A stretch of DNA of 64,000 bases from Roseomonas sp. Its GTDB lineage: Bacteria > Pseudomonadota > Alphaproteobacteria > Acetobacterales > Acetobacteraceae. This document shows, in pieces, positions 1 through 64,000 of the stretch (the stretch's first letter is position 1; every line of letters begins with the position of its first letter). The position numbers and the translations under genes were made by a program. Under the pieces are notes generated by a model. That model saw nothing but the letters and a program-made list of their open reading frames with translations. It was not told the origin of the DNA and did not search any database. The stretch spans positions 124,001 to 188,000 of the forward strand of contig JADCFA010000018.1 of NCBI GenBank assembly GCA_020249775.1, read 5' to 3'.

Positions 1-100
1 CCAGATGACGCACCCAATCCACCACGATGCTCTCCGCACCAAGGCGTCGCTGCAGCAGGGCACCAAGCGCGCAGTCATCCTCAATGAGCAATATCCGCAT
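1..100 (-). CDS. Response regulator receiver protein, N-terminal part only
   Basis: Reading the minus strand from the ATG at 98-100 gives MRILLIEDDCALGALLQRRL and then about 13 more residues before the window edge. This is the first beta strand and acidic patch (EDD) of a CheY-type receiver domain, as in OmpR-class two-component regulators. The rest of the receiver and any output domain lie outside the window, so subfamily and target cannot be given. Its start overlaps the last 20 bases of the upstream patatin gene, which suggests co-transcription. The receiver assignment is good for so short a piece; anything beyond that is inference. Confidence 0.75.
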   Translation of the reverse strand, partial: MRILLIEDDCALGALLQRRLGAESIVVDWVRHL

Positions 101-1412
101 ATGTGGTTTTCCTTGTGCTAATCCGTGGCGGCTGTGGAACGCGCGCGAGGTCGGAAAGGCTGCGCGGCTTGGTCATGGCATGCGCTATTTGCAGCCATGG
201 TCGCTGCTGCGCAGCGGAAAGGTCTGGTCGCAACAACCCATCAATATCGCGCCAGACAGCGGGATCGCGGCCATGGGCGAAACCTTCTTCATAGATGCGT
301 TGCATGTAAGCGCGGTCAAACTGGACCGGCAAGACATCCGGGAAATTCGTTCTGAGCCGGGCCGCGTGGAAGCCAATGCCGGCATTGCGGGTGGCAAGGC
401 TTGCCGCTTGCAGCGCGTGGTTCAGATTTGCCTTCACCATGCTTTGCAGGGCGCGCGCGCCGATGGCGTCAACCCGTAATATCAATCGCTCAGGTTCGGG
501 CAACAGCTTGTTGTGAATGATGACGTAAAGGCTGCACTTCAACCTGCCGCGGCCGCAATGTTCTGACCCCCGCGCGGGGAAAAGCTCCAGCCCGGCGTAA
601 AAGCCGGCGAATAGGCCGGCATCACCATGCAGCTCCGGAAAGGTGGAAGGCTCGGCTGCTGCGGGCAGGGCGACCAGTGGGAATAGGACCGGAATGCTCA
701 TGGCAGCAGCCAGAACCTCTCGGAACAGGATCAGATCCTGGACGGTTCCGCGCGCGGCAATCGCGCCCATGTCCCAGACCACCATGCGCTGCGCATCGAA
801 ATTGCCGGTGGCCACGTAAAGGCGTCGGCCCCTTTGGTGTTCCGCGGCGATGGCGGCCAGGAGTTCGGGCGTGATGTGCTGTTCCAGCCGCGCGCGAATT
901 GCCCGGTGGCGATAAAGCCCCGGCTGATCCAGCAGGCTGAGCAGACCGCCTTCCAGCAGGGTTTCCACGCCCGGGCCGGTATAGAGTTCGCGCAGCACCG
1001 CATCATGGGCGGTGCCCAGGAAAACAAAGGGCGCCATCAGGGCGCCGGTACTCACGCCCGTTACCACATCAAAATCGGGGCGCCTGCCGGCGGCGCTGAG
1101 GCCAGCAACCAAGCCAGCCCCGTAAGCGCCATCCGGCCCGCCACCCGATAGCGCAAGCACGCTGTAATGCTGCGCGTAACCCGGCCTCGTCAGAAGAGTT
1201 CGCGCCGGGGCGCTGGCGGGTGCCTCGCCGGCCCAGAAGCGCAGTGTTTCGGTTTCGGCGCCACCGGGCACCGATGGCGCGGGCCGTTCAAAGCCGCCAC
1301 AGCCGCCAAGCAGCAACACCGCCAGCAGCATTGCCATCCGACCAAAGGGCGGGCGGCGCTTGGTTGCGCGATCGGGCGAGGGGCCTGTCATGTGCACCGA
1401 TGGAAAAAGCAA
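81..1412 (-). CDS. Patatin-like phospholipase lipoprotein
   Basis: A 443-residue protein with a lipoprotein signal (hydrophobic run ending LLLGGC at about residues 27-38) followed by a patatin domain. Visible family motifs are the oxyanion-hole loop GGGPDGAYGAG (about 90-100), the nucleophile elbow GVSTG (about 118-122) and the catalytic Asp in HGDAG (about 263). Patatin proteins hydrolyse acyl esters of lipids; the lipobox places this one in the cell envelope. The first in-frame start gives a 25-residue lead before the likely signal peptide, so the internal ATG giving MAMLLAVLLL may be the true start. The gene overlaps the downstream response-regulator start. Substrate unknown. Confidence 0.85.
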   Translation of the reverse strand: MLFPSVHMTGPSPDRATKRRPPFGRMAMLLAVLLLGGCGGFERPAPSVPGGAETETLRFWAGEAPASAPARTLLTRPGYAQHYSVLALSGGGPDGAYGAGLVAGLSAAGRRPDFDVVTGVSTGALMAPFVFLGTAHDAVLRELYTGPGVETLLEGGLLSLLDQPGLYRHRAIRARLEQHITPELLAAIAAEHQRGRRLYVATGNFDAQRMVVWDMGAIAARGTVQDLILFREVLAAAMSIPVLFPLVALPAAAEPSTFPELHGDAGLFAGFYAGLELFPARGSEHCGRGRLKCSLYVIIHNKLLPEPERLILRVDAIGARALQSMVKANLNHALQAASLATRNAGIGFHAARLRTNFPDVLPVQFDRAYMQRIYEEGFAHGRDPAVWRDIDGLLRPDLSAAQQRPWLQIAHAMTKPRSLSDLARVPQPPRISTRKTTYADIAH

Positions 1413-1820
1413 GGAAGGCAGAGTCTTCCGGTTTGATGTTCCATCCTGGACAGCGATGATTACGGCAGCATGACGCGCGCCCGGGCCTTGGGGGTAGGCG
1501 CTGCCTCCCTCGCCAAATTGAATTCAAGACAATGATTTGCCTTTGGTTTTACGCCACTCGGCATTGGTTCTGGCGCGGCGTCCCGGCTTGCGCAGGCTGA
1601 GAGGGACCCCAGGGTGTGGCGCACAGACCGCGCCCTGGATGACATTTTCGCGAACAAGGCGCGAAACGCTTGACCCGACACGGGGACAGACTCCAGGGTA
1701 TCCCCATGGTTTTTGGCTCCTTGATTCGCGCTTTCGGGTCTTGGCGCGCTTGACCAGCGCAGCCGGCCTGCTCATTTCCCCCGTTTCGCCCCGCGCTGGG
1801 GCGACGGAGGCCTGGATTTC
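1413..1820. other. Intergenic region with no convincing gene
   Basis: This divergent gap separates the patatin gene (minus) and miaB (plus). Short open frames exist on both strands but none has a recognisable domain or a credible ribosome binding site. Just before miaB there is GGAGG at 1806-1810, which supports the miaB start. Promoters for both flanking genes should lie here, but I could not place them with confidence. Confidence 0.5.
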
Positions 1821-3206
1821 ATGACCGATCGCCAAGGCACCCCAGCAAGGAAGCGGCTTTTGATCCGCACCTGGGGCTGCCAGATGAATGTCTATGACAG
1901 CGCGCGCATGGCGGATGTGCTGGCACCCCTTGGCTATGCGCCAACGGAAGCGGCTGAGGAGGCCGATATGGTCATCCTCAATACCTGCCATATCCGCGAA
2001 AAAGCTACCGAGAAGGTATTTTCTGACCTGGGTCGGCTGCGGGAAGCCAAGGCCGCACGCGGCGGGCAGATGATTGTCGCGGTGGCCGGCTGTGTGGCGC
2101 AGGCGGAAGGCGCGGAAATCACCGCCCGCGCGCCTTGGGTGGATATTGTCCTCGGGCCGCAATCCTATCACCGCCTGCCAGAGATGGTGGCGCGCGCTTC
2201 CCGCGCGGCAGGTGCGGTGATTGAGACCGAATTCCCGGTGGATGGGAAATTCGATCATTTGCCGGAACAGGCGGCCCCCCAGGGTGTGACCGCTTTCCTG
2301 ACCGTGCAGGAAGGCTGCGACAAATTCTGTTCCTTCTGCGTGGTGCCTTACACGCGCGGCGCCGAATATTCCCGCCCCGCCGCGGCGGTGATTGCGGAAG
2401 CCAGGCGCCTTGTTTCACTCGGTGCGCGGGAAATCACTTTGCTTGGGCAGAATGTGAATGCCTATCACGGCGAAGGGCCGGATGGCGGGGATTGGTCTTT
2501 GGCGCGGCTTTTGCTGGCGCTGGCTGAAATCCCAGGGCTTGATCGCTTGCGCTACACCACTTCACACCCGCGCGACATGGGCGATGATTTGATCGCGGCG
2601 CATCGCGATATTCCCGCGCTGATGCCGTTCTTGCATCTGCCGGTGCAATCAGGGTCGGATCGCATTTTGAAGATGATGAACCGCGGCCATACGGCGGCGG
2701 AGTATCTGGCGCTGATCGAAAAACTGCGTGCCGCGCGGCCTGATCTGGCGTTGTCTTCCGATTTCATTGCGGGCCATCCAGGTGAGGCTGACGCGGATCA
2801 TCGCGCCACGCTGAAGCTGATTGAGGATATCGGCTTCGCCTCTGCCTTTTCCTTCCGCTATTCGGCGCGGCCCGGCACGCCAGCGGCCGGCATGGCGGGG
2901 GCGGTGGATGAAGCGGTCGCTGATGCGCGGTTGCAGGAAATCCAGGCGCTGCTGCGCGATCAGCAATACCGCTTCAACCAAAGCCGTGCGGGCATGGAAA
3001 TCCCGGTTCTGGTGACCGGCCCCGGTAGGCATCCGGGCCAGATGGCCGGGCGTACGCCCTGGTTGCAGCCAGTGCATTTCCCGACCCCCGGTGACCTGAC
3101 TGGCCAGATCGTAACGGTCCGTATCACCGCGACCAATCCCAATTCCCTCGGCGGGGAGCTTTGCGCCGCCCCCAAACCCCAAGCATCGGAGAGAGACGCC
3201 GCTTGA
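1821..3206 (+). CDS. miaB: tRNA-2-methylthio-N6-dimethylallyladenosine synthase MiaB
   Basis: A 461-residue radical-SAM methylthiotransferase that adds the 2-methylthio group to i6A37 in tRNAs reading UNN codons. The N-terminal UPF0004 domain carries the cluster cysteines in TWGCQMN (C20), NTCHIREKA (C56) and VAGCVAQ (about C91). The radical-SAM signature CDKFCSFC is at about 165-172, and a C-terminal TRAM-type segment follows. GGAGG lies 10 bases before the ATG. It is the first gene of a tight operon: its stop overlaps the TTG start of phoH. Length is normal for MiaB. Confidence 0.97.
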
Positions 3207-4249
3207 ACATCCAAACCCCTGGCCTCCGCGCCGCGGAACCGCGCCAATCCAGTGACCAGCGTTCCATCACGCTGCAATTCCACGACAATGCGCTGCTGCC
3301 CTTGCTGCATGGCGAACATGATCGTCATCTGGCGCGGATCGAACAGGTGCTTGGCGTGCGCGTGGCTTCACGCGGCAATCGCATCGCCATCTCAGGCGGG
3401 GCGGCACGGACAGAAATGGCGGAAGCGGCGCTGCTCGCGCTTTGGAAACGGCTGGAACGGGGGGAACATGTCGGCACGGCGGAAGTGGAAGCGGCCTTGA
3501 GGCTCGCGGAAGGGGGCGCGGCGCAGGGCGAACCGCGCCTGCCTTTGCAGGATTTGCCGGCAATCCGCACCCGCAAGGGCGCGATTGCGCCGCGCAGCGC
3601 CGCCCAGGCTGGCTATATTGATATGCTCTCACGCCATGACATGGTGTTCGGCATTGGCCCCGCCGGCACGGGCAAGACCTATTTGGCGGTGGCGCAGGGG
3701 GTTGCCCTGCTGCAATCGGGCCGCGTGGACCGGATTGTGCTGTCCCGCCCTGCCGTTGAGGCCGGCGAAAGGCTCGGCTTCCTGCCCGGCGACATGAAAG
3801 AAAAGGTGGACCCCTATCTCCGCCCGCTTTACGACGCTTTGCATGACATGCTGCCGGCGGAGCAAGTCGCGCGGCGGATTGCGGCGGGGGAGATTGAAAT
3901 CGCCCCGCTTGCCTTCATGCGCGGGCGCACCCTGGCCCATTGCTATGCGATCTTGGATGAGGCGCAGAACACCACCCCCGCCCAGATGAAGATGTTCCTG
4001 ACCCGGATGGGTGAGGGCAGCCGGATGGTGATCACCGGCGACCCGACCCAGATTGACCTGCCGCCCAACCAGCCCTCTGGCCTGGTGGAGGCGCTTTCGA
4101 TTGTTTCCGGCGTGGAGGGTATTGGGGTCACGCGCTTTTCTGAGCAGGATGTGGTAAGGCATCCGCTGGTTGCCCGGATCGTGGCCGCTTATGGGCGGGC
4201 CGATGAGCAGAACCGGGCGAAGAAGGAGAAATATGGAACCGGGAAGTAG
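3203..4249 (+). CDS. phoH: PhoH family P-loop ATPase
   Basis: PhoH-like protein of 348 residues, a putative RNA-associated ATPase. Walker A is GPAGTGKT and Walker B is ILDEAQN; an N-terminal KH-like segment precedes the ATPase core. I chose the TTG at 3203, overlapping the miaB stop, because GGAGAGAG sits 7 bases upstream and an upstream ATG at 3161 would lie inside miaB. PhoH and YbeY are often encoded together and both act in RNA processing. The gene overlaps ybeY by 17 bases. Confidence 0.93.
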
Positions 4250-4760
4250 CCGTCCCGGCCAGGGGCGCCGCAAGGGTGCCTCGGCTGGGCTTCGGAGCGG
4301 ATCGGCGGAGGGGCTTGATATCTCCGTGATCCTTGCGGCGCCAGGCTGGCGCGCCGCGATCAAGCAGCCTGAGGCGCTGGCGCGCCGTGCGGCCAATGCG
4401 GCCCTGCGCGAAGCGGGGGCGGCGGGCGCGGTCACCGTGCTTCTGGCCAATGATACCACCGTGAAGCGGCTGAATGGCACGCATCGGGCCAAAGCTAAGC
4501 CCACCAATGTGCTGTCCTTCCCAGGCGGCGCTCCTGGTTATTTGGGCGATGTGGCACTCGCCCTTGGGGTGGTGCGGCGTGAAGCGCGTGGCAATGGGCG
4601 CCGCGTCGCCGCACATTTCGCGCATCTTGTCGCGCATGGCGCGCTGCATCTGGCTGGGCATGACCATTTGCAGGCCGGTGAGGCAAGGCGGATGGAACGT
4701 GCCGAGGCCCGCGTCATGCGCCGGCTTGGTCTGCCCAACCCCTGGCGGGGCGCGACATGA
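4233..4760 (+). CDS. ybeY: Endoribonuclease YbeY (rRNA maturation factor)
   Basis: YbeY is a zinc-dependent single-strand endoribonuclease needed for 16S rRNA 3' maturation. This 175-residue protein has the diagnostic segment NVLSFP and the metal-binding histidines in HLVAHGALHLAGHDH near the C terminus. The start at 4233 is preceded by GAAGGAG; a longer frame upstream would run deep into phoH. The N terminus is basic and low-complexity (about 30 residues) before the conserved domain. Overlaps phoH upstream and corC downstream by 4 bases (ATGA), consistent with translational coupling. Confidence 0.95.
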   Translation: MEPGSSRPGQGRRKGASAGLRSGSAEGLDISVILAAPGWRAAIKQPEALARRAANAALREAGAAGAVTVLLANDTTVKRLNGTHRAKAKPTNVLSFPGGAPGYLGDVALALGVVRREARGNGRRVAAHFAHLVAHGALHLAGHDHLQAGEARRMERAEARVMRRLGLPNPWRGAT

Positions 4761-5656
4761 GCGAGGCCGGCCAAAGACCCGGCCTGTTCTGGAAGCTCCA
4801 GGGCATGCTGCGCCGCAAGGAAGCGGAATCCATTCGCGATCAGGTGGAAGAACTGATCGAACGGCATGAGGCACCAAGCGAGGCGACCAAGGGTGATGGC
4901 CCGGCGGCCAGCCTTGATGCGGAAGAACGCGCATTACTTGGCAATGTTCTTCGACTGCGCGGCATCACCGCTTATGATGTGATGGTGCCGCGCGCCGATA
5001 TCATGGCGATTCCGGAAAGCCATTCACTTCATGAAACAATCGCATTGATCCAAACCGAAGGCCATAGCCGCTATCCGGTCTATCGCGGTAGCCTCGATGA
5101 CATTATCGGCATGGTGCATATCAAGGATGTCTTCGCGGCTGTGGGCAAGGATGAGAGGGCCTTCGCGCTCGCCGATATTCTGCGCCGGCCGCTTTTCGTG
5201 GTGCCTTCCATTCCAGTGCTTGATCTGCTTTTGCAAATGCGCCAGGCGCGCGTGCATATGGCGCTGGTGGTGGATGAATATGGCGGCATAGATGGGCTGA
5301 TCACGATTGAGGATCTGGTGGAGACCATTGTCGGCGATATCAGCGATGAACATGATGAGGAGCAGGCGCAGCAGATCACCGAACGCCCCGATGGCGCGCT
5401 TGATCTGGATGCCCGCACACCGATTGCCGCCTTTGAGGGCAAGCTCGGCTCAGTGCTGACCGATGAGGAGCGCGCCGCCGATATTGATACGGTGGGCGGG
5501 CTGGTCTTCACGCTGGCAGGGCGCGTGCCGGCAAAGGGTGAATTGGTGTCCCATCCCTCCGGGCTGGAATTCCGTATTCTGGATGCTGATCCGCGGCGCA
5601 TCCGGCGCTTGCGCGTGCGCCGGCCTGGCGCCAATCCGCGCGCGGCGGCGGAATAG
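4757..5656 (+). CDS. corC: CorC/HlyC-type CBS-domain protein
   Basis: A 299-residue hemolysin/CorC family protein: a short N-terminal helix, two CBS domains (about 75-195, including VMVPRADI and SRYPVYRG) and a C-terminal CorC_HlyC domain (about 210-290). It lacks the DUF21 membrane domain, so it is the soluble CorC type. CorC is linked to Mg2+/Co2+ efflux, although its biochemical role is not settled. In many proteobacteria it lies between ybeY and lnt, as here. Start overlaps the ybeY stop (ATGA). Confidence 0.93.
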   Translation: MSEAGQRPGLFWKLQGMLRRKEAESIRDQVEELIERHEAPSEATKGDGPAASLDAEERALLGNVLRLRGITAYDVMVPRADIMAIPESHSLHETIALIQTEGHSRYPVYRGSLDDIIGMVHIKDVFAAVGKDERAFALADILRRPLFVVPSIPVLDLLLQMRQARVHMALVVDEYGGIDGLITIEDLVETIVGDISDEHDEEQAQQITERPDGALDLDARTPIAAFEGKLGSVLTDEERAADIDTVGGLVFTLAGRVPAKGELVSHPSGLEFRILDADPRRIRRLRVRRPGANPRAAAE

Positions 5657-5667
5657 TTGGTGCTGGT

Positions 5668-7200
5668 GTGATCGGGCGGATCTGGCGGGCTCTGGCCTCA
5701 CGCCGCGGTTGGCGCGCCATGGTGACGGCCTTCGGCTTGGGGGTGCTGGCAGTACTGGCGCTGCCGCCCCTGCATTTCATTCCCGCCCTGTTCCTCGCCA
5801 TCCCGGGCCTGCTTGCCATGATCGGCGGCGCGGCCAGTTGGACCGGCGCCTTTTGGCTTGGCTTTGCCTGGGGCTTTGGTTTCTTCGCGGGCGGGCTTTA
5901 CTGGATCACCTCAGCCATTCTGACGGATGTGGCGCGTTATTGGTGGCTGGTGCCCATCGCGGTGCCGGCGCTGGCGCTGCCGCTTGCGGTTTTCGTCGCC
6001 GCCCCGGCGGCGTTGGCCTGGGCCGCCAAGCCGGGCTGGCCGCGCGTGCTGGTTTTCGCCGGCGGTTATGTCGGTTTTGAATTGCTGCGCGGCGCGATCC
6101 TGACCGGCTTTCCCTGGAATCTGATGGGTACGGTCTGGGCTTTCGATGCCCTGCCCATCCAAATGGCGGCGGTGATTGGCGTGCATGGCTTGTCGCTGAT
6201 CACGCTGCTGGTGGCGGCAACCCCCATCTTGGATCGCCGCGCCTTTCTGGGAGGTGTTGCGGTGCTCGCCTTCTGCGGCGCCTTCGGCTTCGCCAGGCTT
6301 TGGGCACCAGAGCCCGAGCCCCAGCCTGTCGGCCTATTGATCGTGCAGGGCAATATCGCGCAGGAGGTGAAGTGGCGCGAGGAGTCCCGCGTGCCCATCC
6401 TGCGCCGCTATGTGGAAGCAACCCGCGAAGCCGCGCTTGCGGCGCTGCGCGATCTACCGCCGGGGCATCGGCTGGCGGTGATCTGGCCGGAAACCGCCGT
6501 GCCCTTTCTGCTGCCCAATGACCGGGAGGCGCGGCAATTAGTGGCCGGCGCACTGCCGCAAAATGCCCTGTTGCTGACCGGTACCGTGCGCGGCGATTTC
6601 ACGCCGGATGGCTATGCGCGGGAATTGTTCAACAGCCTTGTCGTGATCGGCCCCGATACGCAGGTGCTGGCGGTGGCGGATAAGGTCAATCTGGTGCCCT
6701 TTGGCGAATTCATGCCCTTCAGGGGGCTATTGCCGATCCGGCTGGTGCAGAGCTCGCGCGATTTCACCGCGGCCGAGGAAAGGCGCCGGCTGGTGGCGGG
6801 CTGGCTGCCGCCCTTTGTCGGGCTGATCTGCTATGAGGTGATTTTCACCGGGCGCATCATGCCGGCGCGGCGCCCGGCCTGGATTGTGAATGTGACGAAT
6901 GACGCCTGGTTCGGCATTACCGCCGGCCCCTGGCAGCATTTGGCGTCAGCGCGGCTGCGCGCGGTGGAAGAAGGCCTGCCGCTGGCGCGGGCGGCACAGA
7001 CGGGTGTTTCGGCCGTATTTGATGCACGCGGGCGTTTGGTGACGCGCGGCCCCCTGGGAGAATCGGCGATTGTTCTGGCCCCTTTGCCCGCGGCGCGGGA
7101 GCCGAGCATCTATGCGCAGCTTGGTTTGGCCAGCTCTGCGGCGCTGACATTAATGATTTTCATCTTGGGGTGGATTTTGTCGGGCCGGAATCGCTCATAG
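5668..7200 (+). CDS. lnt: Apolipoprotein N-acyltransferase Lnt
   Basis: A 510-residue inner-membrane enzyme that adds the third acyl chain to lipoprotein N-termini. About six N-terminal transmembrane segments are followed by a nitrilase-like domain with the Glu-Lys-Cys triad visible: E in WPETAVPF, K in ADKVNLVPFGEF, C in LICYEVIF. A last membrane helix is present at the C terminus. The start is GTG at 5668, 11 bases after the corC stop. The window encodes several lipoproteins that would be its substrates. Confidence 0.96.
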   Translation: MIGRIWRALASRRGWRAMVTAFGLGVLAVLALPPLHFIPALFLAIPGLLAMIGGAASWTGAFWLGFAWGFGFFAGGLYWITSAILTDVARYWWLVPIAVPALALPLAVFVAAPAALAWAAKPGWPRVLVFAGGYVGFELLRGAILTGFPWNLMGTVWAFDALPIQMAAVIGVHGLSLITLLVAATPILDRRAFLGGVAVLAFCGAFGFARLWAPEPEPQPVGLLIVQGNIAQEVKWREESRVPILRRYVEATREAALAALRDLPPGHRLAVIWPETAVPFLLPNDREARQLVAGALPQNALLLTGTVRGDFTPDGYARELFNSLVVIGPDTQVLAVADKVNLVPFGEFMPFRGLLPIRLVQSSRDFTAAEERRRLVAGWLPPFVGLICYEVIFTGRIMPARRPAWIVNVTNDAWFGITAGPWQHLASARLRAVEEGLPLARAAQTGVSAVFDARGRLVTRGPLGESAIVLAPLPAAREPSIYAQLGLASSAALTLMIFILGWILSGRNRS

Positions 7201-7411
7201 GATCGTAGCTTTGCTAGGAATGGATAAAATTTTTGTATCTTTTTTGAGAAAACGGAAAATGCTATAGACCTTAAGGGGCCAGTTAAGGTATTCTCAACCA
7301 GAGTTAAACTTCGGTGAGTGGCGAATCGCCGCTCGCTTAATGCAATCAAAACCCCTTGGCGATGTTGGTTTTTCGCGCCAAGGTTGCCACTATGGCAGGA
7401 AGGGGCAAGAC
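7201..7411 (+). promoter_or_regulatory. Leader region of the XRE regulator with a hairpin
   Basis: An A/T-rich 211-base gap between lnt and the HTH gene. It holds a hairpin with arms GAGTGGCG (7316-7323) and CGCCGCTC (7327-7334), with one T-G wobble. The arms lie about 80 bases before the chosen start. It has no T-tract on the plus strand, so it is not an obvious terminator and may lie in the 5' leader. AT-rich promoter-like sequence occurs around 7225-7270, but no -35/-10 pair with ordinary spacing could be fixed. Confidence 0.35.
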
Positions 7412-7888
7412 ATGAAACCGGTAGTTGCCGTGAATGATCAGGACGACCTTAGCGCCAAAGGCGAGCGTGAGCATCGGGCCAGCCCGATTGACGCGCATGT
7501 CGGGGCGCGGGTTCGCCTCCGTCGCACCCTTCTTGGCATGAGCCAGGAAAAGCTTGGCGATGCGCTGGGCCTCACCTTCCAGCAGGTGCAGAAATATGAG
7601 CGCGGCGTGAACCGCATCGGCGCGAGCCGGTTGTTTGATCTGGCGCGCGTGCTGGATGTGCCGATCGGCTTCTTTTTTGACGATCTGCCGCCGGAGATGG
7701 GCGGCAATGCCGCGGTCCGCAGCCGGCCGGCCTTGTTTGGCTTTGCCGATGCCGCTGATGGCCATGAAGATGACAATATGGGCAAGCGGGAAACGCTTGA
7801 ACTCGTGCGGGCCTATTACCGCATCACGGAACCCAGCGTGCGCAAGCGCGTCTTTGACCTGATCAAGAGCCTGGCGCCGACTGAATAA
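7412..7888 (+). CDS. XRE-family HTH regulator, PraR/PhrR type
   Basis: A 158-residue protein with a Cro/CI helix-turn-helix at about 25-80 (HVGARVRLRRTLLGMSQEKL, then FQQVQKYERG). This is the well-conserved alphaproteobacterial group that includes PhrR/PraR of rhizobia. The C-terminal half is charged and ends in a helix (KRVFDLIKSLAP). The start at 7412 follows GGAAGGGG; an upstream ATG at 7340 is poorly supported. Its position directly after lnt is conserved in many relatives, where metK and trmB usually follow. Here they do not. Confidence 0.88.
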   Translation: MKPVVAVNDQDDLSAKGEREHRASPIDAHVGARVRLRRTLLGMSQEKLGDALGLTFQQVQKYERGVNRIGASRLFDLARVLDVPIGFFFDDLPPEMGGNAAVRSRPALFGFADAADGHEDDNMGKRETLELVRAYYRITEPSVRKRVFDLIKSLAPTE

Positions 7889-7935
7889 GGTCATCAGCCT
7901 GGGCAGCGCTAGCAGCCTCTCCGAGAATGGTTTCT

Positions 7936-7984
7936 AAAGCATATCACGTTCAGATGGAATCATCTGAACGTGTGAAGATGCTCG
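7936..7984. repeat. Palindromic AGAGC-type repeat, subfamily C
   Basis: A 49-base palindrome. The inner arms are CACGTTCAGATG (7945-7956) and CATCTGAACGTG (7961-7972), a perfect 12-bp stem with loop GAAT. The outer arms AAAGCAT (7936-7942) and ATGCTCG (7978-7984) are a decayed form of AGAGCAT/ATGCTCT. It shares its GAATCATC core and its size with the element at 62785-62832. Confidence 0.75.
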
Positions 7985-7997
7985 AAAAAAAAGATAT

Positions 7998-8037
7998 AGA
8001 GCGGGTTGCGTGAACCCATGTGAAAGCAACACGCTCT
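7998..8037 (+). repeat. Palindromic AGAGC-type repeat, subfamily A
   Basis: A 40-base element. Arms AGAGCGGGTTGC (7998-8009) and GCAACACGCTCT (8026-8037) pair with one mismatch around a centre reading GTGAACCCATGTGAAA. Two other elements of exactly 40 bases with the same core occur at 10421-10460 and 12648-12687. Confidence 0.8.
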
Positions 8038-8089
8038 AACCCATGCGGTGCCGCTGGTTTTGGCGCTCCGCGCGCGTGTCTTCCTTCGT

Positions 8090-8287
8090 TTAGACTATTG
8101 CCCTGTGCAGCTTGAGAAGGTTGTGGATGGTGCGAATTATGGCCCATTCGCCTCTGACATTATTCAAGCCACGGAGAAGGAATTGTCGGAACCCTTTGGG
8201 CTGCTTGATCTGGCCGAACAGACGCCCCATTCGGCGAGGATGATCTGGAGAACGGAATTGGTGCCTTGCCGGGCCACTTTCGTTCAC
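8090..8287 (-). pseudogene. IS1182-like transposase C-terminal remnant
   Basis: The minus strand encodes LFGQIKQPKGFRQFLLRGL, then NVRGEWAIIRTIHNLLKLHR. This matches what I know of the C-terminal end of IS1182/IS5-group DDE transposases (VFGQIK...GFRxFLLRGL...VRGEW...THNLLK). Only about 45 residues are recognisable; sequence toward the N-terminal side does not read as transposase and no start is credible. No terminal inverted repeats were found. It sits beside two palindromic repeats in the gap after the XRE gene. The remaining sequence up to 8469 shows nothing else recognisable. Confidence 0.65.
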
Positions 8288-8469
8288 GTCACACGCACCA
8301 AGCCATACTGGGTGTCTTCCGCCGCATCAGCGGTTTCAGCCGGGTCAAGTCAGCGCTGACAAGCCCTGTGCTGTCTGGCAGAGCCGCAGCCTGATCACAA
8401 AAGGGGATCAGAAATAGTGACAAACGGATAGCGAATTCCCAGACAGGCTCCTGGCGACGCGGAAGCGCC

Positions 8470-9393
8470 CTAACGACCCTGGTTCAGCAAAAGCGGAGTC
8501 GGGGGGCGGTTCTGTCGCAATTGTGCGGCGCCCGAAGCAACCACATCACTCACCGCGATGGTCAGCGCCTTGCGGTCAGGGATGGCACTCGGGTCGGCTG
8601 GTTCATGCAGCAGCACTGTGGCCCGCGCGCCGGAACGCCGCGCGATGCGCCAGAAATGGGAAGCGATATCCATATCGCCATACCAGGCGAAAAGCGGCCG
8701 GTCGCGGCGGCAAGCGGGCAAACCGCCAAGCCGATCATAGACCAAGGAGACCGGCTGCACCGCCTTGGCATACGCCGCCGCCGCCAGAAAGGCGGATCTG
8801 AAGGGCAGCACCCGCGTGCCGTCATTGCTGGTGCCCTCAGCGAATAGGATCAGACTATCGCCGGCCTGGAGCCTTTCGCGCATCGTGTCCGCTTCGCGGA
8901 TCACGGTGGAATTGCGCTTGCGGCTGACAAACACCGTGCGGCCAAGCTTGGCGATGATGCCGACCACCGGCCATTCGCCCACTTCCGATTTCGCGACAAA
9001 GCTTGCGCGCAGGACCGAACCCAAGACCAGAATATCAAGCCAGGACGAATGATTGGGCAGGAACAGCGTGGCGGGCTTGTCCGACACCTTCCCCACCACC
9101 TGCACCTTGAGGCCGATCAGCCAGCAGAGCACGCGATGATAAAAACAGCCAAAGCTGATCTTGGCTTGGCCTGGCAATAGCATCAGCACGGCTTGGATAG
9201 GAATGGCGATCAACGTCCAGACCAGCGCGCTAATGATGCGCCGTATGGCGCGGAACCGCCCGCCAAGAGGTCGTGGTTCCATGATATCGCCCCAGGCGTC
9301 AGCCCGCATGAAGGGTTTGAAGCTCAGCGGCTTTAGCCGCATGTGGCGCCGCGGCTTCAGCGCTTCTTCGGGGTTTCGCGAGAGGGCTTCCAT
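8470..9393 (-). CDS. Lysophospholipid acyltransferase family protein (PlsC-like)
   Basis: A 307-residue 1-acylglycerol-3-phosphate acyltransferase-type protein. A membrane segment (about 50-75) precedes the PlsC domain, which shows NHSSWLD (the HX4D motif, about 115-121) and FAEGTSNDG (about 182-190). Such enzymes acylate lysophosphatidic acid or related lipids at the inner membrane. The first start gives a basic, poorly conserved lead of 37 residues; the internal ATG at 9282 (MEPRPLGG) may be the real start. It is transcribed away from the zinc-transport genes. Confidence 0.88.
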   Translation of the reverse strand: MEALSRNPEEALKPRRHMRLKPLSFKPFMRADAWGDIMEPRPLGGRFRAIRRIISALVWTLIAIPIQAVLMLLPGQAKISFGCFYHRVLCWLIGLKVQVVGKVSDKPATLFLPNHSSWLDILVLGSVLRASFVAKSEVGEWPVVGIIAKLGRTVFVSRKRNSTVIREADTMRERLQAGDSLILFAEGTSNDGTRVLPFRSAFLAAAAYAKAVQPVSLVYDRLGGLPACRRDRPLFAWYGDMDIASHFWRIARRSGARATVLLHEPADPSAIPDRKALTIAVSDVVASGAAQLRQNRPPTPLLLNQGR

Positions 9394-9550
9394 GAAGGCC
9401 GGTTAGCGCGCGGCTGATGGCGCCGCAATGACGCTTTGGCGAAGATTGCGTGAAAGCCGCGCCCTGCCGCCCGGAAACATCCAAAAATTCACCTTGTTTT
9501 GCGCTGCGCTGCCGAATCATCCCGACTGCACCGCTTGGCAGAGGCCTGTG

Positions 9551-9570
9551 TTATGTTATATCAACGCATA
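9551..9570 (+). promoter_or_regulatory. Candidate Zur operator
   Basis: The A/T-rich stretch TTATGTTATATCAACGCATA just before the small membrane ORF and znuC contains the ATGTTATA half-site typical of alphaproteobacterial Zur boxes. The second half is imperfect. The inference rests mainly on location, upstream of zinc-importer genes. Confidence 0.35.
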
Positions 9571-9683
9571 TGGTGTTTCCGAACCCCCTTGGACTTTCCT
9601 CTGGCATAGGCGCGCGGCTGGGCCTTTCGGCCCTGGTTGCCGCGCTGCTTTGGGCCGGGGTTGTCTGGGCGCTTTCAGCATGA
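9570..9683 (+). CDS. Small single-pass membrane protein upstream of znuC
   Basis: A 37-residue frame starting MVFPNPLGLSSGIGARLGL and ending in one strongly hydrophobic helix (LVAALLWAGVVWAL). Its TGA overlaps the ATG of znuC (ATGA), which argues for translational coupling. No Shine-Dalgarno is evident, and the ATG falls at the edge of the candidate Zur site, so the message could be leaderless or the start could lie elsewhere. No family is recognised. It could be an accessory of the zinc importer or simply a leader ORF. Confidence 0.5.
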   Translation: MVFPNPLGLSSGIGARLGLSALVAALLWAGVVWALSA

Positions 9684-10417
9684 AGCCCGCCGCCCTGGAA
9701 TTGGCCGATCTTACGGTCTGCTATGGCCGTCGCCCGGCGCTGCACCATCTTTCGGGGCGCTTTGCGCCCGGCAGCCTGACGGCGATTGTCGGGCCGAATG
9801 GCGCCGGGAAATCCACGCTACTCCGTGCTTTGGCCGGGCTGCAAAAGCCGGAATCCGGGCGCGTTGCGCATGAAGGTGAGGCCCGCATCGCCCTGCTGCC
9901 ACAATTGGCCGCTTTGGACCGTGCCTTCCCGATTGCCTGCCGTGATGTGGTGATGCAGGGGCTTTGGCCGCGTATCGGCGCCTTTCGCGCCGTACCCGCC
10001 GCTGAGCATACCCGCGTTGATCAGGCGCTCGCCGCCGTTGGGCTGGCAGGCTTGGCGCGGCGCCCAGTGGGCAGCCTTTCGGCTGGGCAATTGCAGCGCC
10101 TGCTTTTCGCGCGGCTTCTGGTGCAGGATGCCGATATTCTGCTGCTCGATGAGCCCTTCAATGCAGTGGATGCGAAAACCGCCGCCGATCTGCTGCGGCT
10201 CATCCGCCAATGGCATGGCGAAGGCCGCACCGTGATTGCGGTATTGCATGACCTTGATCTTGTTGCGCGGGAATTTCCGGAAACGCTGTTGCTCGCGCGT
10301 GATCTGATCGCCTGGGGGCCGACCGAACAGGCGCTCTCGCCGGCCAATCGCCTCAGGGCGCGCCGCATGGCCGAAGGCTGGATGGAAGAGGCTGAGGCAT
10401 GTGAGCGCGCGGCGTAA
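9680..10417 (+). CDS. znuC: Zinc/manganese ABC transporter ATP-binding protein
   Basis: A 245-residue ABC ATPase. Walker A is GPNGAGKST (about 40-48), the signature is LSAGQLQRLLFAR (about 133-145), Walker B is ILLLDEPF and the H-loop is VLHD. The ZnuC-type assignment comes from pairing with the ZnuB-type permease. The start overlaps the small ORF upstream; a longer reading frame to 9428 exists but the ABC domain begins at the chosen ATG. A palindromic repeat separates it from znuB. Confidence 0.88.
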   Translation: MKPAALELADLTVCYGRRPALHHLSGRFAPGSLTAIVGPNGAGKSTLLRALAGLQKPESGRVAHEGEARIALLPQLAALDRAFPIACRDVVMQGLWPRIGAFRAVPAAEHTRVDQALAAVGLAGLARRPVGSLSAGQLQRLLFARLLVQDADILLLDEPFNAVDAKTAADLLRLIRQWHGEGRTVIAVLHDLDLVAREFPETLLLARDLIAWGPTEQALSPANRLRARRMAEGWMEEAEACERAA

Positions 10418-10420
10418 ACT

Positions 10421-10460
10421 AGAGCGGCTTCCGTTCACCTTCGTTCACGACAACCGCTCT
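10421..10460 (-). repeat. Palindromic AGAGC-type repeat, subfamily A, between znuC and znuB
   Basis: A 40-base element with outer arms AGAGCGG (10421-10427) and CCGCTCT (10454-10460), extended to CTAGAGCGG/CCGCTCTAG. On the minus strand the centre reads GTGAACGAAGGTGAACGG, related to the GTGAACCCATTTGAAC core of the other copies. It lies within the presumed znuCB transcript, where it could act as an RNA hairpin, a processing site or a weak terminator. Confidence 0.78.
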
Positions 10461-10530
10461 AGATTATTGTTTGGTCGCATTTTCCGAGCGGCCAAGTGGG
10501 CCACTTGGCTTGAAAATGCTGCGGCCCACC

Positions 10531-11397
10531 ATGATTGAGGCACTTTTCGCCCCCTTCGTCGAATTCGGGTTCATGCGCCGTGCCTTGGTGGGATCGCTCG
10601 CCCTTGCCATCGCCGCACCGCCGCTTGGCGTTTTCCTGATGCTGCGGCGCATGAGCCTGACAGCCGATGTGCTGTCCCACGGCGCCCTGCCGGGCGTGGC
10701 GGTGGCCTTCCTGATCGGGGGGCTTTCTGTGCCGGCGCTTTGGTTCGGCGGCCTGGTCGCGGGGCTTTTGGTCGCGGTCGGTGCCGGGGCTTTGGCGCGC
10801 ATTACCGGCGGGCGGGAAGATGCGACACTTACTGCGCTTTATCTGCTGGCGCTTGGGCTTGGCGTGGCGCTGATTTCAATGGGCGGCGGTGCCGGCGATT
10901 TGAAGCATATCCTTTTCGGTAGCGTGCTGGGCGTGGATGATGCGGCGCTTTTGCTGATGGCCGGCGTGGCGACACTGACGCTGGTGCTGCTTGCGATTGG
11001 GTGGCGGCCTTTGGTGCTGGAATGTTTTGACCCGGCCTTCGCCGCGGCCACTGGTGCGCATGGCGGGTTCTGGCATTTGGTGTTCATGGGGCTTGTGGTG
11101 CTGAACATGCTCTCGGCCTTTTTGGCACTCGGCACGCTGATGGCCGTAGGGTTGATGATGCTGCCCGCCATTGCTGCGCGGCATTGGGCGGCGGAAATCA
11201 GCGGCATGGTCTATGCGGCCTCAGCCATTGCAGTGTTTGCAAGCGTCATTGGCCTGCTGCTGTCCTATCATGCGGATTTGCCTAGCGGCCCCGCGATTGT
11301 GCTGATGGCGGGCGCGGCTTGGGCGATATCCGTACTGTTCGGCCCGGTGGATGGGCTGGCGCAGCGCGTGATCCGGCGGCGGCATTTGGCGGGGTGA
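10531..11397 (+). CDS. znuB: Zinc/manganese ABC transporter permease
   Basis: A 288-residue ABC-3 family permease with about eight transmembrane helices. The motif MLRRMSLTADVLSHGALPGV is typical of ZnuB/TroC proteins. I chose the ATG at 10531 (MIEALFAPFVEFGF) because family members begin there; frames extend upstream to 10471. Together with ZnuC it would import zinc across the inner membrane. No periplasmic binding protein (znuA) or zur gene is adjacent in this window, so they must be elsewhere. Confidence 0.88.
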   Translation: MIEALFAPFVEFGFMRRALVGSLALAIAAPPLGVFLMLRRMSLTADVLSHGALPGVAVAFLIGGLSVPALWFGGLVAGLLVAVGAGALARITGGREDATLTALYLLALGLGVALISMGGGAGDLKHILFGSVLGVDDAALLLMAGVATLTLVLLAIGWRPLVLECFDPAFAAATGAHGGFWHLVFMGLVVLNMLSAFLALGTLMAVGLMMLPAIAARHWAAEISGMVYAASAIAVFASVIGLLLSYHADLPSGPAIVLMAGAAWAISVLFGPVDGLAQRVIRRRHLAG

Positions 11398-11488
11398 TTC
11401 ACCAGCTCGCTTGACCTTGGCCTGATCCGGTTTCAGCCTTTCCCCGAAGCCACAATGACAAATGTGGCCAGCAGGGGAGATCATCGCC

Positions 11489-12466
11489 ATGGCCGATTTG
11501 CGTCTGACCCGCCGCGCCGCTTTGGGGCTTTTCGCTGCGCCCACCTTGGCCCGGGCGCAAAGCGCTGATGTTTGGCCTTCGCGCAGCATTCGCCTGGTGG
11601 TGCCTTTCGGCCCGGGCGGTCCCACTGATGTCATGGCGCGGGTGATTGCGCCCGGATTATCTTCGGCACTTGGCCGGCCGGTGGTGGTGGAAAACCGCCC
11701 GGGCGCGAGCGGCAATGTCGGCATTGCCCATGCGGCACGCAGCGCGCCCGATGGCTATACGCTGCTGGTGACCTCCACCGGTTTCGTCGTGAACCCGACG
11801 CTGTTTCGCAACCCTGGCTATGACATCGCCAAGGATTTCGCGCCGATCACGGAATTGGGCGCTTCGCCCAATACCATCCTCACCAGGCCGGATAGCGGCA
11901 TCACCTCACTCGCTGATCTTGTGGCGCGCGCCAAGGCGACGCCGGGTGGGCTCAATATCGCCAATCCGGGGCTTGGCTCGACCCCGCATCTGACTGCCGA
12001 ATTGCTGCGGCTGCGCACCGGCATTGAATTGGTGCAGGTGACGCATCAAAGCGCGGCGCAGGCGGTACAAGCGGTGCTGGCGGGCACCACGCCGGTTGGT
12101 GTGGCCGCCCTACCGCCCGCACATTCCCTGATCAAGGCCGGGACGCTGCGAGCCCTGGCGATTACCGGGGAACAGCGCTGGCATGATTTGCCCGATCTGC
12201 CGACAATGGTGGAGCTTGGCTATGATGGTTTTGTTTCCGAAACCTTCCAGGGCCTGCTGGCGCCTGCCGGTACACCGCAGGCCATTCTGGATCGCTGCGC
12301 GCAAGTGGCGATTGCCTTGCTGAATGAAGCGGAGACTCGCAATCGCCTACTCGGTGCCGGTTTCACGCTGAATGCGCGCGGGCCGGAGGGGCTGGCACAA
12401 CGCATCGCGCGCGAAGTGCCGCTATGGCGGGATGTGATCGAAAAGGCAGGGATTCCGCGTGAGTGA
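11489..12466 (+). CDS. Tripartite tricarboxylate transporter receptor (Bug/TctC family)
   Basis: A 325-residue periplasmic substrate-binding protein. The N terminus is Tat-like (LTRRAALGLFAAPTLARAQ) and the mature domain starts with the family signature WPSRSIRLVVPFGPGGPTDV. It also shows VVVENRPGASGNVG and RSAPDGYTLL. AGGGGAGA precedes the ATG. Bug proteins bind carboxylates, aromatics or other small organics; the ligand cannot be read from sequence. No TctA/TctB membrane genes are adjacent, which is common for these orphan receptors. Confidence 0.92.
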   Translation: MADLRLTRRAALGLFAAPTLARAQSADVWPSRSIRLVVPFGPGGPTDVMARVIAPGLSSALGRPVVVENRPGASGNVGIAHAARSAPDGYTLLVTSTGFVVNPTLFRNPGYDIAKDFAPITELGASPNTILTRPDSGITSLADLVARAKATPGGLNIANPGLGSTPHLTAELLRLRTGIELVQVTHQSAAQAVQAVLAGTTPVGVAALPPAHSLIKAGTLRALAITGEQRWHDLPDLPTMVELGYDGFVSETFQGLLAPAGTPQAILDRCAQVAIALLNEAETRNRLLGAGFTLNARGPEGLAQRIAREVPLWRDVIEKAGIPRE

Positions 12467-12515
12467 TCTCAGCCCTGCTTCGCCTGTCACTGAATTTTAC
12501 GCCAACGTTCAAATC

Positions 12516-12535
12516 ATCTGGCGTGACGCCCAGAT
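12516..12535 (+). terminator. Possible terminator after the Bug receptor gene
   Basis: Arms ATCTGGCGT (12516-12524) and ACGCCCAGAT (12526-12535) form a hairpin with one bulged G and a 1-base loop as drawn. Only a weak T-rich stretch follows, so function is uncertain. Confidence 0.35.
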
Positions 12536-12647
12536 TTCCGTGGGAGTGATACAATCGCGACTTTCGATGCTTGCGCTGGCCGCCGATCCACCCACTCAAG
12601 ACCATATTCTGGTCTGCGCTGCCACGGCACGAATGCCTTCCCCAGCC

Positions 12648-12687
12648 AGGGCGGTTCCGGTGAACCCATTTGAACGGGAACCGATCT
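12648..12687 (+). repeat. Palindromic AGAGC-type repeat, subfamily A
   Basis: A 40-base element in the 237-base gap between the Bug receptor and the convergent PrpD gene. Inner arms GGTTCC and GGAACC flank the core GGTGAACCCATTTGAACG; the outer ends have drifted to AGGGC and GATCT. It has the same length and core as 7998-8037 and 10421-10460. Confidence 0.75.
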
Positions 12688-12703
12688 CAGTCGAATTCCC
12701 TTT

Positions 12704-14050
12704 TCAAGTCTCACGCAGCAAAGCCATCAAAGGCGCGATGGAAGCTGATTTGTCCAAAGCCCAAAGCGCCGCAAGCTGCGCCTCCACATCGGCTGTCATG
12801 CCGCCAAGTGCGGCGTTGGCGCGGTATTTCGCGGCAAGTTCCGCATCACTCAGCGGGCGTTCCGCGCTGCCGCGTGGCTGTTCGACATAGTTCTGATGCG
12901 TGCTGCCATCGGCAAGCGTAATGGTGACACGCGCCGCGCCACGCGGCAGGCTGGCATCGCATTCCGCCACCACTTTGGCGCGGAGCACTGCAAGGGCGGG
13001 GTCCTGCACCGCGGCCATTTCAAAATCCGCCACATCGGCGCGACCAAGCAGCAGGGCAATCGCAGCGCAGTGATGGATGCTGACGCGCGTGTCGCGTTCA
13101 TTGCGCACTTCTCGATCGCCACGCGCCAGCAAAAGCGCATCGCCGGCAACCGTCACGCGCGCAATCTGCGCCACCGCCGCGCCGAGCCTGTCGCGCAAAG
13201 CCAGGCAGGCATCAATCACCGCATGAAAGACAATGCCCGCCGCATAGGGCTTGTAAGTGTTACGCGCGATTTCCCAGCGCTGGCCGAGCCCTTCGGTGAT
13301 CTCAGCCAACATCGGCTCATCCCCCATGGCGCGCGCCCAGCCCAGAGGGCCTTCAATGGCCAGCGGCGCAGCGCGATAGCCGCGGGCGGCGAAGCGCGCG
13401 GCCAGAATACCGTTACGCGCCGCATTGCCGACGCCGATATTCTTGGCAGCAGTCGCCAGGTTTTCGACGATGCTGCCTGATTGGCTGGCGGCGATGCCAA
13501 GCGCATGCGCGGTTTCTTCCACTGATAACCGCATGAGCCGCGCTGCTGCCGCCGCCGCGCCAAAAACCCCGCAGCTTGCGGTAATGTGCCAGCCCCGCGC
13601 GTAATGGCCGGGGGAGACCGCATTGCCGATACGGCAGGCAATCTCTCCGCCCAATAGGAAGGCATGCAAAACCTCAGCGCCACTGGCGCCGAGTTCCTCA
13701 CCAAGCGCAAAGGCCACAGGCGCCACCGGCGCGCTTGGGTGGATTACGGTATTCAGATGCGTGTCGTCATAATCGAGCAGGTTTGAAGCGATGGCATTGA
13801 CGAAAGCGGCTTCCATGACGCCAAGCCTGTCGCGCTGACCAAGCACGCTGGCGCTTGGCTTGCCCGAGGCTTCGCGCATGATTTCAAGCGCCGTGATCAC
13901 CGCGGGATCGCGCGCGACCCCCAAGGCGCAGCCGACGTGATTGAGGATGGAACGGCGCCCCTCATGCCGCAGCGCTTCGGGCAGGGCTTCAAAGCGTGAT
14001 TCAGTGACAAAACGCCCAAGGATTTGCGTCGCGGATAATGCTTGACCCAT
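12704..14050 (-). CDS. MmgE/PrpD family protein (first of two)
   Basis: A 448-residue member of the family containing 2-methylcitrate dehydratase and cis-aconitate decarboxylase. Family traits are the N-terminal helical domain with LLDYDDTHLNTVIHPS and the CGVFGAAAAAARL segment. The ATG at 14050 has AAAGGACG upstream, better than the GTG at 14071 that would overlap the cyclase stop. It is last in a minus-strand operon with a Bug receptor, an SDR and a cyclase. Substrate unknown; not a convincing methylcitrate cycle gene because prpB and prpC are absent. Confidence 0.88.
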   Translation of the reverse strand: MGQALSATQILGRFVTESRFEALPEALRHEGRRSILNHVGCALGVARDPAVITALEIMREASGKPSASVLGQRDRLGVMEAAFVNAIASNLLDYDDTHLNTVIHPSAPVAPVAFALGEELGASGAEVLHAFLLGGEIACRIGNAVSPGHYARGWHITASCGVFGAAAAAARLMRLSVEETAHALGIAASQSGSIVENLATAAKNIGVGNAARNGILAARFAARGYRAAPLAIEGPLGWARAMGDEPMLAEITEGLGQRWEIARNTYKPYAAGIVFHAVIDACLALRDRLGAAVAQIARVTVAGDALLLARGDREVRNERDTRVSIHHCAAIALLLGRADVADFEMAAVQDPALAVLRAKVVAECDASLPRGAARVTITLADGSTHQNYVEQPRGSAERPLSDAELAAKYRANAALGGMTADVEAQLAALWALDKSASIAPLMALLRET

Positions 14051-14067
14051 GGGGCGCGTCCTTTGCT

Positions 14068-14808
14068 TCACTCAGCAATTTCACGCGCCATGACACGCGC
14101 CGGCGCACCATCCGATCCGGTAATGGCAAGCGCGCCAAAGATGAATTCCACGCGCTTGCCAGCCAGCGGGCGGGGGCCGCGCAAATGCTCACAAATCAGC
14201 ACGCCATCACGCAATAGGCGCTGATGCACGGGCCAGGTGAAGCCCTCAGCCGGGCGGCGATGCACGGGCAGATCGGGTGTCGGGAAATCACAGGCCAATA
14301 GCTTTACCTGCTTCGCCACAATCCAATCCGCTGCCGCGAGACTCAAACACGGATGCGCATCATAGGCGGGTGTATTGATGTGCGGCGAAGAACCCGTATC
14401 CAGCGCGAGGATATCACCCGGGCGCAGCAAGGGGCGCGCGGCTTCCAGATGTTCCGGCTCAAGCAGGCTATTGGGCGGCAGATCGAAGCGCCAAACAACG
14501 CCGGGACCATTCCAGCGTTCCAAGGGCACTTGTTCCATGCTGGGGCCATCGCTGAAGAAATGGCAGGGCGCATCCACATGCGTTCCGGTATGCACCACCA
14601 TCTCAAAGCTTGTCACGGTCAGCGGATCGGCGGGCAGGCAGAACAGCTTCTTGATCTTGGGCGGGCCGAAGGTCGGCACACGCGGCATCGCCTCATCTAT
14701 CGGATGCGTCAGGTCCAACCAGGGGCCGAGCGGTGTGGTCTCCTGCCGGGGTGGCAGGGGCATCCAACCGCGCCAGCCAAGCCCGCGTTCCTTTGCCTTG
14801 TCGCACAT
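14068..14808 (-). CDS. Cyclase family protein (kynurenine formamidase-like)
   Basis: A 246-residue metal-dependent hydrolase of the cyclase/formamidase family (PF04199). The diagnostic HTGTHVDAPCHF at about 72-83 provides metal ligands, and DLTHPIDEAMP opens the domain. Family members hydrolyse amides or lactones, as in KynB, or act in polyketide cyclisation. AAGGAAGG precedes the ATG. The operon context (Bug receptor, SDR, PrpD-like) suggests catabolism of an imported organic acid. Confidence 0.9.
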   Translation of the reverse strand: MCDKAKERGLGWRGWMPLPPRQETTPLGPWLDLTHPIDEAMPRVPTFGPPKIKKLFCLPADPLTVTSFEMVVHTGTHVDAPCHFFSDGPSMEQVPLERWNGPGVVWRFDLPPNSLLEPEHLEAARPLLRPGDILALDTGSSPHINTPAYDAHPCLSLAAADWIVAKQVKLLACDFPTPDLPVHRRPAEGFTWPVHQRLLRDGVLICEHLRGPRPLAGKRVEFIFGALAITGSDGAPARVMAREIAE

Positions 14809-14823
14809 AGCGCTTTTCCTTCC

Positions 14824-15597
14824 TTAAACTGCGCGCAGCCATCCGCCATCAACATCCATCAACGTGCCTTGCACATAGCTGGCACGATCACTGACCAGAA
14901 AGCTGACGACCTCGGCGATTTCCTCAGGCGCGGCAAAGCGCGTGATGCCGGCCTGCCGCGCCAGATCGGCGGCGGGGGTTGCGTCATCCGCGCCCAATTC
15001 CTTGGCACGGGCGCGGATGCGATGCGTGAGGCGATCCGTGCGGATATTGCCAGGGTTGATCAGATTGACGCGCACCCCATCCGCTACGCCGCGATCCGCC
15101 AACGCCTTGGTGAAATTCATCAAGGCTGCATTGACCGAACCGCCAATGGTGAAATCCGCACTCGCCAGACGCCCGCCTACACCGCCGATATTCACAATAG
15201 AGCCCTTGGATTTCCGCAAATGCGGCCAGGCAGCGCGCGCCAGCCGCACAGCACCAAATAATTTCAAAGCATAGCCATCCGCCCAATCATCATCGGTGAG
15301 AGTCAGAAAATCGCCACGCTTGGTGGCACCCGCGCTATGGACCAGGATATCCAGGGCGCCGAAGCGCTGGATGGCGGCGTTCACTGCCGCCTGAGCCGCC
15401 GCATCTTCGCGCAAATCGCCGGGCACTACCACGCAATCCGCGCCGCAATTGGCGGCGACCTTCTGCATATCGGCCTCACTGCGCGCCAGCAGCACCAGCC
15501 TGGCGCCATCACGCGCGAGGGTTTGGGCAATCGCCGCGCCAATGCCGCGGCTCGCGCCACTCACCAAGGCAATCTTGCCAGAAAGCGGCGCGCTCAT
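14824..15597 (-). CDS. Short-chain dehydrogenase-fold protein lacking the catalytic tetrad
   Basis: A 257-residue SDR with an intact cofactor motif (SGASRGIGAAIA, about 14-25) and a typical C terminus (DGGW). The family Ser-Tyr-Lys residues are missing: the usual ISS region reads IGGVGG, and the YxxxK site reads GGSVN before AALMNFTKAL. The Asn of the tetrad is also replaced (KLFGAV). It may bind NAD(P) without ordinary SDR catalysis, or use another mechanism. The start overlaps the Bug-gene stop (ATGA), so it belongs to the minus-strand operon. Confidence 0.88.
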   Translation of the reverse strand: MSAPLSGKIALVSGASRGIGAAIAQTLARDGARLVLLARSEADMQKVAANCGADCVVVPGDLREDAAAQAAVNAAIQRFGALDILVHSAGATKRGDFLTLTDDDWADGYALKLFGAVRLARAAWPHLRKSKGSIVNIGGVGGRLASADFTIGGSVNAALMNFTKALADRGVADGVRVNLINPGNIRTDRLTHRIRARAKELGADDATPAADLARQAGITRFAAPEEIAEVVSFLVSDRASYVQGTLMDVDGGWLRAV

Positions 15598-16559
15598 TCC
15601 GCGGTGATCCCGGCATCGCGGATCACCTGGCCATAGCGCGCGACATCATTGGCGATCAGTGTGCCGAAGGTCTCCGCCGTGCCGCCAACAACCTCGGCCC
15701 CGGAATCGAGCAGCTTCTGGCGCATCTCCGGCGCGGTGATGATGCCGCCAATCACGGCGTTCAAGCGCTGCGCGGCGGCTGGCGGCATGCCGCGCGGGCC
15801 GACAATGCCATACCATTCGGCGATTTGATAACCGGGAATGGCGGCTTCGGCGATGGTGGGTGCTTCCGGCAGGAAGGGCAGGCGCCGTGCCGCGGTCACG
15901 CCCAGCGCGCGTATCCGCCCGCCGCGCACATGCGGCAGTGCTGATGTGGCATTGGCGAACATGATCGGCACATTGCCGGCCATGAGGTCCGTCAAGGCCG
16001 GTGCGCCGCCGCGATAAGGCACATGAGTCATGGTAAGCCCGGTCGCAAGGCGAAACATCTCCCCACTGATATGCGTCGAAGTCCCGGTGCCGGAAGATGC
16101 GAAGGCGAGGGGATTGGTCCGGCCCCAGGTGATCAATTCCGGCACCGTGCGCGGTGGCAGGTTGTTGTTGATGCAAAGGATATTATGAACATCAGCCACA
16201 TGGATCAGCGGCGTGATATCGCGCACGGCATCAAAGGGGTGATTCTTCACCAAATGCGCATTGGCGGCATGGGTGCTGATGATGAAGCCGAAGGCATGGC
16301 CATCAGCATCAGCGCGCACAATGGCTTCCGTGCCGATCAGGCCGGCAGCGCCGGCGCGGTTTTCGATAATGACGTTTTGGCCAAGCGCTTCCTGCAAGGC
16401 CGGCGCGATCATGCGCGCGACAATATCCGTGGTGCCGGCGGGCGGCCAGGGCACGATGAAGCGGATGGGGCGCGTGGCTACCCAGGCAGCTTGTGCGCGC
16501 GCGATGCGCGGCGTGGCAAGTAGCGCGCCGCCAGCGGCGATAAATGAACGTCTTTTCAT
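15594..16559 (-). CDS. Tripartite tricarboxylate transporter receptor (Bug/TctC family)
   Basis: A 321-residue periplasmic binding protein with signal MKRRSFIAAGGALLATPRIARAQ and the Bug signatures RPIRFIVPWPPAGTTDIVAR and VIIENRAGAAG. I chose the ATG at 16559, which has GGGAGG upstream. It is the first gene of a four-gene operon (Bug, SDR, cyclase, MmgE/PrpD), so it probably supplies the compound those enzymes degrade. It lies divergent from the operon beginning at 16690, so the two share a promoter region of about 130 bases. Confidence 0.92.
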   Translation of the reverse strand: MKRRSFIAAGGALLATPRIARAQAAWVATRPIRFIVPWPPAGTTDIVARMIAPALQEALGQNVIIENRAGAAGLIGTEAIVRADADGHAFGFIISTHAANAHLVKNHPFDAVRDITPLIHVADVHNILCINNNLPPRTVPELITWGRTNPLAFASSGTGTSTHISGEMFRLATGLTMTHVPYRGGAPALTDLMAGNVPIMFANATSALPHVRGGRIRALGVTAARRLPFLPEAPTIAEAAIPGYQIAEWYGIVGPRGMPPAAAQRLNAVIGGIITAPEMRQKLLDSGAEVVGGTAETFGTLIANDVARYGQVIRDAGITAE

Positions 16560-16689
16560 GATGGCTTTCCTCCCATCTTCTTGCGGGCATCGTGGCCGGG
16601 CACGCCCTATCTGTCCAGCGCGGGTGCCGCTTTCCCTGGCGCGCAACAGGGGCAATACTCGGCGCGAAGACGTAAAGGGGTGGAAGGGC

Positions 16690-17340
16690 ATGCCCAAGGA
16701 TGGCGGTTTGCTTTGCGTGATGAATGATATCGCGCCGGCTTGTGATTGGCGCGATTATGAAGCCTGGTATCAGCAGGATCACGTGCCAGATCGGCTGAGT
16801 ATTCCAGGTTTTCTCTCCGCCCGGCGCTATCGTCGCCTGCATGGGCCGCGTGCAGAATTTCTCACTATTTACGAAACTGCCACTCCGCAGGTGTTGTGTT
16901 CCGCACCCTATCTAAAACGCTTGGCGGAGCCCACGGATTGGACCGCGCGCATCATGGCGCATTTCCGCACCATGTCGCGCAGTATTTGTCGCGTGTCCTT
17001 GGATGAGGGGCAGGCCGGCGCCGGTGGGTTGCTGGCGCTGATCGCGCATCAGGCAGCGCCAGAGGTGGCGCTTGAGTCACAATTGGCTGCAACCTTGGCG
17101 CAGCCCGGCGTGACACGGGTGCGGCTGTGGCGTGCTGATCCGTCAGTGACCGTACCAAGCCCCGAGGAAAAGCTACGCCCTGGCGGCGATGCATCCTTCG
17201 CCACCATCATGGTGGTTGAAGGCACAAATGCGGAAATGATCCAGGCCGCGCTGCAGACAGCGAATATCACTGACGCCACCAGTTTCTATAGCCTGATTTA
17301 CGCCTCACCGGAAAAACACCTGAAGGAATCACCAGCATGA
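16690..17340 (+). CDS. Uncharacterised protein with two dimeric alpha+beta barrel-like repeats
   Basis: A 216-residue protein. The N-terminal half carries YEAWYQQDHVPDRLSIPGFL and AEFLTIYETA, a pattern seen in small ferredoxin-like (DUF4286/EthD-like) proteins. The second half resembles a weaker copy (FATIMVVEG). No catalytic residue set is evident. Its stop overlaps the next gene (ATGA), so it is co-translated with an MmgE/PrpD protein and divergent from another operon of similar theme. Function not assigned. Confidence 0.78.
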   Translation: MPKDGGLLCVMNDIAPACDWRDYEAWYQQDHVPDRLSIPGFLSARRYRRLHGPRAEFLTIYETATPQVLCSAPYLKRLAEPTDWTARIMAHFRTMSRSICRVSLDEGQAGAGGLLALIAHQAAPEVALESQLAATLAQPGVTRVRLWRADPSVTVPSPEEKLRPGGDASFATIMVVEGTNAEMIQAALQTANITDATSFYSLIYASPEKHLKESPA

Positions 17341-18698
17341 CCACGCGCGCGCTTGCGGAATTCACCGCCGCCATCAAGCCGGATGCTTTACCAGCAGAGG
17401 TTCGGCGCCAGGCGGCGCGGTTGGTCCTTGATGCGCTGGGCTGCGCCATGGCCGCCTGGATAGAGGATGCGGAAAAATCCCGCATCGCGCGCGATATTGC
17501 CGCGCTTTATCCCGGCGCGCCCGGCGCGCATGTGATGGGCACGAAGGGAGCCGCGGTGCAGCCGGCTTTCGCGGCACTCGCCAATGGCATCCTGATCAAT
17601 GCCGCCGATAATGATGACACGCATAAGCGCGCCTTGTTGCATGTGGGGTCCGTCATGGTGCCAACCGCGCTTGCCCTGGCCGAAGCGCGCGGGCTTTCTG
17701 GCCGCGCCATGCTGGCAGCGCTGGTGGCGGGGTATGAGGTCGCGGTGCGGGTCGGCATGGCGGTGATGCCAACGCATTACCGCTTCTGGCATTCCACCGC
17801 GACCAATGGAACCTTCGGTGCCGCTGCCGGTGCAGCCCATGCCATGGGGCTGGATGCGGATGGTGTGCGGGGTGCGCTTGGGCTGGCGGGCACGCAAGCC
17901 GCTGGGCTAAACACGTTTTTCGAATCCGGCGACATGACGAAATCCATTCACCCCGGCAAGGCCGCGCTGAATGGGATTCTGTCTGCGCAAATGGCCGCCC
18001 TTGGCGCGACCAGCCCGCCTGGCATTCTGGAACACCCGAAAGGCTATTTGGCGGCGTTTTCGCTGGAACCGAAAGCGGCGGCGCTGACGGCGGGGCTTGG
18101 GACGGAATGGGAGATTTTGCAAAACGGCTTCAAATATTTCCCTTCGATCCTGGCGAGCCATTCACCGATTCAGGCGACCCTTGCCATTGTTGCGAAGCAC
18201 AAGCCAGACCCGAAGCGGATCATCTCCATCACCAATGAAACCTATGATACGGTGAAATCACATTTTTCGAACAAGGATGTCACCTCGGTCATGGGTGCGC
18301 GGGTTTCGGTGCCCTATTGCATCGCCGCTGCGGCGGTGGATGGGGAATTGACTCAGCGCCAATTCGCGCCCGGGCGTGTCAATGACGCGCTGATCCGCCA
18401 GGTATTGGCGCGCACGGAAGTGGTGCCGGATGCGGAATTGAACAAACTCTACCCGGCGAAATTCCCCGCGCGCGTGACGATCACGCTGGATGACGGCACG
18501 AAACTGACCGAGACTGCGCTACTGCCCAAGGGAGACCCCGGCGCGCCGCTTACCGATGATGAATTGGAAGCGAAATTCCGCGACAATGCGGAACCGCTTT
18601 TGGGCAAGACGGGTGCCATGGCACTACGGGATGCGATCTGGCGCCTGGATGATGCGCCGGATGTGGCAGAGCTGGTGCGCTGTATGCGCCCCAGCTAA
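17337..18698 (+). CDS. MmgE/PrpD family protein (second of two)
   Basis: A 453-residue MmgE/PrpD protein with the family segments ADNDDTHKRALLHVGS and TNGTFGAAAGAAHAMGLD. It is about the same size as the one at 12704-14050 but diverged, so the two are probably not recent duplicates. It is coupled to the preceding DUF4286-like gene (ATGA). It ends 3 bases from the convergent galU stop. Reaction unknown; dehydration or isomerisation of a carboxylic acid fits the family. Confidence 0.88.
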   Translation: MTTRALAEFTAAIKPDALPAEVRRQAARLVLDALGCAMAAWIEDAEKSRIARDIAALYPGAPGAHVMGTKGAAVQPAFAALANGILINAADNDDTHKRALLHVGSVMVPTALALAEARGLSGRAMLAALVAGYEVAVRVGMAVMPTHYRFWHSTATNGTFGAAAGAAHAMGLDADGVRGALGLAGTQAAGLNTFFESGDMTKSIHPGKAALNGILSAQMAALGATSPPGILEHPKGYLAAFSLEPKAAALTAGLGTEWEILQNGFKYFPSILASHSPIQATLAIVAKHKPDPKRIISITNETYDTVKSHFSNKDVTSVMGARVSVPYCIAAAAVDGELTQRQFAPGRVNDALIRQVLARTEVVPDAELNKLYPAKFPARVTITLDDGTKLTETALLPKGDPGAPLTDDELEAKFRDNAEPLLGKTGAMALRDAIWRLDDAPDVAELVRCMRPS

Positions 18699-18701
18699 TT
18701 C

Positions 18702-19574
18702 TCAGGCATAACGCTTCAGAATATCGCGCATGGCCGGCGCCATGTCGGGCCTTGCCAGCGCGTAAGCTACCTGTGCTTCCAAAAAACCCGCCTTGTCGCC
18801 GCAATCAAAGCGGCGGCCTTCATAGCGCAGCCCATGGAAGGGCTGCGTGCCGATCAGCTTTGCCATGCTGTCGGTCAATTGCACTTCCCCGCCCGCGCCC
18901 TTTTCCATCCGCGCCAAATAGCCGATCACTTCGGGCATCAGCACATAGCGGCCAATGATGGTCAGGTTGGACGGCGCCTTTTCAATCGGCGGCTTTTCCA
19001 CCAGGCCCTTTACGGAAACCAGCCGCCCACGATCTTCCGCTACATCCAAAACGCCATAGCGGTTGACGCGATCACGCGGCACTTCCTCAATCGCGACAAC
19101 ATTGCCGCCGGTTTCGCGATAGGCATCGGCCAATTGCGCGGTGCAGGATACTTCGCATTGCATCAAATCATCCGGCAGCAGGATCGCGAAAGGATCATCG
19201 GCAATAAAGGCGCGCGCGCACCAAATGGCATGGCCAAGCCCCATCGGCACTTGCTGACGCACAGAAAAAACCATGCCTGGCTGAATTGCGTCAGCCCGCA
19301 GCGCGGCCAATTCCTTTTCCTTGCCACGTTCGGCGAGTGTCTTTTCCAGCTCATAGGCAATGTCGAAATGATCAACCAGCATGGTCTTGCCGCGGCCAGT
19401 GATCAGGCAGATTTGTTCGATCCCTGCGGCGCGCGCTTCTTCCACCGCGTATTGGATCAGCGGCTTGTCCACGATGGGCAGCATTTCCTTCGCCATGGTC
19501 TTGGTGGCGGGCAGGAAACGCGTGCCAAGCCCGGCAACGGGCAGCACGGCTTTCTTGAGCGGCTTCAACGGCAC
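18702..19574 (-). CDS. galU: UTP-glucose-1-phosphate uridylyltransferase
   Basis: A 290-residue nucleotidyltransferase making UDP-glucose from UTP and glucose-1-phosphate. Motifs are the nucleotide-binding GLGTRFLPATKTMAKEMLP (about 15-33), the metal/UTP segment LPDDLM and the late GGEVQLTDSM. It is full length for bacterial GalU. It appears to be a single-gene unit, ending head-on against the PrpD gene with a 3-base gap. UDP-glucose feeds surface polysaccharide synthesis. Confidence 0.95.
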   Translation of the reverse strand: MPLKPLKKAVLPVAGLGTRFLPATKTMAKEMLPIVDKPLIQYAVEEARAAGIEQICLITGRGKTMLVDHFDIAYELEKTLAERGKEKELAALRADAIQPGMVFSVRQQVPMGLGHAIWCARAFIADDPFAILLPDDLMQCEVSCTAQLADAYRETGGNVVAIEEVPRDRVNRYGVLDVAEDRGRLVSVKGLVEKPPIEKAPSNLTIIGRYVLMPEVIGYLARMEKGAGGEVQLTDSMAKLIGTQPFHGLRYEGRRFDCGDKAGFLEAQVAYALARPDMAPAMRDILKRYA

Positions 19575-19649
19575 AGGACGATTCCCCTGGATTGGTCTTC
19601 CGCCATCTTATGCCGCGAAAGCCGGGCATGATTAAGGCGGGGGCGGCGC

Positions 19650-20963
19650 CTAAAACACTGAAAAACGTTCTTCCAGAATGCGGCGCCGGGGCACGCCAAG
19701 CGCGGCCAAGCCCTGATGCGCGGCGCGTATCATGGGGCCAGGGCCGCAGAGCAGGAAAACCCAGCCCTCACGCGCGGCCTCTGCGGCTTCGGCCTGGATC
19801 AATGCGGGCGTCATCATGCCGGCGAAGCCCGCCCAACCCGCCGGGGGTTCCTGCAGCACATGGTGAAGATCAAGCCGCAAGCGTTCGGCAAGAGCAGCCA
19901 ATTCCGCCGCTGCCATGATCTGCCCTTCATGCCGATTGCCATAAAGCAGGGTGATGGGGCGGGTTTCGCCGCACGCCGCGGCGGCTCGCAGCAGGGAGAG
20001 CATGGGCGCCAACCCCGCCCCGCCAGCGATCATGAAAATGCCGGGCTCCTGCCGGCCTTCCAGACACAGCGCGCCATGTGGGCCATCCACAAAGGCGCGC
20101 GCGCCAAGCGGCAGCCGTCCGATCTGGCGCGTGAAATCGCCAACTTCCTTGATCAGAAAGCGCAAGGCCTTCCCATCCGCGGGGGCAGAGGCGATGGAGA
20201 AAGGATGCTCACGCACCGAAAAGGCCGAGCAATCAAGCCGCAGCCAGGCGAATTGCCCGGCGCGATAGGCAAGCCCGGCATGGCCATCGGGTTCCAATGT
20301 CAGCGACCACAGCCGATCACCGACGCGTTCCAGCCCCGCAATGCGCCAAGGGCGGTGCGCCAGGCGCCAGGGCCGCAGCAGATAAACCGCAACCAGACTG
20401 CCGAGCGCCAAGGCCAGCAGAAAGGCCCAATAGGCGATCAGCGCCGGCGCCGCTGAATAGCGCCCGGCTGAGATGGCGTGATGCAGCGCGAAGCCTGCCA
20501 GCAGCGCCGCGCCAAGCCCGTGGCTGATCCGCCAGGCTTCATAGCGATAGGGCAGATCATCGCGTCTGATGGCGGTGAGAGTCAGCACGCCAAGCAGCAG
20601 CCACGCCAAAGCACCGGAAATGAGCGAGGCCGCATCCAAGCCCAGCACCAGCGCACCGGTAGGGTCATCCGGGCGATCAAAAGCCGCACCGCTTGGGCTC
20701 AGATAAAATAGCGGATGCAGCAATGCCGCGATGGTCAGCACCTGCGCGAAGACCTGATGCCAGCGCAGGTTGCGATCCATGCCGATGCCGGCACTGATGG
20801 CACGAAACCGGCCAGACAGCAGAAACTCCAACAACAGCGCCGCGGTCGCCATCATGGCAATGGCGCTGGAGGCTTCATCCAACCACGGCCGCGCGGGGCC
20901 GATCAGCCACCAGCCAAGTACTACCGGCAGCACGACCAACAGGGCATAGGCAGCAAGGATCAC
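19650..20963 (-). CDS. Ferric-reductase-like transmembrane flavoprotein
   Basis: A 437-residue protein with about six N-terminal membrane helices holding histidines typical of ferric-reductase heme domains (RWHQ, LHPLFY, ISHGLGAALL, LHH), then an FAD/NAD(P)-binding reductase half. The flavin motif is HPFSIASAP, and nucleotide motifs are GGAGLAPMLSLL and LLCGPGPM. It would move electrons from NAD(P)H across the inner membrane. The start appears to be GTG at 20963 because an in-frame stop lies 21 bases upstream. Acceptor unknown. Confidence 0.87.
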   Translation of the reverse strand: MILAAYALLVVLPVVLGWWLIGPARPWLDEASSAIAMMATAALLLEFLLSGRFRAISAGIGMDRNLRWHQVFAQVLTIAALLHPLFYLSPSGAAFDRPDDPTGALVLGLDAASLISGALAWLLLGVLTLTAIRRDDLPYRYEAWRISHGLGAALLAGFALHHAISAGRYSAAPALIAYWAFLLALALGSLVAVYLLRPWRLAHRPWRIAGLERVGDRLWSLTLEPDGHAGLAYRAGQFAWLRLDCSAFSVREHPFSIASAPADGKALRFLIKEVGDFTRQIGRLPLGARAFVDGPHGALCLEGRQEPGIFMIAGGAGLAPMLSLLRAAAACGETRPITLLYGNRHEGQIMAAAELAALAERLRLDLHHVLQEPPAGWAGFAGMMTPALIQAEAAEAAREGWVFLLCGPGPMIRAAHQGLAALGVPRRRILEERFSVF

Positions 20964-21087
20964 CAGGGCGGGCAGGGCGTGTCACCTTTCAGCACGCGGG
21001 CAGCCTATCACCGCCCGCGCGGCAAGTCTTGGTTTTGACGCCTGCACGGATTGGGATTTGAATATCATGAAGCCGAAGGGCAGAACC

Positions 21088-22218
21088 ATGATCGCTTCCC
21101 CGCACTTCAACCCCACGGATTTTCGTATCGCGCCGGGCATCGCGCATCTTTGCGCCGCCGGTGAGACGCCGTTTCTCCACCAGCATGATGCCGCCTTTGC
21201 CGCCTATGCCGCCGATAAATCGGATGGGCCGGCCGGGCGCCATCGCCAGGAAGCCATGATGGAAAGCGCGCGGGCGCGGGCGGCGCGGTTGTTTCATGTG
21301 GCGCCTGCCGATATCGGCTTTGTGTCATCGGTGGCCGAGGGCGTTTCCATGGTGGTGGAAAGCCTGAATTGGCACGCGGGCGATACGGTGCTGGTTGATC
21401 CGGATGAATATCCATCGGTCGTCGCACCGCTGACGCTGCAACGCCAACCGAAAGTGACGCTGCGCTTTGCCAAGGCCGCTGATCCAGCCAGCTTCGCCGC
21501 TGCGATTGATGGTTCAACGCGCATGATTGGCGTCAGTGCCGTGTCCTTTCTGAATGCCGCACGGCATGATCTGGTCGCGTTACGCGCGGCGGCGGATCGC
21601 GTGGGCGCGCTGCTGGTGGTGGATTTCACGCAAGGTGCCGGCTGGATGCCGATCCATGCCGAGGTTGCGGATTTTGCTTTCTCTGCCTGCTATAAGTGGT
21701 TGTTGGGCTGTACGGGTGTTGCGCTGGCCTATTGGAACCCGAAGCGCCAGCCAGGCTGGGTGCCGAGTACGGCGGGTTGGCATTCCATCGCTTCCATGGG
21801 GCGGCCGGATTGGTCCGAAACACCCGCACTTTTGCCCGGCGCTGCGCGCTTCACGCGCGGCAATCCATCGCATCTTGGGCTTTATGTTTTGGATTCGGCG
21901 CTGCGCTATCTGGAAGGTTTTGCGCCGGAGGTAATTGAAGCCCATGTGCAGCGCCTGACCGTGGGGCTACTGGAACGCTTGCGCGCGGCCGGCATTCCTT
22001 CCACTACACCGCCCGATCCGCGCTGGCATGGTGCGAGTGTTTGCGCGGAACACCCGAAGTCAGCGGCGATTGTGGACGGTATGGCGCGGCGCGGCGTGCT
22101 CGCTTGGAATGGCCGGGGGCGCATCCGCATTTCCTTCCACGGCTATAATGGCAGTGATGATATGGACCGCGCCGCCGATGCCCTGATTGCCGAATGGCGC
22201 GCTGCGGGTGCAAGCTGA
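21088..22218 (+). CDS. Class V aminotransferase-fold PLP enzyme
   Basis: A 376-residue PLP-dependent protein. VVDFTQGAGW supplies the cofactor Asp, and the Schiff-base Lys is in SACYKWLLGCTGV (about residue 202). It resembles the kynureninase/cysteine desulfurase branch of class V. In-frame starts exist at 21058 (TTG), 21067 and 21088; I chose 21088 after GAAGGGCAG, with moderate confidence. It is 28 bases before the alcohol dehydrogenase gene and probably co-transcribed. The exact substrate cannot be inferred. Confidence 0.82.
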   Translation: MIASPHFNPTDFRIAPGIAHLCAAGETPFLHQHDAAFAAYAADKSDGPAGRHRQEAMMESARARAARLFHVAPADIGFVSSVAEGVSMVVESLNWHAGDTVLVDPDEYPSVVAPLTLQRQPKVTLRFAKAADPASFAAAIDGSTRMIGVSAVSFLNAARHDLVALRAAADRVGALLVVDFTQGAGWMPIHAEVADFAFSACYKWLLGCTGVALAYWNPKRQPGWVPSTAGWHSIASMGRPDWSETPALLPGAARFTRGNPSHLGLYVLDSALRYLEGFAPEVIEAHVQRLTVGLLERLRAAGIPSTTPPDPRWHGASVCAEHPKSAAIVDGMARRGVLAWNGRGRIRISFHGYNGSDDMDRAADALIAEWRAAGAS

Positions 22219-22246
22219 CGGATAGGGTTACCAGGAGGAAGCGCCG

Positions 22247-23380
22247 ATGCGCATGAAAGCCGCCATTTTGTTCGAACAGGGCCTGCCGCGCCCCTATGCC
22301 AAGACCCACCCTTTGGTGGTGGAGGAGGTGGAGCTTGACCCGCCTGGCCCCGGTGAAATCCTGATCGAAATCGCGGCAGCGGGGCTTTGCCATTCCGATC
22401 TGTCCACGATTGAAAACCAGCGCCCGCGCCCGCTACCGATTGTGATCGGCCATGAAGGCGCGGGGATTGTGCGTGAATGCGGGCCGGGCATTACGGACCT
22501 CAAGCCCGGTGATCACGTGATCACGGTATTCGCTTCATCCTGCGGCACCTGTCGTTACTGTGCGCGTGGCCGGCCCAATATCTGCCCGAGTGGCAATGCC
22601 GCGCGCGCGGCGGGGTCCTTGGTGAGTGGTGCGAAGCGCATCAAGCGGCTGGATGGCAATTATGTGAATCACAATAGCGGCTTGTCGCTATTTGCGCAGT
22701 TTGCCGTGGTGGCGCGGCGTTCGGCGGTGAAGATTGACAAGGACATTCCCCTTGATGACGCGGCGATTTTCGGCTGCGCGGTGATGACCGGCGCCGGCGC
22801 TGTCATCAATACCGCGCGCTTGCAGCCTGGTGAGAATGTCGCGGTGGTGGGCCTGGGCGGCGTTGGCATGAATGCGCTTTTTGCCGCCGTTGCTTCGGGC
22901 GCTGATCGCATCATTGCCGTTGATACCAACCCGAAGAAGCTGGAACAGGCCAAGGAATGGGGCGCAACCGATGTTTTCCTGGCCGGCAATGATGATTGCG
23001 CGGCAGCGGTGCGGGATGCCACCGATGGCGGGGTGGATACGGTGATTGAAACCGCTGGCACCATCCCGGCCATGCAGCTTGCCATTGCCATTACCGCGCG
23101 TGGCGGCAGCACCATCAGCGCCGGTTTGCCGAATGTGAATGCTTCAGTGTCCTACCTGCATGCGAATTTGGTCTCAGAAGAAAAGAGCATTCGCGGTTCC
23201 TATATGGGTTCCTGCGTGGCGGAGCGCGATATTCCGCGCCTGCTTTCACTTTATCGGCGGGGCAAGATGCCGGTGAATAAGCTCAAAAGCGGTGTGGTGA
23301 AGCTGGAAGAGATCAATGAAGGTTTTGACCGGCTATCCGATGGCACGGTGCTGCGGCAGATGCTGAAGCCGAATAGCTAA
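22247..23380 (+). CDS. Zinc-dependent alcohol dehydrogenase
   Basis: A 377-residue MDR-family dehydrogenase. The catalytic zinc ligands are in GLCHSD and GHEGAG, the structural zinc cysteines are in SSCGTCRYCARGRPNIC (about 98-114), and the Rossmann motif is GLGGVG (about 201-206). It resembles class III/aryl-alcohol type enzymes. GGAGGAAG precedes the ATG. It follows the PLP enzyme gene at short distance. The substrate is probably an alcohol or aldehyde but is not defined. Confidence 0.9.
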   Translation: MRMKAAILFEQGLPRPYAKTHPLVVEEVELDPPGPGEILIEIAAAGLCHSDLSTIENQRPRPLPIVIGHEGAGIVRECGPGITDLKPGDHVITVFASSCGTCRYCARGRPNICPSGNAARAAGSLVSGAKRIKRLDGNYVNHNSGLSLFAQFAVVARRSAVKIDKDIPLDDAAIFGCAVMTGAGAVINTARLQPGENVAVVGLGGVGMNALFAAVASGADRIIAVDTNPKKLEQAKEWGATDVFLAGNDDCAAAVRDATDGGVDTVIETAGTIPAMQLAIAITARGGSTISAGLPNVNASVSYLHANLVSEEKSIRGSYMGSCVAERDIPRLLSLYRRGKMPVNKLKSGVVKLEEINEGFDRLSDGTVLRQMLKPNS

Positions 23381-23383
23381 CGA

Positions 23384-24166
23384 TTAAACATTCCCATCCT
23401 TGGCGGGCAGGCGGCTGAAAATCGCGGCTCGCCAGGAAATCGGCAAGGCGCCCGCGAAGCGCGCGAGCATATAGGTCGGCCAGGGATAGGCGATGCGCGT
23501 CTTGCCGCGCGCGAGCCCCGCCAGCGTGCGCCGCGCGGCTTCATCCGCATCCATCAGGAAGGGCATGGGGAATTTGTTGCGCGCGGTCATGGGGGTGCGG
23601 ATATAGCCGGGACAAATCGCATGCAGGCGAATGCCGCGCTGGCGTTCCGTTGCATCCAAAGCTTCCGCCCAGCGCTGCACCGCGGCCTTGCTGGCGCAAT
23701 AGGTGGGCGCACCCGGCGCGGCCACGAAAGCGGCGACGGAGGCCACCACGGCGATACGCCCGCGCAGCCCATCGGCGCCCGGAGATTGCGTGGCCATGAC
23801 CTCCAGCGCGGGCAAAGCCGTGTTCAAGACGCCGGTAACATTGGTTTCGAAAATGCGCCGGGTTTGGGTGGTGGGTTCCGTGGTGCCGCCCGTGCCGGCG
23901 GAAATGCCAGCATTGGCAATCACCAGATCAAGTCGCCCCGCACCGGCGATCCAGCCCGCCATGGCCGCCGCGTCGCAGACATCCAGCACGCAAGGCCGCA
24001 CCTCTGCCCCGCGCGCACGGCAGGTGTTCGCGGCTTGATCGAGCCTGGCGGCATCGCGGCCCGAAAGATGCAGCACGACGCCAGGCGCGGCGCAGGCTTC
24101 CGCCAAGGCGCGGCCAAGGCCGGATGAGGCACCGGTGATCAACACATTTTGCCAAAGCGCTTGCAT
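23384..24166 (-). CDS. SDR family NAD(P)-dependent oxidoreductase
   Basis: A 260-residue classical-fold SDR with cofactor motif TGASSGLGRALA (about 9-20), NAGIS and active-site YCASK (about 157-161). Unlike the SDR at 14824-15597, its YxxxK is intact. I chose the ATG at 24166, which has GAGGAG upstream; longer frames run into the yicC gene on the other strand. It ends 3 bases from the alcohol dehydrogenase stop and is divergent from yicC with a 28-base gap. Confidence 0.9.
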   Translation of the reverse strand: MQALWQNVLITGASSGLGRALAEACAAPGVVLHLSGRDAARLDQAANTCRARGAEVRPCVLDVCDAAAMAGWIAGAGRLDLVIANAGISAGTGGTTEPTTQTRRIFETNVTGVLNTALPALEVMATQSPGADGLRGRIAVVASVAAFVAAPGAPTYCASKAAVQRWAEALDATERQRGIRLHAICPGYIRTPMTARNKFPMPFLMDADEAARRTLAGLARGKTRIAYPWPTYMLARFAGALPISWRAAIFSRLPAKDGNV

Positions 24167-24194
24167 AACATCTCCTCTGGGGCAAAAACCGCGC

Positions 24195-25094
24195 ATGGCC
24201 AAGCTTGCATCCATGACCGGTTTCGCCCGTGCCGATGGCACCCTGCCCGATGGCGCTTCCTTCCTGTGGGAAGTGCGCAGCGTCAATGGGCGGGGGCTCG
24301 ATTTGCGGCTGCGCCTGCCCAATGGGCTGGATGCGCTGGAACCCGCCTTGCGCGATGCGGCGGCCAAGATCTTCAAGCGCGGCAATATCTCGGCGACGCT
24401 GAACATCAAGCGGGAGGAGAAGGCGGGACCGCGCCTGACACCGGACCCTGTCGCGCTGGATCAGGCACTGCGCCTGGCCCTGGAGTTGGCGGCGCGCATC
24501 CCGGGCGCCCCGCCGCCGCGCGCCGAGGCGCTGTTGACCCTGCCTGGCGTGCTGCGGGCCGAGACCACAGAACTGGATGAAGCCGCTGAGGAAGCCCGCC
24601 GCGCCGCGGTGGCGGCGGGCTTTTCCACCGCCTTGCAAGCCTTGGCGAAGTCCCGCGCGGCGGAGGGCGCGCGGCTCGCGGAAATCCTGACCGTGCTGAT
24701 TGATGAAATCGCGGCCCTGGTCGCACTCGCCCGCGATGCGGCGGCGGACCAACCCGCCCAGCAAAAGGCGCGCTTGCTGGAAAGCCTGGCCGCGCTGCTG
24801 GAAGGGGAGCGCCGCGTGCCGGAAGAACGCCTCGCGGCCGAGGTCGCGCTGCTCGCCGCCAAATCCGATGTGCGGGAGGAAATTGATCGCCTCAACGCCC
24901 ATATCGCCGAAGCGCGCGCGCTGCTTGCTTCCGGTGACGCGGTCGGGCGGCGTTTGGAGTTTCTGACGCAGGAATTCGTGCGCGAAGCCAATACGCTCTG
25001 CAGCAAATCCGCGAGTGTCGCGTTGACGCGCTTGGGGCTTGATCTGAAAGCGGCGATCGAGCGCCTGCGCGAACAGGCAGCGAATGTGGAGTAA
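24195..25094 (+). CDS. yicC: YicC/YloC-family endoribonuclease
   Basis: A 299-residue YicC-family protein beginning MAKLASMTGFARADG, the conserved opening of the family. It continues with the N-terminal domain (SVNGRGLDLRLRLP) and the C-terminal DUF1732 domain (LEFLTQEFVREANTLCSKS). YicC acts in RNA turnover. It lies 6 bases before gmk, an arrangement common in alphaproteobacteria. Confidence 0.95.
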   Translation: MAKLASMTGFARADGTLPDGASFLWEVRSVNGRGLDLRLRLPNGLDALEPALRDAAAKIFKRGNISATLNIKREEKAGPRLTPDPVALDQALRLALELAARIPGAPPPRAEALLTLPGVLRAETTELDEAAEEARRAAVAAGFSTALQALAKSRAAEGARLAEILTVLIDEIAALVALARDAAADQPAQQKARLLESLAALLEGERRVPEERLAAEVALLAAKSDVREEIDRLNAHIAEARALLASGDAVGRRLEFLTQEFVREANTLCSKSASVALTRLGLDLKAAIERLREQAANVE

Positions 25095-25100
25095 GCGCCC

Positions 25101-25721
25101 ATGAAGCGTCGCGGCCTTTGCCTGGTGATTGCGGCACCGCCCGGGGCGGGTAAGACCAGCATCTCCCGCGCGTTGTTGGAAAGCGAGGCTGATCTCACGC
25201 TTTCGGTCAGCGTTACCACACGCGCCATGCGCCCAGGGGAGCAGGATGGCGTGCATTACCATTTCCGCGACATGGCGGAATATCAGGCCATGATTGTGCG
25301 TGGTGATTTACTGGAACATGCGATGTTTCTGGGCCGCGGCTATGGCACGCCGCGCGCACCCGTTGAAGCCGCTTTGGCCGAAGGGCGAGATGTGCTGTTT
25401 GACATTGAATGGCAGGGCCATCGGCAATTGAAGGCCAGCATGCCGGCCGATGTCACCAGCATCTTCCTGTTGCCGCCCAGCATGGCGGAACTCGAGAACC
25501 GCCTGCGTAAGCGCGGTCAGGATAGTGATGCGGAAATCGTCAAGCGCATGGCGGCTGCTCGGGAAGAAATCACCCATTGGGATGAATTCGATCATGTGCT
25601 GATCAATCAGGATTTCGATGCGACCGTTGCGGCAGTACGCGCCATTTTGCATGCCGCACGCAGCACACGCGCCCGCCAGCCAGGCATGGCGGAGTTCATC
25701 AAGGGCTTGCTCGGCGCGTGA
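25101..25721 (+). CDS. gmk: Guanylate kinase
   Basis: A 206-residue GMP kinase. The P-loop reads APPGAGKTS (about 11-19), followed by SVTTRAMRPGEQDGVHYHF for GMP binding and FDIEWQGHRQLK. It phosphorylates GMP to GDP. Its stop overlaps the GTG start of the next gene (GTGA), suggesting a yicC-gmk-transporter transcript. Confidence 0.96.
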   Translation: MKRRGLCLVIAAPPGAGKTSISRALLESEADLTLSVSVTTRAMRPGEQDGVHYHFRDMAEYQAMIVRGDLLEHAMFLGRGYGTPRAPVEAALAEGRDVLFDIEWQGHRQLKASMPADVTSIFLLPPSMAELENRLRKRGQDSDAEIVKRMAAAREEITHWDEFDHVLINQDFDATVAAVRAILHAARSTRARQPGMAEFIKGLLGA

Positions 25722-26641
25722 GTATTGTTCTTGGCATTGTCCTGCCGGTCTTTGCCATTATTGCGCTAGGCTATGGCGCTTCACGTTGGCGTTTTGTGGA
25801 TGATGGCGGCTTTCGCGGGTTGAATTTTTTTACCTTCTCCATCGCCTCACCCTGTTTGTTGTTTAATGGCGGCACATCGGGCCATGAGGGCGGCGGGCCG
25901 GCGGCCTTCGCGTTTTTCATCGCCTCCATGCTGATTTATGGCATCGCGTTATGGCTTGGCCGTGCAAGGCTGCGGCAGGGCATTGGTGCGGCAGGCTTGT
26001 TTGCGCTGAATGCCAGCTTCGGCAATACGGTCATGCTCGGCATTCCCTTGATCACGGCGGCTTTTGGTCAGGCGGGGCTGACCATATTGCTGGCGATACT
26101 CGCGCTGCATTCCATGGTGTTGCTGAGTGTCGCCACCGTGGTGGCGGAGATTGGGCTGCATAGTCAGGCGCCGCTGTCACGCGTCTTGCGCGCAACGCTA
26201 CTTGGTGTGCTGCGCCATCCGATTGTGATGGCGGTGTTCCTTGCCTTCGTTTGGCAGGCACTTGGCATTCCCGTGCCGGCACCGATGCGCCGCGTTTTGG
26301 AATTGCTCGGCGCGGCGGGGCCGCCATTGGCCTTGTTTTGCCTTGGCGGATCGCTTGCCGGATTTTCCCTGGCGGGTGCGCGGGCCGAGGTTGGTTTCGC
26401 CAGTTTCCTGAAACTTGCGCTGATGCCGGCGCTGGCCTGGGGCGCTTGTCTGGCGCTCGGCCTTTCGCCTTTGGAAACCGCGGTGGCGGTGGTGACATCG
26501 GCGCTGCCGACCGGCGCCAATGCATTTCTATTGGCGCGGCGTTACGAAACCGGCGTGGGCGCTTCAGGTGCCACGGTGCTGCTTTCCACGCTGATTTCGA
26601 TTGCAACGCTTTCCGTGTTGCTCGCTTACTTCAAGGCTTGA
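25718..26641 (+). CDS. AEC-family (auxin efflux carrier-like) transporter
   Basis: A 307-residue membrane protein with about ten predicted helices and the AEC-type features NASFGNTVMLGIPL and ALPTGANAFLLARRYE. AEC proteins move organic anions such as malonate or malate. The GTG start overlaps the gmk stop. The stop codon abuts that of the convergent MFS gene with no spacer. Confidence 0.88.
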   Translation: MSIVLGIVLPVFAIIALGYGASRWRFVDDGGFRGLNFFTFSIASPCLLFNGGTSGHEGGGPAAFAFFIASMLIYGIALWLGRARLRQGIGAAGLFALNASFGNTVMLGIPLITAAFGQAGLTILLAILALHSMVLLSVATVVAEIGLHSQAPLSRVLRATLLGVLRHPIVMAVFLAFVWQALGIPVPAPMRRVLELLGAAGPPLALFCLGGSLAGFSLAGARAEVGFASFLKLALMPALAWGACLALGLSPLETAVAVVTSALPTGANAFLLARRYETGVGASGATVLLSTLISIATLSVLLAYFKA

Positions 26642-27868
26642 TCATTCGGCGGCAGACATCGCTGCACGCCGCCGCCGCGCCAGGCGCCATTCCTGCCCAA
26701 TTGCCATCACCGCTGTCAGCAACATGAAGCCCGCGCTGGTGATGAAGATCAGCCGAGGTTCGCCCGCTTCCAGCAGCCAGCCGAAAAGCGGCGGCCCCAC
26801 CATGCCGCCGATATTGAAGCCGGTTGAGACAATGCCGAACACCGCGCCCGCTTGCCCCGGCGGTGCGGCGGCGCGCACCAGCATATCGCGCGATGGCATG
26901 ATCATGCCGGTCAAAAGGCCGGATGAAATCATGGCCGCCACCAGCGCATAACCCTGGAAGACGCCATTGCCGATCAGCAGCATAATGGATGCCGCCGCGA
27001 TGAAACCAAACGTCGCGACCAGCCCATGGCGCTTGGTCCAATCCGCGATATAGCCGCCCAGCAATACGCCCAAGGCGCTCGCGAACAGATAGGCAGTAAG
27101 GGCGGCACTCGCGAGTTCCAGCGACATGCCCTGCCCGACCCAGGCGGCGACGGAAAAGCTGTGAATGCCGCCATTGGCGAGCGCGAGGGTAATGAAAAAC
27201 ACCATCATCGCCAGCACTGCCGGCGACAAGACGCGGCGGATTGTGCTGCCTTCAGCGGGGCGGGATGCGGCGCTGGCAGGGCGTGGCTTGGCCGCATCGC
27301 GTCGTGCCGCGAAAATCAGCGGTATCGCCACCAAGGGACCGATCAACCCGCCTGCAATCATCGCCCATGACATGCCGGCATAGGATGCGATGCCAAGCAT
27401 GAAGCCCGGCGTCACCGCGCCACCCAAAAAGCCGCAGGCGGTATGGAGTGAAAAGGCGCGCCCCACGCGGCCTTCGCTGATATCTGAACCAAGCACGGCG
27501 TAATCCGCCGGGTGATAGACGCAATTGGCAAGCCCCGCCATGGCGGAAGCCACCATCAGCATGGGCCAGCTTGGAAACAAGCCAAGCAGGATAAAGGAAG
27601 AACCGCCCAAGGTAAGTGCGGCCGCCAACATGCGGCGTGGCCCGACACGATCCACCACAAAGCCCATCGGCGCCTGGGTGAAGGCAGACACCGCGTTGAA
27701 AACGGTCAAGGCCAGGCCGAGTTCGATATAGGAAACATCCAGCGCTTCCCGCAGCAGCGGAAATAGCGGCGGCAGCACCAGGAAATGCACATGGCTCACG
27801 AAATGCGCCGCGCAGATTTGCGCCAGGGTGCGTTTTTCAGCGGCGCTCCAGCCCGATGCCATGTTCAA
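26642..27868 (-). CDS. MFS transporter
   Basis: A 408-residue major facilitator with about twelve membrane helices and the loop motif [10 protein letters not shown] at about 75-84. The opening [23 protein letters not shown] segment resembles the fosmidomycin-resistance (Fsr) type. Its ATG overlaps the polA stop, so it is likely translated from the polA message. Substrate unknown. Confidence 0.88.
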
Positions 27869-30741
27869 TGCGCCTCTGCCCAGGAATGACCCTGCCCGAC
27901 TTCAACCGAAAGCGGCACGCGCAGTGTCGCGACCGATTCCATGATTTGCCGCACAATGGCTGAGGTTGCTTCAACCTCAGCCTCCGGCACCTCAAACACC
28001 AATTCATCATGAACTTGCAGAAGCATGCGCGCCTTGAGGCCAGCATCGCGTAAGGCGCGCGGCAAGCGCACCATGGCGCGCTTGATGATCTCCGCCGCAC
28101 CGCCCTGGAATGGGGCGTTGATCGCGGCGCGTTCGGCACCCGCGCGGCGCACCGGGTCGCGCGTGGCGATATCGGGGATCCACAGTTTGCGGCCAAAGGG
28201 CGTGCGCACAAAACTATGGGTGCGCGCTTCTTCCTTCAAGCGCTCCATTTCCTGCCTGATGCCCGGATACTGCGCGAAATAGGCATCAATGATCGCGCGG
28301 CCTTCCCCCGGTGGGATACCCAAGCGCGATGCCAAGCCAAAGGCCGACATGCCATAGATGATACCGAAATTGATCGTCTTGGCGCGGCGGCGCGCTTCCT
28401 TATCCACCTTGTCGCGCGGAATGCCGAAGATTTCTGATGCGGTGCGGGCGTGGATATCCTCACCCGCGGCGAAGGCTTCGCGGAGCGTCGGCACCTCGGC
28501 CAAATGCGCCAGCAAGCGAAGTTCGATCTGGCTGTAATCCGCCGCCAGCAGCACATGGCCCTTTTCAGCAATGAAGGCACGGCGGATGCGCATGCCTTCT
28601 TCACTGCGGATCGGGATATTCTGCAAATTGGGATCAGTGGAAGAAAGCCGCCCGGTGGAGGTGATCGCCATCTGATAGGATGTATGCACGCGCTTATCGG
28701 TGGGGTCTATTTGCGCGGCGAGCCCTTCAACATAGGTGGATTTCAGCTTGGCCAATTGGCGCCATTCCAGCACCTTGCCCGCCAATGCCACACCCTGGGC
28801 GCTGAGTTCTTCCAGCACCGCTGCATCAGTGGAATAGGCGCCGGTCTTGCCCTTGCGCCCGCCCGATAGCCCCATTTCATCAAACAGGATCTCGCCCAAT
28901 TGCTTGGGCGATCCGACATTGAAGGCGCGCCCCGCAAGCTTATGGATGGCCGTTTCCAAAACTGCCAGGCGCCCCGCGAAATCTTCCCCAATGCGCGCCA
29001 ATTCCGCGCCATCCACCTTCACGCCGGCGGCTTCCATATCGCGTAGCACGGGGATCATGCGGCGTTCGATTTGTTCATAACTCGCGAGCGCCCCATCGGC
29101 GCGCAAACGTGGGCGGAGCAGCAGCCAAAGCCGCAGCGTCACATCCGCATCTTCGGCGGCATAGGCCGTGGCCTTTTCCAAAGGCACTTCGCTGAACAGC
29201 ATGCGCGCCTTGCCGGTGCCCGTCACTTCATCAAAGCTGATCGGCTTATGGCCCAGATGTAAAACCGAAAGCTCATCCATGCCATGGCCATGCCGCCCGG
29301 CTTCCATGGCGTAGGACAGCATCATGGTGTCATCAATCGGGCTGATATCGGCAAAGCCGCCATTTTCGGCCCGCGCCATGACTTCCAGATCATATTTTGC
29401 GTGCTGAAAAACCTTGAGCACCGAGGCATCGTTGAAAAGCGGCCGCAGCAACGCAAAGGCGGCATCCGGCGCAATCTGTTCCGGCGCCGGGGCGGCCAGC
29501 ATATCGCCCGTGCTGCCATGGCGGATCGGCACGTAGCAGGCGCGGCCAGGTGCGATGGCAAGGGAAAACCCAACCATATTGGCGCGGCGCGCATCCAGGC
29601 TATCGGTTTCCGTATCCACCGCCACCACGCCGGCCTCGCGCGCCAGCGCGACCCAACGCGCCAAGGCGGCTTCATCCGTCACGCAATCATAGGGACCAAA
29701 AGCCACCGAGACATTGGGTGATTCTGCCGCAGGCGCCTCCGGCGCCGTGGCGCGGCTTACCCCGCGATGCGGCGCGCCGCCTGCTTCGCCAAAGCCCATC
29801 CGCGCCAGGATGGAACGAAAACCCTGCGCCCGCAGAAATGCTTCCAGCTTGCCATCGCCCGGCGCCCTGGCTTCCATTGCGACGATATCCAGCGGCAGCG
29901 GCGCATTGTCATCCAGCGTCACCAGCCGGCGGGAAATCCGCGCCATTTCGGCATTTTCCAACAGCGCTTCCCGGCGCTTCGGCTGCTTGATCTCGCCCGC
30001 CCGTGCCAGCAGCGCATCAAGATCACCATATTCTGTGATCAATTGCGCCGCGGTCTTGATACCAATGCCCGGCACGCCCGGCACATTATCCGTCGCATCC
30101 CCAGCGAGCGCCTGCACATCCACCACTTTTTCGGGTGGCACACCGAATTTTTCCATCACTTCCGGCGCCCGCAGCGGCTTCTGCTTCATGGGATCGAGCA
30201 TCTGCACCGCCGGGCGGATCAATTGCATCAGATCCTTGTCGGAAGACACAATCGTGACATGCCCGCCCATTGCCTCAAACGCCTTGGCATAGGCAGCGAT
30301 CAGATCATCCGCCTCATATCCTTCCTGTTCCACGCGCGCGACGCCAAAGGCATCGGTCGCGTCACGGATCAGCGCGAATTGCGGCACAAGCTCCGGCGGC
30401 GGGTCCGGGCGATGCGCCTTGTAATTGGGGTAAATCTGATTGCGAAACGTATTGCGCCCGGCATCAAACACCACGGCGATATGGCTGGCCGCATGCCGCA
30501 GCAGGAATTGAGACAGCATATTGGTGAAGCCGAATACCGCATTCACCGGCGTGCCATCCGGGCGCGTCATTGGCGGCAGCGCGTGATAGGCGCGAAAGAT
30601 ATAGCCCGAACCATCCACCAGAATCAGATGGCGCTCGCCGGGCTTGGTTTCCGGCAGGCCCTCGGCCCCCGCGATCGCCTCGCTCAAGGCTTTGCCATGC
30701 GGGCGAGCCGCTTCAGGGCCGGTGCCGTCTTCAATGGCCAT
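27865..30741 (-). CDS. polA: DNA polymerase I
   Basis: A 958-residue Pol I with all three domains: the 5'-3' exonuclease ([17 protein letters not shown], then [15 protein letters not shown] and SSDKDLMQL), a 3'-5' exonuclease with its DxE residues (VDTETDSL) and the polymerase domain ([37 protein letters not shown]). The ATG at 30741 overlaps the end of the zinc-finger gene by 11 bases; an in-frame start at 30771 would lie deeper inside it. Proofreading residues look intact. Confidence 0.97.
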
Positions 30742-30970
30742 GATCCCCGCCGGCGCCTTCGGCCAGCACATAGGTGATGGAACAATAAGGGCAGGTCACA
30801 TCATGGCCTTCAATATGTAGCCAGATGCGGGGATGGCCGAGGCCACTCGCCGCTTCACCATCGCAAGCCACCTTGCGGGAATGCACCGTGACGCGCTGTT
30901 CGGGCGTGATACCCACCACGGGCTTCGGGCCATAGCCGGTCATTTGCTGGTCGCGCATCTGGGTCCTCAT
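30731..30970 (-). CDS. zf-CHCC zinc-finger domain protein
   Basis: A 79-residue protein with a C-terminal zf-CHCC motif, including VACDGE, HPRIWL and TCPYC. The residues Cys, His, Cys, Cys would bind zinc, as in the NDUFS6-related subunit family. Bacterial members are uncharacterised but often sit next to polA in alphaproteobacteria. The start could also be the ATG at 30943 (MTGYGPKPV). It overlaps polA by 11 bases. Confidence 0.87.
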   Translation of the reverse strand: MRTQMRDQQMTGYGPKPVVGITPEQRVTVHSRKVACDGEAASGLGHPRIWLHIEGHDVTCPYCSITYVLAEGAGGDHGH

Positions 30971-31045
30971 TCGGCAAATCTTCGCCTGATCATACCGGGG
31001 CAGGGGGTGATGGACCAGCCTTGCCCGGCACCCTATCTGAAGCCC

Positions 31046-32038
31046 ATGTCCATGAGGCCCCTGATAACGCCAAGACGGGCGCTACTGGCCAGCCTGGCCT
31101 TGGCCGGTTGTGCCGAGGCGCGCGCCCCCATGGGGCCGGTGGTGACCAGGCCCGCCGTGCTGGATGATGCGCTGGTCATGGCCGATGGGCTGCGCCTGCC
31201 GTTGCATGCCTGGCGCCCGAAAGGGCCGCCGCGCGCGGTGATGCTCGCTTTGCATGGCATGAATGAATATGGCCGGTCCTTCGCGGAAGATGCGGCGCCC
31301 TGGTTCACCGCCGCCGGGGTTGCGCTTTACGCCTATGACCAGCGCGGCTTTGGCGGCACCGCCCCGCGCGGCGTTTGGCCGGGGCATGAAACCCTGGCGC
31401 AGGATGCCATTACCGCGGCTGGGCTGATGCGCGCCCGCCATCCCGGCCTGCCCTTTTTCATGATGGGCGAAAGCATGGGGGGTGCCGTGCTGGTATTGGC
31501 GGGCAGCAAGGCCCCCATGGCCGATGGCCTTGTGCTTTCCGCCCCGGCCCTGCGTGGGCGCGCCAGCCTGGCATGGCCTGCGCGCTGGACACTGGATGTC
31601 ATGGTTGCGCTGACGCCTGGCCTAGCGCTTTCTTCCAGCGCGCCGCTATTTCGCCCGACCGATAATCTGGAAGCCTGGCGCCGCTGGTCCGGCGACCCCA
31701 AGGTGCTGAAGCAAACCCGCGTGGACGCGGTGGCCGGTCTGGTTGATCTGATGGATGCCGCCACCGCCGCCCTGCCGCGCTTCACCGCCCCCGCTTTGCT
31801 GCTTTACGGCGCGAAGGATGAGCTGGTGCCGCCCGCGCCGATTCGTGCAGCCCTGGCCCAATTGCCGCGCGGCGCAGCGCAGCGCGTGGCTTTTTACCCT
31901 GAAGGCCATCACATGCTGCTGCGCGATTTGGGCGGCGCGGCGGTGGCCGGCGATATCCTGGCCTGGATGGGGGATCGAGCCGCGCCTCTGCCCAGCGGGG
32001 CGGATCAGGCCGCGGCCAATTGGCTCGGCTGGGCTTGA
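31046..32038 (+). CDS. Alpha/beta hydrolase lipoprotein (monoacylglycerol lipase-like)
   Basis: A 330-residue serine hydrolase of the Hydrolase_4 group. A lipoprotein signal (LLASLALAGC, about 13-22) is followed by LALHGMNEYG, the nucleophile elbow GESMGG, the acid in GAKDELVPP and the catalytic His in EGHHML. Such enzymes hydrolyse monoacylglycerols or lysophospholipids. The start at 31046 or the ATG at 31052 both keep the lipobox; an upstream frame is not supported. Confidence 0.88.
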   Translation: MSMRPLITPRRALLASLALAGCAEARAPMGPVVTRPAVLDDALVMADGLRLPLHAWRPKGPPRAVMLALHGMNEYGRSFAEDAAPWFTAAGVALYAYDQRGFGGTAPRGVWPGHETLAQDAITAAGLMRARHPGLPFFMMGESMGGAVLVLAGSKAPMADGLVLSAPALRGRASLAWPARWTLDVMVALTPGLALSSSAPLFRPTDNLEAWRRWSGDPKVLKQTRVDAVAGLVDLMDAATAALPRFTAPALLLYGAKDELVPPAPIRAALAQLPRGAAQRVAFYPEGHHMLLRDLGGAAVAGDILAWMGDRAAPLPSGADQAAANWLGWA

Positions 32039-32104
32039 GGGCTTCCAATCCTGGCCGCGCATGGCATGGTGGGGTCAGATGTTTTTAACGAGGGAGGCAA
32101 AACC

Positions 32105-32485
32105 ATGCCAGTCAATGGCCTTGGCCCCTATGATGACAGCAATATCTTCGCGCGCATCCTGCGCGGCGAGATTCCGGCGAAAAAAATTCATGAGGATGAT
32201 CATGTACTGGCCTTCCATGATATTGCGCCCCAGGCGCCGGTGCATGTGCTGGTGATTCCGAAGGGGCGCTATGTCTCCATCGCCGATTTCAGCGCGCAGG
32301 CGAGTGCGGAGGAGATCACCGGCTTCTGGCGCGCCGTGGGCCAGGTGGCGAAGGCTTTGGGGTTGGAAGCAGATGGTTACCGCGTGCTGATGAATATGGG
32401 CATGCATGCCGGCCAGGAAGTGCCGCATTTTCATGTGCATATCTGTGGCGGGCGCCCCTTGGGCCGTATGATTTCCCAAGCTTGA
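32105..32485 (+). CDS. HIT-family hydrolase (HINT-like)
   Basis: A 126-residue histidine-triad protein with the motif HFHVHICGG at the C terminus and the HINT-like opening IFARILRGEIPAKKI. HINT proteins hydrolyse nucleoside phosphoramidates or AMP adducts. The ATG at 32105 has GAGGGAGG upstream. It is 21 bases before the GMC gene. Confidence 0.94.
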   Translation: MPVNGLGPYDDSNIFARILRGEIPAKKIHEDDHVLAFHDIAPQAPVHVLVIPKGRYVSIADFSAQASAEEITGFWRAVGQVAKALGLEADGYRVLMNMGMHAGQEVPHFHVHICGGRPLGRMISQA

Positions 32486-32506
32486 AAAAAGACGAGGAGG
32501 CGAGGC

Positions 32507-34210
32507 GTGGTATTCGATACAATTATTGTTGGTGGTGGTTCTGCCGGTTCTGTTTTGGCGAATCGACTATCCGCGCGCAGCGGTCATAAGGTGCTGCTGT
32601 GCGAAGCGGGCCCCGATACGCCACCCGGCGAAGAGCCCAAGGAAATACGCGATAGTTATTCCGGCACGGCGTATTTCGATCCACGTTTTCACTGGACTGA
32701 TCTGCGGGTGCACACGCAGATTGTTTCGCATAACAACCCACAGGATCGCCCACCCTTGCGCAAATACGAACAGGCGCGGGTCTTGGGCGGCGGTTCATCC
32801 ATCAACGGGCAAATGGCCAATCGTGGCGCGCCGACGGATTACAATGAATGGGAAGCCCGCGGGGCGGCCGGATGGAATTGGGACTCGGTGCTGCCCTACT
32901 TCAAGAAGGTTGAAAATGATCTTGACTTCGGAGGCCCTTATCACGGCAAGGAAGGCCCCATAAAAGTCCGCCGCGTCATGCCCGCCCAGTGGAATAATCA
33001 CGCCAAGGCGGCCGCAAAGACCTTCGCGGAGGCGGGCTTCAAGCCACTTGAGGATCAAAATGGCGTTTTTGAGGATGGCTTCTTCCCGATTACCATTTCA
33101 AATGCGGATGAACAGCGTGTTTCAGCTGCCATGGGGTACCTGGATCGTACCACCCGCGCGCGGGAAAACCTGACCATTTCCTGTGATACACAAGTGAAAG
33201 CCCTGATGTTCGAAGGCCGCCGCTGTGTTGGCGTTATCGCACTCGTGCGGGGTCAGGATCAGATCTTTCTGGGCAAAGAGGTCATTCTTTCCTGCGGCGC
33301 CATTCACTCACCGGCACATTTGCTGCGCGCAGGCATCGGCCCTGTCGGGCATTTGCGCAACATGGGCATTCCTGTGCGCATGGCGCTGCCCGGGGTGGGG
33401 AATGGCCTGATGGACCACCCTTCTATTGCATTATCGTCTTATCTGAAAAAGGGAGCACGTGTCGATCAGCAGACACGCCGACATATCCTGCTTGGCCTGC
33501 GTTACTCATCAAGGTTTGAGGGGGTACCCGCAGGTGATATGTTTGCCGCGGTGGTCAGCAAATCTGCATGGCATGCGGTGGGGGAACAGATCGCCTCCAT
33601 GCTGCTATGGGTGAACAAGACCTATTCAGAAACCGGGCAGCTCAAACTCGCCTCCAGCGACTGGAAGGCTGAACCAATTGTTGAGTTCAACCTGCTTTCG
33701 GACCGCCGCGATCTTGAACGGCTGATGGGCGGTTTTCGCATGATGGCTGCGCTGCAAATGAGCAGCGAATTAGGGAAGATCACGGCCAATCATTTCCCGG
33801 CAAGCTATAGTGACCGGGTACGCAAGCTTGGGGTCGTGAGCACGAAGAACAAGCTGCTGACATCCTTGATCAGCATGATATTGGATGGCCCCGAATTCAT
33901 TCGAAGCTATTTCATCAACCGCTTTGTGGTGGAAGGTTTCCGCATCGATCAGGTGCTGATGGATGATTCCGCCTTGGAAGCCTTTATCCGTAAGGCTACC
34001 ATTGGTGTTTGGCATGCTTCCTGTTCATGTCGCATGGGCCGCCCGGAAGATTCGATGTCGGTGGTGGATACTGTTGGCCGCGTAAAGGGGTTTGAGGGGC
34101 TGCGCGTGGTGGACGCTTCGATCTTTCCAGTCGTGCCCTGCGCAAATACCAATTTCCCGACCTTGATGACAGCGGAGAAAATTGCGGATGCGATTATTGC
34201 GGGGCATTGA
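32507..34210 (+). CDS. GMC-family FAD-dependent oxidoreductase
   Basis: A 567-residue glucose-methanol-choline oxidoreductase: dinucleotide-binding GGGSAGSVLANRL at about 9-21, the family signature RVLGGGSSINGQ at about 88-99, and active-site His in GVWHASCSCRMG near the C terminus. It oxidises an alcohol using FAD. GTG start with GAGGAGG upstream. Base composition is slightly lower in GC than the neighbouring core genes, a possible sign of separate history. It ends 7 bases from the convergent racemase gene. Substrate unknown. Confidence 0.9.
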   Translation: MVFDTIIVGGGSAGSVLANRLSARSGHKVLLCEAGPDTPPGEEPKEIRDSYSGTAYFDPRFHWTDLRVHTQIVSHNNPQDRPPLRKYEQARVLGGGSSINGQMANRGAPTDYNEWEARGAAGWNWDSVLPYFKKVENDLDFGGPYHGKEGPIKVRRVMPAQWNNHAKAAAKTFAEAGFKPLEDQNGVFEDGFFPITISNADEQRVSAAMGYLDRTTRARENLTISCDTQVKALMFEGRRCVGVIALVRGQDQIFLGKEVILSCGAIHSPAHLLRAGIGPVGHLRNMGIPVRMALPGVGNGLMDHPSIALSSYLKKGARVDQQTRRHILLGLRYSSRFEGVPAGDMFAAVVSKSAWHAVGEQIASMLLWVNKTYSETGQLKLASSDWKAEPIVEFNLLSDRRDLERLMGGFRMMAALQMSSELGKITANHFPASYSDRVRKLGVVSTKNKLLTSLISMILDGPEFIRSYFINRFVVEGFRIDQVLMDDSALEAFIRKATIGVWHASCSCRMGRPEDSMSVVDTVGRVKGFEGLRVVDASIFPVVPCANTNFPTLMTAEKIADAIIAGH

Positions 34211-34217
34211 GGCGCCG

Positions 34218-35024
34218 CTATTCCTGCACCCCCGGATAAATCGCCCCGTAATAGCGGCGCAGCTCCGCAATCTGCGCTGGCGGGGGCTGGCCATAGGCGC
34301 CGCGCCGGCTGGTGAAGCGCCCACCCATGGCGCGCCTGAGCTTCACCGCCGCCTGGCCCTGCTGCACCAGCGCCAAAGGCCCGCATAGCACCGGCGCACC
34401 ACGCGCGGTTTCATGCACGCCGGCTTCGAATAGCAGCACCATCGCCACACCAACTGCCGGGATCACCACCTCAGCCCCGCGTGCCACGCAATCCTCTGCC
34501 GCTTTGTGGAATTGTGCGAGTACGGAATCGCGCACAGGGCCCGGCGTGAAGGCGGCTTCAAGATCGGTCAGCTTCGCCACATCCATCCGTGCCGTGGCCG
34601 CCACCCGCCCGGCCAGGCCATAGCCGCGGATATTCTCAGCCACGCGCGCTTCGTGCTTGTCGTTGGAAAACACAATGCCGATGGATGCACCCATCTGGCA
34701 GGCGGTCAGCAGCGCGGCTTCGCAAAGCCCCAGCACGGGTATGCCCGCGATTTCGCGCGCGATGCGCAGCCCCGGGTCTACGATGTTGCCAAGCAATACG
34801 GCATCGAAGCCCTCGGCCTCGGCGCGGGCGACGTTTTCCAGGACCTCAGCGGTTTCGATGAATTCCAGGTAGCGATATTGGTCGCCAATACCGCCGCGCT
34901 TTTCAATGCCATGGATGGCGATTTCCGTGCCCGGATCGGCCGCGGCATCCAGGGTGCGGCGCAACGCCTTGGCATAGGTCGGCCAGGCATCCGGCCGGGT
35001 CAGGGATTGATACCAAAGCTTCAT
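34218..35024 (-). CDS. Asp/Glu racemase-superfamily protein lacking the catalytic cysteines
   Basis: A 268-residue protein of the hydantoin/Asp-Glu racemase superfamily (DAVLLGN, DPGLRIAREIAGIPVLGL, GADVV-like GAEVVIPAVG). In hydantoin racemases the first catalytic Cys lies in a GCFGDPGL-like loop, here GNIVDPGL, and the second in VLGCxGM, here IPAVGVAM. Both catalytic cysteines are therefore replaced. The remaining Cys in LGLCEAA is not at an active-site position by this alignment. It may be an isomerase or lyase with other chemistry. Single gene, upstream of the split cupin gene. Confidence 0.82.
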   Translation of the reverse strand: MKLWYQSLTRPDAWPTYAKALRRTLDAAADPGTEIAIHGIEKRGGIGDQYRYLEFIETAEVLENVARAEAEGFDAVLLGNIVDPGLRIAREIAGIPVLGLCEAALLTACQMGASIGIVFSNDKHEARVAENIRGYGLAGRVAATARMDVAKLTDLEAAFTPGPVRDSVLAQFHKAAEDCVARGAEVVIPAVGVAMVLLFEAGVHETARGAPVLCGPLALVQQGQAAVKLRRAMGGRFTSRRGAYGQPPPAQIAELRRYYGAIYPGVQE

Positions 35025-35126
35025 CGCAGCACCCCATGATTTCCTGGCTGATAGCGCCCGATTCCCCGTGCGGCGTCCACCCCCGGCCCCTCGCGCCCGC
35101 TAGCCTTTCTCTGGTATAAGGACGCC

Positions 35127-35283
35127 ATGAGCATGACCCTGGCCGATATCCTGGCGCCAATGCCGCCAGAACGCTTCTTCGCCGAATATTATGATCAGCA
35201 GCCGCTGCACCTGCCGGGCGCTGCCGAGAAATTTGCCGATGTCCTGGACTGGGCTGGCATTAATCGCCTGCTCGGCATGACGC
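35127..35283 (+). repeat. Left copy of 157-bp direct repeat flanking the glycan cassette
   Basis: Aligned by eye with 41611-41767: 146 of 157 positions are identical and no gaps are needed. Of the 11 differences, ten are synonymous third-position changes and one is a replacement. Weaker similarity continues about 35 bases upstream (TTTCTCTGGTATAAG versus TTTCCTCTGATATAAG). Confidence 0.92.
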
Positions 35284-35375
35284 TTAAAGAATCACTCGGT
35301 TTTCATCATCTATTAGGGTTGGTGCTGTTGCAGCTGATCGCTTTCACGAATGAGAAAGCCGACGTAGGTTTTTGA
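35127..35375 (+). pseudogene. Truncated 5' fragment of the JmjC/cupin gene
   Basis: The first 52 codons match the intact gene at 41611 at all but one residue (Pro13 for Ser13). After GGCATGACGC at 35283 the sequence becomes unrelated and the frame runs about 30 residues to a stop at 35375. The JmjC core is missing, so this fragment cannot be an active oxygenase. The P-for-S change and ten synonymous differences show that it is a diverged allele, not a fresh duplication. Confidence 0.9.
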
Positions 35376-35461
35376 TTGACAGAAATGCGTGGCCCGGAGT
35401 GAAATAACTCATGGAAGCCGACCCCAAAAATCGTCGCGGCGGCGCAGGGCTTGGTAAGCGG

Positions 35462-36505
35462 ATGAGGGTTCTTCTTTCTGGACCTGGGCTCATCGGGAAG
35501 AAGCACGCGCAGCTTCTTGCCCAATCCGACCGTAGCCTGCTGGTAGGGATCGTGGCCCCCCCCCACCCAGAAAACATCACCTTCGCGGCGGAGCGGGACT
35601 TGCCTCTCTATTCTTCCCTGGGAGACGCCTTGGCCGAAATTTCCTTCGACGCCGCAATTATCGCATCGCCGAATGAATTCCATATGCCGCAGGCTTTGGC
35701 TTGCTTGAGGCGTGGAATACCCGTTTTGGTAGAGAAACCTCTTGCTTCAGATCTGGGGAGCGCCGCGCTTATCTGCTCGGAGGCAAGAAGGCTGAATGTG
35801 CCAGTTCTTGTTGGGCACCATCGAACCTATAGTGCCATGTTGAGCAGCGCCCGGAGTTTCATGCGGTCAAGGGAATTTGGTGACCTCACGGCCGTTCAGG
35901 GCGCTGCGGCCTTCCGCAAGCCCGAGCATTACTTCGAAGAAGGTCCTTGGCGGTCCAGGGCGGGTGGCGGACCGATTCTGATTAATCTTATCCATGAAAT
36001 CGGAATTCTGCGGTTTCTTTGCGGACCCATCTCCGCTGTTTCGGCCATGGCGAGCCATGCACGCCGACGTTTCGAGGTTGAGGATACCGCTGCCATTAAT
36101 CTCAGATTTCAAAACGGCGCCCTTGGCACTTTTCTCCTTTCAGACATGGCCGCCAGTGACAGAAGTTGGGAGCTGACAACTGGGGAAAATCCAGCCTACC
36201 CAAGATCATCCGATACTGCCTGCTATCATTTCGCTGGGACCAATGGCTCCCTTGACTTTCCAACCATGCGGGCGCGCTTTTACGCCCAAGGCCAGGCACC
36301 ATCATGGTGGTCCCCCTTTGAAGCGCGCAGCCTAATGACCGAAACGGCCGATAATCTTGCGCGGCAACTCGCGCATTTCGAGGCTATTGTGCTAGACCGA
36401 GTCGAGCCTCTGGTTCCGGCTGAAGAGGGTTTTGAGAATATGCGTGTTATTGACGCAATAAAACGGGCGATCGAAACGCGTAGTGAGGTTGAGGTGTCGC
36501 ATTGA
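35462..36505 (+). CDS. Gfo/Idh/MocA-family oxidoreductase
   Basis: A 347-residue NAD(P)-dependent sugar dehydrogenase. The Rossmann motif is GPGLIGKKHA at the N terminus, followed by VEKPLA (catalytic Lys) and GGGPILINLIHEIGI (active-site His). Pairing with the adjacent DegT aminotransferase recalls WbpB/WbpE-type steps, in which a nucleotide sugar is oxidised and then aminated. An in-frame ATG at 35411 would add 17 residues but leads with a non-conserved tail. Its stop overlaps the TTG start of the next gene. Confidence 0.88.
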   Translation: MRVLLSGPGLIGKKHAQLLAQSDRSLLVGIVAPPHPENITFAAERDLPLYSSLGDALAEISFDAAIIASPNEFHMPQALACLRRGIPVLVEKPLASDLGSAALICSEARRLNVPVLVGHHRTYSAMLSSARSFMRSREFGDLTAVQGAAAFRKPEHYFEEGPWRSRAGGGPILINLIHEIGILRFLCGPISAVSAMASHARRRFEVEDTAAINLRFQNGALGTFLLSDMAASDRSWELTTGENPAYPRSSDTACYHFAGTNGSLDFPTMRARFYAQGQAPSWWSPFEARSLMTETADNLARQLAHFEAIVLDRVEPLVPAEEGFENMRVIDAIKRAIETRSEVEVSH

Positions 36506-37680
36506 CCGCGCAGGGATTGATATCGGCTTCAGGAGCCGATTTAGACATCCACAGTGGTCCTGCGGCCGTTGCGCCGCTTTATGTGAGCCAGCCGTTGCTG
36601 CCGGATCAAACTGCCCTGAATTCATATATCGAGAAAATCTGGGCGTCCAAATATGTGACCAATCACGGGCCGTTCAGTCTGGAACTCGAAGATAGACTAG
36701 CTGCGTTACTGCATGTCCCCACTGCCAAATTATTTAACAATGCGACGATTGGCCTTCTGGTAGCGCTAAAACTTTTCGAACTTCCACCAGGAAGCGAAGT
36801 AATCACCACCCCAATGACTTTTGCGGCAACTGCCCATTCGATCGCGTGGAATAATCTGCGTCCTGTCTTTGTGGATATCAAGGAAGATGATCTGACGATT
36901 GATCCAGAAGCAGTGGAAATGGCAATATCGCCACGAACTTCCGCCATTTTGGCTGTTCATGTTTATGGTTGCATTTGTGATCATGGCGCTTTGCAGCGCC
37001 TAGCCCACCTGCATGGCTTGAAGCTGATCTATGATGCAGCGCATGCTTTTGGCGCCTATTGGAATGGTTGTCCCGTCGCGTCACTTGGGCACGCTTCGGT
37101 GTTTTCTTTCCACGCGACCAAGCTTTTCAATACGCTAGAGGGCGGGCTTGTTACCACCAACAGGCCTGAAGATCGGGAACGCATTTATCTTCTCCGAAAC
37201 TTTGGCATCAAGAATGAGGAGGAGGTTGTCTCTGTCGGCATCAATGGCAAGATGAACGAGCTTCAGGCAGCTATTGGGCTGCTGAACCTGGATATTTTCG
37301 AGGGTGAGAGGGAAAAACGTAAAGGGCTTAGACAACGCTACCGGCAGGTCTTAGGTGGTTTGGACGGCGTCCTTTTGCAGGAGGTTGCGGAACATATAAC
37401 CCAATCAGAACAATATTTGCTGGTGCGGATTGATCAGGAGAAGTCACGCCTGAATCGCGACGAGATCAAGAAAAAATTGGCAGAAAAGCAGATCTTTGCG
37501 CGCAAATACTTCTATCCGATCTGTACGGATTATGAACCTTTTAGAAACATGCCCATCATTTCAAAGCGAGCACGGCCTTATGCGCAAGTGGCAAAGCACC
37601 AGGTCCTTTGTTTGCCTTTTCATTCCGGCGTTACGGAAGCGCATCTTGACCTTATTGCGGCGGTGTTTCAGGCCTGCTGA
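36502..37680 (+). CDS. DegT/DnrJ/EryC1/StrS-family aminotransferase
   Basis: A 392-residue PLP-dependent sugar aminotransferase. Visible features are TKLFNNATIGLLVALKL, YDAAHAFGA (cofactor Asp) and the Schiff-base Lys in SFHATKLFNTLEGG (about residue 212). Family members transfer an amino group to keto-sugars on nucleotide carriers. It starts with TTG overlapping the dehydrogenase stop, so the two are probably translationally coupled and act in sequence. The amino-sugar product cannot be named. Confidence 0.9.
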   Translation: MTAQGLISASGADLDIHSGPAAVAPLYVSQPLLPDQTALNSYIEKIWASKYVTNHGPFSLELEDRLAALLHVPTAKLFNNATIGLLVALKLFELPPGSEVITTPMTFAATAHSIAWNNLRPVFVDIKEDDLTIDPEAVEMAISPRTSAILAVHVYGCICDHGALQRLAHLHGLKLIYDAAHAFGAYWNGCPVASLGHASVFSFHATKLFNTLEGGLVTTNRPEDRERIYLLRNFGIKNEEEVVSVGINGKMNELQAAIGLLNLDIFEGEREKRKGLRQRYRQVLGGLDGVLLQEVAEHITQSEQYLLVRIDQEKSRLNRDEIKKKLAEKQIFARKYFYPICTDYEPFRNMPIISKRARPYAQVAKHQVLCLPFHSGVTEAHLDLIAAVFQAC

Positions 37681-37771
37681 TGTTGTCGCGCTGCACTCCT
37701 CCCGCGAAATCCTCCGGGATGACTCTTTTCAGGCGAAGTTGTTTCTCGCCAGCCAGTGAGGGGCAAAGAGA

Positions 37772-38890
37772 TTGAAGGTCTTGCTGCTTGACGCGGCTTT
37801 CAGCGCTGTCCCCATTCACGAATACCTAACCGATATCGGCTGCGATGTCTGGACCATGGGAAATCGAGCTGAAGATCCCCTTGCTCTTGCTTACAGGGGG
37901 AATTGGATCTGCGCCAATTATGGGGATGCGGCTCTGGTTCAGTCATGCGTCAAGAAACATGAGTTTGAGGCCGTCATTCCCGGATGCACCGATGTGTCGA
38001 TGGCAAGTTTTGTTCAGCTCAAACAGCAGGGAAGCTATTGGCTTTCGCCTGAAACAAACGACATTCTCAATAATAAGCCGCTGTTTCGCCGCTTATGCCG
38101 AGATCTTGATGTTCCGGCTCCCCGTGCGGTGGATGTGAGAAGCTTGCCAAAATCTGGAAAATTCATTTGCAAACCGGCGGATAGCTTTAGTGGACGTGGC
38201 GTGACGATCTTTGACGCGGCGGATGCCAAGGCCGTGGATGTGGCTGTGGCATCGGCAATGACCCATAGTCCGCGCGGTGAGATAATATGCGAGAATTTCA
38301 TTGAAGGTGAGCTGTATAGCTATACAGCCTTCCTGAAGGCTGGTGCCGTTGAGCGCGCATTCATTGTTCGCGAAGGATCACGCTATAATCCCTTTGCCGT
38401 TGATACATCGCATCTATGTGATGATTATGACAGCCGAAAACTATTGGTTCTTCGTGCGGCAATTGAGGCGATATCAGCCCATCTAGATTTATGCGATGGA
38501 CTTTTGCACACGCAGTTTATCGACTCAGGTGAGGGTGTCGCGATCATTGAAATGACGCGGCGCTGTCCCGGCGATCTATACGCGAGGCTGATCGAATACA
38601 GTACCGGGCATCATTACGCGGGCGAGTTTGCTTCGTATTTTCTGGGGAGGCGAGTGGAGGTACCCCGGTTCCATCGGCGTTATGTCTTGCGGCATACGAT
38701 CAAGCAGATGGCGCAAAAGAGGTTCTTTGGCCTTGAAATAGACTTGCCCGGGGTATTCAAGATTGTGCCCGTGGTGCGCAATGGCGAAGCCTTGGACCCG
38801 AAAATCGCGACGCGTGTTGGTTTGGCTTTCGCTGAAGCGGTAGATTATGAAAATTTGCGACGGCTCTATGCTGCGACCATCAATCGATGA
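37772..38890 (+). CDS. ATP-grasp enzyme
   Basis: A 372-residue ATP-grasp-fold protein. An N-terminal pre-ATP-grasp domain (MKVLLLDAAFSAVP) leads to FICKPADSFSGRGV (ATP-binding Lys and glycine loop, about 127-140), IICENFIEGELYSY and the metal-binding IIEMTRRCPGD. It resembles carbamoyl-phosphate synthase-like and PylC-like ligases that join a carboxylate to an amine. In this cassette it could acylate the amino group made by the DegT enzyme. TTG start with GAGGGG upstream. Ligase partner inferred, not shown. Confidence 0.85.
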   Translation: MKVLLLDAAFSAVPIHEYLTDIGCDVWTMGNRAEDPLALAYRGNWICANYGDAALVQSCVKKHEFEAVIPGCTDVSMASFVQLKQQGSYWLSPETNDILNNKPLFRRLCRDLDVPAPRAVDVRSLPKSGKFICKPADSFSGRGVTIFDAADAKAVDVAVASAMTHSPRGEIICENFIEGELYSYTAFLKAGAVERAFIVREGSRYNPFAVDTSHLCDDYDSRKLLVLRAAIEAISAHLDLCDGLLHTQFIDSGEGVAIIEMTRRCPGDLYARLIEYSTGHHYAGEFASYFLGRRVEVPRFHRRYVLRHTIKQMAQKRFFGLEIDLPGVFKIVPVVRNGEALDPKIATRVGLAFAEAVDYENLRRLYAATINR

Positions 38891-38966
38891 TCATCGGCTC
38901 AACTGGAGTTACCTGCATATAGTTGGTGCAGACGCTCGATCGAAACCGAAATTTCAACTTATTACT

Positions 38967-40184
38967 TCAACGTCGAAAACTCCAAGAAGAGCTATTTCTT
39001 TCTAATTGGCACATCGCTGCCAATTCAAGAATTTCGCCAATAAGGCGATCAACGCTGAATTCATTCTCTGCCCGGAGCCGGCTTTGCCTGAGCATGGATT
39101 GCAATTCATTTTTATGGCCGGAGCCCAGTTTTCGAATCTCAGAGATATGGCGATCTAATTCATTGGCTAACGTTGGACTATCAATCGATACAGATTTGAA
39201 ATTTGGATAATTCCTTAAGGCCTTCGTCACAAAAGCAGTGCCATCAGAAATACTAAAGGCTTGCGACACTAGTGCCGCCAATATCCGTTCATGTACATAG
39301 TTCAAAGTGCAGGGCAAAACATTAATGAGAATGCGACTACGGCTGTAGAGTTGATCCAATTTCTCGGCGGGAATCTTGCCATGAAAACGTGCCTGCGTAT
39401 TAACTTTGTCGATATGTGGCCAGTCACCAAAAACATGTCCCCCGTGCCGCATGACTTCCCGTAACATGCGTTCGGCCCTGACAGCACGTACGTAAGAATC
39501 CACCGCTGCGCAGGCCCGGAGCAGTAATGTCCGATTTTGACCGAAATACATGGAGCAAGCCGCGAAGGAATCAATAACGATCTGGCCGATGGTTTTTTGC
39601 TGCCCAGCCAACGCAACGGCAGACGCATCTTCAATAACTCCACGTAATTTACTCGGAAATGCAGTCCACGCGGCGCGAAGCGCTTCAGAGTCCACACCGG
39701 ATTTGACGTAGACGATTTCAAGATCCCGATCGTGCCAGGGGGTTTCGTCTGCCAGCGGATTGGGGGGATAAAGGCCACCAAAGACAGAGGAAAAATTTTT
39801 ACCCCCCATGATGTCGCAATAAAATTGCCGAAAATCCTCAGACTTGTAGAGATGAAAGAGCGTAGGGCCCTCATTAGCATGTAAGTATGGCGCGTAAAAA
39901 GGAGCATCACCCATAAGGGAAATAAACGGGATATTCAGGCTGGTCCAGAGGTTGTCGGCTTCGGTGCGAAGCCCCATACCGAAACCTTGAAAGGAGAAAC
40001 AGAAACTAGGCCGACCCGACTCAAGATAGGTACTCAGCTTTGTGTGCCAGTCTTCCTTTGCCAAATCTATGAGGGTCATCGAGACGCCGTACAATTTGGC
40101 TCGATTAGCCACAACGCTCGTAGCCCAAGTAAGAATTTCGTTATCACTTTGACCTACTAGGGCAATTGCTGAGATATTTGCCAT
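38967..40184 (-). CDS. Glycosyltransferase-like protein (CgeB/GT group 1 type)
   Basis: A 405-residue protein and the most A/T-rich gene in the cassette. The C-terminal part (YSRSRILINVLPCTLNYVHERI, read from about 285) resembles the acceptor-side segment of CgeB-like glycosyltransferases (PF13524), where a pair of conserved residues follows the H-x-R/N-V-N pattern. The N-terminal half (FCFSFQGFGMGL, SLMGDAPFYAPYL) is not recognised. It is convergent with the ATP-grasp gene and divergent from FkbM. Donor and acceptor are unknown. Confidence 0.65.
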   Translation of the reverse strand: MANISAIALVGQSDNEILTWATSVVANRAKLYGVSMTLIDLAKEDWHTKLSTYLESGRPSFCFSFQGFGMGLRTEADNLWTSLNIPFISLMGDAPFYAPYLHANEGPTLFHLYKSEDFRQFYCDIMGGKNFSSVFGGLYPPNPLADETPWHDRDLEIVYVKSGVDSEALRAAWTAFPSKLRGVIEDASAVALAGQQKTIGQIVIDSFAACSMYFGQNRTLLLRACAAVDSYVRAVRAERMLREVMRHGGHVFGDWPHIDKVNTQARFHGKIPAEKLDQLYSRSRILINVLPCTLNYVHERILAALVSQAFSISDGTAFVTKALRNYPNFKSVSIDSPTLANELDRHISEIRKLGSGHKNELQSMLRQSRLRAENEFSVDRLIGEILELAAMCQLERNSSSWSFRR

Positions 40185-40688
40185 GTCTCACCATCAAGAT
40201 GTTCGACCACTCTGATCATAACGAATTAGACGGAGATGGCCAAGCCAGATGTTGTAGGGAGTATTTAAAACGTATAATGCGACCCACATCCCCGACTCTC
40301 AACAGAGTTGGCTCGGCCACACTTCTCAGTTCCAAGCAACGAAATTTCTGGGCCCGGATGGTGCTCCGCAACCTGGGTTCAGTGTAATGTGTTGGGGAAG
40401 GCCGACCAGGCAAACGGACTTGGTTAGGAAATAGTCGCCAAAGCTCCATATCCGGTGATTTCCTATAGGATGACGTCTGCTTTTCTGAGCCCAGTACCAC
40501 CGCCCCTCGTTGAGGGCGCAGCTTTTCTGGTATAAGCATTTGTCTTTCCATCTCGCCCGTTACTGGTACCATCGTCTTCGGTTCATTCTTTGTCGCAAAT
40601 GAGGTCGATTATGGTCTGCGCCATACAACTGCGGCCGGAAAAAAGCAGCTTGAGGCGGCGTTCCGTTTCAGCGAAAGGTGTTGAGTGC
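40185..40688. other. Divergent promoter region inside the cassette
   Basis: About 500 bases between the glycosyltransferase (minus) and FkbM (plus) start codons, with no convincing gene. Bases 40501-40537 resemble the promoter stretch upstream of both cupin copies: CGCCCCTCG-like start, then CTTTTCTGGTATAAG, with the same 37-base spacing, about 23 of 37 matches to the left copy. It could be a promoter or a third, decayed copy of the cupin 5' region. Confidence 0.4.
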
Positions 40689-41522
40689 ATGAGCGATGTT
40701 TCGAAACTTATCGAGAGTGAGCTTCAATACTTCAAGCCCATGCTTGAAAGAAGCATCAGATCTTCAACGGCAGAGCAGCAGGCTTGGCGTAACGAAACAA
40801 TTCGTCAGCGTCAAGAAAGAATTTCGCTTGAGGTTTTCGACATGCTCCATGGGACAGTGCGCTATGGTCCTTTTACAGGACTGAAGCTTGATAGAGAGGC
40901 TTGGTGGGGATGCTTGGACCTAGGCAGCCAATGCCTTGGACTGTATGAGTTGGAGATCCTCAGTTTTTTGGCGCAAGTCAAACTTGGTCAGTTTTCGACT
41001 TTTATAGACATTGGCGCTGCGGATGGTTATTACGCAATCGGTATGCTCAAGTCGCAGAAGATCCGCAAAGCGATCTGCTTCGAACAATCCGAATTGGGAC
41101 GCGAGACTATCGCGAAGAATTGGCAACGTAATGATTCGGAAGGCGTTCTCGAAATCTTCGCGGAGGCGAATCCGGAAACGATCTGCGCCTTACCTCGGGC
41201 TGACCTTTCCGGCGCCCTTGTAATGGTTGACATCGAAGGTGCGGAGTTCGATGTTTTGGTTGAGAAGACCCTCAGCGTACTTAAGTCCTGCACCATTGTG
41301 ATAGAAATCCATAATTGGATTGATGACTTCTCCACGCGTTACGCGGTATTTCTTCAAGAGGCGTCGAAATATTTTGAGATAGAGATTTTTAAACCTATCG
41401 AGCGCCCCACGAGCAGCATCAAAGAGCTGGCAGACTTCACCGATGATAATCGTTTGTTACTGGTCTCTGAACGCCGGCCGTGCTTGATGCGATTCATAAG
41501 ACTTGTGCCCAGGCCGCCCTAG
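40689..41522 (+). CDS. FkbM-family methyltransferase
   Basis: A 277-residue SAM-dependent methyltransferase. Motif I is FIDIGAADGYYAIG (about 102-115) and a later acidic motif is MVDIEGAEFDVL, the FkbM-type pair. FkbM enzymes O-methylate sugars or polyketide-type hydroxyls. The ATG at 40689 was chosen because the upstream in-frame extension (to 40590) is basic and not conserved. It is the last gene of the cassette, 88 bases from the intact cupin start. Confidence 0.85.
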   Translation: MSDVSKLIESELQYFKPMLERSIRSSTAEQQAWRNETIRQRQERISLEVFDMLHGTVRYGPFTGLKLDREAWWGCLDLGSQCLGLYELEILSFLAQVKLGQFSTFIDIGAADGYYAIGMLKSQKIRKAICFEQSELGRETIAKNWQRNDSEGVLEIFAEANPETICALPRADLSGALVMVDIEGAEFDVLVEKTLSVLKSCTIVIEIHNWIDDFSTRYAVFLQEASKYFEIEIFKPIERPTSSIKELADFTDDNRLLLVSERRPCLMRFIRLVPRPP

Positions 41523-41610
41523 CCAGCCCTTTGGTCGCAAGGCGGCCGGTAAAGAGAATAAGGCTCCCCGGCCCCTCTCCCATGCCCCGTTTCCTCTGAT
41601 ATAAGAACCC

Positions 41611-41767
41611 ATGAGCATGACCCTGGCCGATATCCTGGCGCCAATGTCGCCGGAGCGCTTCTTCGCGGAATATTATGATCAGCAGCCGCTGCATCTGCCG
41701 GGTGCCGCGGAGAAATTTGCCGATGTCCTGGATTGGGCCGGCATCAATCGCCTGCTCGGCATGACGC
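41611..41767 (+). repeat. Right copy of 157-bp direct repeat flanking the glycan cassette
   Basis: The first 157 bases of the intact cupin gene, 93 percent identical to 35127-35283. The homology stops exactly after GGCATGACGC, where the intact gene continues with ATATCTGG. It marks the right boundary of the inserted cassette. Confidence 0.92.
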
Positions 41768-42819
41768 ATATCTGGTCCGAACGCAGCCTGAAGGTGGTGC
41801 TGGACAGCACCACAATCCCTGCGGCGCAATATAGCCAAAGCGCCATGTCGCGCGATGGCGCCAATTCGCTGCAACCCATCCCCGCCAAGGTGCAGGAATG
41901 GGTGGCGCGCGGCGCTTCCGTGGTCATGAATGATGTGGATAGCCTGACGCCGGGGCTCGCTGGCGTTTCCAATGCGCTGGAAGGCGCTGGCCTCGGCAAG
42001 GCGCAGGCAAATGTCTATATCTCCTGGCAGAGCCATAAGGCCTTCCACGCGCATTATGACACGCATGATGTCTGGGCCGTGCAGGTGGAAGGGGAGAAGA
42101 TCTGGAACATCTGGGAAGGCCGTGCCGAATGGCCGGTGCCGCATGCGATTTTTCGCGGCCAGCCGCAGGAATTTCACGAAAAGGCCAAGGGTGCGCTGCG
42201 CTTCAAGGCGCATTTGAAAAAGGGCGATCTGCTCTATCTGCCGCGCGGCTGGTATCATGATGCCCTGGCCGAAGCGCCTAATTCCGTTCATATCGCCTAT
42301 GGCGTGCATGCCGCGTTGGGCGTGGATTTCATGGGCCTACTGACGGAGCGCGCCTTCCATGACGCTGAATTCCGCAAGCCCTTGCCGCGGCAGGATGGCT
42401 CAGCGACGGCGAAATATGCGCTGACGCAACGCGCGGCCTTGCTTGGCCAACGCATCAGTGAATGGTCGCGCGATCCAAAGTTTCTGCAAGCGGTGGAAAA
42501 TTTTCTGGCGCATTACCGTTATGAACGCGGCGGCTATGATTTGCTGGCGGCGCGCGGCGCCGCGCCCGCGGCGGAAGCCGGCGGCGCGCCAGTCTTTCGC
42601 GTGCGGCCCAATGTGAAAACCGTCCGCCGTGGCGCGGAGTATGGGCTGCGCACGGAAATGGGCATCCTGGCCATCAACGCGCATGAGGTTGAACCCGCCG
42701 CCTGGATCATCACACAGCCGAGTATTACGGAAACCTCTCTGGCCCTTGCCTGCCCCGGCGCCAATACGGCGGCGCTGATTGAAAAGCTGCGCGCGGCGGA
42801 GATTCTGCTGCCCGCATGA
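41611..42819 (+). CDS. JmjC/cupin-4 family 2-oxoglutarate-dependent oxygenase-like protein
   Basis: A 402-residue cupin_4 (JmjC) protein. The Fe(II) ligands appear as HAHYDTHDVW (HxD at about 147-149) and the later His in RGWYHDAL. Related proteins include ribosomal oxygenases such as YcfD/RoxA, which hydroxylate ribosomal protein residues. Its N-terminal 52 codons occur again at 35127-35283, so the cassette insertion left this copy whole. It overlaps the following OmpA-like gene by 4 bases (ATGA). Confidence 0.85.
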   Translation: MSMTLADILAPMSPERFFAEYYDQQPLHLPGAAEKFADVLDWAGINRLLGMTHIWSERSLKVVLDSTTIPAAQYSQSAMSRDGANSLQPIPAKVQEWVARGASVVMNDVDSLTPGLAGVSNALEGAGLGKAQANVYISWQSHKAFHAHYDTHDVWAVQVEGEKIWNIWEGRAEWPVPHAIFRGQPQEFHEKAKGALRFKAHLKKGDLLYLPRGWYHDALAEAPNSVHIAYGVHAALGVDFMGLLTERAFHDAEFRKPLPRQDGSATAKYALTQRAALLGQRISEWSRDPKFLQAVENFLAHYRYERGGYDLLAARGAAPAAEAGGAPVFRVRPNVKTVRRGAEYGLRTEMGILAINAHEVEPAAWIITQPSITETSLALACPGANTAALIEKLRAAEILLPA

Positions 42820-43244
42820 AGCGCTTATTGCTTGTGCTGGGCGTCGCATTGGCCGCAGCGCCTGCCTTGGGGCAGCCGCGCAGCTTTTCCTGCCTGGGTG
42901 CCGAAAAGCTGGAAGATGATGTGTTTTCCATCGCCTTCGCACGCGGTAGCGCCACCATCGGCGAAGCCGCGCGTTCCCCGCTGGCAGCCGCCATCGAAGC
43001 CGCGCTGGCGGAGCCGGAGCGCAATATCTGCATCCTGGGTCATGCGGGGCAGGAGGGCGGCGCCACAACCTCTATCCAATTGGCCGCACAACGGGCGCGC
43101 GCCGTGACCGATGCCATGGCGGCCCAGGGTATTGACGGGGAAAGACTGCGGGCTGAGCCGCGCAGCGCTCAATTCAGCCCGACGGTCCGGGCGGCTGAAC
43201 CCCCATCGCGCAGCGTTACAATCGTGCTGATGCCGCCCCCTTGA
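42816..43244 (+). CDS. Exported OmpA-like domain protein
   Basis: A 142-residue protein with a cleavable signal peptide (about 1-19, ending ALG) and a C-terminal domain resembling OmpA/MotB peptidoglycan-binding folds (ICILGHAGQEGG, AAQRARAVTDAMAAQGI, then ERLRAEPRS). It probably resides in the periplasm. Start overlaps the cupin stop. The domain is short and diverged, so peptidoglycan binding is a suggestion only. Confidence 0.75.
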   Translation: MKRLLLVLGVALAAAPALGQPRSFSCLGAEKLEDDVFSIAFARGSATIGEAARSPLAAAIEAALAEPERNICILGHAGQEGGATTSIQLAAQRARAVTDAMAAQGIDGERLRAEPRSAQFSPTVRAAEPPSRSVTIVLMPPP

Positions 43245-43336
43245 AGCTTAAGGGGGCTTGCCCCTTCACTCGCGCGGCGCCAGAAGGGTTCAGGATCATC
43301 AGGGCCGATTCGCGCCCAAGCCAAGGAGAAACGTCG

Positions 43337-43843
43337 GTGCTTTCGCGTCGTTCCCTATTCGCGGTCGGCGGTGCCGCCCTTTTCCTCAATGGTTGCGAAC
43401 GCGTGCTGCCCGATGGCCGTTTTCCGCTCATGGATGTGATGGGCGCGGAGCCTAGTCTCTCCAATTTTCGCGCTGCGCTGCGCAGTTCTGGCCTCGCGGC
43501 GGAATTACTAGAACGGCCCGGCATCTATACCGTGCTGGCGCCGACGAATCTTGCTTGGTCTGGCTCGCCCGAGCGTATTCGCCTTGGGGAGCGTGATGCG
43601 CTGCTCAACCTGATCGCGGGCGGGCGGCTGCGCCTGCCGGATATCCAGGCGCGCGGTGGGCGTATCCGCATGCTGAGCGGGATTGAAGTGCGTGTGGTCG
43701 GCGGTACGGCTGAGAATCCGCGCATTCAGGGCGCGCGCCCCGGCCAGGCGCCTTCGGGCGCTTCGGCCAGCATTATCCGCCCCAATCTGCTGGCGAGCAA
43801 TGGCGTTGTGCATGTTGTGGAAGGCGTGCTGATCCCGACATGA
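43337..43843 (+). CDS. Fasciclin (FAS1) domain lipoprotein
   Basis: A 168-residue protein. A Tat-like N terminus ends in a lipobox (ALFLNGC), followed by a single FAS1 domain with YTVLAPTNLAW (about 76-86) and the closing SNGVVHVVEGVLIP. FAS1 domains mediate adhesion. The GTG at 43337 is preceded by AAGGAG; an upstream in-frame TTG at 43241 is less likely. Overlaps the next gene by 4 bases (ATGA). Confidence 0.85.
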   Translation: MLSRRSLFAVGGAALFLNGCERVLPDGRFPLMDVMGAEPSLSNFRAALRSSGLAAELLERPGIYTVLAPTNLAWSGSPERIRLGERDALLNLIAGGRLRLPDIQARGGRIRMLSGIEVRVVGGTAENPRIQGARPGQAPSGASASIIRPNLLASNGVVHVVEGVLIPT

Positions 43844-44481
43844 CCTGGGGCGCGGCGGATAATTTCCGCGCCTATTCCCGCCGCGCTTTCCTTGGCGGCG
43901 TGCTTCTTGCCCCGACGCTGGCTTTTGCCCGCGATGCCCAGTTTCGGGTGCTGGTGCTCAGCAATGGCTGGCATAGCGGCATCGTCTTGGCGCGTAATGA
44001 TGTGCCAGAAGCCATCATCCCCGAGATCGCGGATTTCCCGCATGCGCGCTTTTTCGAATTTGGCTGGGGAGACGCGGAATTCTATCCAGCGCGGGAGGCC
44101 GGCTTTTGGCTCACGCTGCGCGCTGCCTTTCCGGGGCCGGCGGTGATGCATGTTGCTGGCCTGCCGGATCACCCGGCGCGGCTTTGGCCGAATGTCACCA
44201 CCCTGTCCTTCGCCGTGAATGCCGATGCTTTGCGCCGGCTGCTGGCGTTTCTGCGCGATAGTTTTGACCGCGCCGGCGCGGGGCGCGCGGTGGTCTCCGC
44301 ACGCGGCATCTATCCCTTCAGCCTGTTTTATCCGGCGACAGGGCGGTTTCACGTTTTCAATACCTGCAATAGCTGGACAGCGCAGGCGCTGACGGCCATG
44401 GGGCTTGGCGTGTCACTCGGCGGGGTGAATACCGCGGAAGATCTCGTCGCGCGCATCCGCCCATTCGCGGTGGCTCAATAA
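43840..44481 (+). CDS. DUF2459 (TIGR02117) family exported protein
   Basis: A 213-residue protein with a Tat-like N terminus (RRAFLGGVLLAPTLAFA). Family hallmarks are NGWHSGIVL, FEFGWGDAEFY and FNTCNSWTAQALTAMGL. The conserved Cys and His recall papain-like/NlpC-type hydrolases, but the family is uncharacterised. Translationally coupled to the fasciclin gene. It ends one base from the convergent LutA stop. Confidence 0.88.
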   Translation: MTWGAADNFRAYSRRAFLGGVLLAPTLAFARDAQFRVLVLSNGWHSGIVLARNDVPEAIIPEIADFPHARFFEFGWGDAEFYPAREAGFWLTLRAAFPGPAVMHVAGLPDHPARLWPNVTTLSFAVNADALRRLLAFLRDSFDRAGAGRAVVSARGIYPFSLFYPATGRFHVFNTCNSWTAQALTAMGLGVSLGGVNTAEDLVARIRPFAVAQ

Positions 44482-44482
44482 C

Positions 44483-45256
44483 TCAGCCCGTCTTCGCTTC
44501 CCCAATCGGCGCAGCATCGCGCGTCATGCCAGCCAGCACTTCCGCCACATGGCGCACTTTCACCGAAGACCCTTCACGCTTCAGCCGCCCGGCCATGTTC
44601 AACAGGCAGCCCATATCGCCCGCCAGTAAGGTGCCTGCGCCGGTCGCCTGAATATCACGGCATTTATCGGTGACCATGCGGACGGAAATATCCGGGTATT
44701 TCACGCAGAAGGTCCCGCCAAAACCGCAGCAGATTTCCGGTTCCGCCAATTCGATCAGGCTGAGCCCTTCAACGCTGTTCAATAATTTGCGCGGCTGCGC
44801 CTTCACGCCCATCTCCCGCAGGCCAGAGCAGGAATCATGATAGGTCACGCTGCCATCGAGCCGTGCGGTGACCTTTTCCATGCCCATCACATCGGTCAGG
44901 AAGGACACCAGTTCATGCGTGCGCGCGGCCAGCGCTTCCGATTTGCCGCGATAATGCGGGTCATCATCAAACAGCGCCGGGTAGTGATGCGCGATCATGC
45001 CGGCGCAGGAACCGGAAGGGGCAACCACGTAATCATAGCCCTGGAAAGCATCCACCACTGCGCGCGCCAAAGCCTTGGCATTGGCGCGGTCGCCGGAATT
45101 ATAGGCGGGCTGGCCGCAGCAGGTTTGGCTCGGCGGCACTTCCACCAGGCAGCCGGCTTCTTCCAGCAGCTTGATGGCGGCAAAGCCGACCGTTGGCCGA
45201 TAGAGATCAACCAGGCAGGTAACAAAAAGCGCAACGCGCGGACGGGCTTGGGTCAT
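44483..45256 (-). CDS. lutA: LutA-like (Fe-S) oxidoreductase subunit
   Basis: A 257-residue protein with two cysteine-rich CCG domains (QTCCGQPAYN at about 43-52 and EICCGFGGTF at about 183-192), the architecture of LutA/YkgE. With LutB and LutC it oxidises L-lactate. No lutB or lutC lies on either side, so this is an isolated member or works with partners elsewhere. Symbol given for family resemblance only. Confidence 0.85.
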   Translation of the reverse strand: MTQARPRVALFVTCLVDLYRPTVGFAAIKLLEEAGCLVEVPPSQTCCGQPAYNSGDRANAKALARAVVDAFQGYDYVVAPSGSCAGMIAHHYPALFDDDPHYRGKSEALAARTHELVSFLTDVMGMEKVTARLDGSVTYHDSCSGLREMGVKAQPRKLLNSVEGLSLIELAEPEICCGFGGTFCVKYPDISVRMVTDKCRDIQATGAGTLLAGDMGCLLNMAGRLKREGSSVKVRHVAEVLAGMTRDAAPIGEAKTG

Positions 45257-45305
45257 GGGCTCTGTTTACCCTGGCCGATGCGTGCTGGCGATATGGGCTG
45301 GGCCG

Positions 45306-46157
45306 TCAATTCAGGCGCTGGCGCAATTCGCCGGCAAGCGCGCGCACGCGGGCGGCGGCTTCGCCTTCCGGCACCAATTCCAGGAAGCGATCAAGGCAGC
45401 CCAAGGCAGCGCCAATCTGTTCCAGCCTTTGGTTCATTAGCCCCGCTTCGCGCCACAGCGCGGCATGGTCTGGCGCCAAGCGCAGCATGTCTTCAGTCGC
45501 GGCCAATGCCGCCTTCACATCGCCGCCGCGCAAGCGCCGCAGCTTGATATTGTTTTGCAGCCGCAGCAGCACTTCGCGCCGCGTCATGGGGCGCAGCACG
45601 CCCGGGCGCAATTCCGACTTTTCGCCTTCCACGCGCTTGATCAGCGCGCGCAAATCCTGCGCTTCCAAAACCTTGCCGCCGGCAAAGATATCCAGAATGA
45701 GCTTGCCCTTGGGCCCTTCCAGCGCCAGCAGGAAATGCCCGGGGAAATCCACGCCAAAAGCGCCCCAACCCGCAGCATCCGCCGCATGCAGCCACAAGAT
45801 ACCGAGCGCCACGGGCAAGCCGCGCCGGCGTTCCACCACGCGGATCAGATTGGCATTCGCCATATCCTCATAGGTTTCGGAATCGCCCCGATAGCCGAAA
45901 TGCCCATGTAGGGTTTCCGCCAGGATCAGGCGTCGCGCTTCCAGATCACCACCATCCGCCTTGCCATCCATGCTGGCGGCGTCCACCACCTTGCGCGCGA
46001 TATCGGAAAAATGCGCCGCTACCTGGCGCCAATCCGCCTCTGGCGCATCCACCCGCGCCAATTGCAAGGCAACGGTCGCGATATCGAGTTCCAGATCCGG
46101 CAGGCTGCCGGCGGCCTCAATCGCGCTGCGTGGTTCGGGGGCATGGGTAATGGTCAT
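45306..46157 (-). CDS. SirB1/YchA transglutaminase-like protein
   Basis: A 283-residue SirB1-family protein. The transglutaminase-like core shows ANLIRVVERRRGLPVALGIL and FPGHFLLAL, and a TPR-like C terminus ends the protein. The start is uncertain: an ATG at 46157 and a TTG at 46193 are both in frame. Function in bacteria is not established. It follows hemW with a short gap, so the two are probably co-transcribed. Confidence 0.82.
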   Translation of the reverse strand: MTITHAPEPRSAIEAAGSLPDLELDIATVALQLARVDAPEADWRQVAAHFSDIARKVVDAASMDGKADGGDLEARRLILAETLHGHFGYRGDSETYEDMANANLIRVVERRRGLPVALGILWLHAADAAGWGAFGVDFPGHFLLALEGPKGKLILDIFAGGKVLEAQDLRALIKRVEGEKSELRPGVLRPMTRREVLLRLQNNIKLRRLRGGDVKAALAATEDMLRLAPDHAALWREAGLMNQRLEQIGAALGCLDRFLELVPEGEAAARVRALAGELRQRLN

Positions 46158-46199
46158 CAACCATATTTTTACGGCTTCTTCAGGAAGGATCAAGGATTA

Positions 46200-47351
46200 T
46201 CAGCGCAGCAGCAGCGGCAGCATGGAATCCAGGCGCAAAAGCCCCTCTCCGGTTGCGCAAAGCCGGCCATTTTCGCGCCAAAATAGGTAATCCTCATCCA
46301 GGCAGGCGGCCAGCATGGCGGGGTCCACCACCTCGGCAAAGGCAAGCCCGGCGCGGGTTTCGATTCGCTTGGGGTCTATGCCTTCCGTCAGCCGCAGCCC
46401 CATCAGCATGGCTTCACGGCCCACTTCCGCCGGGCTCAGGGTTTCGATATCCACCGCGGCATGGCCTTGGGCTTCTACCAGGCGCAGCCATTCCTCCGGC
46501 GCGCGATGGCGCCGAGACGCCTGGATGCGGCCCTGGGACAAAACCCGCTGATGCGCCCCGGCGCCGATGCCAAGGTAATCGCCATAGCGCCAATAGGCCA
46601 AATTATGCCGGCTTTCCGCGCCCGGCTTGGCGTAATTGCTGACCTCATAGGAATGCAAGCCAAAGCGCGCCGCTTCCTCGGCCGTTGCCAAATAAAGCCG
46701 CGCCGCGTCATCTTCTGCCGGCAACGCAAAGGCACCGCGGCGATAGAGCGTTTCAAACTGCGTGCCGGGTTCAATCGTCAACTGATAAAGCGAAAGATGA
46801 TCAGCGGCGAGCGCCAATGCCTGGCGCAACTCCGCCCGCCAGGCGGCTTCCTGCTGGCCGGGCCGCGCATAGATCAAATCAAAGGAAAGCCTGGGGAAAA
46901 TCGCCCGTGCCGCTTCCAGCGCGGCAATCGCCTGCGCCACATCATGGCGGCGGCCGAGAAAGCCCAAAGCCTCGGCATTCAAGGATTGCACGCCAAGGCT
47001 CGCGCGATTGACCCCCGCATCACGAAACGCCGCAAGCTTCGCGGCTTCCACGCTGGTTGGGTTGGCTTCCAGGGTGATTTCAACATCGGGCAGAGCGTCG
47101 AAGAAGCGTGCGGCATCTTCAATCAATGCCGCGACTGTTTCGGGCGCCATCAGGCTTGGCGTGCCGCCGCCGAAGAAAATACTGGCAAGGGGACGGCGGC
47201 CGATCAGCGCCGCTTCATGCGCCAATTCGCGCCGCAAGCCCGCGCGAAAGCGTGCCTCATCCACCCTGTCGCGAACGTGGGAATTGAAGTCGCAATAGGG
47301 GCATTTGGCCGCGCAAAACGGCCAATGGATGTAAAGGGCAAGCGGTTCCAC
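46200..47351 (-). CDS. hemW: HemW-family radical SAM protein
   Basis: A 383-residue radical-SAM protein with YIHWPFCAAKCPYCDF near the N terminus (CxxxCxxC at about 13-20), GGGTPSLM and the C-terminal HemW domain. HemW is a heme chaperone. The assignment rests on this motif set; HemN carries an additional N-terminal extension that this protein lacks. Full length for HemW. Confidence 0.93.
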   Translation of the reverse strand: MEPLALYIHWPFCAAKCPYCDFNSHVRDRVDEARFRAGLRRELAHEAALIGRRPLASIFFGGGTPSLMAPETVAALIEDAARFFDALPDVEITLEANPTSVEAAKLAAFRDAGVNRASLGVQSLNAEALGFLGRRHDVAQAIAALEAARAIFPRLSFDLIYARPGQQEAAWRAELRQALALAADHLSLYQLTIEPGTQFETLYRRGAFALPAEDDAARLYLATAEEAARFGLHSYEVSNYAKPGAESRHNLAYWRYGDYLGIGAGAHQRVLSQGRIQASRRHRAPEEWLRLVEAQGHAAVDIETLSPAEVGREAMLMGLRLTEGIDPKRIETRAGLAFAEVVDPAMLAACLDEDYLFWRENGRLCATGEGLLRLDSMLPLLLR

Positions 47352-47413
47352 GCGGGGGGTTTAGAGTATTTTCAAGCCGGGTGAAATCACGTGGCGCCAT
47401 GAAAAATACTGGC

Positions 47414-47644
47414 CTAACGCTTCTTGCCCCCGGCGCGTTCCAGGGACGCGATGCGCAGCGTCGCCTTGCCGGATGCCTTGGCGATTTCATTGTCCTGCGC
47501 TTCAATTTCCTTGCGCGCGGGCAGATCGCCATCAAGCCCGCCCAGCAATTCCGCCGGCACCTTGCGGTTGGAACGGCGGCTGCCATCTTCATAGATCACA
47601 TCAAACAGCACGAAGCGCGCTTGGGTTCCTGGCTTATTGGCCAT
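47414..47644 (-). CDS. Small conserved protein, unknown function
   Basis: A 76-residue protein, beginning MANKPGTQARFVLFDVIYED and ending with a basic tail. It looks like a small one-domain protein with predicted beta strands followed by a helix; I do not recognise a family. It overlaps the end of the preceding small gene by 11 bases, so the pair is likely co-translated. A/T content of its leader supports a ribosome binding site (AAGGAG-like on the minus strand). Confidence 0.6.
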   Translation of the reverse strand: MANKPGTQARFVLFDVIYEDGSRRSNRKVPAELLGGLDGDLPARKEIEAQDNEIAKASGKATLRIASLERAGGKKR

Positions 47645-47822
47645 GAGATTCTCCTTCAGTCTTTAAATCTTGCCCCGCTTTGGCCACGCTATCCTGCGGG
47701 TCTTCGCCCGATTTACGCCGCGCCACCGCTTCCTTCAGCGCTTCAAGCTTCGCTTCCTTGCGTGCCTGCTTGGCCCTGTTCACATCGGCACGATTCTGGC
47801 CGTAATTCGGTTTGCGTGCCAT
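47634..47822 (-). CDS. Small charged protein (MARKPNY family)
   Basis: A 62-residue, lysine/alanine/glutamate-rich protein beginning MARKPNYGQNRADVNRAKQA, predicted to be one long helix. Similar MARKPNY-starting small proteins are widespread in alphaproteobacteria, with no known function. Upstream on the minus strand there is GGAGAAGT before the ATG. It lies downstream of the cspA terminator and 11 bases overlap the next small gene. Confidence 0.7.
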   Translation of the reverse strand: MARKPNYGQNRADVNRAKQARKEAKLEALKEAVARRKSGEDPQDSVAKAGQDLKTEGESHGQ

Positions 47823-47879
47823 AGCTACTTCTCCAGAGATGAAATGGAAACGGGGCGGCGCTGAGCCACCCCGTTCCCA

Positions 47880-47905
47880 AAAATTGCGGCGCCCGAAAGC
47901 GCCGT
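47880..47905 (-). terminator. Rho-independent terminator of cspA
   Basis: On the minus strand CGGCGC (47904-47899), loop TTTCGG and GCGCCG (47892-47887) form a stem followed by CAATTTTT. A second hairpin with GGGG/CCCC arms follows nearer 47860. Both lie just past the cspA stop. Confidence 0.7.
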
Positions 47906-47914
47906 AATTTCAGA

Positions 47915-48121
47915 TCAGATCTTACGCAGATTGCCGGCAGAAATCTTGCCCTGCTGACCCTTCTGCAATTCAAAATCAATCTTGTCGCCTTCGTTCAGGC
48001 CTTGCAGGCCAGAACGCTGGACATCGCTGACATGAACAAAGACGTCCTTGCTGCCATCATCGGGCTGGATGAAGCCATAACCCTTGGTGGCGTTGAACCA
48101 TTTTACAGTGCCGGTTGCCAT
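47915..48121 (-). CDS. cspA: Cold-shock protein CspA-type
   Basis: A 68-residue cold-shock-domain protein with RNP1 KGYGFIQ and RNP2 VFVHVS. It binds single-stranded nucleic acid as an RNA chaperone. The 5' untranslated region on the minus strand extends about 230 bases without a gene, typical for csp genes. The gene has its own terminator. Confidence 0.96.
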
Positions 48122-48351
48122 GCTGTTTACTCCGGTTGAGAAAAGCCGCCACGCGGGATCGCGCTACGGGCCGACCATCGCTACAGCCCAACCATGGGAA
48201 GGCACGGGAAGCAGGTTTGAAAGCACTTGCCAAACCTTCATGGGGCCGGGCCGGAACGCCCAAACCGGACGAGGTGACACGACGCATATGGGCCTTTCCG
48301 AGGCCAATCGCAAGTTTTTGCTTGAAACAAGCGAAAATATCTTGTGCCGCA

Positions 48352-49086
48352 TCATTCCAGCCAGTTACGCGCTGCGGTGATTGCCACGCCATTGGACCTT
48401 CCGCCGCGAAAAGTCTCGATCCGGCTTGCATAGCCTTGGGCGGTGATCATGCCCGTTGGCAGATCAATCGCAATCCGCCCCACCATCGCAATCCGCGCTT
48501 CCTGCCCGGTATTGCCAAGCGCCCCCGCCAATTCCACCGCGCATATCGCAACCAGCACTTGCCGCGCGCCAATGCGCGAAAGACCTTCCGGGCGGCAGGT
48601 CACGCCACGCGGGCTATCGGGCACCGGCAAATCGAAAATGGCATTGGGCTGGATGCGCCGCGCTGTCAGGCTCCAGCTTTCAAAATGCCGCCGCCATGGG
48701 GCAAGCGCGCCATCGCGCGACGCATCGGGCGGATCATGGGTGAAGCTGGTGATGGCGCCATCATCCCGGCGCAGCACGGCAAGCCTTTCGCCTTGCAGCA
48801 CCCCAGGCGCCAGGCTGATCCGCGTTGCGCGTGCCGGCGCATCGCGCTCCACCGCTGCCACATCAAGGCAATCGCGGCGCGGTGTGCTGTCCAGCCTTTC
48901 CCATTGCTCACGGCAGAGCTTGCGCCACGGGCCCCAGGCGGCACCACCAATCGCCGCCGGCGCGGTAATCGGCGTGATGGGCGCATTGAGCGGCAAGGGC
49001 GGCGCTGCGCTGCGCCAATCGGGTGCTTGCGCGAAAGCGCCCGCACCGCAAAGGCCGAGCGCAAGCAGCAGGAGGAATCGCAGCAC
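48352..49086 (-). CDS. Exported hypothetical protein
   Basis: A 244-residue protein with a signal peptide (FLLLLALGLCGAGAFAQ, about 4-20). Two cysteines in KLCREQWERL and RRDCLDV, and others at TCRPEGL and AICAVE, could form disulphides in the periplasm. I recognise no family. It follows the Ldh gene with 3 bases between, so it is probably the second gene of that operon. Confidence 0.72.
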   Translation of the reverse strand: MLRFLLLLALGLCGAGAFAQAPDWRSAAPPLPLNAPITPITAPAAIGGAAWGPWRKLCREQWERLDSTPRRDCLDVAAVERDAPARATRISLAPGVLQGERLAVLRRDDGAITSFTHDPPDASRDGALAPWRRHFESWSLTARRIQPNAIFDLPVPDSPRGVTCRPEGLSRIGARQVLVAICAVELAGALGNTGQEARIAMVGRIAIDLPTGMITAQGYASRIETFRGGRSNGVAITAARNWLE

Positions 49087-49089
49087 CCT

Positions 49090-50178
49090 CTAAAAGCTGC
49101 CCGGCGTCGGGATGGCATTGATGCCAAGGCTGCGCGCGGTATCCGCCAGAATATCCCAGGTGGTGGCATCTACCGGAATACCGCCGGCGAGCCGCGCCGC
49201 GCGCGTGGCTCTTTCCTTTTCTCCCGCCACCAGCACGGGCTGATCCGGATCAGCGGGCGGCGATGCCTTTACATGTGCAATCACCGCGGCCATTTCGGAA
49301 CGGAAGGCGGCCAGATCGCCAAAGCGTGCCGGGTCAATCACAAAGGCAAGCCAGCCATTGACGATGCTGCCATCCTTCGGGTGATGCGGTGCCGCTGTCA
49401 CGCCGCCAATCAGCGCGCCGGCCAGGATTTCGCACATCAGCGCCAAGCCATAGCCCTTATGCCCACCAAAGGGCAGCAAAGCGCCACGCGGCTGATCCCG
49501 ATACAAAACGCCCGGATCATTGGTGGGCTTGCCCTTGGCATCCACCAAGGCGCCATCCGGCACTGGCTTGCCGGCATTGAAGGCGACACGGCATTTGCCA
49601 AGCGCAATCGCCGCCGTCGCGAAATCCAGGATCAACGGATGTTCACCTTCCGCCACTGCCGGCACCGCCACGCAAACGGGGTTGGTGGACATGCGCCCAT
49701 CGCTGCCGCCAAAGGGCGCCACCGCGCCGGGGCCGGAAACACCATTTACGAAATGGACCGAAATCATCCCAGCCCGCGCTGCCTGTTCACCATAGGAACC
49801 GATGCGGCCCAGATGATGCACATTCTTGAGCGCCATCACCGCATGGCCATGCTGGCGCGCGGCATGGATCGCCCAATCCATGGTGATGCGCCCGATGCGC
49901 TGGCCATAGCCCATCTTCCCGTCAAACACGGCAAGAGAAGGCTCCTGCCGCACCGCTTCCGGCATGGCGCCCGGATGCAATTTGCCCGCGCGCATATTTT
50001 CCACATAGCGCACCAGCAGCATGATGCCGTGGCTGTCATGGCCTTGCAGATTCGATTCCAGCAAATGATCCGTGACCATCGCCGCTTCATCTTCCGCGCT
50101 GCCGCTGGCGCGGATCATGGCATGCACCAGGCCGCGCAAGGCAGCGGGATCAACGCGGAGCATCGGGGCGGCTTTCAT
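49090..50178 (-). CDS. Malate/L-lactate/ureidoglycolate dehydrogenase family protein
   Basis: A 362-residue Ldh_2-family NAD(P)-dependent dehydrogenase. The family motif GHDSHG (catalytic His, about 46-51) is followed by GQRIGRITMDWAI, MSTNPVCVAVPA and PFGGHKGYGLALMCE. Members reduce 2-oxo acids such as oxaloacetate, pyruvate or ureidoglycolate intermediates. AGGAGAG precedes the ATG. Substrate cannot be inferred. Confidence 0.9.
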   Translation of the reverse strand: MKAAPMLRVDPAALRGLVHAMIRASGSAEDEAAMVTDHLLESNLQGHDSHGIMLLVRYVENMRAGKLHPGAMPEAVRQEPSLAVFDGKMGYGQRIGRITMDWAIHAARQHGHAVMALKNVHHLGRIGSYGEQAARAGMISVHFVNGVSGPGAVAPFGGSDGRMSTNPVCVAVPAVAEGEHPLILDFATAAIALGKCRVAFNAGKPVPDGALVDAKGKPTNDPGVLYRDQPRGALLPFGGHKGYGLALMCEILAGALIGGVTAAPHHPKDGSIVNGWLAFVIDPARFGDLAAFRSEMAAVIAHVKASPPADPDQPVLVAGEKERATRAARLAGGIPVDATTWDILADTARSLGINAIPTPGSF

Positions 50179-50221
50179 GGGTTCTCTCCTGTGGTCTTGC
50201 GGGCGCTGGATCTGGCGTGCA

Positions 50222-51277
50222 TCACGGCACTTGTTTCAGAAAGGCGGCGAGTTCCTCTCGCCAGAAGCGCGCCTGGCCGGCGGTGCCATGGCCGGCAGTC
50301 TCCGTACTGCAGGGGATCAGCAAGAGCCGCGCATCGGGGATGCGCGCCATGGCGGCGGCCATCAGCCCGGTTTCATGCGGGTTGCGTTCATCATCCGCGG
50401 AATTGATCGCAAGCACCCTTGCCCTGATCCGCCCCAGCAGCGGTTCCGGGTCATAATCGCGCGATGCCTCATACATATAGATAAGGTCATTGGCGTCAGA
50501 TGGTCCGGGCTGAGCCAGGCGCTGATCCAGGATGGCATCTGCCGCCGCGCGGGTGGGGGCGGCTTTTTGTAGCGCCTGAGACCCGCCATTGGTCGCGATA
50601 TTGAAGAACAGAAAGGCAAGCGAAAGGGACGCCGGCTGGCTGGTGTAATTCCCCCCCTGATAGGCGGGGTCACGCCGGATGGTTTCGATCAGCAGGCGCC
50701 TGAGCATCCAATTCCGCCCGGACATGGCGGTGGGCTGCGCTGCCATGGGCACGATCGCATCCATGAAATTCGGATAGGTCACACCCCAAAGCCAGGCCAG
50801 CATGCCGCCCATGGAATTGCCAATGATCAGCCGCACATGGCTGATCCCAAGGCCCCCCGTCAGCAGCCGGTGCTGGGCGGCCAGGATATCGGCGTAATTG
50901 AACTGCGGAAACCGCGCCTTCAGCCCATCCGATGGCTTGGAGGATTTCCCCGCCCCCAACGCATCCGGGACAATGATATAGTGCTTTGCCGCGTCCAGAG
51001 GCTGGCCGGGTCCGAAAAGCTGCCCGGCAAAAGCGGGCGAGACCATGCTGCGCGACGACCCCGCCGTGCCATGCAGCACCAGAACCGGGGTGCCAGAGGG
51101 TTCACCAATGGTCAGGTAGCCCAGGCGAAGCTCCGGCATCACCTCCCCGGTATGGAAGCGGAAATCCCGCGCCACCCAGGTGGCTTCGCGTGGTTCCGGG
51201 TATTGCGCGGCGGCAGGCGTGGCGCTGGCCAGGCCTGCGGCCAAAAGCGCGCCTTGGATGATGGTCCGGCCGGACAT
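50222..51277 (-). CDS. Exported alpha/beta hydrolase (homoserine O-acetyltransferase-like)
   Basis: A 351-residue alpha/beta hydrolase of the MetX-like branch with a signal peptide (LLAAGLASATPAAAQ). The nucleophile motif is GNSMGG, with Asp in NSADDERN and His in TAGHGT. GGAGGAAG precedes the ATG at 51277; a longer frame to 51331 is weak. MetX enzymes are cytoplasmic, so the signal peptide suggests hydrolysis of an unknown ester outside the cytoplasm. Confidence 0.85.
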   Translation of the reverse strand: MSGRTIIQGALLAAGLASATPAAAQYPEPREATWVARDFRFHTGEVMPELRLGYLTIGEPSGTPVLVLHGTAGSSRSMVSPAFAGQLFGPGQPLDAAKHYIIVPDALGAGKSSKPSDGLKARFPQFNYADILAAQHRLLTGGLGISHVRLIIGNSMGGMLAWLWGVTYPNFMDAIVPMAAQPTAMSGRNWMLRRLLIETIRRDPAYQGGNYTSQPASLSLAFLFFNIATNGGSQALQKAAPTRAAADAILDQRLAQPGPSDANDLIYMYEASRDYDPEPLLGRIRARVLAINSADDERNPHETGLMAAAMARIPDARLLLIPCSTETAGHGTAGQARFWREELAAFLKQVP

Positions 51278-51441
51278 GGCTTCCTCCTGATCCTTGGAAC
51301 TTGGGGTCAGCCTAGATCGGATTGGCAGCATGGCAAATCAGCCCAAAGCTTGCCGCGCCCGGCCCCGCCCCCTATACCCGAGCGCACATGCCATCCCGAC
51401 CGGGCTGGCCCCGTTTCAACCGCCAAGATGCAGGTATCCCC

Positions 51442-52008
51442 ATGGCGAAGATGCAAGCCAACCAGATGCGCGCCGGTATGGTCATTGAATTTGAAGGCCA
51501 GCGCTACACCATCCTGAAGCAGAACATCATGATCCCCGGCAAGGGTGCCGCCGTGATCCAGGTGGAAATGCGCAATGTGAAGACCGGCGCCAAGAAGGAT
51601 CAGCGCTGGCGCACCGCCGATACGGTGGAACGCCTGACCACCGAGGATAAGGAATTCACCTATTCCTATGAGGATGGCGAAAACCTAGTCCTGATGGACC
51701 CGGAAACCTTCGAACAGACCCTGGTGCCCAAGGATATTCTGGGGGACCGCCTGCCCTTTTTGCAGGAAAACATGACGGTCAATGTGAAGCTGATCGAAGG
51801 TGAGCCGGTTTCGATGGACCTGCCCGAGACCGTGACGCTGGAAATTGTGGAAGCCGACCCGGTGGTGAAGGGCCAGACCGCCTCTTCTTCCTATAAGCCG
51901 GCAGTACTGTCCAACGGAGTCAAGGTGATGGTGCCGCCCTTTATTACAGCGGGTGAGAAGATTGTCGTGAAGACGGCAGATGGGACCTATTACGAAAGGG
52001 CGAAATAA
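51442..52008 (+). CDS. efp: Elongation factor P
   Basis: A 188-residue EF-P, which relieves ribosome stalling at polyproline. The loop with the modified residue reads GKGAA (Lys at about 35), the usual position for beta-lysylation; no epmA/epmB is visible here, and other modifications are possible. The chosen ATG at 51442 matches the conserved start (MAKMQANQMRAGMVIEF). An upstream in-frame extension to 51322 is not conserved. Confidence 0.96.
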   Translation: MAKMQANQMRAGMVIEFEGQRYTILKQNIMIPGKGAAVIQVEMRNVKTGAKKDQRWRTADTVERLTTEDKEFTYSYEDGENLVLMDPETFEQTLVPKDILGDRLPFLQENMTVNVKLIEGEPVSMDLPETVTLEIVEADPVVKGQTASSSYKPAVLSNGVKVMVPPFITAGEKIVVKTADGTYYERAK

Positions 52009-52218
52009 GGCGGCGAGGAAGCCAACAAAATCCTATTTTTTCTGCCAGTCAGCCTGGCGGCTCATTTCTAAAACGTTTGGAATGGCTTTGTGGGCATTGA
52101 GACGAAAGGTGGCCAAGTAGTTTCCAAAGCACTGGAAAGTCTTGCTTTTTAGCACGGAAGGCAGTCCGTAACCTTGCTTTAAGGGACATTTATTCTCTCT
52201 GAAAAAAGAATCCGTTCG

Positions 52219-52234
52219 TTTAGGATTTATTAAC
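52219..52234 (+). promoter_or_regulatory. Flagellin upstream motif, copy 1
   Basis: TTTAGGATTTATTAAC lies 95 bases upstream of the first flagellin ATG. A near copy is found at the same distance before the second flagellin (53692-53707). Probably the promoter or the binding site of a flagellar regulator shared by both genes. Confidence 0.5.
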
Positions 52235-52328
52235 CTTTTCTGGGTACCCTTCGAGGGTCCGCAAAAAGTGGTCAGTCGAAACTATGTGTTCCTTCCGGGG
52301 AATGCATATTGGGAATGGAAAAACTCCG

Positions 52329-53165
52329 ATGACGACGAATTCGATCAATACGAATACGCAGTCGCTGATCGCGCTGCAGTCCCTCAATCTCACAAACGGT
52401 CAGCTATCTGTCACTCAAAAGCGGGTCTCCACTGGCTTTCGTGTCGCAGATGCACGTGATGATGGCGGGGCCTTTGCTGTAGCCCAATCCGTGAAGTCTG
52501 ACATGGCGGGCGTCGTAGCTGTGAATGAGCAGTTGGGCGGGGTAAAAGGTATCCTGGAAACCACCTTTGCGGCGCTTTCGGTCGTTTCGGATACCATGAA
52601 GCAGATCCGCGCCACCCTGACGCGGTTAGCTGACGCGGGCATCAGTAGTGGCCAGCGCTCTACCTATGAAGATCAGTACGAACTCTTGGCCAAACAGGTC
52701 GCAAATTTTGTGGATGATGCCTTCTATAATGGGCGCACATTGTTATCCACGGACACAGCTAATAATGGCGGTTCAATCTCCGCTATCCGGAATGAATCTG
52801 GCGGGCTCTTCACTATCCAAGCGGTGGATGGCACCCCTCTCAAGATTACTGCTGCTGCTCCAACAACCGCGGCTATTGCGCAAACCTGGATTGCAAGCGG
52901 CGGTACCTTTGACCTGGCTGACGCTCAGATCTCAAAGGCGCTCACTGAATTCGGGTCTGCCATGTCCTTTGTGGAAAACCAAATCGGTTACAATTCCAGA
53001 AAATCCGATGCCATGAGTAACGGCCTTGGCGCTCTTATAGATGCCGATTTGGCGCGGGAAAGCTCGTCGCTTGAGGGTTTGAGGGTGCGCCAGCAGCTTG
53101 GTGTTCAGACCCTCGGACTGGCCAATCAGGGTCCGCAGGTGCTGCTCGGACTGTTCCGGAACTAA
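52329..53165 (+). CDS. Flagellin (first copy)
   Basis: A 278-residue flagellin with conserved N- and C-terminal D0/D1 helices (SLIALQSLNLTNGQLSVTQKRV and ENQIGYNSRKSDAMSNGLGAL, closing ANQGPQVLLGLFR) and a short variable centre. The length is typical for alphaproteobacterial flagellins. The ATG at 52329 was preferred over 52284, which would prepend residues not found in flagellins. It ends before a hairpin terminator. The gene is paralogous to 53807-54643 with the same length. Confidence 0.93.
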   Translation: MTTNSINTNTQSLIALQSLNLTNGQLSVTQKRVSTGFRVADARDDGGAFAVAQSVKSDMAGVVAVNEQLGGVKGILETTFAALSVVSDTMKQIRATLTRLADAGISSGQRSTYEDQYELLAKQVANFVDDAFYNGRTLLSTDTANNGGSISAIRNESGGLFTIQAVDGTPLKITAAAPTTAAIAQTWIASGGTFDLADAQISKALTEFGSAMSFVENQIGYNSRKSDAMSNGLGALIDADLARESSSLEGLRVRQQLGVQTLGLANQGPQVLLGLFRN

Positions 53166-53207
53166 CCTGCCCTTGGCTTAATCTGATCGGTGAGTTTGCG
53201 TTAAGTG

Positions 53208-53237
53208 CGGCGTGATCCGTTTTGGCGGGTCACGCCG
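53208..53237 (+). terminator. Hairpin terminator after the first flagellin gene
   Basis: Arms CGGCGTGATCC (53208-53218) and GGGTCACGCCG (53227-53237) form an 11-bp stem with one wobble pair, followed by an A/T-rich stretch. There is no run of Ts, so efficiency is uncertain. Confidence 0.45.
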
Positions 53238-53691
53238 TAGGTATGTTCGAACGGTCGCATGGAAATTGCGGCTGTGATGAAGATACCAAGATGAATCAGG
53301 ACCAAAAGAAATTCAGGATAGTTTTACACTCACGCGTTTTTCTGTAATATCCAAAAAGTGCATAGCATGAAGCATTTTTTCAACTTCTGGTTAATTTTAG
53401 CTTGCAAGCCCTTAAGGCATTCATGAACAGCTGCTGCCGCAGAAAACCGGGACTTTTCCTCACTTGGCGTTGCAGCGACCGAATTCTGCGGTGCACATTA
53501 ATCATATGCTGGTTGCGGTCAGCCACCAATTTGCCTGTTATCCTGTTGTTTAAAGGGCCGAATTTGAAATTCACCCCTTTCCCCTCTCGCGCCGCGCCCA
53601 GGCCTAGACCCCGCCAAGGTCTTGCGACTTAAGGGCGGCGCTAAGCTTTGCTTAAAAAAAATTGATCGCGCTTTAGGTTTTCGGTTTCTTA
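53238..53691 (+). other. A/T-rich gap between flagellin genes
   Basis: About 450 bases with short frames but no recognisable gene. The right end carries the second flagellin promoter motif. Nothing else is seen in it. Confidence 0.5.
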
Positions 53692-53707
53692 TTTAGTTTT
53701 TATTAAC
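53692..53707 (+). promoter_or_regulatory. Flagellin upstream motif, copy 2
   Basis: TTTAGTTTTTATTAAC lies 100 bases before the second flagellin ATG and aligns with 52219-52234 at 13 of 16 positions. Downstream the two copies also share GGT followed by -10-like sequence at equal spacing. Confidence 0.5.
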
Positions 53708-53806
53708 TATCACCGGTCACTATACGTGGGCGCCGAAAAAATCGGAAGGCAATCTGGTAACCGCTACTCAGGGGAGAGCGGGCGCCAACAGAAAGGGGAA
53801 GACCCC

Positions 53807-54643
53807 ATGTCTTTCAACTCCGTAAACACCAACCGGCAGGCCGTTTTCGCCCTGCAATCCCTCAACCAAACCAATAGCGAGCTTGGCTTCACCCAGAAGC
53901 GGGTTTCCACCGGCTACCGCGTGGCCGACGCCCGTGATGACGGCGGCGCCTTCGCCGTTGCTCAGGCGGTGCGGTCTGACGTTGCGGGCATCACCGCGGT
54001 CGGTGAACAGCTTGGCGGTACGCGTGGTATTCTTTCCACCACCTTCGCCTCGCTTTCGGTGGTGTCTGACACCATGAAGCAAATTCGCGCCACACTGACC
54101 CGCTTGGCCGACGGCGCCGTTACGGGTGGGTCGCGCACATCCTACCAAGAACAGTATACGCTGCTTGTCGACCAAATGTCGAAATTCATTGACGACGCGC
54201 AATATAATGGTCGTACGCTCCTTAGCACGGATGCCGGTGTTGGTGGTGGCAACATCGTCAGTATCCGCAACGAAACGGGCGGATCCTTCACGATTGAAGC
54301 GGTGAATGGTGCAGATCTCAAGCTGACTTCTGTCGCGCCCGCTTCGGCTACCGCAGCCGCTGCATTCTTGCAGCCCTCGACCGGCCTTTTCGATATAGCT
54401 GATGCGGCCATCTCCTCTGCGCTGAACAAGTTCGGTGCGCAGATGCAATATGTGGAAAACCAGACCGTCTATAACTCCAAGAAGACTGACGCCATGAATG
54501 ATGGTCTTGGAGCGCTGGTGGATGCCGACCTTGCCAAGGAAAGCTCACTGCTGCAGGCCCTGCAGACAAGGCAGCAGCTTGGCGTTCAAACCCTGTCGCT
54601 CGCCAATCAGGGGCCGCAGGTTCTCCTTAGCCTCTTCCGCTAA
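53807..54643 (+). CDS. Flagellin (second copy)
   Basis: A 278-residue flagellin, equal in length to the first copy, with matching terminal helices (VFALQSLNQTNSELGFTQKR, ENQTVYNSKKTDAMNDGLGAL, ANQGPQVLLSLFR). The centre differs most, as expected for exposed filament regions. GAAAGGGGAAG precedes the ATG. It stands directly before flbT and flaF, which act on flagellin mRNA and export. Confidence 0.94.
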   Translation: MSFNSVNTNRQAVFALQSLNQTNSELGFTQKRVSTGYRVADARDDGGAFAVAQAVRSDVAGITAVGEQLGGTRGILSTTFASLSVVSDTMKQIRATLTRLADGAVTGGSRTSYQEQYTLLVDQMSKFIDDAQYNGRTLLSTDAGVGGGNIVSIRNETGGSFTIEAVNGADLKLTSVAPASATAAAAFLQPSTGLFDIADAAISSALNKFGAQMQYVENQTVYNSKKTDAMNDGLGALVDADLAKESSLLQALQTRQQLGVQTLSLANQGPQVLLSLFR

Positions 54644-54689
54644 GGCGAGTATTCTCGAGGAAGAGTTACCTCAGTAACAGGTTAAAACG

Positions 54690-54717
54690 GGTGACCCCGG
54701 CTCAGGCCGGGGCCACC
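54690..54717 (+). terminator. GC-rich hairpin between the second flagellin gene and flbT
   Basis: Arms GGTG and CACC enclose CCCCGGC and GCCGGGG with loop TCAG, a strong stem with one internal mismatch. No T-tract follows, so it could be a partial terminator that lets flbT/flaF be expressed at lower level, or an RNA-stability element. Confidence 0.5.
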
Positions 54718-54738
54718 GCCCCAAAACGGAGACAAAAA

Positions 54739-55164
54739 ATGTCAACGCTCGTTCTCGAACTTCGCCAAGGCGACATGATGATCGTCAATGGCGCCCCAAT
54801 CCGCTTTCGCAATCGCGCGCGGATCGAGCTTACCGCAAAGGCACGCTTCCTTTTTGGCAAGCAGCTGATGACACCCGATATGGCCAATACCCCGGCCCGG
54901 CGCATCTATTTCGCCTTGCAGACAGCCTATATCGGCGATCATGAGGAACGTAAGGCTGGCCTTGAACACGCCAAGCAACTGATCTCTGAATTCAGGGAAG
55001 CCACTACCTCGGGCCTCGCACGGGAATACCTGGATCGCGCCTTAGTGCTTGCCCAGGAAGATCAGTGCTATCAGGCTCTGAAATTTGCGCGCCGCGTCAT
55101 GCGGCATGAGGAAGTGGTGCTAGGCCTAAGTCCTATCGCCCAATTTGCAACCGCGACGGAATGA
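54739..55164 (+). CDS. flbT: Flagellar biosynthesis repressor FlbT
   Basis: A 141-residue FlbT. The family features are LELRQGDMMIVNGAPIRFR at the N terminus and NTPARRIYFALQTAYIG in the middle. FlbT binds the 5' leader of flagellin mRNA and controls its stability. The ATG at 54739 has GGAGACAA upstream. Its stop overlaps flaF (ATGA). Confidence 0.92.
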   Translation: MSTLVLELRQGDMMIVNGAPIRFRNRARIELTAKARFLFGKQLMTPDMANTPARRIYFALQTAYIGDHEERKAGLEHAKQLISEFREATTSGLAREYLDRALVLAQEDQCYQALKFARRVMRHEEVVLGLSPIAQFATATE

Positions 55165-55523
55165 TAGAAAAGCCCATGAACCAGATGCTCGGCGCGCTCC
55201 GCTACGGCGCCACACAACAAACCCGTAGCCTTCGTGAGCAGGAGGCGGATGTTTTCCGCCGCGTCAATTTTGCCCTGAAGGCGGCGTTGAACGGCGATCC
55301 GATAGAGCGCGCCCGCGCAGTCGCTGATAATCGTCGGCTGTGGCTGGCGATTGAATCGGCGATGTTGCATCCGGCCAATCAATTGCCCGAAGCCTTGCGC
55401 GCTTCAATAGTGAGCCTCGGTAGGACGGTCCAGCGGGAAATGGCCACCGGCGAGCCAGACTTGCCATTTCTGATCAATATGAATGATCAGATGATCCTCG
55501 GCCTGTCGGGCGATCCGGACTGA
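55161..55523 (+). CDS. flaF: Flagellar regulator FlaF
   Basis: A 120-residue FlaF. The conserved region runs SLREQEADVFRRVNFAL and NRRLWLAIESAMLHPANQLP. FlaF promotes flagellin production and opposes FlbT in other alphaproteobacteria. Translationally coupled to flbT. Confidence 0.91.
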   Translation: MIEKPMNQMLGALRYGATQQTRSLREQEADVFRRVNFALKAALNGDPIERARAVADNRRLWLAIESAMLHPANQLPEALRASIVSLGRTVQREMATGEPDLPFLINMNDQMILGLSGDPD

Positions 55524-55533
55524 TCGGCCTGCT

Positions 55534-56112
55534 TCAGATCATCCGCATCAGGGTTCCGTCGCGCCTGATGGCGTGATGGAACAGCGCGCCTCCCACATGC
55601 AGCACAATCAGCACCACCAAAAGCCAACCGCTGATGCTATGCAGCAGGGATAATATCTTTGCCAGACTTTCCCAGGCTTCCATGAATTTCGGAAATTCGA
55701 TGAAGCCGAGATAGGCCGTCGCGCCCCGCATCGGAAAGCCCCAGGCATTGGTTGCCAGAAAGCCAAATATCGGCTGCAAGATCAGCAATCCATAAAGCGC
55801 ATGATGCACCGCCGTGGAAGCGGTGCGGAGCATTTTCGGCGTATCACTCGGCAGGCTGGGCGGCGGGCTCAGCCGGCGCCAGGCCAGCCTGGCGAGGGCC
55901 ACGAACAGAATGGTCAGCCCGGCGCTTTCATGCAGCGCGTAAAACGCCATCTTGCTGTCATCCTTCACATGCTGGATGACAAAGCCAAGCGGCAGCGCCA
56001 CCAGCATCAGGCCAAGCGTCACCCAATGAAACAGCTTTGCGATTGCGCCATATTGCCCCGCGGGATGCGCCGCATCCGTCCCCTTGGGCGGCAGGCCAGC
56101 CATGCCATCCAT
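55534..56112 (-). CDS. Cytochrome b561 family protein
   Basis: A 192-residue, four-helix di-heme cytochrome b. Heme-ligand histidines lie in AIAKLFHWVTLGLM, FYALHESAGLTIL, VHHALYGLLILQP and SISGWLLVVLIVLHVGG. These proteins oxidise ubiquinol, often with superoxide as acceptor. The ATG at 56112 has AAGGAGAG upstream; the longer frame to 56142 is not needed. It is convergent with flaF. Confidence 0.88.
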   Translation of the reverse strand: MDGMAGLPPKGTDAAHPAGQYGAIAKLFHWVTLGLMLVALPLGFVIQHVKDDSKMAFYALHESAGLTILFVALARLAWRRLSPPPSLPSDTPKMLRTASTAVHHALYGLLILQPIFGFLATNAWGFPMRGATAYLGFIEFPKFMEAWESLAKILSLLHSISGWLLVVLIVLHVGGALFHHAIRRDGTLMRMI

Positions 56113-56180
56113 CACGCTCTCCTTTCTTGTTGCAATGAGCATGGCACGAAGCCCAGGGAATGCGCGAGGGGTTTCGTGCC

Positions 56181-57110
56181 ATGATCGCCGCCCATGCGGA
56201 TTGGAGCCTGGATGCGCGCAAGCGCTGGGTCAGCATCGCCCGCCGCCAGGGGAAGCATTGGCAGGCCAGCGCCCCGCGCTTGGTGGGCGACCCGGCCAGC
56301 TTAGCAGTGCATTTGCTTACCGAAGGCAGCCCCGCCGCCTTGGGCCTGGATCTGCCGCTTGGCGTGCCGAGGGGTTTTGTCAGCAAGCGCGCTGAACAGG
56401 ATTTCCCGGCCTTCCTGACGGGACTCGCCGGAAACACTGATTTTTTCGCGGTATCCCCAACCCTGGACACCGTCTCCCCCGCCCGGCCTTTCTACCCGGC
56501 GCGGGGCATTAAGGGCATGACGCGCTTGGCCCATGCGGCGGCACTTGGCCTGCCCGATGCCGCTGGCCTGTCCCGCTTGTGCGACCGCGCCACCGCAGAA
56601 CGCCCCGCCGGCGCGCCGGTGTTTTGGACGCTCGGCGCCAATCAATCTGGCAAGGCCGCCATCAGTGCCTGGCGCGATTGGCTCGCCCCCGCACTTGCCG
56701 CCGGCGCACCCTTCCGGCTTTGGCCCTTTGCCGGGGCGCTGCATGATCTGCTCCGCCCTGGTCAGCTTGCGATTGCTGAGGTCTATCCGGCGGAAGCCTT
56801 GCGCCATCTGGGGCTGAAACTGGCAGGATCAAAACGCGCTGAAGCACCGCGCCGGGTACTTGCCCCCGCACTCCGCGATGCCATGGCCGCACTCAACGTT
56901 AGCGCCGACGCGATCTTGGCCGAGATGATCCAAGCCGGCTTTGGCACCGACGCCGCTGGTGAAGATCGCTTCGATTCCCTGATCGGCCTGCTCGGCCTGA
57001 TTGGCGTGGTGGATGGCAAGCGCCCCGATTTCATCCCCGAAGACCCGATGATCCGCGCCTGGGAGGGCTGGGTATTGGGCCAAACCGCCCTACCCCTGCA
57101 CCAAGCCTAA
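56181..57110 (+). CDS. DUF429-like protein (putative RNase H-fold nuclease)
   Basis: A 309-residue protein. The N-terminal HADWSLDARKRW and LGLDLPLGVP, and the C-terminal EDRFDSLIGLLGLIGVV, resemble the acidic positions of DUF429 proteins. That family is predicted to have an RNase H fold but no activity is known. GAGGGG precedes the ATG. The last 4 bases overlap the convergent Lrp gene. Confidence 0.72.
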   Translation: MIAAHADWSLDARKRWVSIARRQGKHWQASAPRLVGDPASLAVHLLTEGSPAALGLDLPLGVPRGFVSKRAEQDFPAFLTGLAGNTDFFAVSPTLDTVSPARPFYPARGIKGMTRLAHAAALGLPDAAGLSRLCDRATAERPAGAPVFWTLGANQSGKAAISAWRDWLAPALAAGAPFRLWPFAGALHDLLRPGQLAIAEVYPAEALRHLGLKLAGSKRAEAPRRVLAPALRDAMAALNVSADAILAEMIQAGFGTDAAGEDRFDSLIGLLGLIGVVDGKRPDFIPEDPMIRAWEGWVLGQTALPLHQA

Positions 57111-57583
57111 CCCAAGGGCACCCCGGCGGCATCCTTCGCGGTTCTGATCGTCTGGAGGGTCTGCACCCGCAGCACGGAAGCCGCCCCGGTCAGCCGGGCG
57201 GTCAATTCATTTTCATGCGCCGTATTGCGCGCCACGAGTCGCAGCAGGAAATCCCCGCCACCGCGGATCATGTGGCATTCGCGCACCTCCGGCCAGGAAG
57301 TCGCCAGCGCCTCAAACGCATCCAGCACGCTTTGCTTTTGCGATTCCAGGCCGACAAGCGCGAAGAACATTACCTCCCACCCCAGCGCGGTGGGGTCTAT
57401 GTGGGCATGGTAGCCGCGAATGACGGCTTCTTCTTCCAACCGGCGTACGCGGCGCAAACAGGGCGGTGCGGAAAGATTGACGCGGCGCGCGAGTTCGACA
57501 TTCGTGATGCGGCCATCTGCCTGGAGTTCCGCCAGAATCTGGCGGTCCAGAGCGTCCAGATCGGGCTCGGCGCTGGGTTTCAT
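57107..57583 (-). CDS. Lrp/AsnC family transcriptional regulator
   Basis: A 158-residue regulator: N-terminal HTH ([20 protein letters not shown], about 10-29, then [19 protein letters not shown]) and a C-terminal RAM ligand-binding domain ([13 protein letters not shown]). Members sense amino acids. The ATG at 57583 was chosen because AAGGGCGG precedes it; a GTG at 57595 is alternative. Target genes unknown. Confidence 0.92.
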
Positions 57584-57723
57584 GGAATTGGGCACCGCCC
57601 TTCATTGCTCAAAACCGGTCCCTCGCGCAATATCATTCCAAGATCAAACGGCCGCAATTCATTGGCTTGCCCTGCCGGGGCAATCATCCGATATCCGCGG
57701 CAGCAATTGATGGGTGCGGATTC

Positions 57724-58695
57724 GTGGCCGAGACATTCCAAAGCAAGCTACTCATTCTGGGCGCCGGGCCGGCCGGCTATACGGCGGCGATCTATGCCGC
57801 GCGGGCAGGGCTTTCGCCGCTGCTGGTCGCGGGCATGCAGCCGGGCGGGCAGCTGACCATCACCACCGATGTCGAAAACTACCCAGGCTTTGCGGAGGCC
57901 GTGCAAGGCCCCTGGCTGATGGACCAGATGGCGGCGCAAGCCACGCATTGCGGCACCAAGGTGGTGCAGGATGTCATTACCTCCATTGATCTCACGCGCC
58001 GGCCCTTCCGTGCGGTGGGCGATTCCGGAGATGTCTATGTCGCGGATGCGCTGGTGATCGCAACCGGCGCGCAGGCGCGCTGGCTTGGCATTCCGGGTGA
58101 GAAGGAATTGGGCGGATTTGGCGTTTCCGCTTGCGCCACCTGCGATGGTTTCTTTTATCGCGGCAAGGATGTGGCGGTGATTGGCGGTGGCAATTCCGCG
58201 ACCGAGGAAGCGCTGTATCTTTCCAACCTTGCGCGCCATGTCACGCTGATCCATCGGCGCGATTCCTTGCGCTCAGAGAAAATCCTGCAACAGCGGCTTT
58301 TCGCGAAGCCCAATGTCTCAATCATGTGGAATACGCTGACGGAAGAAGTGCTGGCCGATACATCAGGCCGCATGCCGGTCGCGCGCGGCTTGGCGCTGCG
58401 TGATCGCATCACTGGTGAGGCGCGCGAATTGAAGGTGGATGGCGTTTTTGTCGCGATTGGTCATTCGCCAGCGACAGCACTTTTCAAGGGCCAGATCGCG
58501 ATGGATGCCGAAGGCTATATCGAAACCACGCCGGGCAGCACGCGCACTTCCATCCCAGGCGTCTTCGCTGCCGGCGATGTGCAGGACAAGATTTATCGGC
58601 AAGCGGTCACCGCCGCCGGCACCGGCTGCATGGCAGCACTTGAGGCGGAAAAATACCTTGCTGCGCTTGAAGCGGGCCACGCGGCGGCAGCCTGA
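57724..58695 (+). CDS. trxB: Thioredoxin reductase
   Basis: A 323-residue NADPH-dependent thioredoxin reductase. FAD binding is by [18 protein letters not shown], the redox centre is CATC (about 138-141), NADPH binding is [10 protein letters not shown], and the second FAD motif is [10 protein letters not shown]. The start is GTG at 57724, preceded by GGGTGCGG. It is followed at once by a LysR gene; in rhizobia trxB adjoins lsrB in the same way. Confidence 0.95.
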
Positions 58696-59585
58696 TGCCG
58701 ACCGATTGGGACAAGCTCCGTATCTTTCACGCGGTGGCGGAGGCCGGGTCCTTCACCCATGCGGGTGAGACACTGAACCTCAGCCAATCCGCCGTATCTC
58801 GGCAAATCCAGGCTTTGGAAGAAGCGCTGAATGTGCCGCTGTTTCATCGCCATGCGCGCGGCCTGATCCTGACCGAACAGGGCGAAACCCTGAACCGCAC
58901 GGTGCGCGAGGTTTTCGCGAAACTCGCGATGACTGAGACGATGTTGACCGAAAGCCGAGAGCGCCCGGCGGGGCGGCTGAAAGTGACTTCTACCATCGGC
59001 TTTGGCAGTACCTGGCTGGCGCCGCGCTTGAAGAAGCTGCTCGATATTCATCCGGAAATCAGCGTGACATTGCTGCTTGATGATTCCGATCTGGATATTG
59101 CCATGCGCGAAGCGGATGTTGCGATCCGTATGCATGCGCCGCGGCAACCAGAATTGATCCAGCGCCATATCGCCAGCTTCGGTTGGCGAATTTGCGGTGC
59201 GGCTTCCTATCTGAAGACCATCGGCATCCCGCAACGGCCGGAGGATTTGGACGCGCATCGGCTGATCATCTATGGCGATTATCAGCCGCCGATTGACAAT
59301 ATCAATTGGCTGGCTGAGGTCGGCCGCCGCCCTGGCACGGCCCGGCGCGCGGCGGTGGAACTCAATTCCATGCCCGGCATGGTGCAGGCGGTCCGTAGCG
59401 GCCTTGGGCTGGCGGCGCTGCCCGATTACATCGGGCCGGAGCTTGATGAATTCGTCCAGGTCCTGCCCGGGGTGAAGGGGCCGAAGATTGAAGCCTATTT
59501 CGTCTATCCGGAAGAAATGAGGCATTCCAAGCGTGTAGCGGTTTTCCGGGACTTTCTGGTGGCGGAGCTGACCGGCGCGCTGTGA
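58695..59585 (+). CDS. lsrB: LysR-type regulator, LsrB/VtlR-like
   Basis: A 296-residue LTTR: N-terminal winged HTH (AGSFTHAGETLNLSQSAVSR) and a type 2 periplasmic-binding effector domain. The family member placed next to trxB in Sinorhizobium, Agrobacterium and Brucella is LsrB/VtlR, which controls envelope and oxidative-stress genes and activates AbcR small RNAs. The match is by synteny and by the RNA gene that follows. Its ATG overlaps the trxB stop by one base. Confidence 0.82.
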   Translation: MPTDWDKLRIFHAVAEAGSFTHAGETLNLSQSAVSRQIQALEEALNVPLFHRHARGLILTEQGETLNRTVREVFAKLAMTETMLTESRERPAGRLKVTSTIGFGSTWLAPRLKKLLDIHPEISVTLLLDDSDLDIAMREADVAIRMHAPRQPELIQRHIASFGWRICGAASYLKTIGIPQRPEDLDAHRLIIYGDYQPPIDNINWLAEVGRRPGTARRAAVELNSMPGMVQAVRSGLGLAALPDYIGPELDEFVQVLPGVKGPKIEAYFVYPEEMRHSKRVAVFRDFLVAELTGAL

Positions 59586-59609
59586 CTGAATGTTACAGCA
59601 AAGGGCTAA

Positions 59610-59630
59610 GCCATGCGCTTTTTGCATGGC
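59610..59630 (+). promoter_or_regulatory. Palindrome, candidate LysR-type operator
   Basis: Arms GCCATGC (59610-59616) and GCATGGC (59624-59630) surround GCTTTTT. It contains the T-N11-A pattern (TGCGCTTTTTGCA) typical of LysR sites, about 50 bases before a -10-like TATAAG at 59673. It is well placed for activation of the downstream small RNA by the neighbouring LysR protein. Confidence 0.45.
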
Positions 59631-59683
59631 CGCGTAGTGAAGAACGGGAACCACAACCGGGGCGAGAGCGGCTATAAGCTAGG

Positions 59684-59790
59684 CATCCGACGTTGTTCGG
59701 AAGGGGTCCGTTGATCCCTCGTCTCCCAGACGTGAAGCCTCCCTGTTGACTTGGCCCGGAAACCTTCTGGTTTTCGGGCCATTCTTTTTT
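59684..59790 (+). ncRNA. Candidate AbcR (alpha-r15, suhB-type) small RNA
   Basis: About 107 bases between lysR and the Bug genes with no ORF. A likely promoter -10 TATAAG is at 59673-59678. Structure visible by eye: a first hairpin TCCGA/TCGGA (59686-59701), a second hairpin CGTCT/AGACG with loop CCC (59720-59732), an unpaired CCTCCC (59738-59743), and a strong terminator GGCCCGGAAACC/GGTTTTCGGGCC (59753-59780) followed by ATTCTTTTTT. Two pyrimidine-rich anti-Shine-Dalgarno segments plus a terminator are the alpha-r15 pattern. Location next to an lsrB-like gene also fits. No covariance search was possible. Confidence 0.68.
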
Positions 59791-59871
59791 GGCGTGTCTT
59801 TTCTCTTGACGCGCCCGCCCTTCCCGCCCTCGCATGGGTAAAAACCACGCTCAAAGGGCGAAGGGGGAAGC

Positions 59872-60843
59872 ATGTCAGGAACAACACGCCGTGGTGCCTT
59901 GGGGGTGGGGGCTGCGTTGCTCGCCGCGCCAGCTATTGGTCAATCGCTTTGGCCAACCGGGCCTATTCGCTTCATCGTCACCTTTCCTGCGGGCGGTTCT
60001 ACTGATCTGCTCTCACGCATTTGGTGCAACCGCATGGCGGAAATCACCGGGCAGCCCTTTGTGGTGGAAAACCGCTCAGGCTCCGGCGGCAATGTCGGGA
60101 CAGAGGCGATTGCGCGCGCCACACCTGATGGCAATACGATTGGGCTTGCTTCAGTCGCCTCGCTCTCCATCGCGCCCACCTTGTATCGGCGCCTACCCTT
60201 CGATGTGGCGCGCGATTTTTCTTATATTTGTGGCCTTTGGCAATTGCCGAATCTGCTGATCACGCGGCTTGATTTTCCGGCAAATAGCGTGCCGGAACTG
60301 ATACGTGAGGCGCGCGCGAACCCTGGGCGCTTTACCTTCGCAAGCTCTGGCGCTGGCACCACGCTTCATCTTTCCGGTGAATTATTCAAGCAAATGGCGG
60401 GTGTGGATATTCTGCATATCCCCTATCGCGGCGGTGCGCCGGCGCAGATTGATCTGCTGGCTGGGCGCGTTGACATGATGTTCGGCAATATCCCGGAAGC
60501 AGTGCGCGCCTTTCGCGAAGGCAAGGTGAAGGCGTTTGGCGTGACAGGCCCGCAGCGCAGCCCGCAAGCGCCGCAAATTCCCGCCATTGGCGAATTTCTG
60601 CCCGGCTATGCCGTGACATCCTGGGGCGGGGTTTGCGGCCCGGCCGGCATTTCGCCCGCCATTGTTGCGCGCATTGCCGAACTTGGCCGGCAGGCGGTGG
60701 AAAGCCCCGATGTGCGCCGCCGGTATGAGGAAGCCGCCGCGGAAGTATGGTGGGTATCGCCGCAAGACTTGGCGCAATTCCGCCGCGCCAATGAGGAAAG
60801 CTTCGCCCCCCTGATCCGCGCTGCGGGCGCGGTGGTGGAATAG
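59872..60843 (+). CDS. Tripartite tricarboxylate transporter receptor (Bug/TctC family), tandem copy 1
   Basis: A 323-residue periplasmic binding protein with a Tat-like signal (TRRGALGVGAALLAAPAIG) and the Bug signatures PIRFIVTFPAGGSTDLL and VVENRSGSGGNVGTEAIA. The Shine-Dalgarno is GGGGGAAG, complementary to C-rich parts of the small RNA 5' to it. It is closely similar to the next gene, so the pair arose by duplication. Ligand unknown. Confidence 0.93.
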   Translation: MSGTTRRGALGVGAALLAAPAIGQSLWPTGPIRFIVTFPAGGSTDLLSRIWCNRMAEITGQPFVVENRSGSGGNVGTEAIARATPDGNTIGLASVASLSIAPTLYRRLPFDVARDFSYICGLWQLPNLLITRLDFPANSVPELIREARANPGRFTFASSGAGTTLHLSGELFKQMAGVDILHIPYRGGAPAQIDLLAGRVDMMFGNIPEAVRAFREGKVKAFGVTGPQRSPQAPQIPAIGEFLPGYAVTSWGGVCGPAGISPAIVARIAELGRQAVESPDVRRRYEEAAAEVWWVSPQDLAQFRRANEESFAPLIRAAGAVVE

Positions 60844-60911
60844 CCATTGACGCGCTTTGCACAAGCCAAAGCCAATGCGATATGCTTCACGTGAATAACG
60901 GGAGGATCACC

Positions 60912-61892
60912 ATGAAAAACACCATCACCCGCCGCACCACCTTGGGCCTTGGCGCGGGGTTGCTCGCCGCGCCCGCCATCGTCAGCGCGCAGGGCAATTG
61001 GCCAACGGGCCCCATCCGTTTCATCGGGCTTTTCCCGCCGGGCGGCGGCACGGATATCCTGTCGCGCATCTGGTGCATCAAAATGAGCGAAATGACCGGT
61101 CAGCAATTCGTGGTTGAAAATCGTTCCGGTTCCGGTGGTAATGTCGGCACAGAAGCGATTGCGCGGTCCACGCCGGATGGCAATACCATTGGCCTTGCTT
61201 CCGTTGCGGCCTTGGCGATTTCACCAACGCTTTACAGCAGGCTTAATTACAACCCGGCGCGCGATATCGCGCTGATTTCGGGCCTGTGGCAATTGCCGAA
61301 TTTGCTTGTGGTGAACAATGATGTTCCTGCGCGGACTGTCCCTGAGCTGATCGCGCTGCTCAAGGCCAATCCGGGCAAATATGCTTTCGCGTCATCCGGT
61401 TCCGGCACCACGGTGCATCTCTCGGGCGAGATGTTCAAATTCATGGCCGGCGTGGATATGCTGCATGTGCCCTATCGCGGCGCAGCGCCGGCGCATATTG
61501 ACCTGGCCGGCGGGCGCGTTCACATGATTTTTGACAATATCCCGCAAGCCCTCGCCTTGGCGCGAGACGGCAAGGTGCGTGCGCTGGCCGTGACAGGTGC
61601 GCAGCGCAGCCCGCAAGCGCCAGAAATACCCACCATGGCGGAATTCCTGCCCGGGTTTGAAATCAATTCCTGGGGCGGGGTTTGCGCGCCCGCCGGGATT
61701 TCCCCCGCACTTATCCGGCGCATCAATGAGCTCACCAAGCAGTCGCTGGAAACCGATGATATCAAGCGGCGCTTTTTTGAAAACGGCGCGACCACGTGGT
61801 ACACGACGCCCGAGGAATTCGTGAAATTCCGCGCCGATAATGAAGCCGCCTTCGCGCCGCTGATCCGCGCTTCCGGCGCCAAGGTGGATTGA
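60912..61892 (+). CDS. Tripartite tricarboxylate transporter receptor (Bug/TctC family), tandem copy 2
   Basis: A 326-residue Bug receptor sharing most of its length with the preceding gene (GSGGNVGTEAIAR, RSPQAP, PAGISPA blocks). Signal: RRTTLGLGAGLLAAPAIVSAQ. The ATG at 60912 follows GGGAGGA, an exact 6-base match to the complement of CCTCCC in the small RNA. Only 68 bases separate the two genes, and no TctAB genes are adjacent. Confidence 0.93.
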   Translation: MKNTITRRTTLGLGAGLLAAPAIVSAQGNWPTGPIRFIGLFPPGGGTDILSRIWCIKMSEMTGQQFVVENRSGSGGNVGTEAIARSTPDGNTIGLASVAALAISPTLYSRLNYNPARDIALISGLWQLPNLLVVNNDVPARTVPELIALLKANPGKYAFASSGSGTTVHLSGEMFKFMAGVDMLHVPYRGAAPAHIDLAGGRVHMIFDNIPQALALARDGKVRALAVTGAQRSPQAPEIPTMAEFLPGFEINSWGGVCAPAGISPALIRRINELTKQSLETDDIKRRFFENGATTWYTTPEEFVKFRADNEAAFAPLIRASGAKVD

Positions 61893-61905
61893 GGTAATAT
61901 GGATT

Positions 61906-61932
61906 GGCGGCTCGGAGAATGCTCCGTCCGCC
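61906..61932. terminator. Shared hairpin between Bug copy 2 and chvI
   Basis: Arms GGCGG/CCGCC and CGGAG/CTCCG with an internal mismatch and loop AATG. It lies in the 40-base convergent gap and could stop transcription in both directions; a short T-rich stretch follows on the plus strand. Confidence 0.5.
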
Positions 61933-62634
61933 TCAATTCTCCTTATAGCGATAACCGATGCCGTAAAGCGTTTCGATCTGGTCGAAATCCTCATCCGTTT
62001 GGCGGAACTTCCGGCGGATGCGCTTCACATGGCTGTCAATCGTGCGGTCATCCACATAGATATTCTCGCCATAAGCGGCATCAATCAGTTGGTCGCGGTT
62101 CTTCACCATGCCGGGGCGGAGCGCGAGAGCCTTCACCAGCAAAAACTCCGTCACGGTCAACTGCACCTGTTTGCCCTTCCACAGGCAGGTGTGCTTCGTC
62201 TCATCCAGCATCAGATCACCACGCGCCAGCACGCCACCGGGCGGGGCGCCTGAACCTTCCGCGCGCGCGCCTTCATTCCGGCGGAGCAGGGCACGGATGC
62301 GTTCCAGCAATAGCCGCTGCGAAAAGGGCTTAGTGATGTAATCATCTGCGCCAAGGCGCAGCCCCATCAGCTCATCCACTTCCTCATCTTTGGAAGTCAG
62401 AAATACCACTGGCATATTGCTCCGCTGGCGCAGCCGCTGGAGCAATTCCATGCCATCCATGCGCGGCATTTTGATATCCAGCACCGCCAGATCGGCCGGC
62501 TTGGCAAGCAGGCCCTGCAGCGCGCTTTCCCCATCCGTATAGGTGCGCACCTGATAGCCTTCCTGTTCCAGGGTCATGGAAACGGAAGTGAGGATATTGC
62601 GGTCATCATCCACAAGGGCGATGGTTTGCGGCAT
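61933..62634 (-). CDS. chvI: Two-component response regulator ChvI-like
   Basis: A 233-residue OmpR/PhoB-type regulator: receiver domain with DDD (about 9-11), phospho-acceptor in [11 protein letters not shown] (Asp about 54) and the KPF segment, then a winged-helix domain. The opening [26 protein letters not shown] matches ChvI closely. ChvI with ChvG controls envelope, acid and motility responses in alphaproteobacteria. It is near pckA, as in rhizobia, but no chvG follows here. Confidence 0.9.
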
Positions 62635-62706
62635 TGCTGTTTACCTCTGACGCGGCGGTGACATTCTTTTGCCGCGACAGTTGATATAATGCGAGCCAAT
62701 TATGGC

Positions 62707-62771
62707 AATAGAGCAGCGATCATTTGCGTAACCGCTCAGCGGTTTCGCAAATGGGCATAAGCTGCTCTATT
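62707..62771. repeat. Palindromic AGAGC-type repeat, subfamily B
   Basis: A 65-base composite hairpin. Outer arms AATAGAGCAGC (62707-62717) and GCTGCTCTATT (62761-62771) pair perfectly. The inner arms are CATTTGCG (62721-62728)/CGCAAATG (62746-62753) and AACCGCT (62730-62736)/AGCGGTT (62738-62744). It lies between divergent chvI and the HugZ-like gene. Confidence 0.78.
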
Positions 62772-62784
62772 TATTACGTTTTGC

Positions 62785-62832
62785 AGAGCAAGAAACTCGA
62801 TTTGATTGAATCATCAAATCGAATATTGCTCT
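62785..62832. repeat. Palindromic AGAGC-type repeat, subfamily C
   Basis: A 48-base element. Outer AGAGCAA (62785-62791) and TTGCTCT (62826-62832); inner TCGATTTGAT (62797-62806) and ATCAAATCGA (62813-62822), loop TGAATC. Same layout and GAATCATC core as 7936-7984. Confidence 0.8.
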
Positions 62833-62853
62833 GCGGCAGGCCGGAGAAGGGCG

Positions 62854-63585
62854 ATGGAACAGAATGATGCCATAATGGAAGCGCGGCGGTTGATCCGCGC
62901 GGGGCGGGCGGCGAGCCTCGCCACCGGGCAGGCCGGCCAGCCCTTCGCCAGCCTGGTCACGCCGGCCAGCGCGCCGGATCTCTCGCCGCTCATGCTGCTA
63001 TCCTCGCTTTCGGAACATACGCGGCATTTGCAGGCCGATCCGCGCTGCGCCCTGCTGATCACCGGCGCGCCAACCGGCCCCAATCCGCAAACCGCTCCCC
63101 GCGTGACCGTGACCGGGATGGCGGAGCTTGTGCCGGCGGATCAGGTGGCAGCACTCAAGGCGCGCTGGCTTGCCGTGCATCCCTATGCCGCGCTTTACGC
63201 CGATTTCGGGGATTTCGCGCTCTGGCGCGTCACCATTGGCGGCGCCTTGCTGGTGGGCGGCTTTGCCCGGGCAGTGCGGCTCAAGGCCAGCGCGCTGGCG
63301 CCAGAAGAAGCTACGGTTGCGGCCGTGGCGGCGGCCGAGGCCGAGATCATCGCCCATGTGAACCAGGACCATCCCGATGCGGTCGCTGCCATCGCGACCG
63401 GGCTTTTGGGCGGCACCCCCGGCCCCTGGCGACTGGTGACGGTGGACCCGGATGGCTGCGATATTTCGGATGGTGAGGCATCCCGCCGTCTTGCCTTCTC
63501 CGCGCCGGTGGGCGATGCGAATGCCGTGCGTATGGCGCTGATCAGCGCGGCGCGGGAAGGGCGGGCGGCCTCAGCTACCCCCTGA
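62854..63585 (+). CDS. HugZ-like pyridoxamine-phosphate-oxidase-fold protein
   Basis: A 243-residue protein with an N-terminal split-barrel domain (ASLATGQAGQPFASLV, LLSSLSEHTRHLQADPRCALL) and a C-terminal DUF2470 domain (VNQDHPDAVAAIATG). HugZ/ChuZ members bind or degrade heme. GGAGAAGG precedes the ATG. It is divergent from chvI and in the same direction as pckA. Confidence 0.85.
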   Translation: MEQNDAIMEARRLIRAGRAASLATGQAGQPFASLVTPASAPDLSPLMLLSSLSEHTRHLQADPRCALLITGAPTGPNPQTAPRVTVTGMAELVPADQVAALKARWLAVHPYAALYADFGDFALWRVTIGGALLVGGFARAVRLKASALAPEEATVAAVAAAEAEIIAHVNQDHPDAVAAIATGLLGGTPGPWRLVTVDPDGCDISDGEASRRLAFSAPVGDANAVRMALISAAREGRAASATP

Positions 63586-63615
63586 ACCTGCCGCAATTCT
63601 GCCGCGAGCGGCCCT

Positions 63616-63651
63616 GATAGAGCGCGCGTAAGCCGCCCGCGCGGCACTATC
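63616..63651 (+). terminator. Hairpin between the HugZ-like gene and pckA
   Basis: GATAG (63616-63620)/CTATC (63647-63651) with GCGCG-rich inner pairing, a stem containing bulges and no clear T-tract. It could be a partial terminator or the leader hairpin of pckA. Confidence 0.35.
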
Positions 63652-63679
63652 GTAGGTTGGTTGGAGGGGTGTCCTTTAC

Positions 63680-64000
63680 ATGAGTCTTGCTGCTAACGCC
63701 TTGGCTGGTACCGGCGTGACCGGGGCCGAAACCATTCATGCGAACCTCACCCCGCCTGCGCTGATTGCCCATGCGCTGCGCCGCAATGAAGGCCGGCTTT
63801 CCGCCGATGGCGCCTTCATTGCCGTAACGGGCACCCATACCGGCCGTTCCGTGCAGGACAAGTTTGTGGTGGAAGACCCCGAAACCCGCGCCGATATCTG
63901 GTGGGGCAAGGTCAATCAGCCCATGGCGCCGGAACGCTTCGCAGGCCTTGTTGCGCGCGTGCGCGGCTGGCTCGGCGCCAAGCCCGAATTGTTCACGCAG
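63680..64000 (+). CDS. pckA: Phosphoenolpyruvate carboxykinase (ATP), N-terminal part
   Basis: Reading from the ATG at 63680 gives 107 residues up to the window edge. They include NLTPPALIAHALRRNEG, FIAVTGTHTGRS and a DKF segment typical of ATP-dependent PEP carboxykinase. The enzyme converts oxaloacetate to PEP in gluconeogenesis. GGAGGGG precedes the ATG. In rhizobia pckA adjoins chvI in the same way. The catalytic and P-loop parts lie outside the window. Confidence 0.93.
   Translation, partial: MSLAANALAGTGVTGAETIHANLTPPALIAHALRRNEGRLSADGAFIAVTGTHTGRSVQDKFVVEDPETRADIWWGKVNQPMAPERFAGLVARVRGWLGAKPELFTQ

Follow-up and report, generated by a model that had tools for sequence, protein, structure and literature searches.

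Probable recombinational exchange of sugar gene cassettes at a GMC-RAC-cupin locus of a Roseomonas-like genus and the probable origin of a duplicated cupin 5′ end

The interval formed by a GMC oxidoreductase gene, an Asp/Glu racemase-family gene (RAC) and a JmjC/cupin gene is a variable glycan locus in the Roseomonas-like genus studied here. In the window, by which we mean the whole 64,000-nucleotide stretch of DNA analysed, from the 4.07-Mb genome of a freshwater bacterium, this locus carries a five-gene cassette flanked by two diverged copies of the cupin 5′ end. Our preferred reading, to which we give a probability of about 0.8, is that alternative sugar gene sets are swapped at the GMC-RAC-cupin interval, and that the window holds a fusion of an empty-type allele with an allele of the type seen in one relative, G019, in which the resulting cupin stub was later overwritten. 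The layout looks like the outcome of an old event and not of a fresh insertion.

The cassette and the repeated cupin 5′ end

Read from the left, the conserved flank is a GMC oxidoreductase gene (32507..34210, plus strand; Pfam GMC_oxred_N/C), followed by RAC (34218..35024, minus strand; Pfam PF01177), which adjoins cupin in most relatives and forms part of the ancestral GMC-RAC-cupin order. The first copy of the cupin promoter/leader (35080..35126, plus strand) then leads into a cupin 5′ fragment of 52 codons and one base (35127..35283, plus strand), the stub, whose open frame extends through non-homologous sequence to 35375. The cassette consists of genes for a Gfo/Idh/MocA NAD-dependent oxidoreductase (GFO; 35411..36505, plus strand, probable start 35462; Pfam PF01408/PF02894/PF22725), a DegT/DnrJ/EryC1 sugar aminotransferase (36502..37680, plus strand; Pfam PF01041, E=2.5e-91; DesI-like, below the equivalog cutoff), an ATP-grasp ligase-like protein (37772..38890, plus strand; its ATP-grasp region matches PRK02186 weakly, with a 51% homologue beside GT and GFO in G270, a genome of another genus), a GT-B-like glycosyltransferase (GT; 38967..40184, minus strand; Glyco_trans_1_2 just under cutoff, with GT-B matches by fold) and an FkbM-family methyltransferase (40590..41522, plus strand; Pfam PF05050). 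The preliminary description had a JmjC gene split by this cassette. A 5′ fragment is indeed left at 35127-35283, but the cupin was not lost, since a complete gene of 402 aa that includes the second 5′-end copy lies at 41611..42819 (plus strand; Pfam JmjC_2 PF08007, E=4e-22; HxD motif at residue 148). The composition check proposed there sets the cassette apart, with a GC content of 50.9% against 61.9% in the remainder of the window and a GC3 of ~0.48-0.57, where most flanking genes have 0.63-0.78.

Consistent with the first account of the repeat, the segments 35127-35283 and 41611-41767 form a gapless alignment of 157 nt that contains 11 differences (93% identity), ten of them synonymous and the remaining one a change of Pro13 to Ser. 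The ungapped match reaches 162 nt (35125-35286 and 41609-41770, 93%), and the promoters upstream of both cupin copies are also homologous, over ~43-45 nt at 72% identity (the second copy at 41566-41608), so that the repeat is ~200 bp, longer than first noted. As had been claimed, the break is sharp and falls directly after GGCATGACGC, at the junction GGCATGACGC/TTAAAG (35283..35284). The blastn E-value of the second copy, 2.3e-62, excludes a chance origin, and a search of the whole genome gave no third copy of the cupin 5′ end besides these two. The same junction is present in the independently assembled genome G024, which rules out an assembly artefact and shows that the junction is not confined to this strain.

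A decayed third cupin 5′ end was considered at 40490-40650, between GT and FkbM, where a promoter-like GGTATAAG is accompanied by collinear matches to the cupin 5′ end. The match stood above shuffled sequence (none of 400 Markov resamples was as good) but came to just z = 2 when compared with actual windows of this genome; the orthologous G019 sequence gave z ~0 and a profile HMM scored 1.5 bits. We did not accept this candidate, which is weak against genome windows.

Alternative alleles in the genus and a mosaic cassette

The comparison covered 35 genomes of the genus, mostly draft MAGs and one genome per species. The closest are lake MAGs, several of them titled Roseomonas, and several of the relatives' MAGs, judging by their isolate names, probably come from a study of Microcystis colonies that covers 36 genomes of 13 Roseomonas species (PMC8477515). 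The empty GMC-RAC-cupin order is found in seven relatives with a complete locus (G007, G027, G008, G029, G025, G022 and G034). G019 has GMC, the same five genes and an intact cupin directly after them, with neither RAC nor a fragment; the preliminary description had called for relatives with an uninterrupted cupin, and these thus include a cassette-bearing one. G024 has RAC, the same cupin fragment, the same five genes and cupin, which is exactly the arrangement and junction of the window, and it is one relative, rather than every genome with the five genes, that shares the two-copy layout. Across the 35 genomes, the fragment-to-cassette junction occurs in none besides the window and G024, and G019 has no homologue of 35284-35358. 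The right boundary, from FkbM to the cupin promoter, is shared by the window and G019.

Different DegT/GT cassettes occupy the interval in G031, G033, G014 and G023, beside RAC, and in G012 and G026, where RAC is lost or replaced. The contents of the interval across the genus range from empty through GFO-DegT-ATPG-GT-FkbM, FdtA-DegT-hexapeptide-GT, DegT-PglD-GT and PhyH-FkbM-GT to GT alone, and the GT gene, present in 9 of the 35 genomes, is found solely at this locus. As separate observations, G024 carries a family-2 glycosyltransferase gene left of RAC, in the expected place of GMC (L062:250-1857), which suggests a second insertion at the same locus, and the variable interval of G014 holds an apparent IS3-type transposase fragment (L054:7095-7754; HHSDQGSQY motif, identified by eye).

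The cassette itself is a mosaic, G024-like up to ~40080 and G019-like onward to ~41600, and has at least two different donors. Left of 40074 the window agrees with G024 at 1057 of 1203 informative sites, but right of 40090 it does so at just 39 of 515, matching G019 instead (chi2 = 1003). The breakpoint (40074..40090) lies in the 5′ end of the GT gene, and FkbM, to the right of it, is 88.7% identical in nucleotides to G019 and 73.5% to G024. Synonymous divergence (dS) between window and G024 is 0.26 for GFO, 0.24 for DegT, 0.22 for ATP-grasp and 0.24 for GT, against 0.34-0.49 in the core genes (polA, LIP, RAC, cupin and lutA-like); between window and G019 it is 0.19 for FkbM, against 0.31-0.49 in the core. 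In core genes G024 is no nearer to the window than other relatives are. Cassette dS below core dS implies that parts of the cassette moved between species after these had split, although the low values of these low-GC genes could partly reflect another mutation or codon regime. Together with the mosaic breakpoint, these divergences bear out the earlier proposal that the segment recombined between relatives.

It had also been proposed that the cassette came with its own cupin allele, for which support is weak. The G019-like tract, at 96-98% identity, does run into shared cupin sequence, where it drops to background at ~41560-41700, but in the cupin body G019 is no nearer than other relatives. 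The tract thus stops near the cupin start, with little sign of a donor cupin allele beyond its first bases. At the left edge, the GMC gene of the window is an outlier, 79% identical to all relatives, which are themselves 90% alike, with a dS of 1.16 to G019, and is probably a separate import. The right flank showed no synonymous-divergence peak specific to the window.

Several observations underlie the history we propose: the layouts seen in relatives, the junction common to the window and G024, the breakpoint within the mosaic cassette, the uneven divergences and a G023-like overwrite of the G024 stub. Related species would exchange alternative sugar gene sets by recombination in shared flanks. 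In one such exchange, an empty-type allele (RAC-cupin) would have been joined to a G019-type allele, with the five-gene cassette directly before cupin, by a non-homologous left join, which links the inside of cupin codon 53 to a point shortly before the Gfo gene, and by a right join within shared cupin/cassette sequence. The outcome would be a dead 157-bp cupin stub, an intact cupin that was retained and a cassette between two diverged repeats. Later, the cassette would have undergone another recombination near 40080 and spread from species to species, and homologous recombination with ordinary RAC-cupin alleles would have overwritten the stub, which would explain why it still looks coding.

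For the left join we infer homology-facilitated illegitimate recombination or unequal exchange. Its direction may have been the cassette into an empty-type genome or RAC and the cupin 5′ end into a G019-type genome; the data fit both directions. A cassette-side parent of the left junction was not found in G019 or other relatives, so that neither microhomology nor direction is demonstrable. The sequence after the junction resembles the GMC-Gfo spacer of G019 weakly, with z = 5 for the window over the last ~80 bp and z = 0.3 for G024. The right crossover near the cupin start may stem from a later exchange with a G019-like donor rather than from the one that created the left junction.

Persistence of the stub and other possible origins

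Stubs of the window and G024 differ at 13 of 157 sites and the adjoining spacers at 40 of 176 (Fisher p = 3e-4), with the jump from 8% to 23% divergence falling right on the junction, and the stub has thus not been drifting freely since the junction formed. The preliminary description took the two copies to have evolved as separate functional genes. That part of it is not supported: the stub, at 52 codons, lacks the JmjC core and catalytic domain, the tail past the junction is 82 aa in the window and ~90 aa in a different frame in G024, and repeated overwriting explains the low non-synonymous divergence better. Over the stub, its promoter and the RAC start, G024 matches the native G023 allele at ~98% identity. 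The only two private non-synonymous changes of the G024 stub sit in the final two codons ahead of the junction, a pattern expected of recombination that renewed everything except the stub end. Judging from these sequence comparisons, the stub is most likely a dead remnant that has been refreshed by recombination from ordinary alleles. Overwriting is directly seen in G024 alone, and for the window stub none of the sampled genomes offers a close donor. In a tree of the 157-base copies the two from the window are not sisters, as the earlier account would have it, though these copies are too short to resolve the matter (AU p = 0.27).

Another way to view the stub is as a sequence kept by selection, either as a short leader ORF or as a promoter driving the cassette operon. 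Non-synonymous changes are far too few for neutrality, both between the window and G024 stubs (3 of 13, p = 7e-5) and between the two copies in the window (1 of 11, p = 4e-6), and the stub retains a cupin promoter facing the Gfo gene. However, the tail past the junction is not conserved between window and G024, the stub and promoter of G024 have recently been exchanged together in one piece, and the same operon exists in G019 without a stub. We therefore regard selection on the stub as unlikely, while allowing it some weight. A further reading, which we think improbable, is that the stub is a maintained landing pad for recombination, repeatedly refreshed by ordinary alleles, with the cassette lost or swapped. 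If this were true, a crossover between stub and intact cupin would restore RAC-cupin, and the locus would switch reversibly in the population between glycan-plus and glycan-minus forms.

Some integrative elements insert at the ends of conserved genes and restore them, and an element with its own cupin 5′ end might have entered the gene in this way, with a replaced 5′ end and promoter and an intact gene as the expected outcome. This is very unlikely here. Pfam searches of the segment gave no integrase, relaxase or IS element, in agreement with the earlier statement that no mobility gene is seen; the segment has no terminal inverted repeats and the window no tRNA. Moreover, the G019 cassette stands before a single cupin with no repeat or second attachment-like copy, the cassettes of other relatives sit at other points of the interval, and the whole genome holds only the two copies. 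Target-site duplication or transposon capture with later divergence of the copies, which a low-GC segment bounded by direct repeats might suggest and which had already been discounted, is less likely still, as the ~200 bp repeat (promoter included) begins exactly upstream of a gene and is no identical short target duplication, its copies are 7% different with unlike upstream junction types, the segment has no transposase by Pfam, and no IS or transposon with these terminal sequences was seen in relatives.

Candidate glycan target and relation to known islands

Going by their sequence families, the cassette genes would make and transfer an amino-sugar, with the ATP-grasp enzyme probably adding an acyl group and FkbM an O-methyl group, and we infer that these enzymes serve a surface or flagellar glycan. 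For GT, a structure model (pLDDT 67, enough for the fold and not for donor or acceptor) predicts, with modest confidence, a GT-B-like fold. In G270, from another Acetobacteraceae genus, homologues of DegT, GT, ATP-grasp and Gfo/Idh lie in one row away from cupin and flagellin (L236:7890-12455), a grouping that suggests a functional unit.

About 10 kb downstream, a low-GC stretch (52284-55523) carries a pair of flagellin genes (67% alike) and, after them, flbT-like and flaF-like genes, which were named from position and sequence start with no profile search; in some relatives the flagellin region has broken or rearranged copies. Flagellin glycosylation islands are known, for example in Alteromonas, Aeromonas and Geobacillus, and the present locus resembles them in its small sugar-nucleotide and glycosyltransferase cassettes that vary among relatives and in the flagellin genes nearby. 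Unlike those islands, the linkage of flagellin and cupin here is common to close relatives and is also present in genomes without the cassette, and other Acetobacteraceae genera show no linkage of the GT family to flagellin. For these reasons flagellin is a candidate target only.

The pattern at this locus fits a replacement flexible genomic island. Such islands occur in aquatic prokaryotes, which exchange them through homologous recombination (Lopez-Perez et al. 2014, PMC4033161). As in those, one locus holds alternative glycan-synthesis sets, different in genes and similar in function, with no mobility genes; and cassettes are closer than core genes between divergent lineages (PMC4033161). 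The mostly synonymous divergence of GMC on the left side may correspond to the peak that such islands show in a flanking gene (PMC4033161). It differs in that exchange here is between species of one genus (~90% nucleotide identity) and that part of a gene was left duplicated by a non-homologous join. The latter feature recalls homology-facilitated illegitimate recombination (PMC3240628), which has been proposed for orphan immunity-gene arrays at Vibrio cholerae T6SS loci (PMC5361080): one end is non-homologous, here where cupin codon 53 meets sequence that neither the native loci nor G019 possess; the other end, homologous in such products, may here be the crossover near the cupin start; and part of a resident gene is displaced or duplicated, leaving a fossil (PMC3240628, PMC5361080). 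In the Vibrio cholerae case, however, the fossil is a displaced 3′ end, whereas here it is a 5′ end with its promoter, lying upstream (PMC5361080).

Swapping of glycan islands by recombination is already known, but its steps are usually erased. Here an unusually complete set of intermediates survives in sibling species: the empty allele, the arrangement of the likely donor and a fused product with a shared junction. They make it possible to read where the breaks lie and how the scar was overwritten afterwards. The locus also carries a warning, in that a gene fragment with a low non-synonymous rate need not be functional where recombination is frequent.

Follow-up and report, generated by a model that had tools for sequence, protein, structure and literature searches.

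The window analysed here, a stretch of 64,000 nucleotides from Roseomonas sp., contains genes for an Lrp/AsnC-type regulator, the thioredoxin-disulfide reductase TrxB and an LsrB/VtlR-type LysR regulator, followed by the gene for a small RNA whose predicted start lies 98 nt 3' of the end of lsrB on the same strand (Table 1). An initial annotation of this DNA had placed a small RNA gene beside trxB-lysR at 59600-59790; the gene is confirmed within narrower limits, since the RNA itself occupies ~59684-59790 on the + strand and nucleotides 59600-59683 form its promoter, which the earlier span had included. The -10 element named at the time is kept in the genus alignment, and no recognisable sigma-70 -35 box was seen upstream of the RNA on inspection of the sequence. 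Two tandem TctC/Bug binding-protein genes (59872-61892) lie directly 3' of the small RNA gene; the half of the genus that is more distantly related mostly lacks them there.

Table 1. Features of the trxB-lsrB-small RNA region, in positions of the window.
Feature	Position	Strand	Evidence and remarks
Lrp/AsnC-type regulator	57107..57595	-	Open reading frame; lrp-trxB-lsrB-sRNA order shared with Sinorhizobium and Rhizobium (annotation of loci L263 and L264)
trxB, thioredoxin-disulfide reductase	57724..58695	+	TIGR01292, 397 bits (cut-off 343)
lsrB/vtlR-type LysR regulator	58695..59585	+	44-46% identical to LsrB/VtlR of Rhizobiaceae, with an almost unchanged HTH
LsrB-type box ATGCG-N5-TGCAT (ATGCG-CTTTT-TGCAT)	59613..59627	+	Begins 71 nt upstream of the predicted 5' end; extended by GGCCG to 59632
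-10 box CTATAA	59672..59677	+	Sequence and genus alignment; predicted transcription start ~59684
Small RNA	~59684..59790	+	Genus and class alignments, fold, R1 and R2 models
Stem-loop 1 (UCCGA...UCGGA)	59686..59701	+	Covaries within the genus
Stem-loop 2 (GGGGUC...GAUCCC)	59703..59718	+	Covaries class-wide
Stem-loop 3 (CGUCU-CCC-AGACG)	59720..59732	+	CUCCC motif at 59723-59727 in the loop; genus and class alignments
Unpaired linker UGAAGCCUCCCUGUUGACU with anti-SD CCUCCC	59734..59752	+	Invariant in the genus; likely seed
Intrinsic terminator and U-tract	59752..59790	+	13-bp stem 59752-59781, then TTCTTTTTT
TctC/Bug periplasmic binding-protein gene	60912..61889	+	Candidate target by prediction; GGGAGGAUCACC before ATG; among the 100 best predicted targets

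The architecture proposed earlier for this RNA is confirmed. Its three hairpins are present, its two C-rich anti-Shine-Dalgarno (anti-SD) segments correspond to CUCCC motifs in the loop of stem-loop 3 and, at 59739-59743, in the linker, and its strong terminator with a T-run is present. Folded as a 109-nt RNA, the sequence reaches -47.6 kcal/mol, compared with a mean of -32.4 kcal/mol for shuffled sequences (z -4.1; 1 of 200 shuffles as good). Across 30 loci of the genus, a 39-nt core, GATCCCTCGTCTCCCAGACGTGAAGCCTCCCTGTTGACT, shows no change while its flanks drift. Conservation extends far beyond the terminator; its restriction to the terminator had been named in the initial annotation as a result that would refute the gene. 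In the genus alignment, six base pairs carry changes on both sides, 98.5% of the cells are paired and the covariation score is reached by none of 500 shuffles; the alignment of 36 sequences from across the class has changes on both sides in 11 of 17 pairs (again 0 of 500 shuffles). Stem-loop 1 covaries within the genus, and stem-loop 2, which never varies there, covaries across the class. Judged by its invariant core and covarying helices, the RNA gene is under selection.

The region is present in 41 of 59 relatives, and in all 30 genus loci that were fetched the RNA lies 3' of trxB-lysR. A covariance model derived from the genus alignment (R1) was searched against 250 Acetobacteraceae genomes and 385 genomes of the class (E<=0.01), and lsrB was located in the same genomes with the LysR protein of the window as query. 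R1 matched 109 of the Acetobacteraceae genomes and 174 of the class genomes, and 91 of the 99 strong matches in Acetobacteraceae are situated 82-965 nt 3' of lsrB on the same strand; lsrB itself occurs in 240 of the 250 Acetobacteraceae genomes, and many of its carriers there are without an R1 match. Among the best 150 lsrB genomes of the class, 82 harbor an R1 match in this slot (median distance 195 nt), and these represent 44 of the 66 alphaproteobacterial families from which the 150 genomes come; a small RNA gene beside trxB-lsrB outside the Rhizobiales, as put forward in the initial annotation, is real. In f39 and other families the slot retains C-rich hairpins to which R1 assigns hardly any score or none. 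The exact core was recovered from at least 119 contigs of public genomes, with lsrB no more than 1 kb upstream in 89 of the 119 contigs listed; several of the remaining listed contigs end at the edge of the locus, and others hold copies located elsewhere. Carriers named among the matches listed include Roseomonas, Neoroseomonas, Belnapia, Azospirillum, Reyranella, Thalassospira, Kiloniella, Magnetovibrio, Inquilinus, Nisaea and Minwuia. By our own definition of an LsrB-linked anti-SD small RNA (encoded no further than 1 kb from lsrB on its strand, with a CUCCC core and a terminator, and conserved across families), the RNA of the window belongs to this group. At the sequence level there is good support both for the gene and for its linkage to lsrB across the class. 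Some members of the genus possess second copies of the small RNA 2-14 kb from the first (G020:C4:136807-136906; G009:C1:181896-182001), which recalls the AbcR1/AbcR2 duplication. Furthermore, the 63-kb plasmid pOA307_63 of Octadecabacter antarcticus carries an lsrB-type regulator together with a SorX-like RNA (L273:2504-3600), indicating that the pair can travel.

The regulator encoded upstream is assigned to LsrB/VtlR by its position next to trxB, an order whose conservation in the class had been noted before (PMC8844928, PMC7486931), and by its LsrB DNA-binding domain, which is nearly invariant among the proteins of the window, Rhizobiaceae and Rhodobacterales. Cys144 and Cys273 are the redox cysteines conserved in LsrB of Rhizobiales (PMC11975290); when the Agrobacterium protein is used as reference with the numbering of that study, valine is found at both columns in LsrB of the window. 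As these cysteines are replaced, the signal sensed by the window LsrB may differ from that of its rhizobial counterpart. The same pair is also missing in Azospirillum, Tistrella and Rhodobacterales, in which the DNA-binding domain is kept.

The LysR-type palindrome said to lie just upstream of the RNA is found there and proved to be one instance of a class-wide box, ATGCG-N5-CGCAT, which precedes the slot RNAs with a spacer that is nearly always 5 nt long. A box scoring at least 9 of 10 is present at 37 of 65 loci, compared with 2.2% of letter-shuffled sequences. Its distance to the RNA amounts to 71 nt in the window, 72 nt for AbcR1 of three Rhizobiaceae and 75-76 nt for the SorX-like RNAs. 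In Sinorhizobium and Agrobacterium, abcR1 is activated by LsrB/VtlR, with LsrB acting via such a site (PMC8844928, PMC7486931); the published LsrB consensus, GCAT-N3-TG-N3-T, is located at -61 to -49 of abcR1, and AbcR2 does not depend on LsrB there (PMC8844928). The GCAT of this consensus is contained in the class-wide box, and the box is absent upstream of the LsrB-independent AbcR2. Activation of the small RNA of the window by LsrB is likely.

To predict targets, the linker was paired with the ribosome-binding regions of 1068 start sites on 1.26 Mb of the organism's own genome. Among the 10 best predicted targets, 5 are genes for solute-binding proteins where 0.6 would be expected, and among the 100 best there are 20 where 5.7 would be expected; these genes comprise the TctC, SBP_bac_5, DctP and Peripla_BP_6 classes, and none of 60 control linkers that kept CCUCCC between shuffled flanks attained either count. 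Pfam scans agree, with binding proteins among 18 of the top 100 genes vs about 4 of 100 random genes. Once the seed genes are left out, binding-protein genes have only a weak z-score for the flanks alone (p 0.13), and strong SD sequence therefore accounts for part of the target signal. The top-ranked single site, in front of an SBP_bac_5 gene (C55:12730, E -26.1), is not conserved across the family outside the genus; most members of the genus retain its CAGGGAG, but with varying flanks (mean z -1.25). Both anti-SD motifs are in place, binding-protein genes are enriched among the computed pairings, and the RNA may use these motifs against transporter mRNAs in the AbcR style. The predictions make periplasmic binding-protein genes a plausible target class, a statement that applies to the class and not to individual targets.

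A conserved and structured RNA gene, its linkage to lsrB and the box before it are features of the DNA itself. Taken as a whole, they are best explained, with a probability that we put at roughly three in four, by an independently transcribed, LsrB-activated antisense RNA of the Hfq type, ~107 nt in length, that represses mRNAs of periplasmic binding proteins. The LsrB/VtlR-type protein from the upstream gene would bind the box ~71 nt before the start and activate the promoter. The RNA would then expose CCUCCC in its unpaired linker, assisted by the CUCCC that stem-loop 3 presents in its loop, and pair with the ribosome-binding sites of its target mRNAs, thereby blocking their translation, presumably with the help of Hfq. 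Its main targets would be mRNAs of uptake systems, namely those that encode the periplasmic solute-binding proteins (TctC/Bug, SBP_bac_5, DctP, Peripla_BP_6). The RNA is one of a set of anti-SD RNAs encoded beside lsrB across the class; in Rhizobiaceae the slot is held by AbcR1, in Rhodobacterales by SorX-like RNA.

The small RNA of the window lies downstream of lsrB/vtlR with trxB further upstream, and its promoter is preceded by an LsrB box at -71 (-72 for AbcR1); where it lies, which control element precedes it and how its anti-SD motifs are arranged all make it, on comparison of the loci, an RNA of the AbcR type, and on present evidence it may well act like AbcR. The initial annotation was correct to this extent, but membership in AbcR by sequence does not hold. 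The ar15 model (RF02345), which represents AbcR, scores the slot RNAs next to lsrB in Sinorhizobium, Rhizobium and Shinella at 97-127 bits, and tandem ar15 genes follow lsrB in Sinorhizobium meliloti, Rhizobium leguminosarum and Shinella; in the window, it gave no match at E<=10 between 59300 and 60100, where at least 40 bits had been looked for, and none over the cut-off in 385 genomes of the class. We have accordingly rejected ar15 as the identity of the RNA, which should not be called AbcR. One could still regard it as a diverged true AbcR, which would carry AbcR in the strict sense beyond the Rhizobiales. The lrp-trxB-lsrB slot, the box distance and the anatomy with two anti-SD motifs, all common to both, speak for this, as do bridge forms in family f41 (loci L119 and L143) that combine an AbcR-like loop, UUUUCCUCCCAG, with the linker CCUCCCUGUUAGACUU. 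Nevertheless, the failure of ar15 is matched in the opposite direction, as R2, a class model built without SorX or AbcR sequences, finds no AbcR at E<=1 and hence provides no sequence bridge; we consider this relationship unlikely, though the best of the alternatives. At one of the f41 loci (L119:2353-2927), up to three tandem lsrB-adjacent RNAs are present, one of which has an AbcR-like loop and a SorX-like linker and is a possible AbcR-SorX bridge. Two Sinorhizobium "plasmids" of 3.5-3.7 Mb in PLSDB (CP090106.1 and NZ_CP104131.1, one labelled 'pSymB') carry trxB, lsrB and both abcR genes, and for this reason look like chromosomes or mislabelled replicons.

The search recommended earlier with the suhB model RF00519 had been aimed at the wrong family, as RF00519 describes mmgR/ar8 and not AbcR; when run on the window, it returned 24.1 bits (E 0.013; cut-off 41), and it was discarded as the identity of the RNA. 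That the RNA is one more mmgR/ar8 copy would agree with this score and with the succession of CCUCCCU and GACUU before the terminator, but two bona fide ar8 RNAs are encoded elsewhere in the same genome (L001:1501-1575 on C45, 54.5 bits; L002:1501-1578 on C16, 45.6 bits), R2 gives them only 17.1 and 10.5 bits, and SorX fits the window equally well (E 0.01), so that this identity appears improbable. Two weaker mmgR/ar8 candidates (L003, L004) are also present in this genome; ar8 RNAs are known class-wide, and CrfA sponges them in Caulobacter (PMC12559287). Equally hard to uphold is the view that the RNA is processed from the 3' UTR or terminator region of lsrB without a promoter of its own, as is SorX from ompR-1 in Rhodobacter (PMC8625941, PMC6238624): its start on the lsrB strand, 98 nt beyond the end of that gene, and the lack of a recognisable -35 box would suit such an origin, but a conserved CTATAA and an LsrB-type box with AbcR1-like spacing lie between lsrB and the RNA, and rhizobial AbcR1 has its own promoter (PMC8844928).

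Overall, the window contains no Rfam match at the gathering threshold. SorX (RF02784) attains 21.9 bits (E 0.01; cut-off 46.6), and ar35 (RF02346) reached only E 0.9 in the organism's own genome. None of 20 R1-type slot loci scanned from other families arrives at an Rfam cut-off either; the best score among them, 43.8 bits with SorX, marks SorX as the nearest catalogued relative in sequence. In Paracoccus, Pseudorhodobacter and Octadecabacter, SorX-like RNAs (52-54 bits) occupy the slot beside lsrB, and R2 detects these at 28-30 bits (E ~1e-6). By model scores, the RNA of the window is nearest to SorX/ar8-type RNAs. SorY as the slot RNA of family f42 was dropped, that family being small and its matches weak.

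The recurrence of a small RNA at lsrB in dozens of families lets the rhizobial regulator-RNA pair appear as a class-wide module. We give an even chance to the idea that AbcR, the SorX-like RNAs of Rhodobacterales and the family of the window are lineage versions of a single ancestral lsrB-side gene under the same LsrB box in much of the Alphaproteobacteria, an ancient module in which the RNA evolves much faster than promoter and regulator. AbcR and SorX have hitherto been studied as separate, lineage-specific RNAs; the openly accessible literature that we searched contains no report of an lsrB-slot RNA outside the Rhizobiales, Acetobacteraceae included, and no paper linking AbcR with SorX through this slot. 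Should the three share one slot and one regulator, the LsrB-small RNA uptake circuit would be far older and wider than its plant- and animal-host setting, and it becomes testable in free-living Azospirillum and Roseomonas. R1-type RNAs from at least 44 families, of which neither the window nor the 20 scanned loci are recognised at an Rfam cut-off, would then exemplify a fixed regulator and site whose driven RNA diverges almost beyond recognition.

Among known systems, mmgR/ar8 (SisA-D in Caulobacter) shares with the RNA of the window an unpaired CCUCCCU that precedes GACUU and a terminator; it differs in its locus, its lack of a link to lsrB and the existence of separate ar8 genes in the same genome. 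SorX and SorY (RF02651) of Rhodobacterales have in common with it the AUCCCUCG...CCUCCCUGUUG-ACUU core, whereas SorX of Rhodobacter itself resides in the 3' UTR of ompR-1 and not beside lsrB. AbcR1 begins with one long 5' hairpin instead of three small hairpins before the linker, no sequence model of either RNA matches the other, and the window-type RNA, unlike AbcR1, is a single-copy gene in most genomes. Nevertheless, AbcR1 and the RNA of the window are alike in their slot, in the LsrB-type box and its distance, in an anti-SD motif in both loop and linker, in their terminator and, by prediction for the latter, in transporter mRNAs as the likely class of targets.
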